From: Loktanella salsilacus
GTDB lineage: Bacteria > Pseudomonadota > Alphaproteobacteria > Rhodobacterales > Rhodobacteraceae
Direction: 5' to 3'
DNA length: 49,615 bases
Assembly: GCF_900114485.1 (NCBI RefSeq)
Contig: NZ_FOTF01000022.1
Coordinates: 1-49,615, forward strand
Shown here: positions 1 to 49,615 of the stretch, piece by piece
Numbering within the stretch: position 1 is the stretch's first letter
How the letters are laid out: each line of letters begins with the position of its first letter
The notes under the pieces: generated by a model
What the model was told of the DNA's origin: nothing
What the model saw: the letters and a program-made list of their open reading frames with translations, nothing else
Databases searched by the model: none
Program-made: the position numbers and the translations under genes

Positions 1-238
1 CCCGAACCGTTGAAACCGGCGGGAAGTCGTTGGGCAACATACGCCATTGGCATCCGGTCGTTGCAATGTAGAGGAGTGCGTCGACCACGTCGCGCAAACA
101 TGTCGTACGGGGCCGACCAGTTGTCTTCGGCGGCGACATCGAAGGCGCTATCAACGCCCATTCCGCATCCTTCATATCGCTTGCGTATTTATCGCCTTTT
201 CGATCATGTTGACGGCGGGTGAGTTCAGTCCAAGCCAT
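1..238 (-). CDS. IS5-family transposase, N-terminal part (partial)
   Basis: Translating the minus strand from the ATG at 236-238 gives an open frame of 79 residues to the window edge, beginning [15 protein letters not shown]. It contains the pattern [32 protein letters not shown] and [13 protein letters not shown], which is the characteristic N-terminal region of IS5/IS427-group transposases before the DDE domain. The catalytic residues are outside the window. A transposase of this group would cut and join the element ends; whether this copy is intact cannot be seen. Confidence 0.85.
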
Positions 239-320
239 TGTGATCTCCATTCAGCTTCACAACCGAACAGAATCACAAACCACTGAACTCACTCAAATAG
301 TTTTAAATCGGGCTCTTAGA
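1..320 (-). mobile_element. IS5-family insertion sequence, 5' end (cut by window edge)
   Basis: The segment reads, on the minus strand, as the start of an IS5-type transposase gene preceded by about 80 bases of non-coding DNA. The terminal sequence GGGCTCTTAGA at 310-320 (TCTAAGAGCCC when read outward to inward) is the probable inverted-repeat end, since ordinary chromosomal genes start directly after it. The rest of the element lies outside the window, so the second end and the target duplication cannot be checked. Confidence 0.7.
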
Positions 321-362
321 CCAATCTTGCCTGCCCAGCCGCTGGGCAGGCACCACACCGCG

Positions 363-827
363 CTAGATCACGCCCGCGATATCAAGGGCGATCCGGTCAG
401 CCAAGGCCTTTGCCACGCCCGGCGACGTCAGCCCGCCAACGCCGACCCGGCTGCGAATGCGCCAGTATAGCCCGGGCTGCCAACCACGCGTTTGCGCCGT
501 CTTCATCCGCAGCGTGAACCCGTTCGACGGCTTCAGCGCCATTGGATTGCGATCAACCGCTTCAATGTCGCCCCGCGCCGCAATCAAGCGGCCTGCCCCG
601 TCGGTCAGCCCGTCTTGCGTCCAGTTTAAACTGTCAGTGCGCCCCCGCCACATCGCATAGGCCAGCGCCAGCGCGGCCAAAGCGGCGGCGACCATCAGCG
701 CCTGTGTGACAAGGCCTTGCGAAAACGCAGTGCGCAGCAGCAGCGCCGCCATCGCCAGCATCACGCCAATCCCCGTCGCCGTGCGAAACACTGTAGGGGC
801 AAGGATGGGCGGCGGGATATCGGTCAT
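363..827 (-). CDS. Small two-helix membrane protein of unknown function
   Basis: I do not recognise a named family. From the ATG at 825-827 the product is 154 residues: a short polar N-terminus, two adjacent hydrophobic segments (about residues 20-37 and 40-60, rich in Ala, Leu and Val), then a soluble C-terminal part of about 90 residues with alternating hydrophobic strands and a WRGRTDSLNW motif after the helices. This layout resembles small PH-like or membrane-anchored proteins of Rhodobacterales. A longer reading from 908 is possible, but the 27 extra residues are Pro/Ala-rich and look like untranslated sequence. It is convergent with nothing and lies next to an IS end. Confidence 0.6.
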   Translation of the reverse strand: MTDIPPPILAPTVFRTATGIGVMLAMAALLLRTAFSQGLVTQALMVAAALAALALAYAMWRGRTDSLNWTQDGLTDGAGRLIAARGDIEAVDRNPMALKPSNGFTLRMKTAQTRGWQPGLYWRIRSRVGVGGLTSPGVAKALADRIALDIAGVI

Positions 828-932
828 ACGGTCTGCTCCGGTCGGGGCCGCAGGACGTTGCGGCGCGTCGCTGTGATAGCGGCAAATGGGGGTGGCGTCA
901 TGGACCATCTTAGCGCTGCTCGCGCTGCGGCC

Positions 933-1529
933 TTACGCCAAGCGTGCGCCGACGGATTGGCACACCAAGGTGCAATAATTTGCCTCAATCTCGGCCGCGG
1001 TCAGGCGGCCACCCGGGCGATACCAATTCGTGATGCCGGTCAGCAGCGCAATCAGGCCAAGCGTCGCGACGCGGCAGTCGGGGACGGTAAAGTCGCCGGA
1101 TGCGACGCCATCGTGCAAGATATCCTCTAGGCGATCCTCATAGGCGCGGCGCAGTTCGGCAATCTGGGCAAAGTTTTCGTCCGTCAGATTGCGCAGTTCC
1201 ATATAGCTTAGGAACACCGTGTCCCGGCGCGGCAGGTGAAACCGGATGTGGAACCGCGTGAAGGCGTCCAGCCGGGCCAAAGGCGTCCCCGTCAGCGCCG
1301 CCGCATCAAGCGCGTCAATCAGTTCGGTCATATTGCCGCGCAGCAGATCGAACAAAAGCGACTGTTTGTCGGCGGTATAATTATAAAGCGCGCCAGCTTG
1401 CACGCCGACCTCTGCCGCGATTTGGCGCATGGAAACGGCCGCATAGCCATGCTGCGCGAACAGCCGCAGGGCGGCGTCCTGCACCTTTGGTCCGGTAATC
1501 CCGGCATGAGAGCCTTGCTTGCGCGCCAT
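933..1529 (-). CDS. TetR/AcrR-family transcriptional regulator
   Basis: The protein has 198 residues. The N-terminal helix-turn-helix is typical of TetR: residues 12-58 read through VQDAALRLFAQHGYAAVSMR, then a recognition helix region VQAGALYNYTADKQSLLF. The C-terminal two thirds are the helical ligand-binding and dimerisation domain, which is not conserved enough to name a ligand. A perfect CTGAAC-n4-GTTCAG palindrome lies 13 bases upstream of the start, so the gene probably represses itself. It may also control the divergently transcribed lipoprotein gene at 1623. The regulated pathway cannot be inferred from the neighbours. Confidence 0.88.
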   Translation of the reverse strand: MARKQGSHAGITGPKVQDAALRLFAQHGYAAVSMRQIAAEVGVQAGALYNYTADKQSLLFDLLRGNMTELIDALDAAALTGTPLARLDAFTRFHIRFHLPRRDTVFLSYMELRNLTDENFAQIAELRRAYEDRLEDILHDGVASGDFTVPDCRVATLGLIALLTGITNWYRPGGRLTAAEIEANYCTLVCQSVGARLA

Positions 1530-1541
1530 GACCCCAATTAA

Positions 1542-1557
1542 CTGAACATCCGTTCAG
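1542..1557. promoter_or_regulatory. Palindromic TetR-type operator
   Basis: CTGAACATCCGTTCAG is a 16-base perfect inverted repeat (six-base arms, four-base spacer). It sits between the TetR gene start (1529) and the divergent lipoprotein gene (1623). The size, symmetry and position fit an autoregulatory TetR operator. This is inferred; binding is not shown by sequence. Confidence 0.6.
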
Positions 1558-1622
1558 ATGAAAAGCGGTTTCCCCCGGGGGCGGTCCTGCTATGTTGCGT
1601 GCGTGTCCCAAAGGTAGCACCC

Positions 1623-1925
1623 ATGCCCCCTGCCCGCCCATTGTTCCTATCCCTGATGCTGCTTGCCGGCTGCGCCGATGCGCCGTCGCTAGACGGACGC
1701 ATTTCCGCAGCTGCGGCTGCCGCCCCTTATCCGCAATTGCAGCCCTTGGCCCCGCTGTTGGCGCAGGCCGCACTGCCCGGTCGGATCACCCCAGCATCGA
1801 CCGTGCAGATGGATGGCAGCACAGCCGGACTGCGCGCCCGCGCCGCTGCCCTGCGCGGCCCCGTTGTCGATGCCGCCACACGCGCCCGGATGCAGCGCGC
1901 CATCGCACGGGCCGCGTTGCGGTAG
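1623..1925 (+). CDS. Small predicted lipoprotein
   Basis: From the ATG at 1623 the product has 100 residues and begins with a positively charged, then hydrophobic signal, LFLSLMLLAGC, ending in a lipobox (LAGC). It should therefore be cleaved by signal peptidase II and lipid-anchored at Cys. The mature part is Ala-, Pro- and Leu-rich, with no recognised domain. A start 24 bases upstream is possible but gives an unusual extra N-terminus. It lies 57 bases before hom and is divergent from the TetR regulator. Confidence 0.7.
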   Translation: MPPARPLFLSLMLLAGCADAPSLDGRISAAAAAAPYPQLQPLAPLLAQAALPGRITPASTVQMDGSTAGLRARAAALRGPVVDAATRARMQRAIARAALR

Positions 1926-1982
1926 CCACCGCTTTTCGCTAGTACCGCCACAACTTATCGCCGCAATATCGGAGCCGCCCCT

Positions 1983-3266
1983 ATGTCAGACCCCCTTCGC
2001 CTTGGTATCGCGGGACTTGGCACCGTGGGTGTCGGCATCGTGCGGATCGTGCAAAAGCATGGCGATCTGCTGGCAGCCCGCGCTGGGCGGCCCATCGTCA
2101 TCACCGCCGTATCGGCCCGGTCGCAAAAGGATCGCGGCGTCGATCTGTCCGGCTACGCCTGGGAAGACGACCCTGTCGCCCTTGCCGCACGCGACGACGT
2201 CGACGTTGTGATCGAAGTCATGGGCGGCCATGAAGGGCCTGCCAAACACACCACCGAAGCCGCCCTTGCCGCTGGCAAAGATGTGGTCAGCGCCAACAAA
2301 GCGCTGCTGGCGATCCACGGGCAAGCCTTGGCAGAGGCGGCAGAGGCCACGGGCCGCGTCATCCGCTTTGAAGCTGCCGTCGCGGGCGGCATTCCCGTCG
2401 TCAAATCCCTGATCGAAGGGCTTGCCGGCAACGAGATCACCCGCGTGCTGGGCGTGATGAACGGCAGCTGCAACTATATCCTGACCCGCATGGAAGACGC
2501 AGGTCTGACCTACGCCGAGGTCTTTGAGGAAGCCAACCAGCTTGGCTATCTTGAAGCCGACCCAGAGCTTGACGTGGGTGGCATCGACGCCGGGCACAAA
2601 CTGGCCCTGCTGGCCGCGATTGCCTTTGGCACGCAGGTCGATTTCAGCGGCGTCGCGCTGGAAGGCATCGGCGCGGTCACGATCGAGGATATCCGCCAAG
2701 CCGCTGATATGGGTTACCGCATCAAACTGCTGGGTGTGGCGCAGATGACCGGTCGCGGTCTGGAACAGCGCATGTCGCCCTGCCTTGTGCCCGCCACCTC
2801 GCCTTTGGCGCAGCTGCAAGGCGGCACCAATATGGTCGTGCTGGAAGGTGATGCTGTGGGCCAAATCGTGCTGCGCGGCGCAGGTGCGGGCGAAGGTCCA
2901 ACCGCCAGCGCGATCATGGCCGACGTCATGGATCTGGCGCGCGGCACCCGCTATGCCACCTTTGGCCAACCCGCGCACACACTGCGCCGCGCGCGTGCGG
3001 CAACCGCCGCCATCCCGGCACCGTATTACCTGCGCCTGCAGCTGCTGGATAAACCCGGCGCGCTGGCCAAGGTGGCCGCTGCGCTGGGCGACGCGGGTGT
3101 CAGCATCGACCGGATGCGCCAGTATGATCACCACGACACCGCGGCCCCCGTGCTGATCGTGACGCATAAAACGACCCGCTCGGCCTTGGACGAAGCATTA
3201 GCGCGCTTCACGCAAACCGGCGTCGTCACGACGGCCCCCGTCGCGATCCGAATCGAAGCGGTGTAA
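1983..3266 (+). CDS. hom: Homoserine dehydrogenase
   Basis: This is the NAD(P)H-dependent reduction of aspartate-4-semialdehyde to homoserine, a cytoplasmic step toward threonine, methionine and isoleucine. The 427-residue length is normal for the monofunctional enzyme. Residues 8-20 form the Rossmann motif GLGTVGVGIV; the family segments VSANKALLA, GGIPVVKSL and NGSCNYILTRM follow in order, with the catalytic-domain segment LGYLEADPELDVGG. The last 80 residues have the ACT-domain pattern (YYLRLQLLDKPGALAKVA), which suggests threonine feedback control. It is followed by a hairpin and then glpX. Confidence 0.97.
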   Translation: MSDPLRLGIAGLGTVGVGIVRIVQKHGDLLAARAGRPIVITAVSARSQKDRGVDLSGYAWEDDPVALAARDDVDVVIEVMGGHEGPAKHTTEAALAAGKDVVSANKALLAIHGQALAEAAEATGRVIRFEAAVAGGIPVVKSLIEGLAGNEITRVLGVMNGSCNYILTRMEDAGLTYAEVFEEANQLGYLEADPELDVGGIDAGHKLALLAAIAFGTQVDFSGVALEGIGAVTIEDIRQAADMGYRIKLLGVAQMTGRGLEQRMSPCLVPATSPLAQLQGGTNMVVLEGDAVGQIVLRGAGAGEGPTASAIMADVMDLARGTRYATFGQPAHTLRRARAATAAIPAPYYLRLQLLDKPGALAKVAAALGDAGVSIDRMRQYDHHDTAAPVLIVTHKTTRSALDEALARFTQTGVVTTAPVAIRIEAV

Positions 3267-3291
3267 AAAAGGCTTCGAACGAAGACTTTTA
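3267..3291 (+). terminator. Hairpin after hom, probable weak terminator
   Basis: Just after the hom stop the sequence can fold as AAAAG-g-CTTCG / CGAAG-a-CTTTT with a two-base loop, ending in a short T run. Its position and the T-rich 3' arm fit a rho-independent terminator, although the lower stem is A-T rich and contains a mismatch. Confidence 0.5.
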
Positions 3292-3386
3292 GGGCCGGCC
3301 TAGAATTGCAGGGCCTGTTAGCGATCACATGCTTGTCATCTGGCCCGGTTAAACGCTAGGCCAAGGCAACATGCGAAGGAGCTATC

Positions 3387-4352
3387 ATGTCCGCCAATCC
3401 CGATTTTAATGACCGCAGCCTGTCACTTGGCCTTGCGCGCGTGTCCGAAGCCGCCGCCATCGCCTGCGCCCCGCTAATCGGGCGCGGTGATGAAAAGGCC
3501 GCCGATCAGGCCGCCGTCGACGCCATGCGCACCCAGTTGAACAAGCTGGACATCGCAGGCGTCGTGGTGATTGGCGAAGGCGAGCGGGACGAAGCGCCAA
3601 TGCTGTTCATCGGCGAAGAAGTCGGCACAGGAAACGGCCCGGGCGTCGATATCGCGCTTGATCCGCTTGAAGGCACAACGCTGACCGCCAAGGACATGCC
3701 GAACGCTTTGGCTGTGATTGCCATGGGCCCGCGTGGATCAATGCTGCATGCACCCGACGTCTATATGGACAAACTTGCCATTGGACCCGGTTTCGCGCCG
3801 GGTGTCGTGACCTTGGATATGAGCCCGTCGGAGCGCGTGAAAGCGCTGGCGGAAGCCAAAGGCTGTTCGATCCGCGATATCACGGTCTGCGTGTTAGAGC
3901 GTCCGCGCCACGAGGACATGATTGCCGAAATCCGCGCCACCGGTGCCGCGATCCGGCTGATCACGGACGGCGATGTCGCTGGCGTCATGCATTGCGCCGA
4001 GGCCGCACGCACAGGGATTGATATGTACATGGGCTCTGGCGGCGCACCAGAAGGCGTGTTGGCCGCAGCCGCGCTGAAATGCATGGGCGGGCAGATTTTT
4101 GGCCGCCTGATGTTCCGCAACGACGATGAACGCCGCCGCGCCACGGCTGCTGGGATCACCGATTTTGACCGTATCTATACCCGCGACGATATGGTCACCA
4201 GCGATGTGATCTTTGCCGCGACCGGCGTGACAGACGGCAGCCTGCTGCCCGGGATCAAGCGCGAGCCGGGGTTCGTGACGGCGGAAACCATGCTGATGCG
4301 GTCCAAGACCGGCTCTGTGCGGCACATGCGCTATCGCAATCCGGTTGCATAA
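3387..4352 (+). CDS. glpX: Class II fructose-1,6-bisphosphatase
   Basis: The product hydrolyses fructose-1,6-bisphosphate to fructose-6-phosphate in gluconeogenesis and pentose-phosphate cycling, using a divalent metal. The 321-residue length is typical of GlpX. Metal and phosphate binding signatures are visible: GEGERDEAPML at residues 63-73 and DPLEGTTL at 92-99, both diagnostic of the class II enzyme, and GSGGAPEGVLAAAALKCMGG near residue 220. A good ribosome binding site (AAGGAG) precedes the ATG. Neighbouring hom and recJ are in the same direction, an arrangement common in Rhodobacterales. Confidence 0.97.
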   Translation: MSANPDFNDRSLSLGLARVSEAAAIACAPLIGRGDEKAADQAAVDAMRTQLNKLDIAGVVVIGEGERDEAPMLFIGEEVGTGNGPGVDIALDPLEGTTLTAKDMPNALAVIAMGPRGSMLHAPDVYMDKLAIGPGFAPGVVTLDMSPSERVKALAEAKGCSIRDITVCVLERPRHEDMIAEIRATGAAIRLITDGDVAGVMHCAEAARTGIDMYMGSGGAPEGVLAAAALKCMGGQIFGRLMFRNDDERRRATAAGITDFDRIYTRDDMVTSDVIFAATGVTDGSLLPGIKREPGFVTAETMLMRSKTGSVRHMRYRNPVA

Positions 4353-4416
4353 GGGGCATCTGTGTGGCCCATGCCTTTCGCAAAGGCAGATATGACCACA
4401 AGACACAGGTGACACG

Positions 4417-6168
4417 ATGACAGATCAAGCGGCGTATTTGGGTGTTGGGGCTTCTCTGACCGGACGCCGCTGGATCGGCCCCACCGCAGAAGAAGACCGT
4501 CTGGCCGAGGCGATGGCGCAGGACACGGATCTGCCCCCGGCGTTGTGCCGCACCTTGGTCAAACGCGGCATCACCGCAGACGGCGCTGCCGCGTTTCTGG
4601 CCCCCACCCTGCGCGATCTGCTGCCCGACCCGCGTAGCCTGCGCGATATGGAAAAGGCGGCGACCCGGTTTTTGGCAGCTGTAAAAGCACGCGAGCGGAT
4701 CGCCGTCTTTGCCGATTACGACGTGGACGGCGGATCATCTGCGGCCCTGCTGTTGGTCTGGCTGCGCGATATGGGCCTGCGCGCGACGCTTTATGTGCCC
4801 GACCGCATTGACGAAGGGTATGGCCCCAATGATGCGGCCATGGCGGGTCTGGCAAAAGATCACAATCTGATCGTCTGCGTGGACTGCGGCACTGTTTCGC
4901 ATGGCCCGATCGCTGCCGCTGCGGCTGCTGACGTGATTGTGCTGGACCACCACTTAGGCGCTGAAACCCTGCCCCCAGCGCTGGCCGTGGTAAACCCGAA
5001 CCGGCAGGACGAAAGCGGCGATCTGGGGCATCTGTGCGCCGCTGGCGTTGTGTTCCTGATGTTGGTCGAGGCGAATCGCCAACTGAAGGACGCAGGCCAG
5101 CGCGGGCCTGACCTGATGGCCATGCTTGATCTGGTCGCGCTGGCCACCGTGGCCGATGTGGCCCCGCTGATTGGCGTGAACCGTGCGCTGGTCCGCCAAG
5201 GCCTGACCGTTATGGCGCGGCGGCAGCGCGCCGGGCTGGTGGCGCTGGCTGACGTGGCGGGCATGGATCAGGCCCCGACATCGTACCACCTTGGCTTTTT
5301 GCTGGGCCCGCGCGTGAACGCGGGTGGACGCATCGGTGCCGCCGATCTGGGCGCGCGCCTGCTGGCGACCGCTGACCCGCATGAGGCGGGCGCACTAGCC
5401 GAACGCCTCGATTTGCTGAACACCGAACGCCGAGAGATCGAGAACCGCGTCCGCGAAGCAGCGCTAGAACAGGCGACAGAGCGCGGCCTTGACGGCCCCC
5501 TTGTCTGGGCCGCTGGCGCAGGCTGGCACCCCGGCGTCGTCGGCATCGTCGCCGCCCGCCTAAAAGAAGCGACCAACCGCCCTGCTATCGTTATCGGACT
5601 AGAGGACGGCGTCGGCAAAGGCTCTGGCCGGTCGGTCAGCGGCATCGACCTTGGCGCGGTGATCCAGCGCGTCGCCGCCGAAGGGTTGCTGTTGAAAGGC
5701 GGCGGTCACAAAATGGCCGCTGGCCTGACCGTGGCAGAGGACATGTTGCCCGCTGCGATGGACCGGATCGCCGTCCTTTTGGACAAACAGGGTGCGGGCG
5801 CCCTTGGGCCGTCAGATTTGCGAATCGATGCGTTGCTGATGCCCGGTGCGGCCACGGTCGAACTGATCGAAAAAATCGCGGCAGCTGGTCCCTTTGGGGC
5901 CGGTGCCCCCGCCCCGCGATTCGCGTTTCCCGATTGCCAGATTCTTTTCGCAAAACAGGTCGGCACAGGGCACCTTAAGGTGACTTTTGGCGACGGCATG
6001 GGCGCACGCATCGACGCAATCGCCTTTGGTGCGATGGACGGACCGCTTGGCGCACGGCTGACGCAGCACGGCGGCGCGCGTTTTCACCTTGTTGGCCGGC
6101 TAGAGGTCAACACTTGGCAAGGTCGGCAAAGCCCGCAGTTGCGATTAGAGGACGCAGCACCCGCTTAA
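4417..6168 (+). CDS. recJ: Single-stranded-DNA-specific 5'-3' exonuclease RecJ
   Basis: RecJ degrades single-stranded DNA from the 5' end in recombination and mismatch repair. The 583-residue protein shows the DHH-phosphoesterase motifs in order: FADYDVDGGSSAA at residues 98-110 (metal-binding aspartates), VDCGT at about 155, and DHH at 177-179. The DHHA1 region follows, with GRSVSGIDLG and the GGGHKMAAG motif, and then an OB-fold-like C-terminus. It starts 64 bases after glpX, whose 3' flank can form a small TGCCTTT/AAAGGCA hairpin (4372-4388) without a T run, so co-transcription is possible. The downstream tRNA-Glu is a separate unit. Confidence 0.96.
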   Translation: MTDQAAYLGVGASLTGRRWIGPTAEEDRLAEAMAQDTDLPPALCRTLVKRGITADGAAAFLAPTLRDLLPDPRSLRDMEKAATRFLAAVKARERIAVFADYDVDGGSSAALLLVWLRDMGLRATLYVPDRIDEGYGPNDAAMAGLAKDHNLIVCVDCGTVSHGPIAAAAAADVIVLDHHLGAETLPPALAVVNPNRQDESGDLGHLCAAGVVFLMLVEANRQLKDAGQRGPDLMAMLDLVALATVADVAPLIGVNRALVRQGLTVMARRQRAGLVALADVAGMDQAPTSYHLGFLLGPRVNAGGRIGAADLGARLLATADPHEAGALAERLDLLNTERREIENRVREAALEQATERGLDGPLVWAAGAGWHPGVVGIVAARLKEATNRPAIVIGLEDGVGKGSGRSVSGIDLGAVIQRVAAEGLLLKGGGHKMAAGLTVAEDMLPAAMDRIAVLLDKQGAGALGPSDLRIDALLMPGAATVELIEKIAAAGPFGAGAPAPRFAFPDCQILFAKQVGTGHLKVTFGDGMGARIDAIAFGAMDGPLGARLTQHGGARFHLVGRLEVNTWQGRQSPQLRLEDAAPA

Positions 6169-6266
6169 GATGCGAAAAACGGGGGTCGGCAACTTTTTTC
6201 GAAATCTACGCGAAAATGTTCTTGCACCCCCCCAGCGCATTACTTAGAAGCCCCCTTACCAACAGT

Positions 6267-6341
6267 GGCCCGTTCGTCTATCGGTTAGGACGTCAGGTTT
6301 TCAACCTGAAAAGAGGGGTTCGACTCCCCTACGGGCTGCCA
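6267..6341 (+). tRNA. tRNA-Glu (anticodon TTC)
   Basis: The cloverleaf is readable: the acceptor arm GGCCCGT pairs with ACGGGCT, the anticodon arm TCAGG/CCTGA encloses the loop TTTTCAA with anticodon TTC, and the T arm is GGGGTTCGACTCCCC. CCA is encoded at 6339-6341. Its 3' end is the target of the island that follows; the integration keeps the tRNA sequence intact. Confidence 0.97.
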
Positions 6342-6345
6342 CGGT
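6327..6345 (+). repeat. attL, 19-bp direct repeat in tRNA-Glu 3' end
   Basis: CCCTACGGGCTGCCACGGT, made of the end of the T arm, the acceptor 3' strand, CCA and four following bases, recurs exactly at 19847-19865 in the same orientation. A tyrosine integrase gene starts the interval. This is the classic attL/attR pair left by site-specific integration into a tRNA gene. Confidence 0.92.
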
Positions 6346-6387
6346 TTTCTTTATATTATTGAAACGCATAGCATATTTCCTTATGCT

Positions 6388-6413
6388 TGCTAACCTCTCA
6401 GAGGTGGTTAGCA
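6388..6413. repeat. Inverted pair of octamer GGTTAGCA near attL
   Basis: GGTTAGCA occurs on the minus strand at 6388-6395 and on the plus strand at 6406-6413, forming an imperfect hairpin across the 3' end of the integrase gene. The same octamer occurs twice near attR. Candidate arm-type integrase sites; the hairpin could alternatively end integrase transcription, but there is no T run. Confidence 0.5.
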
Positions 6414-7459
6414 GATTTCGTTTTATTGGAAGTTTCTTTCAGCTTATCCACCGCCCGATAGGCTAGCTGCCTTTGGTCGGCTTTGGCAGTGTAACGACGC
6501 ACTTCTGTGTCTGTCTTGTGGCCAGTGATTGCTTTGATTTCGTGAAAGGTGCATCCCGCCTCGGCTAGACGCCGGGAACAAGCTTTGCGCAGACCGTGTG
6601 ACGAGCAGTTTGACAGCCCGGCCTCGTCGCAGCGAGCCCGCATCCAATTTCCAAATCCTGCCACCGAGTAAGGGCGTCCATATTCCGTCAACAAAAACGT
6701 GGGCGCATCAACCGGTAGGTTTGCCAGTACCTCTTGCAGCTCAGAGATGATGGGGATCATCAGCTCGGTTTTCGTTTTCTGCTGCTTCACCCAGATCATG
6801 CCATTAGAGACATCCTCCCAGCCCATCCTAACCGCATCTGACTTACGCTGGCCCGTGTTTAGCAAAAGCATCAGGGCCAAATAGGCCTTGCTTCCAGGCA
6901 GATGACGCGCGGTGAATTGTGCGATCTCTCCCTCGGTCCAGGTGTGGTATCCTTCCTCATTAGACGCATAACCTTTCATTCCTGCCATCGGGTTCGAAGG
7001 TATCATGCCGATATCCACTGCGTAGTTCATAAGCAGGCGCAGCCGCTTCATTAGCGTGTTCGCCGCTTCCGGCGTCTGACTGAGCCTACCTAGAATCGCA
7101 GATGCGTGTTTTCGTGAGAACTGCGACACGGGCAGGTTGCCGTATTTCTCGCAGAATTTCTCAAGAATACGTCGGTAGTTGTGTTTCGAGCTTGAGCTGA
7201 GCTTCGAGTAGAGGGCCGACCCAAGGTAGAGCCGCAGCAAGTCCCGGAAGGTGTCCTTTCCGCTCGGCGTCTTGGTATTGACCCGTACCAGCTTCTCCCC
7301 CTCGACTGCCCTGGCATAAGCCAGCAGGAATTCAGAGCTACCGACAGGCAACGGCAGGGGTATGCGCTTGCTACCGGGTGGCGTGTAATACGCGCGGGGC
7401 TTGCCGTGCCGATCATTGTAAGTGTGCAGATGCATAAAGGCTATTTCGCGTTTGCCCAT
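6398..7459 (-). CDS. Tyrosine recombinase (island integrase)
   Basis: From the ATG at 7457-7459 the product has 353 residues. It has a basic N-terminal arm-binding region, a SAM-like core-binding domain (about residues 65-150), and the catalytic domain with the full set of tyrosine-recombinase residues: Arg in NTGQRKSDAVRMGW, His-x-x-Arg in SSHGLRKACSR, His in ITGHKTD and Tyr in VRRYTA. It should insert and excise the island at the tRNA-Glu 3' end. The start was chosen because the upstream gene ends TGA one base before this ATG (TGACATG), implying translational coupling; the longer reading from 7543 has an atypical N-terminus. Confidence 0.93.
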   Translation of the reverse strand: MGKREIAFMHLHTYNDRHGKPRAYYTPPGSKRIPLPLPVGSSEFLLAYARAVEGEKLVRVNTKTPSGKDTFRDLLRLYLGSALYSKLSSSSKHNYRRILEKFCEKYGNLPVSQFSRKHASAILGRLSQTPEAANTLMKRLRLLMNYAVDIGMIPSNPMAGMKGYASNEEGYHTWTEGEIAQFTARHLPGSKAYLALMLLLNTGQRKSDAVRMGWEDVSNGMIWVKQQKTKTELMIPIISELQEVLANLPVDAPTFLLTEYGRPYSVAGFGNWMRARCDEAGLSNCSSHGLRKACSRRLAEAGCTFHEIKAITGHKTDTEVRRYTAKADQRQLAYRAVDKLKETSNKTKSANHL

Positions 7460-7460
7460 G

Positions 7461-7742
7461 TCACAACACCGTATCCCAAGGATTTTCAGCGGGCGCAGTA
7501 GCGGGCTTGCCAGCTTGCACCAGTTCGATGGTGAAACTTCCATCCGGTTCGACTTTCAGCGCGGCAGGTTCTTTCCCCTGCCCAGCCACTAATTGCATTG
7601 CCCGCTTGGCGGACACGACCGAGAACGGTTTAGGCTTGCCTGCCTTGAGCATCAGCTTCTTCGCCCACGCAAAACCGGTCGGCTTTACTACAGGGTTCGG
7701 TGACACGCTCGCAGTCGCTATTGTTTTCTCCTTCACCCTCAC
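7461..7742 (-). CDS. Small unrecognised protein coupled to the integrase
   Basis: A 93-residue frame that starts at GTG (7740-7742), overlapping the stop of the upstream ribbon-helix-helix gene as GTGA, and stops one base before the integrase ATG. The tight packing of three genes supports translation. The sequence is Lys/Ala/Pro-rich with a central KPFSVVSAKRAMQLVAGQG segment and a C-terminal acidic tail, and no known domain. Position next to an integrase suggests a recombination directionality or regulatory role, but this is only inference. Confidence 0.6.
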   Translation of the reverse strand: MRVKEKTIATASVSPNPVVKPTGFAWAKKLMLKAGKPKPFSVVSAKRAMQLVAGQGKEPAALKVEPDGSFTIELVQAGKPATAPAENPWDTVL

Positions 7743-7879
7743 AGTCCCCCATGTCCATTCGCCATGCTGTTTTTTAGGAGCTGGCGTAGTTCGGCGTTCA
7801 TTGACCGTCCATTTTCGGTGGCTCTACGTTCAAGCCAGCCCTTTTCTTCTTCAGATAGTCGTAGCCTCAAAGTCTTCAT
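7739..7879 (-). CDS. Small ribbon-helix-helix (Arc-like) regulator
   Basis: From the ATG at 7877-7879, after an AGGAAAT ribosome-binding region, the product has 46 residues: a beta strand MKTLRLRLS followed by EEEKGWLERRATENGRSMNAELRQLL, the classic Arc/MetJ-type ribbon-helix-helix fold. Such dimers bind short palindromes with the strand in the major groove. Two palindromes lie in its own upstream region. It leads the operon that ends with the integrase and is divergent from another Arc-like gene, so it probably controls integration or excision genes. Confidence 0.8.
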   Translation of the reverse strand: MKTLRLRLSEEEKGWLERRATENGRSMNAELRQLLKNSMANGHGGL

Positions 7880-7897
7880 CTCTATTTCCTCAAAAAG

Positions 7898-7960
7898 CCT
7901 CACCGTGAGGCATATATGAGGCATAATAAATTTTGACTTGCTGTCAACCTCACAGTGGGG
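7898..7960. promoter_or_regulatory. Shared operator region between two Arc-like genes
   Basis: The 93 bases between the divergent starts contain CCTCACCGTGAGG at 7898-7910 (perfect palindrome around one base) and CCTCACAGTGGGG at 7948-7960 (same with one arm mismatch), 50 bases apart. TTGACA on the minus strand (7942-7947) is a candidate -35 box for the integrase operon, with A/T-rich sequence at -10 distance. Two like palindromes between two ribbon-helix-helix genes strongly suggest cross- or autoregulation. Confidence 0.6.
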
Positions 7961-7972
7961 CAATGGTGGGTC

Positions 7973-8293
7973 ATGACACGAGATGACCCACCTGTTCGCG
8001 TCCGGCTTAGCCAGGACTTGAAAGACCGCATCCAAGCGGCAGCGAAGCATAATCGTCGTTCGATGAATGCTGAAATCAACGCACGCCTTGAGGAGAGCTT
8101 TGGGATTGCGCCCCAAGACACGGCTTCCCCACTTAGTCCCTCCGTTAAAAGCTGGATTAAGGCTGCGAAGCGAGGAGCTGAGGGTGCATCTCCGGACGAA
8201 CGGCTATTAGCGTTGGAAGTCGAAGTGCAGGAACTGAGGTCGGGGCTGCTGGAGCTGCGACAGGCGCGTCAGGGTGGCCCAGAAATGACCTAA
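7973..8293 (+). CDS. Arc-family DNA-binding protein
   Basis: From the ATG at 7973 the product has 106 residues. The N-terminus (PPVRVRLSQDLKDRIQAAAK, then NRRSMNAEINARLEESFG) is the phage Arc-type ribbon-helix-helix domain; the pattern RSMNAEI is shared with the divergent 46-residue protein. The C-terminal half contains a heptad-like segment (ERLLALEVEVQELRSGLLELRQ, about residues 75-97), probably a coiled coil for oligomerisation. It likely binds the palindromes in the shared intergenic region and controls both directions. Confidence 0.82.
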   Translation: MTRDDPPVRVRLSQDLKDRIQAAAKHNRRSMNAEINARLEESFGIAPQDTASPLSPSVKSWIKAAKRGAEGASPDERLLALEVEVQELRSGLLELRQARQGGPEMT

Positions 8294-8371
8294 TCTTTAG
8301 GTAGGGAGGAAGGGATGCGATAGTCATAGCGCCGCTCTGCGAACCTCTCCCGACAAACTGCGATACGCAGC

Positions 8372-8557
8372 CTAGGATCGTACCTGTCGCGCCCGCACGA
8401 TCTTGTCAGCCAAGACTTCCGCATCCGTGACGCGCAACAGCCGCGTGTTTAAGATCGACCCGGGGCGCGCAGTCACCAGCCCCGGTGCAACGGTCACTTG
8501 TTTGATCTGTATAGGTGGGATCGCACGGACCGTCTTGCTGAAGCCCATGACGAACAA
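8372..8557 (-). CDS. Small unrecognised protein
   Basis: A 61-residue frame, MFVMGFSKTVRAIPPIQIKQV and so on, lying 33 bases downstream of the small membrane protein gene at 8591-8764 and in the same direction. The frame is open slightly upstream of the ATG, but no better start is visible. The composition is ordinary for a protein (mixed hydrophobic and basic), but no family is recognised. I give it modest weight because it forms a plausible two-gene unit facing away from the XRE regulator. Confidence 0.4.
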   Translation of the reverse strand: MFVMGFSKTVRAIPPIQIKQVTVAPGLVTARPGSILNTRLLRVTDAEVLADKIVRARQVRS

Positions 8558-8590
8558 AACGTTGCGCGTGGTGACTACCTCAAACCGCTT

Positions 8591-8764
8591 TTACTGTGTC
8601 AGGCAGGCTACGGCATAGGTGATCTCGGCAAACACTCCGAAGAAAATGCCGACGCCCAGCACACCCCCGCCCTTGTAGATCAGCAGCAGTGTAAAAACTA
8701 CGAGCGGGCGGGACAACAGCAGGATGTACGCGAAAATGCCGCCCTTGGGACCTAGGCGAGACAT
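8591..8764 (-). CDS. Small membrane protein, two hydrophobic segments
   Basis: The minus strand from the ATG at 8762-8764 encodes 57 residues, MSRLGPKGGIFAYILLLSRP and onward, ending at TAA (8591-8593). Two hydrophobic stretches (about residues 10-27 and 33-52, separated by KGGG) predict a small inner-membrane hairpin protein. It faces the XRE gene divergently, sharing the promoter region with the TATAAT box and palindromes. Role unknown; a small phage-type membrane protein is one possibility. Confidence 0.5.
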   Translation of the reverse strand: MSRLGPKGGIFAYILLLSRPLVVFTLLLIYKGGGVLGVGIFFGVFAEITYAVACLTQ

Positions 8765-8839
8765 AGAGGCTTTTCACCCACAGCGATGGGCACCCTGGGG
8801 CGGGATAGATGGATTGGGGGTCGAGGCTCACTGTGATAA

Positions 8840-8911
8840 GAATGTTTCGTTCTGTATAATATAATCATAACATTCATGGCGGTAACGGTTTTTCCGGAAC
8901 AGAACGTTCTG
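8840..8911. promoter_or_regulatory. Promoter and palindromic operators before the XRE gene
   Basis: TATAAT at 8855-8860 is enclosed by an inverted repeat GAATGTT (8840-8846) and AACATTC (8869-8875), and a perfect 12-base palindrome CAGAACGTTCTG sits at 8900-8911, directly before the ATG. The arrangement fits an autoregulated repressor promoter. No clear Shine-Dalgarno sequence precedes the start because the palindrome occupies that position, so protein binding or RNA folding could also affect translation. Confidence 0.55.
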
Positions 8912-8912
8912 G

Positions 8913-9278
8913 ATGGAGATTTTTGCAAAACGACTGAAGGAGCGGGCCGCTAAGCTCGGCATTTCCAACGCACAAGCCGCCCGGCTGTGCGAGTTGGACG
9001 AGCGACGCTATGCAAACTACGCCAACGACCAGCGAGAGCCTGACCTCATGACGCTCGCCAAAATTGCCCGCATTCTGAACACCTCTACTGACCATTTGCT
9101 CGGACTAGCTGACCATCAGCCGCAGACCGAACGGGCGCGTCTTCTAGATCGCCTCAACGTCGCCGCTACCTCGCTGACAGACGAAGAACTGCGAACAGTC
9201 GTCACTCAGACCGAGGCGCTTGCCATTCCGCGCCCAAAGAAAACCGGCAAGAAAATGCCTCCAATTTCAGGCGTCTAG
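8913..9278 (+). CDS. XRE-family (Cro/CI-like) transcriptional regulator
   Basis: The product has 121 residues. Residues 3-65 form a standard XRE helix-turn-helix: IFAKRLKERAAKLGISNAQA, then LCELDERRYANYANDQREPD and TLAKIARILNTSTDHLLGL. The remaining 50 residues form a short helical and basic tail. A repressor of this type commonly keeps phage-like or island genes silent. Palindromes overlap its promoter. The nearby divergent small genes are its most likely targets. Confidence 0.85.
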   Translation: MEIFAKRLKERAAKLGISNAQAARLCELDERRYANYANDQREPDLMTLAKIARILNTSTDHLLGLADHQPQTERARLLDRLNVAATSLTDEELRTVVTQTEALAIPRPKKTGKKMPPISGV

Positions 9279-9318
9279 GCGCTTCGTTTCCTAAGCCAAC
9301 GCGTCTCCGCGCCGAGAT

Positions 9319-10368
9319 TCATGCGCGTGTGTCGACGCCAAACTCTGAAATGAGGAAATCGACCGTCGCCTCGTCGCGCAGCTTGCACACGATGTTCTGG
9401 TTTGCGAATGCGCCCTTGAAACGTTTAGCCTGCGCTGGCTCCACGGTTTTGCGCCACTCGATACCGACAACATGCTCCGCTTGTTCGGCAGGTTCTCCGT
9501 TTCGCTTGAAGCGGGGTTCACTGAGAGGTTGATCGAACAACGGCCCGTGCGCCGTAATGAACGCGCTCGCGGGCTGCGCCTCGCTCACAACCGCACCATA
9601 GCCTATGTAGCCGTTGCCTTTGTCATAAACGAACACCTCATCGCCTACGTTCAGTTGCTGCAATCGTTTGGTGTAGAACTCACCGCCTCCCGCAGAGATG
9701 AAACCATAGCGCCGCATGTCAGACCATGATCGGTGCTCTCCCAAACCCGCATTGACGAAGAAATAGCCAGACCACGGAGCGCGGACCTTGCGTTCGGATC
9801 GCTCCTCGACCGCTTCCTGATCCAGAAGGAAATCGGTAGTCAGCCATTCGCGCCCTTCTGCCTCGAACACATTGAAGAACACGGTGTTGATCGCCACCCC
9901 GTACTCTTCGGACAGATATTCGACAATCCGGCGCGATGCGAGATCAAGCTCGCTGGCGACGATCAACATCGAATGGGTCGCGTTTAAACGCTCGGGGATG
10001 CCCTCGCCGAACCGTTCCCGAAACGCCGTGACCAGACGGCTACCCAGATACCTCTCGGCGCGTTCATAAATTTCGGGCGTGGTCAGGGTGCGGACCCACG
10101 AGGCGTAGTCGAGCACCTGCGCCACAATCTCGCGCGGGGTGCGATCTTTCTTCAACTCGATTATTATTAGCCCGCCTGTGGCATCCATCGCGAGCAGGTC
10201 GATGAACTTGCCGTGGTCTGTGGGGACCTGCCGTCCGATGATCAGCGCGTCCAAACCAAGCAGCGCAGGGTCGGCGGCGACCCAATCCTCGATCATGCTT
10301 TCCTTGGCCAATGCGCGGCGTTGTGCGCGGCGCAGCTTTCCGTCTGTGATGGCGTAAAGCGATGTCAT
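9319..10368 (-). CDS. PD-(D/E)XK nuclease (DUF91/NucS-like) with EVE-like C-terminal domain
   Basis: The 349-residue protein has a nuclease core at about residues 25-110: Asp57 in FIDLLA, then IIIELKKD with Glu71 and Lys73, the D...ExK arrangement of DUF91/NucS-type endonucleases. The segment GYFFVNAG (201-208), YTKRLQQLNVGDEVFVYD (232-249) and GYIGYGAVV (253-261) resembles EVE/PUA-like domains, which in some families read modified bases. It is the last gene of the restriction operon, its ATG overlapping the stop of the HEPN-like gene (ATGA). I infer a defence nuclease; modified-base sensing is a hypothesis. Confidence 0.72.
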   Translation of the reverse strand: MTSLYAITDGKLRRAQRRALAKESMIEDWVAADPALLGLDALIIGRQVPTDHGKFIDLLAMDATGGLIIIELKKDRTPREIVAQVLDYASWVRTLTTPEIYERAERYLGSRLVTAFRERFGEGIPERLNATHSMLIVASELDLASRRIVEYLSEEYGVAINTVFFNVFEAEGREWLTTDFLLDQEAVEERSERKVRAPWSGYFFVNAGLGEHRSWSDMRRYGFISAGGGEFYTKRLQQLNVGDEVFVYDKGNGYIGYGAVVSEAQPASAFITAHGPLFDQPLSEPRFKRNGEPAEQAEHVVGIEWRKTVEPAQAKRFKGAFANQNIVCKLRDEATVDFLISEFGVDTRA

Positions 10369-11111
10369 GCGTCCTCGGCCTCTTCTTCTGGTGGGTATTG
10401 CTCTGCGAGCTTTTGATGAAGCACTTGGATTGCGGCAAAACCCGGCTCACCCGCCAATCCGGCAATGTCGTAATCGCGGCAAAAGGCGATGTCGCTGGCG
10501 GACATGTAGAACTTTTTCACCAGCACCTCTTCGATCTGCTGGGCTTCGTCGGTGTATTCGCGTTCCTCGGGGTCTTGCGATGCGATCAGGAAGGACTCGT
10601 AGCCCTCGCCGATGGCTGGAGCGCTGTGGCGCTGAATTTCCTCGACGGTGCGCATCACGTCGCGCACCTTGCGGGTCATCTCACCTTCGGAGTTGAAGAA
10701 GATGTTGCCATTGGCATGGGCGGTGTCGTTGCGTTCGTCCACCAGCTTGGCATAGATGCCGATCTTGGCGTTGTCGCACTGGATCAGTTTCAGGAACCGC
10801 AGCACCGACCGCTCGTTTACCGCGCTGAAAACGAAGGGCGAGGATGCGGCCATAAGGTTCTTTTCAACGTCCTTGCTAAACCCAACCATCGCCGTCTCGA
10901 ACGGTCCGGGGCGGATCAACTTGATCTGCCAGATGTTGAAATAGACAAAGCTCATGACAAGCATATGATAGGCGAGGAAGGCGAACTGGTATTTGCCATG
11001 CTCGGCATTGGTGTTGAACGCCTCCCAGAGAAAGCGGATGTAGTCGCGTTCCTTGGGCGTGCGATAGGCTAGCGGCAGGTAGGTTTCGAGATCGGCGGCC
11101 TCTTCGATCAT
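10365..11111 (-). CDS. HEPN-like protein in the restriction operon
   Basis: The 248-residue protein is mostly alpha-helical and carries Arg127-Asn-Asp-Thr-Ala-His132, an R-x4-H motif in the context LVDERNDTAHANG. This is the active-site signature of HEPN ribonucleases, where the polar residue after Arg is also common. It overlaps hsdMS upstream and the nuclease gene downstream by ATGA, so it is made with the type I enzyme. HEPN proteins beside type I systems can act as RNases that respond to failed restriction, but here the function is not demonstrated; a structural HEPN fold without activity is possible. Confidence 0.65.
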   Translation of the reverse strand: MIEEAADLETYLPLAYRTPKERDYIRFLWEAFNTNAEHGKYQFAFLAYHMLVMSFVYFNIWQIKLIRPGPFETAMVGFSKDVEKNLMAASSPFVFSAVNERSVLRFLKLIQCDNAKIGIYAKLVDERNDTAHANGNIFFNSEGEMTRKVRDVMRTVEEIQRHSAPAIGEGYESFLIASQDPEEREYTDEAQQIEEVLVKKFYMSASDIAFCRDYDIAGLAGEPGFAAIQVLHQKLAEQYPPEEEAEDA

Positions 11112-13651
11112 CCGCCGCCCTCACCCTCGGCCTCGCCCCAGAGGCGGGCGATAGCGTCGTCGATCTTTTTCTCGAAGCGGGCGATCAGCTCGCGGTTGCC
11201 GTTGACGAGGGCTTGCTCAGCTTCGATTTCGGCGATGATGGCAAGTTGAATGTGTATCGGCGGAAGGGGAATTTGGAACTCTCGCAGAGCTTTCAGCGAT
11301 ACGGTCTTCTGCGCAACGCCTGTTGCAGCCTCATCCCCCTGCTTCTTTCCTGTGGGTGAACGCAAGAAATGAAGAAGATAGCCGCTCATCACCTCGGCTG
11401 ATGGCCGTAGCAGCGCTATGTGGCGCTGAAAGCAGAACTCGCGGTTTCCATTCACCGGAACGACCACACCATATGAGCCTGTGACAGAATAGAGCAAGTC
11501 GCCCGCAATCGGTCGCCGCGTTTCCTTAAGCGCGTCGAAGTATTCACGGGACACGAAGAAGGTCTTTTCGAACTTCACACCCTCAGTTTCGTTTAAATTT
11601 GAAATCGTTACGAAGGGGATGCCCGTGTCTGTCTTCGGTGGCGGCTGGTGATCGCCGTCGGTGATGGACGTGCAGAGATCGCCCATCCGCACCGTCGGCC
11701 ACTCGGGATCAACCGGGATGTGGGGCCGGTAGTTGTCGAGGACGGCGCGGGCTCCGTCAATGACTCGCTGATAGCCCTCGACTTCGGCCACAATTTCGCG
11801 CTGCATTCCAAGGGGCGGGAGGGGAATGAGGCGTTTTTCCATACCTGACTTTGTTGCATGGATCATTGCGATGCCGCTGCCTTCAGCTTTGATGCTCTCA
11901 GCCTCAGCTCGCAAAACCCAATACAAGAAATTCTTGTCAATCTGGTCTCCAGGGACCACCTTCCAAATGTGATAGTGGTAAATTGCTTTGGGACCATCCC
12001 AGATTTTTGGGCCGAACGATGCCGACCACGCGAACAGCAAGTCTCCCGCGTGGCAATATTTTTCGGGCGGCAGTTCTAGGTCTGAAAAGTACCAGCTGCG
12101 GTTGGAAAAGAAATTCCCTACCCGTAGAACCGGCACCGGCCCCTGATCCAGCAGTTCTTCCTGTTTGTAAGCTCTCCCATTGATAAGGGTCGCCACCTCA
12201 CCAAGCGGGACCATAGGGTAAGCTCTAACGACTTCGTCGATTGCCGAATAGCGTTCAACGCTGAGGTTGTAGTCTCCGCCCTCGGCCAGCCGTGCCCGTT
12301 CGACCACGCTGCCAATTTCGCTATCCAGCCCCTCACCGCCACCAACCCGCGCGACCTGCAACCAAGCCCCAAGCTCGGCCTTCACCTGCCCCAGTTGCCC
12401 GCCCTTAACCGACTTTCGCTGTGCGCCCAGTGCAAAACCGTCATTCTCGATCTTGAAAAACGCAACGTGATTGCTTGCCTTGGCCACCGCGCGGTCAAGG
12501 ATCAGGATCGACGTTTTTACGCCCGAATAGGGGTTGAACACACCCGCAGGCAGCGAGATGACGGCAGCAAGGTGGTTTTCCACCAACATCTTGCGCAGGG
12601 CCACATAGGCGGTTTGGCTTTGAAAGATGATCCCCTCGGGCACGACAATCGCCGCGCGGCCTCGGGGCGTCAGGTGTTCGGCGATGTAATCGACAAACAG
12701 CACTTCGCTGCGCTTTGACTGCACTTGAAAACGGGTATGTGGTTTGATCCCTCCTTTCGGCGACATGAATGGCGGGTTGGCGAGGATGACATCGGCCATC
12801 TCCTGCCATTTGTCTTCAGATGTGAGTGTGTCGTATTCTTCGATCTTGGGATCGGCAAAGCCGTGTAGATAGAGGTTCACAAGGGACAGTCGCACCATAT
12901 CGGGCGAAATGTCATAGCCATAGATGTTGCGGGCGAGGCGTTCGCGGTCAGGTTGGGTTAGCTGATCGCCCGGATAGCGCAGCGGGCTTTCCAGCGCCTG
13001 CTCGGCGGCATCCCCGCCCTCGGACGCGGTGGCTGTGCTGGGGGCACTGGTCGAGTTCTGTTTCAGGACGTGTTTGTAGGCCGAAATCAGAAAGCCCGCC
13101 GTGCCGCAAGCCGGGTCCATAACGGTCTCGGTCTTTTGTGGGTCGATGATTTCAACCATGAAATCGATGATATGGCGGGGCGTGCGGAACTGACCCGCAT
13201 CGCCTTGGCTGCCCAGAACCGACAGCAGGTATTCAAACGCATCGCCCAGACGTTCGCTGTGGTCATAGGTGAAGCTGTTGATCTCGCGTAGGAAGGAGCG
13301 CAGGGTTTCGGGGTCGCGGTAGGGCAGATAGGCGTTGCGAAAGATGTCGCGGAAGAGCTTGGGGAGGCCGTCGTTTTCGACCATCTTGGTCAGCGCTTCG
13401 GAATAGGTGTTAAGCATGTCCTGCCCCGACACGCCGGGGGCCACCAGTTTGGCCCAGCGGTAGCGTTCATAGTCCTTGGTGAAGAAACGGCGCTGGCCGC
13501 CCAACTCTTCGGCCTCTAGGTCCATGTCGTCCATGAATTTGTAGATCAGTGCGACAGTGATCTGTTCGACCTGACTTTTCGGATCGGGCACCTTGCCAAC
13601 AAGAATGTCGCGGCAGGTGTCGATGCGGCGTTTGGTGTCAGTGTCTAACAT
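11108..13651 (-). CDS. Type I restriction-modification HsdM-HsdS fusion
   Basis: The 847-residue protein joins the modification and specificity subunits. The HsdM part has a helical N-terminal domain, then methyltransferase motif I DPACGTAGF (179-187) and motif IV NPPF (292-295), which mark an adenine N6-methyltransferase. From about residue 478 the sequence becomes HsdS: first target-recognition domain (to about 630), a helical spacer (EIVAEVEGYQRVIDGARAVL), second target-recognition domain (about 665-830). The IPLPPLG and IPLPPIH repeats close each half. It should methylate a bipartite target and guide HsdR. Separate hsdM and hsdS genes are the usual state. Confidence 0.93.
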   Translation of the reverse strand: MLDTDTKRRIDTCRDILVGKVPDPKSQVEQITVALIYKFMDDMDLEAEELGGQRRFFTKDYERYRWAKLVAPGVSGQDMLNTYSEALTKMVENDGLPKLFRDIFRNAYLPYRDPETLRSFLREINSFTYDHSERLGDAFEYLLSVLGSQGDAGQFRTPRHIIDFMVEIIDPQKTETVMDPACGTAGFLISAYKHVLKQNSTSAPSTATASEGGDAAEQALESPLRYPGDQLTQPDRERLARNIYGYDISPDMVRLSLVNLYLHGFADPKIEEYDTLTSEDKWQEMADVILANPPFMSPKGGIKPHTRFQVQSKRSEVLFVDYIAEHLTPRGRAAIVVPEGIIFQSQTAYVALRKMLVENHLAAVISLPAGVFNPYSGVKTSILILDRAVAKASNHVAFFKIENDGFALGAQRKSVKGGQLGQVKAELGAWLQVARVGGGEGLDSEIGSVVERARLAEGGDYNLSVERYSAIDEVVRAYPMVPLGEVATLINGRAYKQEELLDQGPVPVLRVGNFFSNRSWYFSDLELPPEKYCHAGDLLFAWSASFGPKIWDGPKAIYHYHIWKVVPGDQIDKNFLYWVLRAEAESIKAEGSGIAMIHATKSGMEKRLIPLPPLGMQREIVAEVEGYQRVIDGARAVLDNYRPHIPVDPEWPTVRMGDLCTSITDGDHQPPPKTDTGIPFVTISNLNETEGVKFEKTFFVSREYFDALKETRRPIAGDLLYSVTGSYGVVVPVNGNREFCFQRHIALLRPSAEVMSGYLLHFLRSPTGKKQGDEAATGVAQKTVSLKALREFQIPLPPIHIQLAIIAEIEAEQALVNGNRELIARFEKKIDDAIARLWGEAEGEGGG

Positions 13652-13663
13652 TGAGGTCTTTCG

Positions 13664-16249
13664 TCAAAGGAAGGGGTTCAGGGACACGTAGTCCTTGATG
13701 TATTCGGGAATGCGTTTGCGCCACGCGGCAGGCACGTCTTTCAGGTCGCGCGTGGAAAAGCCGGGGTTTACGTTGAGATCGGCAAAATGGCCAGCATCGA
13801 TCTTGGCGCGAACACGGCCGTCGCGTATGTAAGCCTCGAAAAAATAGCGCATTTCACGAATGCGGTCGGCTTCTTCAGGCTGCTGGTCCGTCAGGAATTT
13901 CTGGAATTCGTCCTCGATCAGCTCAGCCTTGCTCTTAAAGCCGGGGATGAAGCCGAATGCCTTTTCGACCAGCTCGCGCACCGAGATGCGACGATCTACC
14001 CCCACCGCACGGCGTAACTTTTCAAGGGTGTAGAACTCGTTGGGTTTGTCGAATATTTCTTCGATGACATGTCGGGTCGCGGCTTCCCAATTCTGGGCGG
14101 CGACCAAATCTGACAACGTTGCATCAGCTCGGACAGCGTCTTCGAACTTGCCGAACAACTCGCGGTCAATGCGCATTCCGTCCTTGCCGATCTGGGTCTC
14201 GATCTGACTGACCACATCGTCGGGATCGAAATGCTCATAGGTGCCAAGGCCGCCCGTGACGTTCGCTAGCCTCTTCCTATCATCGACTCCCGTGGACAAG
14301 GGCATGGTAGGCGATGCTGGTAGCTTTACCTCTTCGTCATAATCGAAACTTTCCTCAAAATATTCGCAATTTGCGAAGAAGTCGAACAGACGGAAGGCGG
14401 TCTTTTTGACCTCGCCGAGCGCAGCCTTCTGGGCTGGATTAAACATTTCTTCCACAAAGTTGTGCTTGCGGGTGCCTCGACCCTTGATCTGCACGAAGTC
14501 AGACGGCGAGAAGATGGGACGCATCAGCGCGAGGTTCAAGATGTCTGGCGCGTCGTAGCCTGTGGTCATCATTCCCACAGTAACGCAAATCCGCGCCTTG
14601 CTGGTTCGATAGTTTTCGACAAAATCGCTGTTTCCGCCAAGGTTGTTATTAGCGAATTTTACCGTCATCTTTTGCGCGTCGGAAACGTGACTTGTCACCT
14701 GCATCGCGAAATCAGATTTGTAGCGCTCTGGCCAAAGCTGATCCGCCAACTCGTTTAGAATTTGGACGATCTTGGCCGCGTGGTTCTGACTTACAGCGAA
14801 GGCGAGTGTCTTCCCGAACTCGCGCGATATCGGGTCACGCAATCCGTGCTGCAAAAGAGTTTTGCAAAAGGCGAGGTTAGTCGCTTCGGCAAAAAATTTC
14901 TTTTCAAAATCACGCCCAGCAAATGCCTCCTCAAGCTCGCTGCCATCGTCATCGGTCGTTGTAGCAACGAAACCTTGATCTGACAAAAGCTGAGTAGTCA
15001 CACCTGTCCTTGCATCAACGACATAAGGATTGATCAAGAACCCATCCTTCACACCGTCGATTAGGGAATAGCGATAGGTCGGCTCACCCGTGGTGCACCC
15101 GAAAGCTTTGTAAGTATCTAGCATCATACGTCGCTCGGTCTCGCGCGGATCACGCTCAGATGTGCCGCTACTGGGCTGCTTGAGATAATCCTTTGGCGTC
15201 GCGGTAAGGCCCAACTTATACCCGATGAAATATTCAAAAACCGCGCGAGCATTCCCCCCAATGGAACGATGCGCTTCATCCGAAATGACCAGATCGAAAT
15301 CGGTCGCGGCGAATAAACGGCGAAACTTGTCGTTGAACAAAAGCGACTGAACGGTCGTGACCACAATGTCCGCCTTGCGCCAGTCGTCGCGCTGCTCCTT
15401 GTAGATGACTGAGGTGAAATCATTCTTGAGATAGGCTTTGAACGCTTTGTCGGCTTGAACTTCCAACTCGAGGCGATCGACTAAGAACAAAACCCGCTTC
15501 GCGTTCCCCGTTTTGAGAAAGAGCTTAATAAGCGCGGCGGATGTCAATGTCTTTCCGGTCCCGGTTGCCATTTCAAACAAGAACCGCGTCGAGCCCTTGG
15601 CAGCGTCTTCCTGCACTCGCTGGATCGCTCGCTGTTGATAGGGCCGGAGAAACTTCAGCTTGTTCTCTTCAATAAATAGAGGGCGTTCAGCTTCGACCTT
15701 CCAACCAGCCTCTTGCGGATAGGAAGGCATTTGCGTCAGGGCGATATAATCGAGGCCTACCTGTTCGCCAGTAAGTCGATCGACATCTGGTGCAAAGGCA
15801 TAATGGTTTCCAATTTCAGTTGGGGTAGGAAATTTTGAAATGACAACTGGATTGCCTTGCTCCAAATCCCACAGGTAGTGAATGTTTCCATTACTTAGAA
15901 TAACGAAACGAGCGTTCTGAGATCGAGCGTACTTCCGTGCCTGTTCTTTGGCTGAAAGTGGGTTCTTTTCTTCTGATTTCGCTTCCAGAACAACCAACGG
16001 CTTGCCGTGACCATCAAGCAAAAGAAAATCGACAAACCCGTCTTTAGACTTTTCAAGATCATCGCCGAGGGCGTTGAGATCGCGTAGTGAAATCTTCACA
16101 TTGGGTTCTAGCACAATGTTTGCAGGGCCGTTCTCGCCATCAAAGAAACGCCATCCTGCGGCTTCAAGGAGGCGATTGATCTTGATCCTAGCAGTTGCTT
16201 CCTTGCTCGCCAAATTCAACCCAACCCGATAATTCAACAACTCAAGCAA
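13664..16249 (-). CDS. hsdR: Type I restriction enzyme R subunit
   Basis: The 861-residue ATP-dependent restriction subunit translocates DNA and cuts unmethylated DNA at a distance. A PD-(D/E)XK nuclease domain is at the N-terminus (Asp74, then Glu89-Ala-Lys91), followed by the SF2 motor: Walker A ATGTGKT (228-234), DEAH box (324-327), GLTATP, and motif VI in QIKGRGTRKHN. The C-terminal domain is of the EcoEI-type HsdR. The frame opens with TTG and has no early ATG, so the first residues are uncertain. It is the first gene of the four-gene operon, 12 bases before the HsdM-HsdS fusion. Confidence 0.94.
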   Translation of the reverse strand: MLELLNYRVGLNLASKEATARIKINRLLEAAGWRFFDGENGPANIVLEPNVKISLRDLNALGDDLEKSKDGFVDFLLLDGHGKPLVVLEAKSEEKNPLSAKEQARKYARSQNARFVILSNGNIHYLWDLEQGNPVVISKFPTPTEIGNHYAFAPDVDRLTGEQVGLDYIALTQMPSYPQEAGWKVEAERPLFIEENKLKFLRPYQQRAIQRVQEDAAKGSTRFLFEMATGTGKTLTSAALIKLFLKTGNAKRVLFLVDRLELEVQADKAFKAYLKNDFTSVIYKEQRDDWRKADIVVTTVQSLLFNDKFRRLFAATDFDLVISDEAHRSIGGNARAVFEYFIGYKLGLTATPKDYLKQPSSGTSERDPRETERRMMLDTYKAFGCTTGEPTYRYSLIDGVKDGFLINPYVVDARTGVTTQLLSDQGFVATTTDDDGSELEEAFAGRDFEKKFFAEATNLAFCKTLLQHGLRDPISREFGKTLAFAVSQNHAAKIVQILNELADQLWPERYKSDFAMQVTSHVSDAQKMTVKFANNNLGGNSDFVENYRTSKARICVTVGMMTTGYDAPDILNLALMRPIFSPSDFVQIKGRGTRKHNFVEEMFNPAQKAALGEVKKTAFRLFDFFANCEYFEESFDYDEEVKLPASPTMPLSTGVDDRKRLANVTGGLGTYEHFDPDDVVSQIETQIGKDGMRIDRELFGKFEDAVRADATLSDLVAAQNWEAATRHVIEEIFDKPNEFYTLEKLRRAVGVDRRISVRELVEKAFGFIPGFKSKAELIEDEFQKFLTDQQPEEADRIREMRYFFEAYIRDGRVRAKIDAGHFADLNVNPGFSTRDLKDVPAAWRKRIPEYIKDYVSLNPFL

Positions 16250-16353
16250 TCTATTCGCAAGCGATGTGAAACTACCAGTGGAAAGCTAGGGTTTTCCTGG
16301 GTTTTCGTTCGCTGGAACAACGGGTTTCTGGCGGCATCTATGAAGGGGTCAAG

Positions 16354-17382
16354 TCACAACAGCTCCCCAGCCGCATTTCCGATAAAAAGTTCACCCTCGC
16401 GGACGTAGCGGGCCAGCATTGCGTCGGAGGTGTGGCCGGTCATCGCGCGGATTTTTAGGGTGGAGACGCCAGCCTGTGCCGCCGAGGTGGCAAAGCCCGC
16501 CCGCAGGCTGTGGCCTGAGTAACCTTCGGGCTTGATCCCCGACGCTGACAGACGCTCCCGCAGCAGGACCGACACGGCGTCCCCGGTCAGCGGGTTCGCT
16601 GCTAGGTGGCCGTGTCGGGTGATCGGGCGGAATAGCGGGCCTGTGTCGATCAAGGATGCTGACAGCCAAACCTCAACCGCCGCGACTGGGCAATGGCGGG
16701 TGCGACCGTGGGGGATTCCGATGCGGCGACCTGCCCCTTCCTGATCGGTCTTACTGCGCCGAATGGTCACGATGAGCCCTTGCCGGACGGTTTCGATGTC
16801 AGCCCGTTCCAGTGTCACTAGTTCGGATCGGCGGAAGCCCCCGGCGAAGCCCAGAAGCAGCAGCGCACGGTCGCGCTGGTCGCGCAGGGATTCTCTCAAG
16901 CTATCCAGAACTAACAGCAGGTCATCACGCATCAAGGGCTTGGCCTGTCTTTGGACGGTTCCGTGCTTGCGGCGCAGGCCGCGAAGTGTGGCTTTCACGA
17001 TTTCGGTACGGCAGGGATTAGGCAGCCCCGCCATTTCGTGAACCTTGGAGATGGAGGCTACCCGGCGCTGGATGGTCGCCACAGCATGTTGCCCCGCGTG
17101 GTCGCCTGTGTAGGCACAGACTGTGGCTGGGGTTGCAGGCAACGTACCACCCCAGTTTTGGAAATGGGCCAGATCACCACGCAAAGCCCGTTCGGTCGCC
17201 GGGGCGAGGCTGTATTGGAGCAGATCAATTGCTTCATTCGTCAGGGACTCACGCGCATCGCTCCGGAACATTTTGACGTTGCAATTAACTGCAAATTGTT
17301 CGGAATTGTGCTTCTCTGGATTGTCAGTTTTGACCCGTGTTAATGGATTAGTATCCGAGGTTAGAACCGCTTCAGACATCAC
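16354..17382 (-). CDS. Second tyrosine recombinase
   Basis: The 342-residue protein has the catalytic residues of site-specific tyrosine recombinases: Arg in AGGFRRSELVTLER, HSLR in GYSGHSLRAGF, His in MTGHTSD and Tyr in LARYVRE. The N-terminal SAM-like domain is at about residues 50-135. A long, polar extension precedes it. Its start lies inside the 3' end of the preceding gene (11-base overlap), so the two are co-translated. It is distant from attL and unlike the island integrase, so it may act on another site or be a remnant of an older integration. Confidence 0.9.
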   Translation of the reverse strand: MMSEAVLTSDTNPLTRVKTDNPEKHNSEQFAVNCNVKMFRSDARESLTNEAIDLLQYSLAPATERALRGDLAHFQNWGGTLPATPATVCAYTGDHAGQHAVATIQRRVASISKVHEMAGLPNPCRTEIVKATLRGLRRKHGTVQRQAKPLMRDDLLLVLDSLRESLRDQRDRALLLLGFAGGFRRSELVTLERADIETVRQGLIVTIRRSKTDQEGAGRRIGIPHGRTRHCPVAAVEVWLSASLIDTGPLFRPITRHGHLAANPLTGDAVSVLLRERLSASGIKPEGYSGHSLRAGFATSAAQAGVSTLKIRAMTGHTSDAMLARYVREGELFIGNAAGELL

Positions 17383-18469
17383 GCGCCTCCTTCATCACAT
17401 GCGCTCGGATATGATTGAGCAGCGGCAAATCCTCCCGCATTAGGTTGAGGGCCTCTACGGCAACTTCTGGAAGCACCCCCAAGGTTTCGAACATCAGTTG
17501 AGAGTGAAGGCGGTCGGAGAGGTCGCCTCCGACACGGCGGGCGAGCAATCCCCCCTCGACCCGGAACAGTATCTGTCCCAGAAAAGATATCCGCCTAGCC
17601 TGCAATACCTCAGAGCGTGTCAATTCCGCGACCCCTGCCCTAGTCGCAAGCAACCGGGTTAAAGCTAACTTGCCTTCGCGCGTGAACATGTCGAGTGACC
17701 ATCCGGGAACCCCGCCAATCATCACCTCGGGCGGCACGGGGTCGTCCGTCACGCCAGACCGCAAGCCATTCTCCAGTGCCAGCAGTGCCAATAACGCCGG
17801 CAGGGCCTCACTTGTCTTGCGGTAGCCATCACGACAAATGGCCAGTGTCGTAGGCGCAGTGCCGAGTTCATCCAGAAGATCGAAAGCCAATGTCACCTCG
17901 CCTCGCCGAGCAGGCAGCTTCCCGCCGGGGCGGTTAGTACCTAGAAGAAATAGGACTGCTAGGGCACGGCGATGCAGGTTCGGCGTATTCAACGCAATCT
18001 GGCGCAGTCGAGAATTGGTCTCGGCAGCAAGGCCGTAGCGGATGTCCGCGAGGGCGGGCAGCGTTTCCAGCGCCATGAAAAGATCATCGGTCGCCCGGCT
18101 TTTCGGGGCCTCGGCTAGCGCCCTTACTACGACCGATGCCACGGCCCAATCGCCACCGATCGCAGCCCGGAAACGCTTGCCGGTCAATGCGGCAACGGTC
18201 AGGCCGACGGTGTGCAAGCTGCCCAATCCGATGTCCTCAAACGCAATGCCGCCTAGCCTGCGCCAGAGGCGATCAGGCGAATCCCGCAGCAAGGTGGCGG
18301 CCGCATTCATGGCGAGGTCTACACGGCCCCGGCGCACGGCCTTTTGTAGCATACTCATGGCCAACCAAGGCGAAATTTGCAGGGGCTGTCCCTGAGGGAC
18401 ACGCTCTTGCGCAGCGATCCTCTGGATGAGGTCAGTTCGAAAACGGGTCGTGTAGCAGGGGTCGGTCAT
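17372..18469 (-). CDS. RarA/MgsA C-terminal-like protein, no ATPase domain
   Basis: The 365-residue protein lacks a P-loop. Residues 37-82 (AMSMLQKAVRRGRVDLAMNA, then RLWRRLGGIAFEDIGLG) match the start of the C-terminal clamp-loader-like domain of RarA/MgsA AAA+ ATPases, whose pattern is a basic helix followed by a segment ending in EDIGL. The remainder is helical and Leu/Ala-rich. It sits between a small gene (stop directly adjoining this start) and the second recombinase (overlap). I infer a partner in DNA recombination or replication-fork handling, but the role is unknown. Confidence 0.65.
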   Translation of the reverse strand: MTDPCYTTRFRTDLIQRIAAQERVPQGQPLQISPWLAMSMLQKAVRRGRVDLAMNAAATLLRDSPDRLWRRLGGIAFEDIGLGSLHTVGLTVAALTGKRFRAAIGGDWAVASVVVRALAEAPKSRATDDLFMALETLPALADIRYGLAAETNSRLRQIALNTPNLHRRALAVLFLLGTNRPGGKLPARRGEVTLAFDLLDELGTAPTTLAICRDGYRKTSEALPALLALLALENGLRSGVTDDPVPPEVMIGGVPGWSLDMFTREGKLALTRLLATRAGVAELTRSEVLQARRISFLGQILFRVEGGLLARRVGGDLSDRLHSQLMFETLGVLPEVAVEALNLMREDLPLLNHIRAHVMKEARDV

Positions 18470-18682
18470 TCATCGCTCCTTCGATTCTGGAAGGGGGATC
18501 AATGACTTATAACCCTCGAGTAGCGTAATATACAGGTCACCAAAGGAAAGGAGAGATCGCATATAGGTGCCTTTTCCCGCGGCTAGACCCCGGTTCGGAT
18601 TGGGGGGGTAAGCAACGACAAACAGAATGTCGTTAATCCGGATGTCCCCCCCCCGTCCCATCAGTTTAACCGCCGAAAGCAC
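18470..18682 (-). CDS. Small unrecognised protein upstream of the RarA-like gene
   Basis: A 70-residue frame whose TGA stop is immediately followed by the ATG of the RarA-like gene, so translational coupling is likely. The protein has a middle hydrophobic strand-rich part (DILFVVAYPP) and a C-terminal half beginning MRSLLSFGDLYITLLEGYKS, which might be the true product if translation starts at the internal Met41. No family recognised. Confidence 0.45.
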   Translation of the reverse strand: MLSAVKLMGRGGDIRINDILFVVAYPPNPNRGLAAGKGTYMRSLLSFGDLYITLLEGYKSLIPLPESKER

Positions 18683-18696
18683 GTAGGATCAGCAGG

Positions 18697-19725
18697 TTAG
18701 AGGGAGTCTGACAGTTCCAGTTTTTGTCCCTGTGCTGGGTCCACTTCTAGAACCCAAGCCTGCTGAAACGGCTGTAGGGCATGGAAACGTACGTGGTGCT
18801 TGTATTGTGCCCACCACTTTGGAAACTTTGAATGTCGGAAAAAATTCTCAGCTGATCGCAGCCATTCATCCGTGCCAATCCAAGGAAAATCATCTTTAGT
18901 AGAGGACTGAATCTCGGCCGGGGTGCAGATGAAGTACTCTTGGCCTTCGCTCTGTCGAAGATGCTCACAATATTCGCGATCCCGCCGGAACTCCATCTCG
19001 GCCGCTGTCATCCGGGTAAAAGAAGATCGTGACTGGGCTGGAACTTTCTTTGTAACAGGTGCGACCAAATGGGTCGTACGCTTCCCGGCAATGATCTCTT
19101 CGTCTGTCCACCCCTTTTTGCGACGAGCCCTGATCGCTGTGGAGCTAACCCCCTGCTTCGTGGCAAGCTGTGATGCGGTGTAGCTGCGCCCCGTGTTCAG
19201 ACAGGTAAAGATCAGGCTGTCACCTTTGTTGCGGTTCTGCGTCCCCTTGTCGGCCCATCGCACCTTTCCGGGGGCATATTCGGGATCGTCATTATTGATA
19301 CGGTCGAGAGTCGCTCGCGCGGTCGGTTTGGGGCCGACCAATTGCAGGAAATCCGGGAAGCTGCGGAACGAAGAGTGTACCACAGCCCCATAGGTCTTGA
19401 CACGTTGAAGCATGTTCCGGTGGGTGTTGGCCTCACCCGCATATTTGGTCCGCAGCTGCATGGTGGTCATGGAATCGAGATCGTTTATCATAGCGATCCA
19501 CACTAGATCATCTCGCATTTTCTTTGCTACGCAACCGCCTAAATGGGGGTTACTTATGACCGGAACCGCGACGCCAGCTGGCATACCTGTATCCTCCTGA
19601 ATGATCGTAGTTTTCTTTCTTAGCTGCCTGACCCTCGGCGATTTCGCAGTCAAAGCAAATCCGGGTTCAGTATTAGCTTCGCCTAATGCTTCGAGGCTGC
19701 CGATAGACTTCATGCTCATTGCCAA
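18697..19725 (-). CDS. HNH-like DNA-binding protein near attR
   Basis: The 342-residue protein has at residues 139-167 the pattern TLDRINND-PEY-PGKVRWA-TQNRNK. This is the zinc-free AP2/HNH-associated motif seen in phage-borne homing endonucleases and DNA-binding proteins (a form of T-L-D-R-I-D-N-x-G-Y-x-P-x-N-x-R-W). A helix-turn-helix-like segment (ASQLATKQGVSSTAIRARRK) follows. The N-terminus is long and polar and the C-terminus contains several Trp. It lies at the island edge, transcribed toward the small gene and the recombinase. Endonuclease activity is uncertain because the classical HNH histidines are not obvious. Confidence 0.55.
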   Translation of the reverse strand: MAMSMKSIGSLEALGEANTEPGFALTAKSPRVRQLRKKTTIIQEDTGMPAGVAVPVISNPHLGGCVAKKMRDDLVWIAMINDLDSMTTMQLRTKYAGEANTHRNMLQRVKTYGAVVHSSFRSFPDFLQLVGPKPTARATLDRINNDDPEYAPGKVRWADKGTQNRNKGDSLIFTCLNTGRSYTASQLATKQGVSSTAIRARRKKGWTDEEIIAGKRTTHLVAPVTKKVPAQSRSSFTRMTAAEMEFRRDREYCEHLRQSEGQEYFICTPAEIQSSTKDDFPWIGTDEWLRSAENFFRHSKFPKWWAQYKHHVRFHALQPFQQAWVLEVDPAQGQKLELSDSL

Positions 19726-19750
19726 TCTCCCGCGTTCAGGCCGAAAGGTC

Positions 19751-19810
19751 GGTTAGCAGAGGAGGAGAAATCGGTTATGTTTTGAAGGGGCCGACTTTGA
19801 TTGGTTAGCA
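19751..19810. repeat. Two GGTTAGCA octamers near attR
   Basis: GGTTAGCA is found at 19751-19758 and 19803-19810, both on the plus strand, 37 to 96 bases inside attR. With the inverted pair beside attL this makes four copies clustered at the island ends, the expected location of arm-type integrase binding sites. Otherwise the 121 bases between the HNH-like gene and attR contain no gene. Confidence 0.5.
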
Positions 19811-19846
19811 AATTTAAGTGTTTGAAATAATAAAGATAGTTTGGAA

Positions 19847-19865
19847 CCCTACGGGCTGCCACGGT
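19847..19865 (+). repeat. attR, second copy of the 19-bp tRNA-Glu end
   Basis: CCCTACGGGCTGCCACGGT repeats the attL sequence exactly, while bases on both sides differ (GGAA before, AACTTCC after). Only the tRNA 3' fragment is present here, without a cloverleaf, so this is the island's right junction. Confidence 0.92.
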
Positions 19866-19949
19866 AACTTCCTGAAAATGTTGATAGAAACATCCCCTCC
19901 GGGGTCATGTGACTAACACGCACTGCAGCGTCTGCGGCGCTTTTTCAGG

Positions 19950-20987
19950 TCAATACGCCTCTCCGAAAATCGCACGCCAGTTGCCAACGAATATGCGGCG
20001 CCGCGCTTGATCCATTGCGACCAAAAGGGTGGGTGCGATGGGGATCGTGCGCTGGATGCTGTCTTGCAGGACGGTTTGGTCGGGTTCGGCCGATTGCACC
20101 AAACGGTTGCGGCGCAAGATCGTTTGCCCTGCCGGGGACAGGATGAAATCCAGCAGCAGCGCGGCACCTTCGGGATGCGGCGCGGATTTGGGAATCATGT
20201 AAGCGCGGGACAGCACCAGCGTATAGTCCTGCGGATAGATCACCCCGACCCGCCCGTTCGCCATCACGTCCAGATAGGACCCCAGCACGTTGTAAGCGAT
20301 CAGAAACTTGCCGCTTTCGACCGATGAGATAATCTCAGCCGAGCAGCAGGTGGCAACGGCATCAACGCGGGCGAAACCTTCGAGCAGGCCGCCAAAGGTC
20401 GTGGCTTGCTGGCTGTCCATAAAGGCGAACAGATAGCCAAGGCCCGAAGCCTCGATATCATAGGTCGCGATCTTACCCCGGTAGGATTCGGGCTTGCGGC
20501 GCAGCAAGTCAAGCAGGTCGAACCGGGTGCGCGGCACGTCCACGTCTGGCACCAGATCCTTGTTATAAATCGTGACGGCCGCCTCTGCTGTGATGCCCCA
20601 CACCTCGTTGCGCCAGCGGCGTGCCTCTGGCAGGGCAAGGGTCCGGCCAGAGGTATAGGGCCGCGCGCAGGCCCGGTTCACCAGATCGACAATCTGATGC
20701 ACGCCGGATGAGATGACAGCATCGGGCTGTGCGTCCCCGCCCCCATCGCAGGCCCGCAGCGCGGCGGCATAGAGCGCGTTAGAGCCCCATTGTTCGTAGG
20801 TGAGGGCAATGCCCGGATGAGCCGTAACAAAGGCGTCCAGCAGCGGGGCAAAGATTTCTGTATCGGTGGTCGAGCGGACAACAAGCGGTGTGGTCACAGC
20901 CGCGCCGGGGGCGGCGTAGGTGCTGACGGCCTCTTGCGCGTGGGCGGCTGAGGATAGCAGCAGGCTGAGTGCAATGGCGCGGATCAT
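19950..20987 (-). CDS. Periplasmic solute-binding protein linked to TctDE
   Basis: The 345-residue protein has a cleavable Sec signal (MIRAIALSLLLSSAAHAQEA) and the fold pattern of iron/sulfate-type extracellular binding proteins: VVRSTTDTEIFAPLLDAF near the start, GVIYPQDYTLVLSRAYMIPK, and HPEGAALLLDFILSPAGQ near the end. No permease or ATPase is adjacent. Its ATG overlaps the stop of the sensor kinase gene (ATGA), so it is co-expressed with the two-component system. I infer that it captures a ligand and presents it to the kinase; uptake by a distant ABC transporter remains possible. Confidence 0.82.
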   Translation of the reverse strand: MIRAIALSLLLSSAAHAQEAVSTYAAPGAAVTTPLVVRSTTDTEIFAPLLDAFVTAHPGIALTYEQWGSNALYAAALRACDGGGDAQPDAVISSGVHQIVDLVNRACARPYTSGRTLALPEARRWRNEVWGITAEAAVTIYNKDLVPDVDVPRTRFDLLDLLRRKPESYRGKIATYDIEASGLGYLFAFMDSQQATTFGGLLEGFARVDAVATCCSAEIISSVESGKFLIAYNVLGSYLDVMANGRVGVIYPQDYTLVLSRAYMIPKSAPHPEGAALLLDFILSPAGQTILRRNRLVQSAEPDQTVLQDSIQRTIPIAPTLLVAMDQARRRIFVGNWRAIFGEAY

Positions 20988-22372
20988 GGCGTGTCCTGCT
21001 GTTTGAGCGGCAAGGTCAGGCTAACGCGAAAGCCGCCCGGCACATTTGCCATGATCATTTGCCCGTCAAAGGCGCGGGCGACGGCAGCGACGATGGACAG
21101 GCCCAGCCCTGCGCTATTGCCTTTGGATGCGGCGGTGCGTTCGAACCGCTGGCCAAGGGCCGCGCGCACGGCGTCAGGCGGGCCCGGGCCAGTGTCCTGC
21201 ACCCAGATTGCGGCGATATCGCCATCCACTGACACGCCCACGACAACGGGCGCGGTGCCATGGCGCAGGGCATTGCCCAACATGTTACGCACCGCTTCGG
21301 TCAGGGAAATCTCGTCCGCGAGGGCCATCACAGCGTCTTCGCCAATTTGCAGCTGCACGTCTTTACCGGGGGCCAGCAGTTCGTGATCGCGGCTGTCCAG
21401 CACGGTCAGGGCAATGTCGCGCAGGTCAATCGGCGTCGGCGCAGCGTTATCGATGCGGTGGATCACCAGCGCCCGCGACAGCATCTGATCCAGCAGCGTG
21501 CCAAGCGATCTTGTCCGCAGCACCAACCGGTCCAGCCGCTGCGGGCGCTGCGCCTCGTCTTCGAGCGCAAGTTCGGCCTGCGCACGGATCGCGGCGACAG
21601 GGGTGCGCAGCTGGTGCGCGGTGTCGGAAATCAGGTTCTTCATCGCGCCGACTTGGCGATCAAGGCGGCCCATAAAACGGTTCATCGCGCCGACCATGAT
21701 TGTCACCTCGGCCGGGCCGCCGGCCTGCATGGGCGTCAGATCATAGGGGTCGCGGTGCATCAGATCGCGGGTCAGGACAGCAAGCGGACGCATCGCCGAC
21801 CGGATCACGACAAAGGCGCTGACGATCAAGGCGATGCCGCCCAGTGCGGTCAGCAGCAACGCGCGGCGGGTCAGGTCCAGCGCCATGGCCCTGCGCGCCT
21901 GCATGGTCTGGCCGACGGTGACGAACACCCGCCCTGAATAGGCACGTTCGGAAAATAGGCGCGACACGGTGACGAATCGCGCCGCGTCACCCTGCATGGC
22001 ACCATCGCGGTACCGGGTCTGGGCGGGATTGCCGCTGCGTTCGGGCAAATCCTGACCATCGTAGCCCGTCAACAATGCGCCGTCAGGGCCGTGGATCGCA
22101 TAGAAAATCCGGTCATCCGGGGCGAGTGACAACAGGCCGAAGGCCGAAACGGGCAGGTCAATCACTGGCGCGCCGTCGCTGATCGAGATTGATTCCGCGA
22201 TATCCTGCGCCGCGCCCACCAGCAGCGGGTCAAACGCCTGCCGCGCGGCGCTGCGACCATAAGCAAAGGACGCCAGCGCCACCACGACCCCGCCGAGCGC
22301 CAGCAGCGACAGCACGCCCACCATGACGCGGCTGACCAGCGTCCAGCGGTGGTGCGGCGATCCGCTAGGCAT
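20984..22372 (-). CDS. tctE: Sensor histidine kinase, TctE type
   Basis: From the ATG at 22370-22372 the protein has 462 residues. It has a first transmembrane segment (about 14-36), a periplasmic sensor domain of the 2CSK_N type (about 40-160), a second segment (170-190), a HAMP-like linker, the dimerisation H-box ISDTAHQLRTP with His253, and ATP-binding N, G1 and G2 boxes (NMLGNALRHG, VQDTGPG, GLGLSIV). The start was chosen because the ATG lies in the last codons of the response regulator (ATGCCTAG); a start at 22411 is also open. It should phosphorylate the TctD-type regulator. Confidence 0.88.
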   Translation of the reverse strand: MPSGSPHHRWTLVSRVMVGVLSLLALGGVVVALASFAYGRSAARQAFDPLLVGAAQDIAESISISDGAPVIDLPVSAFGLLSLAPDDRIFYAIHGPDGALLTGYDGQDLPERSGNPAQTRYRDGAMQGDAARFVTVSRLFSERAYSGRVFVTVGQTMQARRAMALDLTRRALLLTALGGIALIVSAFVVIRSAMRPLAVLTRDLMHRDPYDLTPMQAGGPAEVTIMVGAMNRFMGRLDRQVGAMKNLISDTAHQLRTPVAAIRAQAELALEDEAQRPQRLDRLVLRTRSLGTLLDQMLSRALVIHRIDNAAPTPIDLRDIALTVLDSRDHELLAPGKDVQLQIGEDAVMALADEISLTEAVRNMLGNALRHGTAPVVVGVSVDGDIAAIWVQDTGPGPPDAVRAALGQRFERTAASKGNSAGLGLSIVAAVARAFDGQMIMANVPGGFRVSLTLPLKQQDTP

Positions 22373-23036
22373 CAAGGCAAATCCGGTAGCCAATGCCGCG
22401 CTGCGTTTCAATCTTTACCGCCGACGTCCCGATCCGTTTGCGCAGGCGCGCGATATAAAGCTCGATCGCGTTCAGGCCAACGTCGGCGTCGTCAAAGGCG
22501 AACAGCCCCTCGTACAGGCGTTGCTTGCTGATCGCTTGGCCTTGGTGGCGCAGCAGCAGGCCCAGCAGGGCCGCTTCGCGGCGCGTCAAATCCATTGCGG
22601 CCCCGTCCAGCGTGGCGGTCTGGGTCGCGGGGGAAAAGGCCAGCGGGCCAAGCGTCAGCGCGTCGGTTTTCTGGTCCGCATCGCGCCGCATCAAGGCGCG
22701 CAGGCGGGCGTCGAGTTCGCGTTGATCGAAAGGTTTCACCAGATAATCATCCGCCCCAAGGTTCAGCGCCGACACCCGGTCATCGACGGAAAACAGCGCC
22801 GTCAGCATCAGGACCGGCGTACGGTCGCCCCTTGCGCGCAGGTCTTTGAGCAGGTCCGTGCCATGGCGATCCGGTAGGTTAATATCCAGCACCATGGCGT
22901 CATAGCGCTGGACCCTCAGGAAATCCTCGGCGTCTGCCACGCTGCCGGCAACATCGCAGGCCATGCCAGATTTCCCCAGCCGCGCCGCAATCGCGTCGGC
23001 GACATCGGCGGCATCTTCGACGATTAAAACGCGCAT
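22365..23036 (-). CDS. tctD: Response regulator, TctD type
   Basis: The 223-residue protein has an N-terminal receiver domain (MRVLIVEDAADVADA, phospho-acceptor Asp51 in MVLDINLPDRHG, conserved Lys in DDYLVKPF) and an OmpR-class winged-helix output domain (LTRREAALLGLLLRHQGQAIS, then VGLNAIELYIARLRKRIG). It heads the operon with tctE and the binding protein and is divergent from tctCBA, the transporter it most likely activates in response to tricarboxylates or a related carboxylate. Confidence 0.92.
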   Translation of the reverse strand: MRVLIVEDAADVADAIAARLGKSGMACDVAGSVADAEDFLRVQRYDAMVLDINLPDRHGTDLLKDLRARGDRTPVLMLTALFSVDDRVSALNLGADDYLVKPFDQRELDARLRALMRRDADQKTDALTLGPLAFSPATQTATLDGAAMDLTRREAALLGLLLRHQGQAISKQRLYEGLFAFDDADVGLNAIELYIARLRKRIGTSAVKIETQRGIGYRICLDA

Positions 23037-23123
23037 AGTCCCCCCTGCGGTGCCTAGCTGCCGCCCGATGACAGGTTCGCGACAGCTTTAGCGCCTAACC
23101 TCTTATCAGCCAAACGCGAGGAG

Positions 23124-23140
23124 ACCGCAATTCTTGCGGT
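23124..23140. promoter_or_regulatory. Inverted repeat between tctD and tctC
   Basis: ACCGCAATTCTTGCGGT is a perfect 17-base inverted repeat (seven-base arms, three-base centre), 63 bases before tctC and 87 bases before tctD. Its position in the divergent intergenic region makes it a candidate binding site for the TctD regulator or a structured leader element. Confidence 0.4.
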
Positions 23141-23203
23141 GCGTTGGCTCAGGCTTCCGGGCGGCCATAAGCCCCGGCAAAACGAATCTGGAGGGATTTC
23201 CAC

Positions 23204-24193
23204 ATGACTATTAAGGCAACACGCCTGACCATCGCCGCAGTTCTGCTCGGCGCATCGACCATTGCCGCATCGGCGCAGGGCTTTACCCCCGAAAGCCCAG
23301 AGTGCATCGCACCCGCCAACCCCGGCGGCGGCTGGGACTTTACCTGCCGTCAGGTCGGCAAGCTGATGCAGGACGAAGGTCTGATCGAAAAGACTATGCA
23401 GGTCGTGAACCTGGCTGGCGGCGGCGGCGGTGTCGCTTACGCCGAAGTCGTGAACAAGCGTGCCGACAGCAACGACCTGATCGTCGCGGCATCATCCGCC
23501 ACGACCACCCGTCTGGCGCAGGGTGCATACCCCGGCAACACAATGGACCAGGTCCGTTGGTTGGCATCGGTTGGCGCTGATTACGGCATTATCGCCGTAT
23601 CCGCCGATTCAGAGCTCGCCGACCTGCCCGCCCTGCTGGAGCAGATGAAGACCGATCCGACTTCAATCTCTATCGCTGGCGGCTCTGCTGTGGGCGGCTG
23701 GGATCACCTGAAGGTGCTGATCGCGGCCAACGCTTATGGCATCGATGACGTGCGTTCGGTCAAGTACATCGCCTTTGACGGTGGCGGCGAGGCTGTGACC
23801 CAGCTGCTGGCCGGTTCCGTGCAGGCGTTCACTGGCGACGCATCCGAAGCCAAGGGCTTTGTTGAAAGCGGTGACATCCGCGTGCTGGCCGTGCTGGCAC
23901 CAGAGCGTCTGGAAGGCGACTTTGCCGTTTTCCCAACAGCAAAAGAGCAAGGCGTTGACGCGATCGGTGCCAACTGGCGCGGCTTCTACGCCCCCGGCGG
24001 CATGAGCGATGAAGCCTATGACGCTTGGGTGTCCAAGATCGCTGACCTTTATGCCTCTGACGCTTGGAAAGACGTCATGGCGAACAACGGCTTGGCCCCG
24101 CTGGACCTGCAGGGCGCAGAGTTCGAAGCCTTCGTGGCTGACGACGTCGCGCGCATCAATGCGATTTCCAAAGAAATCGGCATCATCCAGTAA
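23204..24193 (+). CDS. tctC: Tripartite tricarboxylate transporter substrate-binding protein
   Basis: The 329-residue protein starts with a signal peptide (KATRLTIAAVLLGASTIAASAQG) after a strong GGAGGG ribosome-binding site. The mature part has the TctC/Bug signature: ECIAPANPGGGWDFTCRQVG at the N-terminus, VVNLAGGGGGVAYAEV, SVGADYGIIAVSADS and GGGEAVTQLLAGSVQAF. It binds a carboxylate such as citrate or a tricarballylate-like acid in the periplasm and delivers it to TctAB. The separate hairpin after the gene may raise its mRNA level compared with tctBA. Confidence 0.95.
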   Translation: MTIKATRLTIAAVLLGASTIAASAQGFTPESPECIAPANPGGGWDFTCRQVGKLMQDEGLIEKTMQVVNLAGGGGGVAYAEVVNKRADSNDLIVAASSATTTRLAQGAYPGNTMDQVRWLASVGADYGIIAVSADSELADLPALLEQMKTDPTSISIAGGSAVGGWDHLKVLIAANAYGIDDVRSVKYIAFDGGGEAVTQLLAGSVQAFTGDASEAKGFVESGDIRVLAVLAPERLEGDFAVFPTAKEQGVDAIGANWRGFYAPGGMSDEAYDAWVSKIADLYASDAWKDVMANNGLAPLDLQGAEFEAFVADDVARINAISKEIGIIQ

Positions 24194-24218
24194 ACGGCGC
24201 GTTTGCCGTTGAACATCA

Positions 24219-24247
24219 GGGGCGCTGCAAAAAATTTGCGGCGCCCC
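24219..24247 (+). terminator. Intergenic hairpin between tctC and tctB
   Basis: GGGGCGC at 24219-24225 pairs with GCGCCCC at 24241-24247 around an A-rich loop (TGCAAAAAATTTGCG, which can pair partly). No T run follows, so it is more likely a stabilising or attenuating hairpin that lets the binding protein be made in excess than a full terminator. Confidence 0.55.
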
Positions 24248-24290
24248 AACCGTTCCCCCCTTCCCCACATACCTGTCAAAGGATCCCACC

Positions 24291-24722
24291 ATGACCGATC
24301 GCATTTTTGGCGTCGTCGGGCTGCTTCTGGCGATTGGCTTTGCGCTGGCCGCATTGACGATCAATGAAAGCTTCTTGTCTGATGCCGTCGGCCCCAAGGC
24401 CTTTCCGCTGATCATCGCCACCATCCTTGGCCTTAGCTCTGCCGTGATCGCACTGCGCCCCGACGAATCGCCCCAGTGGCCCGCCCTTGGCCGCTTGGTC
24501 GAGATTTTCGCCGCCGCCGTCGTCATGGTGCTTTATGCGCAGCTGCTGCCAGAGGTTGGTTTCATCATCGCGACCTTCTTTGCCTCGGCTTACCTGACAT
24601 GGCGTCTGGGGTCCGGGCTCGTTGGCTCTTTGTTGACCGGCGTTGGCACATCGCTCGGCATCTATGTCGTCTTTCACCTCGTGCTGGGCCTGTCGCTCGC
24701 ACGCGGTCCACTTGGTTTCTAA
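24291..24722 (+). CDS. tctB: Tripartite tricarboxylate transporter small membrane subunit
   Basis: The 143-residue protein has four hydrophobic segments (about residues 5-25, 35-52, 68-90 and 108-135), as expected for TctB, the small partner of TctA. The motif DAVGPKAFPLIIA near residue 25 is a family feature (region between first and second helix). It lies 12 bases before tctA and 97 bases after tctC. Confidence 0.9.
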   Translation: MTDRIFGVVGLLLAIGFALAALTINESFLSDAVGPKAFPLIIATILGLSSAVIALRPDESPQWPALGRLVEIFAAAVVMVLYAQLLPEVGFIIATFFASAYLTWRLGSGLVGSLLTGVGTSLGIYVVFHLVLGLSLARGPLGF

Positions 24723-24734
24723 GGACGCATCACC

Positions 24735-26276
24735 ATGGATACCCTTACTTCCCTCGTCGATGGCTTTGCCATTGCGCTGACTTGGCAGAATATTCTGCTG
24801 GCCCTGCTGGGCTGCTTTTTGGGCACGATCATGGGCGCCCTGCCCGGTCTTGGCCCATCGAACGGCGTGGCGATCCTGATCCCGCTGGCGTTTACCCTTG
24901 GCCTTGGGCCGACGGCCTCGCTGATCCTGCTGACTTCGGTCTATTACGGGGCCATGTATGGCGGGCGGATCTCCTCGATACTGCTGAACATTCCGGGCGA
25001 CGAGCCTGCGATGATGACCTGTCTTGACGGCTACCCCATGGCGCAAAAGGGCATGGCCGGTCAGGCGCTGTCGCTATCGGGTCTGGCGTCCTTTGTCGGC
25101 GCGTTCTTTGCCACGTGGGGCCTGATCTTTTTGGCACCCCAACTGGTCAAGATCGCGCTGCTGTTTGGCCCCGCCGAATACTTCGCGCTGTTCGCGCTGG
25201 CCTTCATGACGCTGGGCGGCGTTTCGTCCACGAACCAAGCCAAATCGGCCTTTGCGGCCGCCCTTGGCCTTGGCCTTGCGATGATCGGTGTGGACACCCA
25301 AACCGGCGTGCCACGCTTTACCTTTGGCGAAGTCCACCTTTACGACGGCCTTGATTTCCTTGTCGCCATCGTCGGCCTGTTCGCCCTGTCAGAGGTGTTC
25401 ATCTTTCTTGAGAACCGCCACGGCGAAGCCAGCGCCGATGCCGCCAAGATCAAGATTGGCCGCCTGACGCCGCCGATGTCGATGATCAAGCAGACGACCC
25501 CGACAATGATCCGGTCCACCATCCTTGGCTTCCTTGCGGGCGTCTTGCCGGGTGCGGGTGCATCGCTAGGGTCATTCATCGCCTATACGTTTGAAAAGAA
25601 GCTGGTCGATCCCGAAGGCAAAACCTTTGGCAAAGGCGATCCACGCGGTGTCGCCGCGCCAGAGGCCGGCAATAACGCGGCCGCTGGCGGTGCGCTGGTG
25701 CCCATGTTGGCGCTGGGTGTGCCGGGATCAGGCACAACAGCCGTGCTGCTGGCGGTGCTGTTGTCGCTTAACATCACCCCCGGCCCGCTGCTGTTCAGCC
25801 AGAACCCCGACGTCGTCTGGGGCCTGATCGCCGCGCTGTTCATCGCGAACTTTATGCTGCTGGCGATGAACATCCCGATGGTTGGCATCTTTACACGCGT
25901 GCTGATGGTGCCGCCGCGCATCCTGATGCCCGTGGTCGCGATGGTGTCCTTTGTCGGGATCTACGGCATCTCTGGCTCGTCCTTTGACCTGCTGGTCATG
26001 GTTGGCTTTGGCCTGATGGGCTGGGTGCTGCGTAAGTTGGACGTGCCGCTGGTGCCCATCATCCTTGGCACCCTGCTGGGCAACGCGATGGAGAACAACC
26101 TGCGCCGCGCGATTACCATCGACAACGGCAACTGGTTCACGCTGATCGACAGCCCGCTGGCCATTGGCCTGTGGACCATCGCCATCATCGGCTTTGTCAT
26201 CCCGCTGATCGTCGGTCGCCGGGTTAAGGCGCAGATGCACGCCCGCCGCGACGAAGAAGGGTCGCTGTCCGACTAA
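24735..26276 (+). CDS. tctA: Tripartite tricarboxylate transporter large membrane subunit
   Basis: The 513-residue protein is very hydrophobic with about 11-12 membrane segments. It has the two TctA-family signatures: GTIMGALPGLGPSNGVAIL near residue 32 and the repeat GFLAGVLPGAGASLGSFIAY near residue 265, both part of the membrane binding site. GGRISSILLNIPG and AAGGALVPMLALGVPGSG are further conserved parts. It forms the secondary transport channel with TctB, driven by an ion gradient. A strong terminator follows. Confidence 0.95.
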   Translation: MDTLTSLVDGFAIALTWQNILLALLGCFLGTIMGALPGLGPSNGVAILIPLAFTLGLGPTASLILLTSVYYGAMYGGRISSILLNIPGDEPAMMTCLDGYPMAQKGMAGQALSLSGLASFVGAFFATWGLIFLAPQLVKIALLFGPAEYFALFALAFMTLGGVSSTNQAKSAFAAALGLGLAMIGVDTQTGVPRFTFGEVHLYDGLDFLVAIVGLFALSEVFIFLENRHGEASADAAKIKIGRLTPPMSMIKQTTPTMIRSTILGFLAGVLPGAGASLGSFIAYTFEKKLVDPEGKTFGKGDPRGVAAPEAGNNAAAGGALVPMLALGVPGSGTTAVLLAVLLSLNITPGPLLFSQNPDVVWGLIAALFIANFMLLAMNIPMVGIFTRVLMVPPRILMPVVAMVSFVGIYGISGSSFDLLVMVGFGLMGWVLRKLDVPLVPIILGTLLGNAMENNLRRAITIDNGNWFTLIDSPLAIGLWTIAIIGFVIPLIVGRRVKAQMHARRDEEGSLSD

Positions 26277-26299
26277 AGCACCGGACGGCGCAAAAGACA

Positions 26300-26335
26300 G
26301 GGGCGGCGCGCCATATGGCTCGCCGCCCCTTTTTG
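26300..26335 (+). terminator. Rho-independent terminator after tctA
   Basis: GGGGCGGCG at 26300-26308 pairs perfectly with CGCCGCCCC at 26321-26329 and is followed by TTTTTGTTT. This nine-base GC-rich stem with T run is a convincing terminator of the tctCBA operon. Confidence 0.9.
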
Positions 26336-26355
26336 TTTCTGAATGACGTTGCCGC

Positions 26356-26640
26356 CTACCGGCGCGGTGGCCGGGCGTTCGCCGATGCATCACAGACCGC
26401 GTCCGGGTCTTCAGACGCGCATCCTGCCTGCGCCTTCAGGCAGGACAGGATCGCGTTCCCGCCCGCCTCGCCTGCGTGGTAATGATAGCTCATGCCCGCG
26501 ACCTCGTGGCCGTTGCACGCATCCAGATCGTCCGGGGTCGCACCGTTGGCAAGGGCATGGGTACGGCGCGATGGTGTGCGCCGACAGAATAGCGTCCACT
26601 GGCGCAGGCCCATCCAAACGCACCGCACAGCTACGAACAC
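26356..26640 (-). pseudogene. Frameshifted remnant of a YHYH-domain protein
   Basis: On the minus strand one frame reads VRLDGPAPVDAILSAHTIAPYP and a second, one base shifted, continues HALANGATPDDLDACNGHEV and YHYHAGEAG, ending at 26356. Put together these match the YHYH-domain pattern (hydrophobic strand with a LDG turn, then D-x-CNGH, then YHYH). The shift is near 26555-26565, and the N-terminal half with the signal peptide is absent. I infer a decayed exported protein of unknown function, located between tctA and tRNA-Phe. Confidence 0.6.
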
Positions 26641-26714
26641 GCCGAAATGCGCGCCCATAAGGCGATCAGCACGATCTGTCTGTGAGTAAATTTAACGCAC
26701 TAAAGCGTTATAAA

Positions 26715-26789
26715 TGGTGCCCAGGGGCGGAATCGAACCACCGACACGAGGATTTTCAATCCACTGCTCTACCCCTGAGCTACCCGGGC
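26715..26789 (-). tRNA. tRNA-Phe (anticodon GAA)
   Basis: On the minus strand the acceptor arm GCCCGGG pairs with CCTGGGC (one G-U pair), the D arm is GCTCAGGGGTAGAGC, the anticodon loop is TTGAAAA with anticodon GAA, the T arm is GGTGGTTCGATTCCGCC, and CCA is encoded at 26715-26717. No att-like duplication of its end was noticed in the window. Confidence 0.96.
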
Positions 26790-26866
26790 ACCGGGATGGC
26801 CAAGGCCATCGGGTAGCGGCGTTCTAGGTCAGCCACGCGGGGGTGTCCAGAGCCTTTTTCACGAAA

Positions 26867-27040
26867 TCAGTGAGGTTTTTCGAGGCCTTGAAAATCTTCG
26901 TCGTCGGCTTGCTCTTCTGGGGCCGCAGGAATGGCGTAAGAGCCGGTCAGCCACTTGGCTAGATCAACGTCAGCGCAGCGCTTTGAGCAGAATGGGCGGT
27001 ATTGTGGGTCGGTTGCACGCTCGCAGATCGGGCAGCTCAT
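26867..27040 (-). CDS. yacG: DNA gyrase inhibitor YacG
   Basis: From the ATG at 27038-27040 the product has 57 residues with a four-cysteine zinc site: CPIC at residues 3-6 and CSKRC around 18-22, followed by the family motif ADVDLAKWLTGSYAIP. YacG binds zinc and inhibits gyrase. The start was chosen because it overlaps the stop of the RNase E/G gene as ATGA; the longer reading from 27058 adds six residues before the zinc motif. Confidence 0.92.
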   Translation of the reverse strand: MSCPICERATDPQYRPFCSKRCADVDLAKWLTGSYAIPAAPEEQADDEDFQGLEKPH

Positions 27041-28068
27041 GCAGGCAAACCTTTCCACGGCAGACGCTCGCGTTTGCGCTGCAGTTCAAACAAACCCATC
27101 GTGGTCCATCCGACCAACGACGTCTCGACCGCGTCAGCGCGAAAGGCCGCGCGCAGGGATTGTTCGACTTGTTTGCGGTGCGCCTTGGACATGGGCGCGA
27201 AATCGACGGCAATCTGCCCGCCAAAGCCGCGCAGACGCAGCGCACGGGGCAGCACACGGGCTGCCGCAAGGTTCACCTTAAGCGCCGCAGCAGGCGAGGT
27301 GTCGCCGCCTGTGTTCACATCGACGGCCACCAGCGCGCGGGTGGCTTCGACGTACATGGTGCCTTCTGCCAGCGTAATTTTTGGACGCAAGATATCGTCA
27401 ATCTGGTCCAGCACGCCAAGGCTCTCGAACCCGCCTGGCTCGGTCACGACCTCTGCGGGGATGACCCATTCGCGCCACGCCAGCGCGTGCGGGCCGTCGC
27501 CTTCGGTCAGGGCCTCAGGCTCGGTGCCTTCCGCTTCTGCCATGATGGCGGCGGCAAGGTCCTGCATCGCGATGATATCTTCGGTGATGTCGTCCTCTGA
27601 TGCAAAGGCGCAAGAGGAGCGCAGAATCAGGCCCGTCTCTCCGTCCGCCTCGAACGCCGCATTGGCGATGCCAAGCAACGCGTCGCGCTGGTCGTCGTCG
27701 GTAATCTGGCGGCTGATGTTCAGGCCGGGTTTGCCGGGCGTCACAATGGCATAGCGGCTTTTGAACAGCACACGGTCGGTGACAGGCACGGCCTTGCCGT
27801 CCTCGGCGTAGCCCGTGACCTGTACCAGCATGGGCTGACCTGGGCGCAGGCCCTTGGCGCTGCGCAGAAAGGCTGTGCCGCCCTCTGGTAGGCGCAGCAT
27901 CATGCCGCCCTGCCCCTTGAGCGGACGATCGCAAATGCCGCGATAAATCGCACCGGGGCGCGGCGCGTCAACGGCATCAACCAGCAGGTCGTCCAGCTGG
28001 CCATCGACCAACAAGGCTGCGGCTTCGATTCCGTTCAGATCGTCGAGGATAATCGTGCGGCCCTTCAT
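27037..28068 (-). CDS. Ribonuclease E/G family protein
   Basis: The 343-residue protein is a short RNase E/G-type enzyme, here without the long RNase E scaffold tail. The catalytic-domain features are present: [11 protein letters not shown] with the first metal-binding Asp, and the [12 protein letters not shown] motif with the second. An S1-like N-terminal part is reduced (residues 30-110). It probably takes part in rRNA or mRNA processing. The gene overlaps maf upstream and yacG downstream by ATGA, so all three are made together. Symbol rng is likely but not certain because the protein is shorter than standard RNase G. Confidence 0.87.
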
Positions 28069-28655
28069 GCGGGGACTCCGTAAATGGGATAGCCAGCGCT
28101 GGCCAAAAGGGTTGCGGTTTCCGCCAGCGGCAAGCCGACGACACCGGTAAAGCTACCGTTGATCCATGGGATAAAGGCACCGGCAGGCCCTTGGATGGCA
28201 TAGCCACCCGCCTTGCCGCGCCAGTCATCACTGGCGATGTAACTGTCGATTTCAGGTTGCGACAAACGCTTCATCATCACTGTGGTCTGCACGTCGCGCG
28301 CCCAGGTCTTGTCGCCGCGTTTGACGACAACGGCGGTAATGACCTTGTGACGGCGACCCGACAGCAGCGACAGAAAGGCACGCGCCTCGGCCGCGTCCAC
28401 GGGTTTGCCCATGATGCGGCGCCCAAGTGCAACGGTGGTATCAGCGACCAAAACGATCTCGTCCGGGCCCGCGATAATAGCGGCGCTTTTCTGGGCGGCG
28501 ATGCGTTTGACGTAATCGCGGGGCAGTTCGCCCTTGGCTACATCTTCGTTAATGTCAGGTGGCGATACGGCGTCAGGCACAACGCCGATCTGCGCAAGCA
28601 GCTCGAGCCGGCGTGGAGAGCCGGAACCGAGGATCAGTTGCATTTTGTCAGTCAT
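28065..28655 (-). CDS. maf: Maf-family nucleotide pyrophosphatase
   Basis: The 196-residue product hydrolyses non-canonical or pyrimidine nucleoside triphosphates to monophosphates. The N-terminus has the P-loop-like [14 protein letters not shown], then the ADTTV motif with the catalytic Asp ([11 protein letters not shown]) and the later segment [14 protein letters not shown], characteristic of Maf. The start at 28653-28655 (MTDKMQL) fits other members better than the one at 28673. It begins the group with the RNase E/G gene and yacG. Confidence 0.92.
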
Positions 28656-28742
28656 ATTAGCACCCCGGTGCATGCGCAGGGTGTCGGTCGCGGTTTGCCA
28701 AGCAAACCGCAGGCCCGCAAAGGCGCGACACCGCGCCCTTGT

Positions 28743-28961
28743 TTATTTGAAACGATAGTTGATCCGACCTTTGGTCAGATCGTAGGGGGTCATTTCGACC
28801 TGCACCTTGTCGCCCGCGAGGACACGGATGCGGTTCTTCCGCATCTTGCCAGCCGTATGCGCGATAATTTCATGGCCGTTTTCCAACTCGACCCGGAATG
28901 TCGCATTCGGCAGCAGTTCCTTCACGACGCCCGGAAATTCGAGAAGTTCATCCTTGGCCAT
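28743..28961 (-). CDS. infA: Translation initiation factor IF-1
   Basis: The 72-residue protein is a single OB-fold: [39 protein letters not shown], then [20 protein letters not shown] and INYRF. It binds the ribosomal A site during initiation. It lies 87 bases before maf and in the same direction, an order usual in Rhodobacterales. Confidence 0.98.
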
Positions 28962-29133
28962 GTGGTCTCCTGTCTAAAATGTTGCCGCGCAAAGGCGGCT
29001 GCGGCGTGTAAATGCGCCTCATTCCCAAGATTTTCAAGGGCAAATGTCAGCCCCTGCCCCCCATATCCGGCGGGCTTTGCAAAAAACCCAAGGCAAAATG
29101 GGTTCTAAGGGGATCAATCGGGGTGGCCCGCTG

Positions 29134-29562
29134 TCATATCCACGCCAGAACCAACCCCGCCAATATGATATAGCGCAGGCCCTTGGCGCATGTCACCAGC
29201 AGCAAAAACGGAATAAGCGGCTCTTTCATAACGCCCGCGACCAGCGTCAACGGGTCGCCGACGATGGGCAACCAGCTGCCCAGCAGCGACCAGCGGCCAT
29301 AGCGCCGATACCAGCCCTGCGCGCGGTCAAGCTGGCGGTCATTCACCGGAAACCAGCGCGCATTTTGCCAGCGCAGCAACGACCGCCCCAGCACCCAATT
29401 CACCAGCGATCCCAAAACATTGCCGAAAGTTGCGACAGCGATCAGCGCGGCGGCTGGATGGTCCCCCGCCACCAAAAGGGCGGCCAAGACCGCCTCTGAC
29501 TGCGCAGGAAGCAGCGTTGCCGCCAGAAACGCGGCAAGCCACAGACCAAGATATGAAATCAT
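29134..29562 (-). CDS. YqaA/DedA-family membrane protein
   Basis: The 142-residue protein has three to four membrane segments (about residues 5-30, 35-60, 95-115, 120-140). The features PAQSEAVLAALL near the start, GNVLGSLVNWVLGR (residues 47-60) and GSWLPIVGDPLTLVAGVM (95-112) are those of the small YqaA-type members of the DedA/SNARE-associated membrane family, linked to membrane lipid and charge homeostasis. It ends far from infA, and starts 9 bases after the phosphatase gene. Confidence 0.8.
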   Translation of the reverse strand: MISYLGLWLAAFLAATLLPAQSEAVLAALLVAGDHPAAALIAVATFGNVLGSLVNWVLGRSLLRWQNARWFPVNDRQLDRAQGWYRRYGRWSLLGSWLPIVGDPLTLVAGVMKEPLIPFLLLVTCAKGLRYIILAGLVLAWI

Positions 29563-29571
29563 ATCAGCGCG

Positions 29572-30063
29572 TTAGTCAGCAGGCGGCGGGCCAAAGCGGT
29601 CGGTCAGACGCGCGATTATCTGATCGCGGGTCTGGCGATACAGCGCAAGGCGCTCTTCGCGCTGGTCGACCATTCCCGTGGGGTCCAGAATGGGCCAATA
29701 TTCCACGTCCAAATGATAGAACTGCGTCAAATCCAGCGCGCGGCGCTGGCTGGCGGGCGACAAGGCCAACACCAGATCAAAGGACGACAGATCGTCGCCC
29801 CATTGCTCCATCTCGTCAAAGCTGCGGGACCGGTGTCGTTCCAGCGCCACGCCGATTTCAGCGCAGACAGAAACCGCAAAGCCGTCGATCTCCATGTCGT
29901 TATTCACGCCGACGGATTGGATGTAAGCCCGCGTGCCGTATAGCTTTTTCATGATGCCTTCGGCCATGGGCGAACGGACGGCATTATGGTCGCAGCAAAA
30001 CAAGACAGACTGCGGCAAACCTGCCGCCTTATGTCCGCTGTCATCCGCCAAAATGAAGCACAC
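29572..30063 (-). CDS. Low-molecular-weight phosphatase-like protein
   Basis: The 163-residue protein has the catalytic loop of low-molecular-weight tyrosine phosphatases and arsenate reductases, CCDHNAVRS at about residues 23-31 (a C-x5-R-S loop), and the late acid-loop DPTGM near residue 130. Substrate cannot be told from sequence. The gene overlaps the end of the UPF0262 gene by 23 bases and is part of the murA-hisD gene run. Confidence 0.85.
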   Translation of the reverse strand: MCFILADDSGHKAAGLPQSVLFCCDHNAVRSPMAEGIMKKLYGTRAYIQSVGVNNDMEIDGFAVSVCAEIGVALERHRSRSFDEMEQWGDDLSSFDLVLALSPASQRRALDLTQFYHLDVEYWPILDPTGMVDQREERLALYRQTRDQIIARLTDRFGPPPAD

Positions 30064-30520
30064 AGATCAGGGTAAACAAACGGCGCGCCGTGTCGATATC
30101 CACTTCGGCCTTGCCTTCAAGCCGTTCCTGCAACACCCGCGCACCCTCGTTGTGGATGCCCCGGCGGGCCATATCGATCGTCTCGATCTGGCTGGGCGGC
30201 ATGGTTTTCACCGCGTCGAAATAGCTTTCGCAAATCTGAAAGTAATCCTTCACCACCTGCCGAAACGGGCCAAGCGACAGATGAAATTCCCCCGCTTCGC
30301 CCAATTCTGCGTCGGTGATGTCGAACACCAGACGGCGTTCGCGGATCGACAGCTCTAGCCGGTAAGGGCCCGGCGGCACATCGCGCCCTTCGCGGGCGGG
30401 CAAGGTAAACGTGTTGTCTTCAAGTAGATCAAAGATCGCGACCCGGCGCTCTTGCTCGATCTCTGGGCTGGGCGGCGGCAGGCCGCTGTCATCCAGCGAA
30501 ATATCAACGATGCGGCTCAT
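30041..30520 (-). CDS. UPF0262 family protein
   Basis: This 159-residue protein belongs to UPF0262, a family found almost only in alphaproteobacteria, with an unknown function. Recognisable segments are VDISLDDSGLPPPSPEIEQE at the N-terminus, RRLVFDITDA-like strand ERRLVFDITDAEL, and IDMARRGIHNEGARVLQERL near the C-terminus. It starts inside the stop codon of hisD (ATGA overlap), which is the usual arrangement. Confidence 0.9.
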   Translation of the reverse strand: MSRIVDISLDDSGLPPPSPEIEQERRVAIFDLLEDNTFTLPAREGRDVPPGPYRLELSIRERRLVFDITDAELGEAGEFHLSLGPFRQVVKDYFQICESYFDAVKTMPPSQIETIDMARRGIHNEGARVLQERLEGKAEVDIDTARRLFTLICVLHFGG

Positions 30521-31821
30521 GTGCGGTTCAATCGGTCAAGGCGGGCCTGCACGGATAGCCCGTGCGCCTCTAGGCTTTCGGACTGCGCCAGACGCGCCGC
30601 AGCAGGCCCGATGGCGGCCAGCGCCTCAGGCGTCATGCGGGCCAAAGTGGTGCGTTTGATAAAGTCCATAACCGACAACCCACTTGAAAAGCGCGCCGAC
30701 CGGGCGGTCGGCAATACGTGATTTGGTCCGCCAATGTAGTCACCAATCGCCTCTGGCGTCCAGCTTCCGATGAAAATGGCACCGGCATGGGCGATCTGTG
30801 TACTCAGCGCCTCAGCCTCTGCCACGCAAAGCTCTAGGTGCTCTGGCGCGATCCGGTCGGACAGCGCAACAGCGGTGGCCAGATCGGGCACGGTGATAAT
30901 CGCGCCAAAGTCGCGCCAGCTGGCCCCGGCAATCTTGCGACGCTCCAGCGTTTCTAAACGCTTGTCCACTGCCGCCGCGACCGCTTGGCCAAAGCCAGCA
31001 TCGGTGGTGATCAGGATCGACTGGGCGCTTTCATCATGTTCGGCTTGGCTGAGCAGATCGAGCGCGATCCAATCGGGATCGTTGTCCGCATCAGCAATCA
31101 CAAGGATTTCCGACGGACCCGCAATCATGTCGATGCCAACCTTGCCGAACACCCGCCGCTTGGCCGCCGCGACATAAGCATTTCCCGGCCCGGTGATCTT
31201 GTCCACCGGCGCGATGGTGTCCGTTCCATAAGCCAGCGCCGCAATCGCCTGTGCGCCGCCAACGCGGTAAATCTCGTCCACACCCGCAATCCGCGCCGCC
31301 AACAAAACCAACGGGTTCAGCACGCCGTCCGGCGTCGGCACAACCATCGCAAGCCGCCCCACGCCGGCCACCTTCGCCGGGATCGCGTTCATCAACACGG
31401 ACGATGGATAGCTTGCCAGCCCGCCCGGCACATATAGTCCAGCCGCAGACACAGGCGTCCAGCGCCAACCAAGGCTTGCGCCCGCATCATCAATCCAGCT
31501 TTGATCTTCTGGCATCTGCCGCGCGTGATAGGCGCGAATGCGCTCCGCCGCCAATTCCAGCGCCGCGCGGTCCTCTGCGCTGACCTCAGCGCAAGCGGCG
31601 TCTACCTCTGCCGCAGAAATCCGCAGTTTGTCCGCCGTCAGCGTCAAACGATCGAACTTGGCCGTCAGATCGATCAGCGCCTGATCACCCCTGCCCCGCA
31701 CATCCGCAATGATCGCCGCGACGGCGTCATCGACATCGGGGCTGTCCTCACGCTTCGCGCTTAGCAGCGCTTGAAACTGCGCTTCGAAATCTGCGCTTTG
31801 CGCATCCAAAAACTGTGGCAT
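30517..31821 (-). CDS. hisD: Histidinol dehydrogenase
   Basis: The 434-residue enzyme oxidises L-histidinol to histidine in two NAD-dependent steps. Family segments visible in order: GLYVPGGLASYPSSVLMNAI, RVGGAQAIAALAYGTDTI, VDKITGPGNAYVAAAKR, GPSEILVIAD with catalytic surroundings, SQAEHDESAQSILIT and the zinc-binding HVLPTARSARFSSGL near the end. It is separated by 86 bases from the DUF2948 gene and linked by ATGA to the UPF0262 gene. Confidence 0.97.
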   Translation of the reverse strand: MPQFLDAQSADFEAQFQALLSAKREDSPDVDDAVAAIIADVRGRGDQALIDLTAKFDRLTLTADKLRISAAEVDAACAEVSAEDRAALELAAERIRAYHARQMPEDQSWIDDAGASLGWRWTPVSAAGLYVPGGLASYPSSVLMNAIPAKVAGVGRLAMVVPTPDGVLNPLVLLAARIAGVDEIYRVGGAQAIAALAYGTDTIAPVDKITGPGNAYVAAAKRRVFGKVGIDMIAGPSEILVIADADNDPDWIALDLLSQAEHDESAQSILITTDAGFGQAVAAAVDKRLETLERRKIAGASWRDFGAIITVPDLATAVALSDRIAPEHLELCVAEAEALSTQIAHAGAIFIGSWTPEAIGDYIGGPNHVLPTARSARFSSGLSVMDFIKRTTLARMTPEALAAIGPAAARLAQSESLEAHGLSVQARLDRLNRT

Positions 31822-31907
31822 ATCTCGGCATCCTTGGTGGATTAGGCCTTCATCTGGCCAGGAAAACTCCCGCCGGAGGCATATAGCTCGTGATCGCGAT
31901 CAGGCAA

Positions 31908-32384
31908 TCAGTCCGGATGTCGCGGGGCCTTGCGCGACGGCGCAATATAGGGCCGCGTCACGTCGCGCAGCACGACTTCCAGCGCCTCGACCGCGCAGGA
32001 AATCACGCCGTCGCCGGCAAGCGTCATCACGACCTCTCCGGTGCCATCCGGGCCGGGGCGAAACTCTAGCGCCAGCAGCGACAGGACCGTATCCGCGTCG
32101 CCCTTTGGCACACCCTGGGACCGCACGCCCATGACGTCCTCGATCAGCAGAACGCTCTGCACCCGCTCAAAATCGCGGCGGCCATGCGCCTTGGCCGCGT
32201 CTTCCCAGCGAAACCGGTTCAGCAGTATCGCAAAGCGGCGGTCTGCCGGGGTCCAGCGCATTTCGGACGCGGGAAACACTGCATCCTGCGCCAGGGCAGA
32301 GATAACCTGCAAATCCTCGGCGTCCCGCGCCATCAGGGCGAGCGGTTTGTCGACCCCGTCTTCAAAGCGTGCATCTTCGGTCAT
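31908..32384 (-). CDS. DUF2948 family protein
   Basis: The 158-residue protein matches DUF2948, a small alphaproteobacterial family of unknown function. Recognisable parts are [20 protein letters not shown] near the N-terminus, [20 protein letters not shown] in the middle, and [20 protein letters not shown] later. Position between murA and hisD is constant in Rhodobacterales. Its ATG overlaps the murA stop as ATGA. Confidence 0.9.
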
Positions 32385-33649
32385 ACGCCTGTGACCCGTT
32401 CGATCTGGGCCCCAACACCGCCAAGCTTATCCTCGACATGCTCATAGCCGCGATCAAGGTGATAGACGCGGTTCACAATCGTTTCACCCTCGGCGGCCAG
32501 ACCAGCAAGAATCAGCGATACGCTGGCCCGCAGATCGGTCGCCATAACGGGGGCACCCTTCAGCTTTTCCACGCCGTGAACGGTAGCATGGCCGCCGTGC
32601 ACTTCGATATTCGCGCCCATACGCACCAGTTCGGGCGCATGCATAAAGCGATTCTCGAAAATCTTTTCTTCCAGCACCGATGTGCCTTCGGCCAAGCACA
32701 GCATCGCCATCATCTGCGCCTGCAAATCCGTCGGAAAGCCGGGGAACGGTTCAGTCACGACGTCAACCGCACGCGGCCGGTCGCCGCGGCGCTTTACCTT
32801 CAGGCCGTTCGGCGTCTCGGTCACATCGACACCTGCCGCATCCAGCCGTTCGGCAAAAGATTCAACCAGATCCATGCGCCCGCCAAGGCATTCGACTTCG
32901 CCGCCGCAAAACACAGGGGCCAGCATGTAGGTGCCCAGCTCGATCCGGTCTGTGACAACGGGGTGCGTCGCCGCGCCCAGACGGTCCACGCCTTGGATCG
33001 TGATGGTAGAGGTCCCCTCGCCCTCAATCTGCGCGCCCATGCTGCGCAGGCAGCGGGCCAGATCGACGATTTCCGGCTCGCGCGCGGCGTTTTCCAGAAT
33101 GGTCGTGCCTTTGGCCAAAGTCGCGGCCATCAGAATATTCTCGGTCGCGCCGACAGAGGCAAAGCGCAACGGCACCCGCGCGCCCTTAAGCCCGCCGGGC
33201 GCTTTCGCGTGCAAATAGCCGTCGCGCAGTTCAATCTGCGCACCCATCGCTTCCAGCGCTGTGACGTGAATATCCATCGGCCGCGCACCAATGGCGCAGC
33301 CGCCCGGCAGCGACACAATCGCCTGATGATGCCGCGCCAGCAGCGGGCCCAGCACAAGGTTAGACGCCCGCATCTTGCGCACGATTTCATAGTCAGCCGT
33401 CGTGGATGTCATGTCGTGGCTCGACAGCACCTGCACCTTGCCGTCCTGCATAGAGGTCACTTCGACCCCCAGCGACTGCAGCAAAGCGGTCATCGTCTTG
33501 ATGTCCGACAGGCGCGGCGCATTGGTCAGCGTCAACGGCTCTTCTGACAACAAAGTCGCGGGCATCAACGCCAGCGCGGCGTTCTTGGCCCCTGCGATAG
33601 AGATCTGACCTTGAAGCGGGCGGCCACCCTTGACGACGATTGAATCCAT
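32381..33649 (-). CDS. murA: UDP-N-acetylglucosamine 1-carboxyvinyltransferase
   Basis: MurA transfers enolpyruvate from PEP to UDP-GlcNAc, the first committed step of peptidoglycan synthesis. From the ATG at 33647-33649 the protein has 422 residues, typical in length; the ORF extends upstream to 33721 but the extra residues are not MurA-like. Visible signatures: [13 protein letters not shown] with Lys22, [16 protein letters not shown] with active-site Cys118 (fosfomycin target), and IRAGLALVLAG-like [16 protein letters not shown] near the C-terminus. It heads the conserved run that continues with DUF2948 and hisD. Confidence 0.97.
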
Positions 33650-33724
33650 GGACCTGACCTTCCTGCTGCCGGCGTTGGCTGCCGTGTTACAGCGACCCGT
33701 CCGCGAGGTCCAGTCGCGCAAGTC

Positions 33725-33880
33725 TTAGTCGGCGGTATCAGCGCTGCGCGCCTTGGCCTGCGCTTTGCGCTTTGCCATGTTCGCCTTTAGCGCGGCCTTC
33801 AGCCTGTCTTCGCGGGTCTTGCCCTTGGCAGCAGGCTTGGCGCGCGGCGCGGCGGTATCGGGTGTGGATTTGTCTGTCAT
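33725..33880 (-). CDS. Small basic protein upstream of murA
   Basis: A 51-residue frame from the ATG at 33878-33880 to TAA, composed mainly of Lys, Ala, Arg and Asp (MTDKSTPDTAAPRAKPAAKG, then a helix with KTREDRLKAALKANMAKRKA). A Lys/Arg-rich helical small protein is commonly annotated at this place in Rhodobacterales, and I infer it is real, perhaps nucleic-acid associated. Its function is unknown. It lies 75 bases before murA. Confidence 0.6.
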   Translation of the reverse strand: MTDKSTPDTAAPRAKPAAKGKTREDRLKAALKANMAKRKAQAKARSADTAD

Positions 33881-33965
33881 GCAATTCTTCTACCCGCTGT
33901 GCAATTTTTGGTCCAGAGAGGGCTTGCACCCCGCGCAAACGTCCGCTAATTCCCCGCTCACGGAT

Positions 33966-34040
33966 GCTGTGGTAGCTCAGTGGCAGAGCACACCCTTGGT
34001 AAGGGTGAGGTCGAGAGTTCAATCCTCTCTCACAGCACCA
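33966..34040 (+). tRNA. tRNA-Thr (anticodon GGT)
   Basis: The acceptor GCTGTGG pairs with TCACAGC (G-T at the last pair), the D arm is GCTCAGTGGCAGAGC, the anticodon loop is TTGGTAA with anticodon GGT, and the T arm is GAGAGTTCAATCCTCTC. CCA is encoded at 34038-34040. Accessory DNA begins right after it, so it is the probable attachment site of the second island. Confidence 0.96.
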
Positions 34041-34187
34041 TCTGAACCCCTTGATATCAAATGATAATTCTTTGCTATGTGAGCAAACTCACTTGTTGCA
34101 AGGGTGCGAACTTGCGTCAAAGTTGACGCTGAGCCCTTCCAGCGATTCCATGCCGGCGGCGGCTATCACACTGACTTGAGGATTATC

Positions 34188-35222
34188 ATGACCGCAGCAG
34201 AGTTCGAAGCGATATTGGAAACAGTGGCCGAACGACTGAACCGAGACGTGACCGCCGACAAGTCGATGCACAAGCCAGCAATCTTTGAAGCACAAGTCCG
34301 GCACCGCATCTCTGAGCGCCTGGTCGAACTGGGCTTTGACCCGGCACTAGATGAGCAGGTCCAAGCGTTCCCTGATATTGTGATCGGGAATTTCGGTGTT
34401 GAGGTCAAAGCCACCGAAAGCGACAGCTGGCGTTGCATCGCAAACAGTGTGTCAGAAGGAAAGCGCAGCGCAGCCGTCGACAACATATATATCATGTATG
34501 GAAAAATGGGCGGTACGCCGCAGGTCAGGTTTGCAGACTACGGCGACAGCATCATCCACGTTCGCACGTCCCACGTCCCTCGTTTCGAGATCGAGATCGG
34601 GTCTGAACGTTCCCTGTTCGACCAGATTGGAACGACTTACGAAGACTTCCGCAAGCTCGACATGCACGACAAGATGACGCACATCAGGGAATATGCACGA
34701 GGCAGGTTGAATGAGGGTGAGCGGCTGTGGTGGCTTGAAGACAAGCCAGAGGATGAGCAAACCCACACGCTCTCGATGGAGATCCGGCTCTACATGGATC
34801 TGCCCCAAGATGAAAAGCGTGCGATCCGCGCGGAAGCGGTTCTACTTTGCCCCCAAGTCTGCGGCGGCGGTCGGCAACGCCGCAAATATACCGACCCAGT
34901 CTCATACATGATGTCTTACCGCGGCGTCCTTTGCCCTCAAGCACGTGACCTGTTCTCTGCCGGCAGTGTCGCCGGGCCCGCGCGCGGCGGGCATTATGTC
35001 GAGCGTTCGATCATGGCGATCCAAGATGAAATGCGGGAGGCGGCAGCCTATCTCGAGCCAGCGCTGTTCGTCGAATATTGGGGGTCCGACGTTCCGCCAG
35101 ATCAGCGCATTATTGAATGGCTGAAGCGCGCCGATGTTTACGCTGTAGACTTTACACCGTCCCAAAACTTGTTTTTAACTGAACAGAGAATAGAACAGTC
35201 AAAGAACGTTTCTGGGGTTTAA
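34188..35222 (+). CDS. Type II restriction endonuclease
   Basis: From the ATG at 34188 the protein has 344 residues. The PD-(D/E)XK nuclease motif is seen as FPDIVIGNFGVEVKATESDS: Asp63, then Glu72-Val-Lys74. The gene ends one base before the methyltransferase ATG region, the classical head-to-tail restriction-modification arrangement. I do not recognise the exact restriction family, so the cut site is unknown; the m5C partner suggests a target methylated on cytosine. An earlier in-frame start at 34104 is open but has no better support. Confidence 0.75.
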   Translation: MTAAEFEAILETVAERLNRDVTADKSMHKPAIFEAQVRHRISERLVELGFDPALDEQVQAFPDIVIGNFGVEVKATESDSWRCIANSVSEGKRSAAVDNIYIMYGKMGGTPQVRFADYGDSIIHVRTSHVPRFEIEIGSERSLFDQIGTTYEDFRKLDMHDKMTHIREYARGRLNEGERLWWLEDKPEDEQTHTLSMEIRLYMDLPQDEKRAIRAEAVLLCPQVCGGGRQRRKYTDPVSYMMSYRGVLCPQARDLFSAGSVAGPARGGHYVERSIMAIQDEMREAAAYLEPALFVEYWGSDVPPDQRIIEWLKRADVYAVDFTPSQNLFLTEQRIEQSKNVSGV

Positions 35223-35223
35223 G

Positions 35224-36180
35224 ATGAAAAAGCATACCGTCGTATCGATGTTTAGCGGATGCGGCGGCATGGACCTCGGCTTCTTGGGTGGCTTCGACGC
35301 CAACGGAAAGCACTATGCCAAAAACCCATTCGAGATCGTATGGGCAAATGATTTGAACCCGAATGCATGCCGGACATACGAAGCCAATCTGGGTCATCAG
35401 ATCCACGTCGGAAGTGTGTGGGATCACATCGACACCATGCCTGAAAGCTGTGACGTCGTGATCGGCGGTTTCCCATGCCAGGATATCAGTATCAACGGAA
35501 AGCGGGCCGGCGTGGCCGGTGCACGGTCAGGGCTCTACAAAGCCATGGTAGATGCAGTTGAAAAGATGCGGCCGCGGATCTTCGTCGCTGAGAATGTCCG
35601 CGGCCTACTTTACGCTTATAATAAAGACTCGCTTGCGAAAGTTCTTAGCGACTTCACGGCCATCGGCTACGATGTCAGCATCAAGCTTTACCATGCAGCT
35701 GCATACGGCGTTCCGCAGAAGCGCGAGCGTGTGATGATCGTTGGCGTGTTGAACGGATCGGTGCCGTTCGAGCACCCTACCCCGCTGCTTGAAAAGCCTG
35801 ACTGGGTGTCTTCTCGATCAGCGATCGAAGATCTTGAAGGCGTGGACCAGGATCCAGAATTCAGCCACGTCTGGAGCCTCGCCCGAGCGTCAAGCGATCA
35901 AGGCAGCCGTGTTCTGAACCCTGACGTTCCGGCACATACAATCCGTGCGGAATGCCATGGCAACAACCAGTTTCACTACAAGCTGCCACGTCGCATCTCG
36001 ATGCGTGAAGCTGCGCGGTTCCAGACGTTTCCTGACAAATTCATCTTCCACGCCAAGCTTCGCGAGACGGAACGCATGATCGGAAATGCCGTGCCGCCGG
36101 TGTTGGGCTGGCATGTTGCTGGCGCCGTTCTTGAATGTCTGGAGAAAACGGAAGGAGCCGTGTCGATCGCCGCTGAGTGA
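35224..36180 (+). CDS. DNA (cytosine-5) methyltransferase
   Basis: The 318-residue protein has all core motifs of m5C methyltransferases in order: SMFSGCGGMDLGF (motif I, SAM binding), GGFPCQDIS with catalytic Cys85 (motif IV), VAENVRGLLY (motif VI), PQKRERVMIVG (motif VIII), then a target recognition region of about 70 residues and REAARFQTFPDKF and GNAVPPVLGW (motifs IX and X). It protects host DNA from the adjacent endonuclease, one base apart. Confidence 0.95.
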   Translation: MKKHTVVSMFSGCGGMDLGFLGGFDANGKHYAKNPFEIVWANDLNPNACRTYEANLGHQIHVGSVWDHIDTMPESCDVVIGGFPCQDISINGKRAGVAGARSGLYKAMVDAVEKMRPRIFVAENVRGLLYAYNKDSLAKVLSDFTAIGYDVSIKLYHAAAYGVPQKRERVMIVGVLNGSVPFEHPTPLLEKPDWVSSRSAIEDLEGVDQDPEFSHVWSLARASSDQGSRVLNPDVPAHTIRAECHGNNQFHYKLPRRISMREAARFQTFPDKFIFHAKLRETERMIGNAVPPVLGWHVAGAVLECLEKTEGAVSIAAE

Positions 36181-36187
36181 CGCGGCT

Positions 36188-36580
36188 TCAGATGAATCTC
36201 GCGATCTTCAGCGCATCCGGAACACTTCCAGCCTGACCGCACCACCGCGGCTCGTCGCTGGCTTGATACAAGCACATCACGATAAACAGATCGCCGTCTG
36301 TCACGATGTAAGGCCTGTTACGCCACAACGCGATTTCATCTGCTGGCCGCCGGATCGGGTCGCACCAGCCGGGCGGGTTCAGCGGATCTACGGCGACGCC
36401 GTTCACGACGTCGCGGCAGTAGATCACACCAGCATCTGTCTGCAGCTTCCTCATAGCGTTTAATGTATGCGGAACGAACAAGACCCACCAGCTTTCGCGT
36501 CCTGAATATCTTACTCCTGATCCGCCGCCCGTGGGAGGCTTTCCGAGCTCGGCATGCTGAGACTGATGCCCATGTGTCAT
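36188..36580 (-). CDS. Unrecognised protein convergent with the methyltransferase
   Basis: The 130-residue product has no known family. It begins with a polar, His/Gln/Gly-rich stretch, then a Trp- and Cys-containing core (SWWVLFVPHTLNAMRKLQ, CRDVVNGVAVDPLNPPGWCD, WRNRPYIVTDGDLFIVMCLY) with mixed alpha-beta character. Four Cys could hold a metal. It lies 20 bases after the small P-loop frame in the same direction, so the two may form a unit. Real but of unknown role. Confidence 0.6.
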   Translation of the reverse strand: MTHGHQSQHAELGKPPTGGGSGVRYSGRESWWVLFVPHTLNAMRKLQTDAGVIYCRDVVNGVAVDPLNPPGWCDPIRRPADEIALWRNRPYIVTDGDLFIVMCLYQASDEPRWCGQAGSVPDALKIARFI

Positions 36581-36600
36581 ATCTGGCTCAAGTTCTGTTG

Positions 36601-36804
36601 TTACTCAAAATCGATGAGAGCCACATTCACCGCCGCAAACATCCTTATCCTGGAAAGCAACATGCGCTTTTCAAGCTCGCAACCATCTTGCAAAGCGTGA
36701 TGATAGGTCGAGGTTTTGCCCGTGCACGCGGGGGCCACGAAGGAGATCAACATTGGAATTGGCGTCGGGATGCAAGTCATGGATTCGATCCATGAGATTG
36801 TCAT
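36601..36804 (-). CDS. Short protein with a Walker A-like motif
   Basis: The 67-residue frame begins six bases after a GGAG ribosome-binding site and contains ISFVAPACTGKTST, of the form A-x4-G-K-T. This is the usual start of P-loop NTPases, but only about 50 residues follow, so it cannot be a complete NTPase. It is either a truncated gene or a tiny protein with a chance motif. The 130-residue gene follows in the same direction. Confidence 0.4.
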   Translation of the reverse strand: MTISWIESMTCIPTPIPMLISFVAPACTGKTSTYHHALQDGCELEKRMLLSRIRMFAAVNVALIDFE

Positions 36805-37029
36805 TTCATTCTCCAGTTTGTCTGTAAGCTTGTGTCAGAGCCCGCCAGCTTGCGCCGGCGGGCCTTGTGTTCGATCAGCCCCGCAGGAAATCAGGCCTCA
36901 ATCTGCGGCGGTTTTCTTCATGCGCAGCACTCACCGCTTATCTGCGTCGCACCACAGCCCGAACCAAGCGCCCGTGCGCAGGGCTTATGCAGTATGCCCA
37001 CCACACCCTCATACAAAATGATGTACGTT

Positions 37030-37500
37030 TCATGCGATCAAACCGAAAATCTCGCGTTTGATCACGAAGTGGTGAAACTTGGCACCGGGCAGGTCATAGA
37101 TGCCGATCATGTCGCCGTCTGTGTATGCCGCATCGCAGATGTCGAGAATGCAGTGCTGCCGCAGCTCGTCAATTGATGGCTGCCGCATCACGGTCACACG
37201 GTCACGCATGAAGCAGATCCGGACGAACGCGATGTCCGGGTCGCGGTCAAAGTCTGGAATGTCGAACTCGAGATTTCCGCTGTAGCCGATGAAGAAGTCG
37301 AGCATGTGCTGACGGCGCGTCATAAGTATCTCAGCCGCCTCTTGGGCGGCCTGGTGAAGCGTCGCGTGGAAATCATCGAACGTGATGCGGCGCAGGACGT
37401 TGTCAATCTTGTGCGCCTCGACAAAGACGTCAGGCACTTCTGCGAAGAGCATTTCCTCAATGTTCATGTTCAGCATCTTCGTCATATCCCAGTCTGCCAT
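37030..37500 (-). CDS. Unrecognised protein of 156 residues
   Basis: No family recognised. The protein is acidic at the N-terminus (EEMLFAEVPDVFVEAHKIDN), then helical (FDDFHATLHQAAQEAAEILM), then has strand-like segments (NLEFDIPDFDRDPDIAFVRI) and ends in a hydrophobic run. A coherent composition over 156 residues and flanking non-coding gaps support a real gene. It is divergent from the gene at 37660 with a 159-base gap. Confidence 0.6.
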   Translation of the reverse strand: MADWDMTKMLNMNIEEMLFAEVPDVFVEAHKIDNVLRRITFDDFHATLHQAAQEAAEILMTRRQHMLDFFIGYSGNLEFDIPDFDRDPDIAFVRICFMRDRVTVMRQPSIDELRQHCILDICDAAYTDGDMIGIYDLPGAKFHHFVIKREIFGLIA

Positions 37501-37659
37501 CTACAGTGGTCGTATTATTCCGGCTCTCATGTCATTTAGATTCCACTTTAGGTGCAATATTACGAGCATCTTTCCTGACTTTTTTCAATATGCGACAAAA
37601 AACTTACTCTTTGTCATTCCTGCGTATAAATATGTCATGAATGGACAGAGTTTTGCGAA

Positions 37660-38262
37660 ATGATTATGCACGAACACATGACTGGCAAAGACGTCGAAGA
37701 GCACCTTAAAGCGCTTCTCGGCACGGACCGTCGCGGCTGGCAGTCTGCCGTCGCCGACCTGCTCGACGTCACGCCGCGCACGATTGCGCGCAACTGCGAA
37801 GAGCCGACACGCGAGTTCATCAGCAAGATTGCGCAGTATAACCGCCGCGCAGGACTTACGCCGCGCGATGTGATTGCCGATTTCGCCGGCGGCTGGACGA
37901 TCGGCCGTGCGGTCAGTGCTGATTGCGACGACGTATTCGTCACACATATCGCAAGTCCGTCGTTCATCTTGCAAGCGTCGTTCAATGCGAGCGGCGATCA
38001 TGACTACTATGTGACCTGGATCGAGCAGCCGGAAATTTCGGCCGCGGCCGGGCTCATCGATGAAGCGATTGCTCTCGCTGTGCATGCGAATTCTGACAAC
38101 AGCGAAAAGACGGCGGATCGCATCGTGTCTGACGTGATCCGCAGCGGCCGGCCAGCGAATGAGCATCCGGCCGTCATCAGTTTGATCTCGAACAACGAGA
38201 TCGAGAAGCTGACTGCGGTTCTCGAAAAGCTCAGAATGCGCGGTTATTCACCGTCGCGCTGA
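37660..38262 (+). CDS. Predicted helix-turn-helix protein of unknown role
   Basis: The 200-residue protein has a helix-turn-helix-like N-terminus (WQSAVADLLDVTPRTIARNC, residues 27-46) followed by an unfamiliar domain rich in Asp and Ala (ADFAGGWTIGRAVSADCDDV, ASFNASGDHDYYVTWIE). The C-terminal helices (AVISLISNNEIEKLTAVLEKL) may dimerise. Three start codons are possible at 37660, 37666 and 37678. It may be a regulator of the island. Confidence 0.6.
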   Translation: MIMHEHMTGKDVEEHLKALLGTDRRGWQSAVADLLDVTPRTIARNCEEPTREFISKIAQYNRRAGLTPRDVIADFAGGWTIGRAVSADCDDVFVTHIASPSFILQASFNASGDHDYYVTWIEQPEISAAAGLIDEAIALAVHANSDNSEKTADRIVSDVIRSGRPANEHPAVISLISNNEIEKLTAVLEKLRMRGYSPSR

Positions 38263-38392
38263 TGTCGAGCGCACGCTGACGTGCGTCGTAGTGATGTGTT
38301 CCCCATCTCTCGGACAGTATCCGGCGCCTTGTAAGCTCCGGCCTGCTCCTGCTGATCAGCAGTGCGTTCCGTTACTTCAATCCCACCGGACT

Positions 38393-38845
38393 TCAGTCGC
38401 GAGATACCCGAATATAACGCTTCTGATGCCGACGCCGTAATCCCGGTTGACCTGATACCGGTATGTCCCGTCCTGAACGACTATCCAGCTGTCGACCATG
38501 TAGTTCATTCCACCTCAGTGGAACGCCTTTTTTTGATTTGTTCGACCAATGCTCACAGGGCTTGTGGCAAATTACGACCTCGCGCTCGCGCGCAATGGGT
38601 TCCTTTTTCATTTCGAAGGAAGGAGCGTCATTCCTAGATGTCATCCACCAAAGTTCGTCTTCGTCCTTGTGAATCCAGACATCGCCCGAAGTCTCTGCGA
38701 CAGTGGTCATCAAATTGAACCAGCGTGAGGCCGTCGCCTTCGTCGGTTTCTTTCCTGCCGCAGTGGTATCATTCGCCATTCGGCTCGACATATAACCCTC
38801 GCGGTCATTCACTTCCCAATACCTCTGGGCGTCGATAGCATTCAT
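38393..38845 (-). CDS. Unrecognised basic protein
   Basis: The 150-residue frame has a polar, Lys/Arg-rich sequence with several Trp in WIHKDEDELWWMTSRNDA and Cys in VVICHKPCEHWSNKSKKG, then a very basic C-terminus (RRRHQKRYIRVSRD). No family recognised. The middle part looks like a folded small domain, the ends less so, so the coding status is moderate. Nothing overlaps it convincingly on the other strand. Confidence 0.45.
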   Translation of the reverse strand: MNAIDAQRYWEVNDREGYMSSRMANDTTAAGKKPTKATASRWFNLMTTVAETSGDVWIHKDEDELWWMTSRNDAPSFEMKKEPIAREREVVICHKPCEHWSNKSKKGVPLRWNELHGRQLDSRSGRDIPVSGQPGLRRRHQKRYIRVSRD

Positions 38846-39187
38846 GGTCGCGACTGGTCCACGCTCCCGACATATCGGCCATTCGTAATTCTGACGGCCG
38901 AAATTTGCAATTTATACCTTCATTGATATCTATATTGCTCCATTGATTCCCCCCTTAGTATTACTGAAGTGAGCAGCCATCGTAGGAATAATTCGAAAAG
39001 TATGACGGTATCGCACAGCCTGTGGCATCACTCATCTCAAAGTTTAGGTCAGCCCATCGGAGACATTCGCCGAAAACGCTGGTGCTACAGCGCGGTTTCC
39101 CAAACCTCCGGCTCGACCTATCACATAGTATCGTTGTATCACCGCCAGCGAAGATGAAATTTGAAACCTGTGTATCAAACACTCGAG
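38846..39187. other. Gene-poor stretch
   Basis: About 340 bases between the basic protein and the DUF3800 gene. Short frames exist on both strands but none has a convincing start, ribosome-binding site or protein-like composition. The sequence is lower in GC around 38900-38950, where a promoter could lie. I see no other feature. Confidence 0.5.
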
Positions 39188-40207
39188 TTAACGCTTGAGA
39201 AGGTGCATATTTACAATCGCCTGGGACATCGCTCGCGAGATGTAGTAGCGTTCTGCGTGCTCTTCGATCCTCTCCTTGAGGACTTTCATGTGATCTGTAG
39301 CAACCTCTCGCTGAGAGATCCAAAGCAAAAGATCTACCGCTTGAAGGCCTCGGTTATGGGTTGATGGCATGAGTGTAAACTTGCCCTTTGGATACGGTGC
39401 CATCTCAGCTGAAGGGAACTTTCCGTCCCCGCGTTCTAAAATCACCATCTGTCCAAATTCCTCATAATACCTTTTGAGCTCTGACTGAAACTCTTGCTGC
39501 TGATCATGCACAAGGGTTTCGGGCTGACAGCCGTGGATCTTGCAGAAATGGTGTATCGCTTGAAATGCTTGAGTGAATGCGATAACATTTGGTGAGTGGC
39601 CTTGGTATCCTTTGCGTTTTTCGGTGACGAGTAGGGTGAATTCGTCTTGGTTTTCTTTAGCCCACTTGATCGAATTCCTAAATACTTTCTTTATTGCGGC
39701 CGGCTCTGAAGACTTTCTGACCGTCTTAGCAATCTCTGTTGCGATAGTTACGATGCCTTTAGCATCGTCATTCAGGAACGCCTCCCAAAACTTCTTCGCC
39801 AATTCACGGTTCATTGCGGAGTCGCTGACTAAGCAAAGGACGTGCCGGTGCATTTCATCCCAATACCAATGACCAGGCGTGGCGTTGTTTTCGCCTGGAT
39901 CAAAGATCATGTCGACAAACTTCGTCGGAGCAATATAGGGTTTGTGGACACTGAAAATGTTGAGAACCCAAGGGCCGCATTCCCCAATGCTATCGAGCAC
40001 GGAATGCGACAAGTCGACAAGCTCATATTCAGGCCACTCATTCGCATGCAGTCGCTCAACACCTTTTTCTTTGAGAAAGGGATCAAGCACCTCCCCAACG
40101 GACGTGGCAATATTAATTTTTGAGAGCAAGGTCCCGAGTTGAAAATTTTCATTCACATCGAAAATATTACGTCCAGAGTGGCCCGTTTCGTCGATATAAG
40201 CAAACAT
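39188..40207 (-). CDS. DUF3800 domain protein
   Basis: The 339-residue protein starts MFAYIDETGHSG, the hallmark Y-I-D-E-(S/T)-G of the DUF3800 family, an RNase H-like fold. The second family hallmark is near the C-terminus: STHNRGLQAVDLLLW, with the conserved Asp after Gln-Ala, and the terminal helices follow. DUF3800 proteins are often found in defence regions and mobile elements; nuclease activity is suspected from the fold but not proven. It stands alone, in a region of other accessory genes. Confidence 0.8.
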   Translation of the reverse strand: MFAYIDETGHSGRNIFDVNENFQLGTLLSKINIATSVGEVLDPFLKEKGVERLHANEWPEYELVDLSHSVLDSIGECGPWVLNIFSVHKPYIAPTKFVDMIFDPGENNATPGHWYWDEMHRHVLCLVSDSAMNRELAKKFWEAFLNDDAKGIVTIATEIAKTVRKSSEPAAIKKVFRNSIKWAKENQDEFTLLVTEKRKGYQGHSPNVIAFTQAFQAIHHFCKIHGCQPETLVHDQQQEFQSELKRYYEEFGQMVILERGDGKFPSAEMAPYPKGKFTLMPSTHNRGLQAVDLLLWISQREVATDHMKVLKERIEEHAERYYISRAMSQAIVNMHLLKR

Positions 40208-40737
40208 TCATACCTCAAATTCAGAATTATCCGGGACGGCGGGCTTTCTAAGGAAGTTACAGTCGCGTTCTCTGCTCTACAAGTCAGTGATATTTGAAAA
40301 AATGCTTCCTCGCGTTATTGAATCCCCAAAGGTAATGCCAGCGATCCCTGCCGCGACACGGTGGTTACGCCCGCGAAGTAAGTGTCAGCTTCTCCGCCCT
40401 CAGTGTCGATTACACCGGGTCCGGCGGGGTGGGCCTGGCGGAATGTCCGCTTCCGCAGTGGGTCCTGAATGCGTTCACGCCTGCTGCGAACTTCCGGGCT
40501 CCGCCCTTCGCGTCTGGAGACTTCAGGAACGCTCTCCACCTGCCTCTTACATTCCAGACAACCGGCATGCGCGGTCGTTGCTTCACCCAGCCATGCGGCA
40601 CGGACCGGAGGCAGCACGGGTTCAGGGTTCCGGCAACTGGCCCGGATCGGCAGTACGGTTACCCAGCCAGCCCAGAAGTTTTGCTTTGCCCTCGCCGAAT
40701 GATATCTGAACCGGAGAGTGGCGGCGGCTGCCGGGTG
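40208..40737. other. 530-base stretch without a supported gene
   Basis: GC-rich DNA lying after the AAA ATPase gene. Several overlapping frames on both strands are open (for example a 63-residue frame at 40410-40601 minus and a 100-residue frame at 40315-40617 minus), none with a recognised domain or ribosome-binding site. A structured RNA or a decayed gene cannot be excluded. Confidence 0.4.
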
Positions 40738-41778
40738 TCAGTGAAGAAGGTAGGGGGTGGTGTCGTCGATCGCGTGCGCATGTTCGACAATCTTGATGAT
40801 GTCGCGCATGCTGAATGACCGGTCAGCGTATTTCACGGCATCAATTACCGCCCGGGCGGCGTCATCGCTGAGCCCTCGCCGGCCGGACATCGTGCACGCA
40901 AATACGATCGTCTGCCCTCGTGTCGGCGGCGGCAGGTTTATGACGCGGCAACGGCTCAGTAACGGCGCAGGAATGCCGTCTGTCGTGTTCGCGGTCAGGA
41001 TCCAACTGATATGCGACATGTCGAAAGACACGCGGTAGAACGGGCAATCCCAAGCGGCGGCAGTTGCTGGCTCTAAAAGGCTCAGCAACGCATCTTCAAG
41101 CGACATGCGCCGCCCCTTTTCGGACGTCATAGACACAGACTTACAGATCTCATCGACGATGATGAGCGGGTTCGCGATCCGGCTCGAAATGATCATCTCT
41201 ACCGGCCGCCCCGGCTGCGCTGTAGACCACCCGCGCTCGGTGCCGTTGATCGAGAAGCCGACGGCGCCCTTGCTCGCGTCGATGTCGACCGCGGGCAGGC
41301 CGATCTGATGCGCGACGAACCGAGCCCATACGCTCTTGCCGATGCCAGGCGGGCCGACCAGGATCACCGGCGGCACCCGGACCGGTGTGCCGTCCTCAGC
41401 CGCGCGGCGCAGAGCGTGCCAGACGTACTGCGTTGCAGGTGCAAGCCATCCGAATTCCTCGTGAACAGCCGCGGCGATCTCGTCGGCCCGGTCCGCGGTG
41501 ACGGTCATAGCATCGACGCCGCCAGCGATCCGGCCGAGCTTGATCAGTTCTTCAGTTTTAAGCGGTGATGCCGCCCGGATCGCCTCGTGCAGCTTCAATG
41601 TGCGGCGGGTAATCACGCGGTGCGCATCATGCATGACGTGCTTTTCAGCGATCTCGATGCCGTCGAAGCTCTTAAGACCCTTGCCTTGCCGCAACATTTT
41701 GTAGAACGCCCGCCAACGCTTTTCGATTTTATCGCGAGTCAGGAACACGTTGCCGGCCTCGATAATCTTGATCTTCAT
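40738..41778 (-). CDS. AAA+ ATPase with Lon-like ATPase core, no protease domain
   Basis: The 346-residue protein has Walker A VGPPGIGKS (141-149), a segment GTERGWSTAQPGRPVEMI (179-196) similar to the pore region of Lon, Walker B PLIIVDE (204-210), and a sensor-1 Asn in SWILTANTTDGIP with an Arg finger in PLLSRCRVI. The Lon Ser-Lys protease domain is absent. The N-terminal 110 residues are helical and specific to this protein. It follows the VapE gene in the same direction, 109 bases later, so they probably work together; a helicase-loader or unfoldase role is possible. Confidence 0.85.
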   Translation of the reverse strand: MKIKIIEAGNVFLTRDKIEKRWRAFYKMLRQGKGLKSFDGIEIAEKHVMHDAHRVITRRTLKLHEAIRAASPLKTEELIKLGRIAGGVDAMTVTADRADEIAAAVHEEFGWLAPATQYVWHALRRAAEDGTPVRVPPVILVGPPGIGKSVWARFVAHQIGLPAVDIDASKGAVGFSINGTERGWSTAQPGRPVEMIISSRIANPLIIVDEICKSVSMTSEKGRRMSLEDALLSLLEPATAAAWDCPFYRVSFDMSHISWILTANTTDGIPAPLLSRCRVINLPPPTRGQTIVFACTMSGRRGLSDDAARAVIDAVKYADRSFSMRDIIKIVEHAHAIDDTTPYLLH

Positions 41779-41887
41779 GCCTTACCTGCGAAATAAGATT
41801 TTTATCGCATTTTTAATACGATCATCTGCGGGTGACGGTCAAGTGGTGATAAATGCGAAAAGGGCCGGCGATGCCGGCCCACTCTCT

Positions 41888-43477
41888 TCAGTTTGTGATC
41901 TTTCTGATGTGCTCATCAAGGAGCTTGATGAACTTCTCGTTCTCGACGTCGATCTCGTAGATCACCCCCTTCACACCGCCACGGCGGCCCTGCGCGCCGC
42001 TCTGATTGATGAAGTTAGTGCGCTCTGCAGCGGCTTTGGCCAGATTCGCGATGCCTTTCACGTAGTCATGCGGGTCGGAGTTCGTAGCCGCGCACCAGAG
42101 CGGCTTGAGAACGAAGGACGTCTCGACGGAGAACTGCCTGCCGTCCTGTTTAAAGTTCCAGAACTCGGTGCCTGCGCGGTGGCCTGGCTGGACCGTCGAC
42201 ATAATGTGGTCTTCGATTGCGAAGCGCAGGTCATCAGCATCGTCAGTGACGCGGCGTCCCTCGTAGAGCGACTCCGCATACTCGCGGGAGGGGCGGGACA
42301 GCGACAGGTCGAGAGTGCCGTGCGGCTGCTCCGCGCGGCGGCGGTTGTATATCGCGACGGCTTGGGCCCAAATATTATCGATGTTCTCGATGAGGCGGTC
42401 TGTGTCGATCTCACCGCGGCGCGGCAGGTTCATGACCAAGGGCCAGAAGCGGCGATTGTTGAACGGGTCGATCAGATAGTCGCGGCTGTCGGCGGTGCCC
42501 ATCGTGATGAACTGTCGATAGTAAGTGCGAGGGGCGACGGAGTATGCAACGCGGGTCTTATCTGCCGTCTGAGACAGACGCGACTTCAACTTCTTCGTGT
42601 CACGCTTGCTTGATATCTCCATTTCGGCCAGTTCAACGACGTGACAGCCCTGCATCTTCTGCACGAACACGTTGTCATTCGCGATGTCGTCGCTGCCCAG
42701 TGTGCCAAAGAGTCCGCGAGCGATGTTTTCCACGAATGTCGACTTGCGCTGGCCGCCCTCCCGGCTGCCCTCCACGACCGGCGTGAAATCGAATTTGTGC
42801 CCCGGTTCGAATGCCCTCGCTACTCCAGCGACGAACCAGTTGATCGCGCACTCTGTGTGATACAGGTTGTTTTCGCAGCCGAGATAGTCGTGAAAGAACG
42901 TCTTAAGACGGTCGATGCCGTCCCACTCAGTCGCATCGAGCATGTCCTGGAGCGGGTTGATTGTTTGACGATCGGCGGCGATTTTCAATGCCATTTTCAG
43001 CACGCGAAGGTCGAAGGAAAGGCCGTAGCCACCTTGATTCTCGGGGGCCGTCAGCCAGGCGCAGAGAGCGCTGATCAAGCCTTCGTCGAGTTCGCGGGGG
43101 TGCTCCGCGCTCGAAATGACTACGGGGAAATCAGGGATGCCGGAGTCGAAGGTGCGATTCATGAACTCGCTGTTCGTGAAAGCGTTATGCACGAACGCAT
43201 TCTTTGTGTTGCGAGCGTTGATGATAATTTTCGTGAGGTTGTGCGTCGTGCCGCGGATCGCATTCTCTTTGCCTGAGCGGTCGAGATCGAGCATCCAGAG
43301 CTCATCATAGTCATCGTCATCATATTGGATCAACTCAACGCCGCTCAACGTCGCGCGGACACGGGCCGGGACCTGGTCCGGGGTGGTGTCGTCGATCGTC
43401 AGCGGCGACTCGATGACCGGCAGAATGTCGACAGTGTTGCTATCCTCGTCATTCACCGGCGCATCGTTTGCCGGCAC
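41888..43477 (-). CDS. VapE-family primase/helicase-like replication protein
   Basis: The 529-residue protein resembles the C-terminal part of VapE / D5-type proteins of phages and satellites. It has a degenerate P-loop in VEGSREGGQRKST (236-247), HVVELAEME (279-287) as Walker B, and FITMGTADSRDYLIDPFNNRRF (323-344) as sensor region and arginine finger. GTG at 43475-43477 is the first start in the open frame, but it has no ribosome-binding site. The same frame extends upstream as 45 further codons to an ATG at 43612, interrupted by a TAG at 43589-43591 (see findings), so this gene may be inactive. Confidence 0.75.
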   Translation of the reverse strand: MPANDAPVNDEDSNTVDILPVIESPLTIDDTTPDQVPARVRATLSGVELIQYDDDDYDELWMLDLDRSGKENAIRGTTHNLTKIIINARNTKNAFVHNAFTNSEFMNRTFDSGIPDFPVVISSAEHPRELDEGLISALCAWLTAPENQGGYGLSFDLRVLKMALKIAADRQTINPLQDMLDATEWDGIDRLKTFFHDYLGCENNLYHTECAINWFVAGVARAFEPGHKFDFTPVVEGSREGGQRKSTFVENIARGLFGTLGSDDIANDNVFVQKMQGCHVVELAEMEISSKRDTKKLKSRLSQTADKTRVAYSVAPRTYYRQFITMGTADSRDYLIDPFNNRRFWPLVMNLPRRGEIDTDRLIENIDNIWAQAVAIYNRRRAEQPHGTLDLSLSRPSREYAESLYEGRRVTDDADDLRFAIEDHIMSTVQPGHRAGTEFWNFKQDGRQFSVETSFVLKPLWCAATNSDPHDYVKGIANLAKAAAERTNFINQSGAQGRRGGVKGVIYEIDVENEKFIKLLDEHIRKITN

Positions 43478-43839
43478 GGACGGCGCGACGGCGGTGCAGA
43501 TCTGGCTGATACGTGTGTCAGTGGCAGCGATCGCGCGCTCATGCGCATCGAGCTCCGTATTGAGATCGTTGATGATGTCGTTGAAGTTCTATTCTGCTGT
43601 TTCAGTTGTCATGTCATGTCCTGTCGTTGCTGTATAATGTAGCATTTCTTGTGCAAAAGTTCGCATACATGAGCTTCACGTCGTGAAGGTTCGATCAACT
43701 ATGTCAGCGTCATGCAGCGTCACACAAAGTGCCCGTGAGAATCAGCGTAAACCTGTCATGTGCGGTTCTCTCACTCGAGATGTGTGCATCTTGCGATCAC
43801 CCTCAAAAACTTGTCAGGTGACGGGTGAGTGAAAACAAC

Positions 43840-44176
43840 GTTTCCAGTTTGCGAGATCTCATTTCCACCACCAAGTCACTGTTTTTGCTCACCGTTCACC
43901 CCAAGTGGAAACATCCCTATAATTTTGCTTCCGCCCCACGCCATTGTTTTAATTAAGAAAAAATGCGTTTGGAAACAAAATGGGTGGAAACAGCCTATCT
44001 TGCCCGGTGGGCGGGGGAGGTGGGGGAGTGGGAAGAGAGTACATACTTACAACATATTCCATTTTTGATGATTTCGTTTCCACTTACCCTCAGCCCCCTT
44101 ATTTTTATGGCTCCGAGGTGGAAACAATCCCGGAAACAACCCGAAAACATGGTGGAAACGTAATTCTCGTTTCCAC
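43840..44176. repeat. GTGGAAAC iteron array, probable replication origin
   Basis: Six exact copies of the octamer GTGGAAAC occur: plus strand at 43905-43912, 43984-43991, 44118-44125 and 44152-44159, minus strand at 44076-44083 and 44169-44176. Near matches are at 43840-43847, 43861-43868, 43969-43976 and 44130-44137. The last two exact copies form a nine-base inverted repeat with a seven-base loop (GTGGAAACG/CGTTTCCAC, 44152-44176). A/T-rich DNA (43913-43970) lies between groups. The position is directly upstream of the VapE gene; the organisation resembles iteron origins of satellites and plasmids. Confidence 0.7.
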
Positions 44177-44278
44177 TTGCCCCTCCCGCCCCTGTCCTCC
44201 GGACGGCCTGGATCCATCGATGCGCCATCGCGCAAGAACTGTGACATGCGCCATACCGCACTATGATACTGTGCTCGC

Positions 44279-44587
44279 ATGAGCAGCGATGTAAGACATA
44301 TTACAAGACGCGTCGTCGATCGCGATACGCAGCGGGCGTTGATCGCAGCTGTGTTCAGCAGCGGTAGTTCACGTGATGCGGCGGGCCGACTCGGCATTCC
44401 GGCAGAACGAGTCTCGCACACGATCAGCGAGGCGTATGCCTCGCAATACGACCTGCCGAATCTCGATGATCGGGCACGGGTTCGCGACTGCATCACCTGC
44501 AGCAACGCGATAATCTCTCAGCGCGCAGTTCACCGCGTCTGCCGCCCCTGCCGCGGTGATGCCGGCATGTCGGAGGATGCTGCATGA
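44279..44587 (+). CDS. Small helix-turn-helix and zinc-ribbon-like protein
   Basis: The 102-residue product reads RDAAGRLGIPAERVSHTISE, like a small helix-turn-helix (about residues 32-52), and CITCSNAIIS...HRVCRPC, a CxxC pair of a possible zinc ribbon, at 70-92. A regulator or DNA-binding factor of the island is inferred. Its stop overlaps the start of the gene at 44584 (ATGA), which was then cut by IS66. Confidence 0.65.
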   Translation: MSSDVRHITRRVVDRDTQRALIAAVFSSGSSRDAAGRLGIPAERVSHTISEAYASQYDLPNLDDRARVRDCITCSNAIISQRAVHRVCRPCRGDAGMSEDAA

Positions 44588-44632
44588 GCCAGCGTCGCGC
44601 TGCATATAATGATGTCACGCCTGTGCAAAAGC
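44584..44632 (+). pseudogene. Gene truncated by IS66 insertion
   Basis: An ATG at 44584 overlaps the stop of the preceding gene and reads MSQRRAAYNDVTPVQKR before the IS66 end at 44633. Only 16 codons of the original gene are left, so its product is unknown. Its coupling to the upstream gene shows that it belonged to the same operon. Confidence 0.55.
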
Positions 44633-44693
44633 GTAAACATTCGCCGGGTGCCGTCTGGCTGCTGTGCTGTGAGATCGCTTATCGAGTGTCCTT

Positions 44694-45095
44694 ATGGACG
44701 CACACGAGAACACCCCCCGCATTCAAGTTTTATCGGTCTCTGATACTGGGCGGCGTCGCCGCTGGACAGATGCCGAGAAGGTCCGGATCGTTGAGGAAAG
44801 CCTTGGCGATGGCGTGACATTGGCCGAGGTCGCACGGCGCCATGACGTTTCGCGGTCCCAGCTTTACGATTGGCGCTATCGTTGTCGGCATGGGTTGCTG
44901 AGTTCTGGCCCAAAGTTTTTGCGTGTTTTCAACATCGACGAAGCTCCAGGCGGGCTTGATCCTGATAATATGCCGACTCCGCAGGGTTCTGTGATGACTG
45001 TCGATTTTGGCGCGCGCTGTCGTGTGTCGATCCCGTCCGACTTTGACATGGAGGCTGCAGCGCGTTTACTCAACAGTCTAGCGGTGGGACGATGA
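44694..45095 (+). CDS. tnpA: IS66-family accessory protein TnpA
   Basis: The 133-residue protein has an N-terminal IS3/IS911-type helix-turn-helix (RRRWTDAEKVRIVEESLGDG, then HDVSRSQLYDWRYRCRHG). Its C-terminal part is less conserved. In IS66 elements TnpA is needed with TnpB and TnpC. The gene ends by overlapping tnpB (ATGA). Confidence 0.9.
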   Translation: MDAHENTPRIQVLSVSDTGRRRRWTDAEKVRIVEESLGDGVTLAEVARRHDVSRSQLYDWRYRCRHGLLSSGPKFLRVFNIDEAPGGLDPDNMPTPQGSVMTVDFGARCRVSIPSDFDMEAAARLLNSLAVGR

Positions 45096-45442
45096 TCGCG
45101 TTTCCGGCGGGCACGAAGGTTTGGATTGCGGGCGGCGTGACGGACATGCGGCGCGGTATGAATACCTTGGCGCTGGCGGTCCAGCAGGGCCTTGGGCGTG
45201 ACCCGCATGCCGGTGAGATCTTTTGCTTTCGGGGTCGCAAGGGTGATCTCGTGAAACTGCTCTGGCATGACGGGGTCGGCATGTCGCTGTATCTGAAGCG
45301 GCTTGAGGCGGGGAAGTTCATCTGGCCGGTAAGCCAGGATGGGACGGCTGTTTCGATATCCGCCGCCCAGCTCGGCTATCTTCTGGAAGGGATCGACTGG
45401 AGGAACCCGCGCTGGACGCAAAGGCCCAGAACAGATGGATAA
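45092..45442 (+). CDS. tnpB: IS66-family TnpB (Orf2) protein
   Basis: The 116-residue protein is a standard IS66 Orf2: GVTDMRRGMNTLALAVQQGL, CFRGRKGDLVKLLWHDGVGM, SLYLKRLEAGKFIWP. Its biochemical role is unknown, but it is required for transposition of IS66. Starts inside tnpA. Confidence 0.95.
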   Translation: MIAFPAGTKVWIAGGVTDMRRGMNTLALAVQQGLGRDPHAGEIFCFRGRKGDLVKLLWHDGVGMSLYLKRLEAGKFIWPVSQDGTAVSISAAQLGYLLEGIDWRNPRWTQRPRTDG

Positions 45443-45501
45443 ATTGCGGTGAAACGCCTGTTTTTATTGGCGCTTCATGCTGTCTGTGGTAAATATTTGC
45501 C

Positions 45502-46208
45502 ATGTCAGATGCCGCTTCCGAAATCGCCAGATTGAGCGCCGCCCTTGCCGCGCAGCCCGCGCGCAAGCTGCGGAGGTCGAACTGGCACAGGCCCGCGCCT
45601 TGGCCTCTTGCACGCAAGCAATGATCCAGGAATTGAAGCTGGAGATCGCAAAGCTGCGGCGTGATAAATACGGCATCTCTTCCGAGCGTCGCGCGCGACT
45701 GATCGATCAGCTGGAGTTGCAGCTTGAGGAACTGGAAGCCGCTGCCACCGAGGATGCGTTGGCGGCTGAACAAGCCGCAGCGCAGGACAAGACCAGCACC
45801 GTGCGCGCCTTCACGCGGCGCAAGCCGGTGCGCAAACCCTTTCCCGAGCATCTGCCGCGCGAGTGTGTGGTGGTTGAGGCACCGACCAACTGCACCTGCT
45901 GCGGCTCGGACCGCATCGTGAAGATGGGTGAAGACATTACCGACACGCTGGAAGTTATTCCGCGTCAGTGGAAGGTGATCCAGACCGTCCGCGAGAAGTT
46001 CACTTGTCGGTCATGCGAGAAGATCAGCCAGCCACCAGCGCCTTTCCACGCCATTCCGCGCGGTTGGGCTGGGCCGCAACTGATCGCCATGATTGCTTTC
46101 GACAAGTATGGACAGCACCAACCACTGAACCGGCAATCCGATCGGATTGCGCGAGAAGGTGTCGATCTCAGCCTGTCTACACTGGCTGATCTGAAAAGAT
46201 TGTTTTAG
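45502..46208 (+). pseudogene. tnpC: IS66 transposase tnpC, frameshifted and C-truncated
   Basis: The start MSDAASEIARLSAALAA is in one frame (ATG 45502), whereas the following helical region AEVELAQARALASCTQAMIQ is one base shifted, so an indel lies near 45553-45570. The second frame continues through the leucine-rich region (RARLIDQLELQLEELEA), the zinc-finger motif (CTCCGSD...CRSCEK) and DKYGQHQPLNRQSDR, then ends at 46208 after STLADLKRLF, where tnpC normally continues into its DDE domain. The catalytic domain is absent. Confidence 0.85.
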
Positions 46209-46368
46209 GTAAACACTCATTATGAAATCACCGTTAAACACGATAATCACCTAAAAGGTGTAGCTTCCTTTATTGTTATTATTCAACATATTAGCTGCAC
46301 TAAGTTGATAGTGTTGCAATATAGCAATACATCTTTTGATTGTGTGGCCTGCTAATTCTGGTGCCGCA

Positions 46369-46632
46369 TCACGCGCTTGCTGGATACTTCGGCCCCACAG
46401 CTCGCATGATGTGCCACTGTAAGCCATGCCTGGCTCCGCACCGCTTGCATTTGAAGTCCTTCTCGATCTCGATGAGCTTCTTCAGCTCGTGGTAACGGGC
46501 ATGTAGATGGTGCGGCGCTACGTTGAACCTGGCGTGACAAGCTTTGCATGTGACAACCACAACATCCCGAGCCGTCAGGTCATGCAACCGGATCGAAGAC
46601 TTAGGACCAAGGGAGACGGGTTCACATGTCAT
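46369..46632 (-). CDS. Small protein with two CxxC motifs
   Basis: From the Met at 46630-46632 the product has 87 residues with CKACHARF and, 30 residues later, CKRCGARHGL, a likely zinc-binding pair, and a helix between them (HHLHARYHELKKLIEIEKDF). It does not belong to the flanking IS elements as far as I recognise. It lies in a 490-base segment between the broken IS66 and the IS21 end. A start at 46671 is possible. Confidence 0.5.
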   Translation of the reverse strand: MTCEPVSLGPKSSIRLHDLTARDVVVVTCKACHARFNVAPHHLHARYHELKKLIEIEKDFKCKRCGARHGLQWHIMRAVGPKYPASA

Positions 46633-46699
46633 GACATGGAACGTATAGTGAACATAGAGCCCCGCACGCAAGGCGGTGTGTGAAAATGCAACCTAACGT

Positions 46700-48302
46700 T
46701 GTTTATTTCCACCCAGAAGTGACCCGGGTAGCGGCATAATTTCCATTGAGAATTGTCCCATGTGACCCTTCCCCCAGCGGCATTCGCAGCGGGGGACTTT
46801 GGAGTGATACACATGGGACTTTTGAACATCATCCGACGTATGGCTTTGCGAGAGAAGTTGCCCCCGCGCGAGATATCGCGGCGGACCGGGATGTCGCGCA
46901 ACACCATCAAAAAGTATCTGAACGCAGGCACGATCGAGCCTCAGTTTGCGACGCCGGAGCGGCAAAGCAAGCTCGATCCGTTCGCTGAGAAGCTTGTCGG
47001 TTGGCTGAAGACGGAGGCGGGGAAGTCTCGCAAACAGCGGCGGACGCTGAAGCAGATGCATGCCGATCTGGTGGTTCTGGGCTTTGACGGGTCTTACAAC
47101 CGGGTTGCGGCTTTTGCGCGTGACTGGCGAGCCGATCGGCAGCGAGATCAGCAGACGACAGGCCGCGGCACCTTTGTGCCTCTGTCGTTCCGCCCGGGCG
47201 AGGCGTTCCAGTTCGACTGGAGCGAGGATTTTGCCGTTCTGGGTGGTGAGCGCACGAAGCTGCAAGTCGCCCACATCAAGCTGTCGCACAGCCGGGCCTT
47301 TTTGGTCCGAGCCTATCTGCTGCAAACCCACGAGATGCTGTTCGAAGCCCATTGGCACGGGTTCCGGGTCTTCGGTGGCATCCCCGAGCGCGGCATCTAC
47401 GATAACATGCGCACCGCAGTCGATCGCGTCGGTCGCGGAAAGGAGCGACAGGTCAACATGCGCTTTCTCGCAATGGCGAACCACTATGTATTTGAGCCAG
47501 CGTTCTGCAATCCGGCCGCAGGCTGGGAGAAGGGGCAGGTCGAGAAGAACGTGCAGGATTCCCGACATCGACTGTGGCAACCCATGCCGGACTTCCCCGA
47601 TCTTGCGGCCCTGAACGACTGGCTGGAACAGCAGTGTGTCGCATTATGGGGTAAGATCCCGCACGCAGCATTACCTGGGAGCGTTGCTGACGTTTGGGCC
47701 GCAGAACAAGCAGCGCTGATGCCATTACCACCCGCATTCGATGGCTTTGTCGAGCATAGCAAGCGGGTATCGCCGACCTGTCTGATCAGCTTTGAACGCA
47801 ATCGCTACAGCGTTCCAGCGTCATTTGCGAACCGCCCGGTGAGCTTGCGGGTTTATCCTGAACGTCTGGTGATCGCCGCCGAAGGACAGATCCTGTGCGA
47901 ACATATGCGGGTGATCCAGCGCAGCCACCAATTGCCACCACGCACGATTTACAACTGGCGGCATTACTTGGCTGTTCTCCAGCGCAAGCCCGGTGCCTTG
48001 CGGAACGGTGCCCCCTTTTCCGAATTCCCTCCGGCCTTCAAGCAGCTGCAAGATCTCATGTTGCGTCGTCCCGGCGGTGATCGGGAGATGGTCGATATCC
48101 TAGCGCTGGTTCTGCATCACGACGAACAGGCTGTGCTGGTCGCCGTGGAAATGGCGCTGGCTGAAGGTGTCGCGACCAAGACACATGTGCTGAACCTTCT
48201 GCACCGTCTTATCGACGGAAAGACGATCGGCGGGCCCGACATCGATACGCCGCAGGCGCTGATCCTTCAGCGCGAACCAGAAGCCAATGTCGAACGCTAT
48301 GA
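46700..48302 (+). mobile_element. IS21-family element, truncated
   Basis: The end TGTTTATTTCCACCCAGAAG at 46700 and repeats of similar sequence downstream fit IS21 terminal repeats. The element contains istA but no istB: sequence breaks at 48303 where an IS3-type end begins. It is therefore non-autonomous. Confidence 0.85.
46813..48302 (+). pseudogene. istA: IS21-family transposase istA, C-terminally truncated
   Basis: From the ATG at 46813 (MGLLNIIRRMALREKLPPRE) the frame shows a helix-turn-helix (EISRRTGMSRNTIKKYL), then the DDE domain: FQFDWSEDF, YDNMRTAVD and KGQVEKNVQDSRH with the Glu. After NVERYD the next codons come from an IS3 end, so the last few dozen residues and istB are missing. 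A frame remains open to 48426, but its end is foreign. Confidence 0.85.
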
Positions 48303-48425
48303 TGAACCGCCCCGGGTTTACCGGAGGGCAAAACTCTCGGAGAAATGCCCATTATGGAACAGTCACACAACAAGAAGACCTCGAAGCCGTATTCACCTGA
48401 GTTCCGCGAACGTGCGGTGCGGTTA
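48303..48425 (+). mobile_element. IS3-family fragment with start of orfA
   Basis: TGAACCGCCCCGGGTTTACC at 48303 is a typical IS3-group terminal repeat. At 48354 an ATG begins a short frame MEQSHNKKTSKPYSPEFRER, then AVRL, the N-terminus of IS3 OrfA. The fragment stops after about 24 codons near the IS66 end at 48443. It interrupts the IS21 istA gene. Confidence 0.8.
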
Positions 48426-48457
48426 GGCACCCCCGATGTAACGTAAGCACTCCATTG

Positions 48458-48754
48458 CTACCGCGGTAATTTAGCCTTGATGCGCAGCACGAGGTCCTTG
48501 TCGTCCACGAAGTCGTCGAGGAATTCGTGCCATGTCCTGGTGGTGAGACGGGCAGCTTTGATCAGATCGGTCAGCTCTTCGATACCGTCATCGGTCAGGG
48601 CTGTGATCGTCTCGTCGGGGCCCACGTAAACGCTTACAATGCTCCCGTAGGTCAGATTTTCGTCGTTATAGACGATGGCCTCGAGGAGTTCGGCATCTTC
48701 GTCCAGCATTTTAGCGACGTAGTCGAGCGTGCAGATATGGGTGATCGCAGCCAT
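48458..48754 (-). CDS. IS66-associated passenger protein
   Basis: From the ATG at 48752-48754 the product has 98 residues, acidic, with ITHICTLDYVAKMLDEDAEL, YNDENLTYGSIVSVYVGPDE and ALTDDGIEELTDLIKA. Proteins of this type accompany IS66 elements downstream of tnpC in alphaproteobacteria; function unknown. It overlaps the tnpC stop by ATGA, so it belongs to the element's operon. A start at 48799 would overlap tnpC more deeply and is less likely. Confidence 0.75.
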   Translation of the reverse strand: MAAITHICTLDYVAKMLDEDAELLEAIVYNDENLTYGSIVSVYVGPDETITALTDDGIEELTDLIKAARLTTRTWHEFLDDFVDDKDLVLRIKAKLPR

Positions 48755-49615
48755 CACGCGACCTTTGAGTGAGCAGCGGCCATCGGCGTCCAATTCCATG
48801 GAAGTAGTTCATCCAGCCGGTTGATCTTGTGATCGTGGATGCGGTCGAGGATGTCAGCGAGATAGGCCTGTGGGTCGAGGCCGTTTAGCTTGGCGGTTTC
48901 AATGATCGTCATGGCGCGTGCAAGTGTTTCCGCACCGGTGTCGGCCCCGGCGAAGAGCCAGTTCTTTCTGCCGATTCCGATCGGTCGCAGAGCACGTTCC
49001 GCCGGATTATTGTCGATGGCCACACGACCGTCTGCCAGGAATAAACTGAAGGCCTCCCGGCGGTTGAGGCCATAGCGGAAAGCCTTGGCGAGATTGCTCT
49101 TGCCCGGAATGCGCAGGAGTTGCTGCTCGGACCACGCAAAGAAGGCCAGAACCTTCGGCAGGCTATACTTTTGACGTGCCGCGTGACGGACGTCCGCAGG
49201 CTGGCCATTGATGTCGCGCTCGATGTCATAGAGTTTGCCGATCCGGTCGAGCGCCTCGCGGGCGATCTCGGACTTGGTCGATGCCCAGAAGTCGTGGAAG
49301 TCACGGCGCAGGTGCGCCCAGCAAGCCGCTTCGCGCAAACGGGGGGTGCCGTCAGGCTCTGGCTCATAAAGCTTAGCATAGCCCTTGTAGCCGTCAGCCT
49401 GAAGTATGCCGCGGGCGCTGGCCAGATGGCTCAGGACATGCTCTTCCTTCCAGTCCTGTGCGAACCGATAGACGGCCCCGGGCGGGCTTGATCCAGCCCA
49501 AGGGCGCTGGTCGCGCACATAGGCCCAGATCCGGCCCTGCCTGACGCCTTTACCAAGCCCCTTGTCGCGCAACGACCGGTCCAGCACACGGATCGGCGTG
49601 TCATCTGCGTGCAGC
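48754..49615 (-). CDS. tnpC: IS66-family transposase tnpC, C-terminal part (partial)
   Basis: The frame is open to the window edge and begins with LHADDTPIRVL, just before the DDE domain. It continues with RIWAYVRDQRPWAG, ILQADGYKGYAKLYEP, EAACWAHLRRDFHDF and DNNPAERALRPIGIGRKNW, the conserved catalytic region of IS66, and ends LDELLPW...AAAHSKVA. The N-terminal part is outside the window, so intactness is unknown. Confidence 0.92.
   Translation of the reverse strand, partial: LHADDTPIRVLDRSLRDKGLGKGVRQGRIWAYVRDQRPWAGSSPPGAVYRFAQDWKEEHVLSHLASARGILQADGYKGYAKLYEPEPDGTPRLREAACWAHLRRDFHDFWASTKSEIAREALDRIGKLYDIERDINGQPADVRHAARQKYSLPKVLAFFAWSEQQLLRIPGKSNLAKAFRYGLNRREAFSLFLADGRVAIDNNPAERALRPIGIGRKNWLFAGADTGAETLARAMTIIETAKLNGLDPQAYLADILDRIHDHKINRLDELLPWNWTPMAAAHSKVA

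What the first reader, a model, noticed from the sequence alone, without database searches (positions are those of the whole stretch)
43840..44176. Iteron-like array beside a VapE gene: candidate satellite replication origin
Six exact GTGGAAAC octamers and at least four near matches in both orientations lie in 337 bases, with an AT-rich block inside and a perfect 9-base inverted pair at 44152-44176. VapE-type proteins are replication proteins of phage satellites such as SaPIs, whose origins have iterons flanking AT-rich DNA. The combination suggests a replicating satellite or integrated plasmid in Rhodobacterales, a setting where such elements are little described.
Basis: partly seen in the sequence, partly recalled or inferred. 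Interest (0 to 1): 0.85.

Follow-up and report, generated by a model that had tools for sequence, protein, structure and literature searches.

The report
Likely relic origin beside damaged helicase
A cluster of short DNA repeats inside a mobile island of a Rhodobacterales bacterium looks like the start site for copying a phage-like element, but the copying enzyme encoded beside it carries several apparent defects, so the site is probably a relic or has been put to another use.

Summary
The repeats are real: six exact GTGGAAAC copies and four one-mismatch copies lie in 43829-44176, while the whole 4.1-Mb genome has 128 exact copies. The array sits in a tRNA-Thr island whose far end, marked by an exact 61-bp direct repeat and a tyrosine integrase, is on another contig.

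Origin reading: around 60 VapE loci of the same order, an element-specific octamer array lies just 3' of vapE (at least 5 copies in 27 of 59, against 0 of 54 on the 5' side). IMG/VR (33 of 78) and GTDB (41 of 77) loci agree, as does phage P4. So vapE beside an octamer array is the usual layout of this replicon type.

Three things depart from it. The array is 5' of vapE, which is rare. This VapE lacks a primase domain, has two extra Walker A residues, and has Asp where 86 of 86 aligned relatives have Asn. An in-frame stop is the eighth codon after the best upstream ATG.

I read it as a decayed or repurposed VapE-type origin, not a proven satellite. Binding and replication are untested, and the same octamer array also occurs in phages away from VapE.

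The parts
43829..44176 (.). Octamer (iteron-like) array: 6 exact GTGGAAAC (43905+, 43984+, 44076-, 44118+, 44152+, 44169-) and 4 one-mismatch copies (43829+, 43840-, 43861-, 43969+)
43941..43980 (.). AT-rich stretch (75% AT) inside the array, candidate melting site
   Evidence: melting inferred
44041..44080 (.). Second AT-rich stretch (72% AT) inside the array
44152..44176 (.). Perfect 9-base inverted pair, two octamers facing each other with 7 bases between
41888..43477 (-). VapE-domain helicase gene, 529 codons from an internal GTG; no primase domain; two extra Walker A residues; motif C Asn replaced by Asp
43478..43612 (-). 5' extension of the vapE frame: ATG at 43612, in-frame TAG as eighth codon (43591-43589), then 37 open codons up to the GTG
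40738..41778 (-). AAA ATPase gene downstream of vapE on the same strand
   Evidence: Pfam AAA 2.5e-13
44279..44587 (+). Small ORF with weak HTH similarity, divergent from vapE, next to the array; possible regulator
   Evidence: (HTH matches below cut-off)
33966..34040 (+). tRNA-Thr (GGT), integration site
33996..34056 (+). att repeat: exact 61-bp copy on contig C22 at 188554-188614 (minus strand)
34104..35222 (+). Type II restriction enzyme gene (cargo)
   Evidence: PADLOC 1.5e-107
35224..36180 (+). C5 cytosine DNA methyltransferase gene (cargo)
44694..46208 (+). IS66 TnpA, TnpB and truncated transposase
46753..48426 (+). IS21 transposase
48754..49615 (-). IS66 transposase, C-terminal part (profile 153-387), cut by the contig end

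Best explanation
The array is the iteron-type replication origin of an integrated VapE-type replicon, working on the same principle as the SaPI/PICI rep-ori and P4 alpha-ori modules. In the working ancestor the VapE protein would bind the GTGGAAAC octamers through its C-terminal domain, assemble as hexamers, melt AT-rich DNA between octamer groups and load itself to replicate the excised circle. In this copy the module is probably no longer functional, or has been put to another use, because the helicase frame and active site are altered. Shown here: the array, its place between vapE and a divergent HTH-like ORF, the att-bounded island, the fold match, the altered motifs and the general vapE-array association. 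Inferred: binding, melting, replication, excision and loss of function.
For: Octamer cluster far above chance. Most repeated octamer within 700 bp 3' of vapE in 60 loci of the order: at least 5 copies in 27 of 59, 5' side 0 of 54, random segments 5 of 352 (Fisher 6e-10 and 4e-21). IMG/VR loci: 33 of 78, 3 of 74, 4 of 318; GTDB loci: 41 of 77, 0 of 75, 3 of 297. The same count finds P4's annotated type 1 repeats behind alpha. 9 of 15 further plasmid and phage records have at least 4 copies behind vapE, among them the 4,340-bp plasmid pGO128. The window array has octamers on both sides of an AT-rich stretch, as described for PICI origins (PMC6092414). 5' arrays do exist: phage Bcep781, five copies in the gap before gp52, and viral loci L205 and L220. 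Motifs of some near relatives resemble it, for example GGTGGAAC in L160. att repeat and integrase.
Against: The array is 5', not 3', of vapE, and no array lies 3'. Motif similarity to the window does not rise significantly with VapE relatedness (rho 0.15, p 0.16, 93 arrays). The same octamer forms arrays next to terminase or methyltransferase genes in viral contigs, mostly without VapE in the held stretch, and in L240 vapE has a different array of its own. 6 of 15 further records and 32 of 59 loci of the order do not reach their thresholds of 4 and 5 copies. The divergent-gene position and promoter-like matches also fit an operator. No binding or replication data.
Confidence: 0.6

Rival explanations
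1. Operator array: the octamers are binding sites of a transcription regulator (for instance the HTH-like protein 44279-44587) that controls the divergent vapE and HTH-like promoters.
For: The array lies between divergent genes; 3 promoter-like sites in 43400-44700 against 0.8 expected, one with TATAAT at 43918-43923 inside the array; an HTH-like ORF is adjacent (weak).
Against: In most other VapE loci with an array it lies behind vapE, not at its promoter. Ten sites over 348 bp with AT-rich stretches are more than most operators need (general knowledge). The two functions can coexist.
Confidence: 0.2
2. Packaging or other phage-type site: the array is related to the GTGGAAAC arrays beside terminase and methyltransferase genes of some phages, for example a pac-like site picked up from a helper phage.
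For: 25 viral contigs match a three-octamer pattern, 16 of them with at least 5 octamers in 400 bp; in L258 copies lie before and inside a terminase small subunit gene, in L245 next to terminase large, in L236, L239 and L240 before DNA methyltransferases. PICIs can carry helper pac or cos sites (PMC6092414).
Against: No terminase or packaging family among the island proteins scanned. The phage arrays have many 12-bp spacings and a GGTTTCCA core; the exact copies of the window array do not have that spacing. 13 of the 25 contigs belong to one related group, so the octamer identity may be coincidence.
Confidence: 0.08
3. Repurposed pair: a VapE that has lost its ATPase but kept its DNA-binding domain, with decoy iterons, interferes with incoming phages that use VapE-type initiators.
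For: The ORF stays open for 529 codons with coding-like GC3 of 0.77 although catalytic positions changed; the C-terminal part is modelled with mostly good confidence; a restriction-modification pair lies in the same island.
Against: No PADLOC hit for vapE and only weak hits for the AAA gene. Simple decay explains the same facts. No phage with this array next to its VapE was found among the 25 pattern contigs examined.
Confidence: 0.1

Closest known systems
SaPI / PICI replication module (pri-rep-ori)
   Same: Initiator helicase of the VapE/PriRep fold (7pds best match); repeated short iterons with AT-rich DNA between sets (PMC6092414 passages); integrated element with integrase and att repeats
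   Different: Array 5' of the gene instead of 3'; no primase, terminase or PICI regulator recognised; island at least about 39 kb if the two contigs are one element; altered helicase motifs
Satellite phage P4 (alpha, crr and ori1)
   Same: Octamer repeats in both orientations; P4 ori1 lies apart from the 3' end of alpha, in a gap between divergent genes
   Different: P4 also has octamers directly behind alpha (crr) and alpha has 777 aa; the window has no array behind vapE and no match to P4 late genes was seen; different octamer (GGTGAACA)
Burkholderia phage Bcep781 replication region
   Same: Five octamer copies in the gap 5' of the VapE-like gene gp52, none behind it
   Different: Complete phage; longer gene product (2,622-bp gene); different octamer
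Gluconobacter oxydans plasmid pGO128 (4,340 bp)
   Same: Short VapE without room for a large primase domain, small HTH protein, octamer array next to vapE
   Different: Array behind vapE; free plasmid; compact Walker A and motif C Asn kept
SCCmec Cch2 module
   Same: Integrated element whose helicase reads direct repeats next to its gene through the C-terminal domain (PMC7581432 passages)
   Different: Different helicase family by that paper (D5_N/Primase_Cterm type), three iterons, array behind the gene

Membership tests
VapE-type iteron replicon (broad sense) | VapE-family gene with an adjacent element-specific octamer array | tested here: met
VapE-type iteron replicon (broad sense) | Intact helicase motifs (Walker A, motif C Asn) | tested here: not met
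   59 of 59 order loci with letters and 27 of 27 viral relatives keep both; the window does not
VapE-type iteron replicon (broad sense) | Autonomous replication of the array with the protein | not testable with these tools
   needs an experiment
PICI / SaPI | Origin immediately 3' of the initiator gene | tested here: not met
   array is 5'; at most 2 copies of any octamer in 700 bp on the 3' side
PICI / SaPI | Iterons on both sides of an AT-rich region | tested here: met
   partly by construction, since the AT-richest 40 bp was sought inside the array
PICI / SaPI | Integrase and specific att site | tested here: met
   61-bp direct repeat and tyrosine integrase on C22; that C18 and C22 are one element is inferred
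PICI / SaPI | Primase, separate or fused to rep | tested here: not met
   no primase domain on the 529-aa VapE and no primase family among the other island proteins scanned; unseen DNA between the contigs remains
PICI / SaPI | Helper-phage induction and packaging | not testable with these tools
   no packaging family matched
P4-like satellite | alpha-type primase-helicase with octamers behind the gene (crr) | tested here: not met

The most novel reading that the evidence does not exclude
The island keeps a catalytically dead VapE with an intact iteron-binding domain together with a decoy origin, and uses them against, or parasitises, phages whose VapE-type initiators read similar octamers: an anti-replication device, or an orphan origin fired in trans.
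Probability: 0.1. Interest if true: 0.85.

Novelty: new variant of a known kind. Interest (0 to 1): 0.5.

Why it matters
The wider result matters more than this one copy. In about half of the VapE loci examined, from phages, plasmids and islands of several phyla, an octamer array peculiar to the element sits next to the helicase gene, mostly right behind it. [quoted passage not shown] if the arrays found here prove to be origins, a layout of that kind is not confined to PICIs, and initiator-iteron pairs could be predicted for many uncharacterised elements. This window is then a useful exception: an array on the other side of a damaged initiator, which makes decay versus repurposing testable.

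Tried and rejected
Single-protein search for close relatives of VapE in GTDB genomes and IMG/VR: none returned; of the AAA protein in IMG/VR: none. DNA search of window 43600-44600 in 61 genomes (own genome and 60 relatives): outside the own place only short, chance-level hits, best E 0.008. Megablast of the island against plasmids: 122 records; the 20 listed cover only the IS66 and IS21 pieces. Empty site: in six congeners compared, C22 flank DNA is not next to tRNA-Thr, and in eight congeners the matches to C22 flank DNA lie elsewhere, so no clean empty site was found.

I first took the exact GTGGAAAC arrays of 25 viral contigs as direct support. I dropped that: only 3 of 25 have VapE in the held stretch, in L240 vapE has its own different array, and the GTGGAAAC arrays examined lie by methyltransferase or terminase genes.

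A link between the AAA gene and VapE was rejected: the 43%-identical AAA homologue of a congener lies beside type I restriction genes and no VapE match was found in the stretches fetched there. 5'-side repeats of L224 (tandem 9-mer at a contig edge) and L186 (copies on both sides, not looked into) were not counted as precedents.

Rows dropped: of 68 VapE places outside the own genome, the 60 best were fetched, the 8 weakest not. In one search one locus (L116) had no 3' sequence and six had a short 5' side. In one search, 2 viral and 3 genome loci were too short on the 3' side and 6 and 5 on the 5' side. L148 was fetched but left out of the 15-record test because its annotated vapE is a short fragment. 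The three sets share some loci and hold near-identical prophages, so counts are not independent events.

Full report
OBSERVATION. GTGGAAAC occurs six times in the window, all within 43905-44176. With one mismatch allowed, ten of the window's 46 sites lie at 43829-44176; outside this region no 337-bp stretch of the window holds more than 3. The genome has 128 exact copies in 4.126 Mb. The 9-base inverted pair and AT-rich stretches are as described. The repeats therefore need an explanation.

PLACE. The array lies between vapE (minus strand) and a small ORF with weak HTH similarity (plus strand, 44279-44587). Behind vapE comes an AAA ATPase gene (40738-41778). The region belongs to an island that begins at tRNA-Thr (33966-34040). 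The stretch 33996-34056 recurs exactly, 61 bp, on contig C22 at 188554-188614; a search of the whole genome found it as the best of three other matches, the other two being about 80% identical. A tyrosine integrase starts 2.1 kb from that copy, with an HTH gene next to it. C18 ends inside an IS66 transposase from profile position 153 on, C22 ends inside one at position 90, in orientations that would fit a single transposase gene spanning a small gap; this is suggestive only, because IS66 is a multi-copy kind of element. If the two contigs are neighbours, the island is about 39 kb or slightly more. A congener (G393) has two further partial copies of the tRNA end and, 5 kb from one of them, an integrase 44% identical to that of C22, so tRNA-Thr is a hotspot. 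Next to the tRNA are a type II restriction enzyme and a C5 methyltransferase.

ORIGIN TEST. I fetched 60 of the 68 VapE places found in the order and counted, without reference to the window's motif, the most repeated octamer in 700 bp on each side of vapE. On the 3' side at least 4 copies occur in 36 of 59 and at least 5 in 27 of 59; on the 5' side in 1 and 0 of 54; in random segments of the same loci in 12 and 5 of 352, some of which may be displaced arrays, since in several prophages cargo genes separate vapE from its array. In 14 control stretches of 9-12 kb without a VapE hit in view, the best 400-bp cluster had 3 to 5 copies. Two further sets fetched with an alignment behave alike at the 5-copy level: IMG/VR 33 of 78 (5' side 3 of 74, random 4 of 318), GTDB genomes 41 of 77 (0 of 75, 3 of 297) (Fisher values). 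After removing segments with identical first 300 bases, 93 of 197 have at least 5 copies; near-identical ones remain. Different elements mostly have different octamers. The same count on P4 returns its annotated type 1 octamers behind alpha. Of 15 further plasmid and phage records, 9 have at least 4 copies behind vapE, including the 4,340-bp plasmid pGO128, and 6 do not. Published work describes this for SaPI, E. coli PICI and SCCmec Cch2: iterons directly behind the initiator gene, read by its C-terminal domain for SaPI Rep and Cch2; for one E. coli PICI a rep-ori plasmid was maintained and deletion of ori reduced colonies (PMC6092414 and PMC7581432, passages read).

WHERE THE WINDOW DIFFERS. 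First, its array is on the 5' side and none is on the 3' side. Such cases are rare; the clear ones seen are phage Bcep781 (five copies between gp51 and gp52) and viral loci L205 (four copies) and L220 (five). P4's ori1 also lies away from the 3' end of alpha. Second, VapE here has 529 aa and no primase domain, and its active site departs from the family: Walker A has two extra residues, seen in 0 of 59 order loci and 0 of 27 viral relatives with letters there, and the motif C position that is Asn in 59 of 59 and 27 of 27 is Asp. Third, the best upstream ATG (43612), with AGGA six bases before it, meets an in-frame TAG as its eighth codon; 37 codons follow before the first later start codon, GTG at 43477, and they have the same codon-position GC pattern as the gene. 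A sequencing error at the stop cannot be excluded. The rest of the frame is open with GC3 of 0.77. The AlphaFold2 model (28 sequences, mean pLDDT 80, pTM 0.73, first 55 residues disordered) has a helicase core and a C-terminal part whose element order I read as winged-helix-like; the best PDB matches are the chains of 7pds, PriRep1 with dsDNA.

RESULTS AGAINST. Similarity of octamers to the window's does not rise significantly with VapE relatedness (rho 0.15, p 0.16, 93 arrays); the 25 nearest arrays are somewhat closer than for letter-shuffled versions of the motif (5 of 200 shuffles reach the observed mean). The octamer is not specific to VapE: a three-octamer pattern found 25 viral contigs, 16 with at least five octamers in 400 bp, but only 3 had VapE in the held stretch. 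In one of these, L240, vapE has its own array of 13 copies of another octamer and the GTGGAAAC array precedes a methyltransferase gene; in L236 and L239 it also precedes a methyltransferase, and no array of 3 or more copies lies within 700 bp behind vapE. In L258 the copies lie before and inside a terminase small subunit gene. So octamer identity alone proves nothing; the argument rests on the position next to vapE and on the general rule, and the window breaks the usual side of that rule.

VERDICT. The array is most likely the iteron-type origin of an integrated VapE-type replicon, of the same working principle as SaPI/PICI and P4, in a copy that is decayed or repurposed. It should not be filed as a PICI or a P4-like satellite, because defining features (array behind the gene; primase) were tested and not met in the sequence seen. 

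LITERATURE LIMITS. A search for papers holding both words VapE and iterons found none. Broader searches listed SaPI, PICI, PLE and P4 works; in the titles and abstract starts seen there was no survey of arrays across VapE elements. Most subscription papers are missing from the library, so I do not claim that the rule is unpublished.

Noticed in passing
window 36901-36984 (-): Rfam Proteo-phage-1 RNA match just above its gathering score (42.6 against 42) inside the island.
   Followed up: no
L258:3079-3420, and L236, L239, L240, L242, L244, L250: A family of GTGGAAAC/GTTTCCA arrays with many 12-bp spacings lies before and inside a terminase small subunit gene or before phage DNA methyltransferases, separate from vapE; possibly a packaging or regulatory site.
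   Followed up: partly
G000:C22:192878-196112 (L057): The far part of the island carries two Y-family polymerase genes and an S24 peptidase gene of UmuD type between them.
   Followed up: no
G393:C1, about 2254462-2397497: A congener has two partial copies of the tRNA-Thr end beyond its full tRNA-Thr gene, with a related integrase near one and an AAA homologue beside type I restriction genes: a tRNA-Thr hotspot.
   Followed up: partly
L089, L090, L093, L095, L099, L101, L103: In these prophages the array lies 2-4.5 kb behind vapE with other genes between; in L091 and L107 a RuvC-like resolvase gene (confirmed for L091) follows the array.
   Followed up: partly
window 39188-40207 (-): DUF3800 protein gene in the island (Pfam 6.7e-5, above its cut-off).
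   Followed up: no
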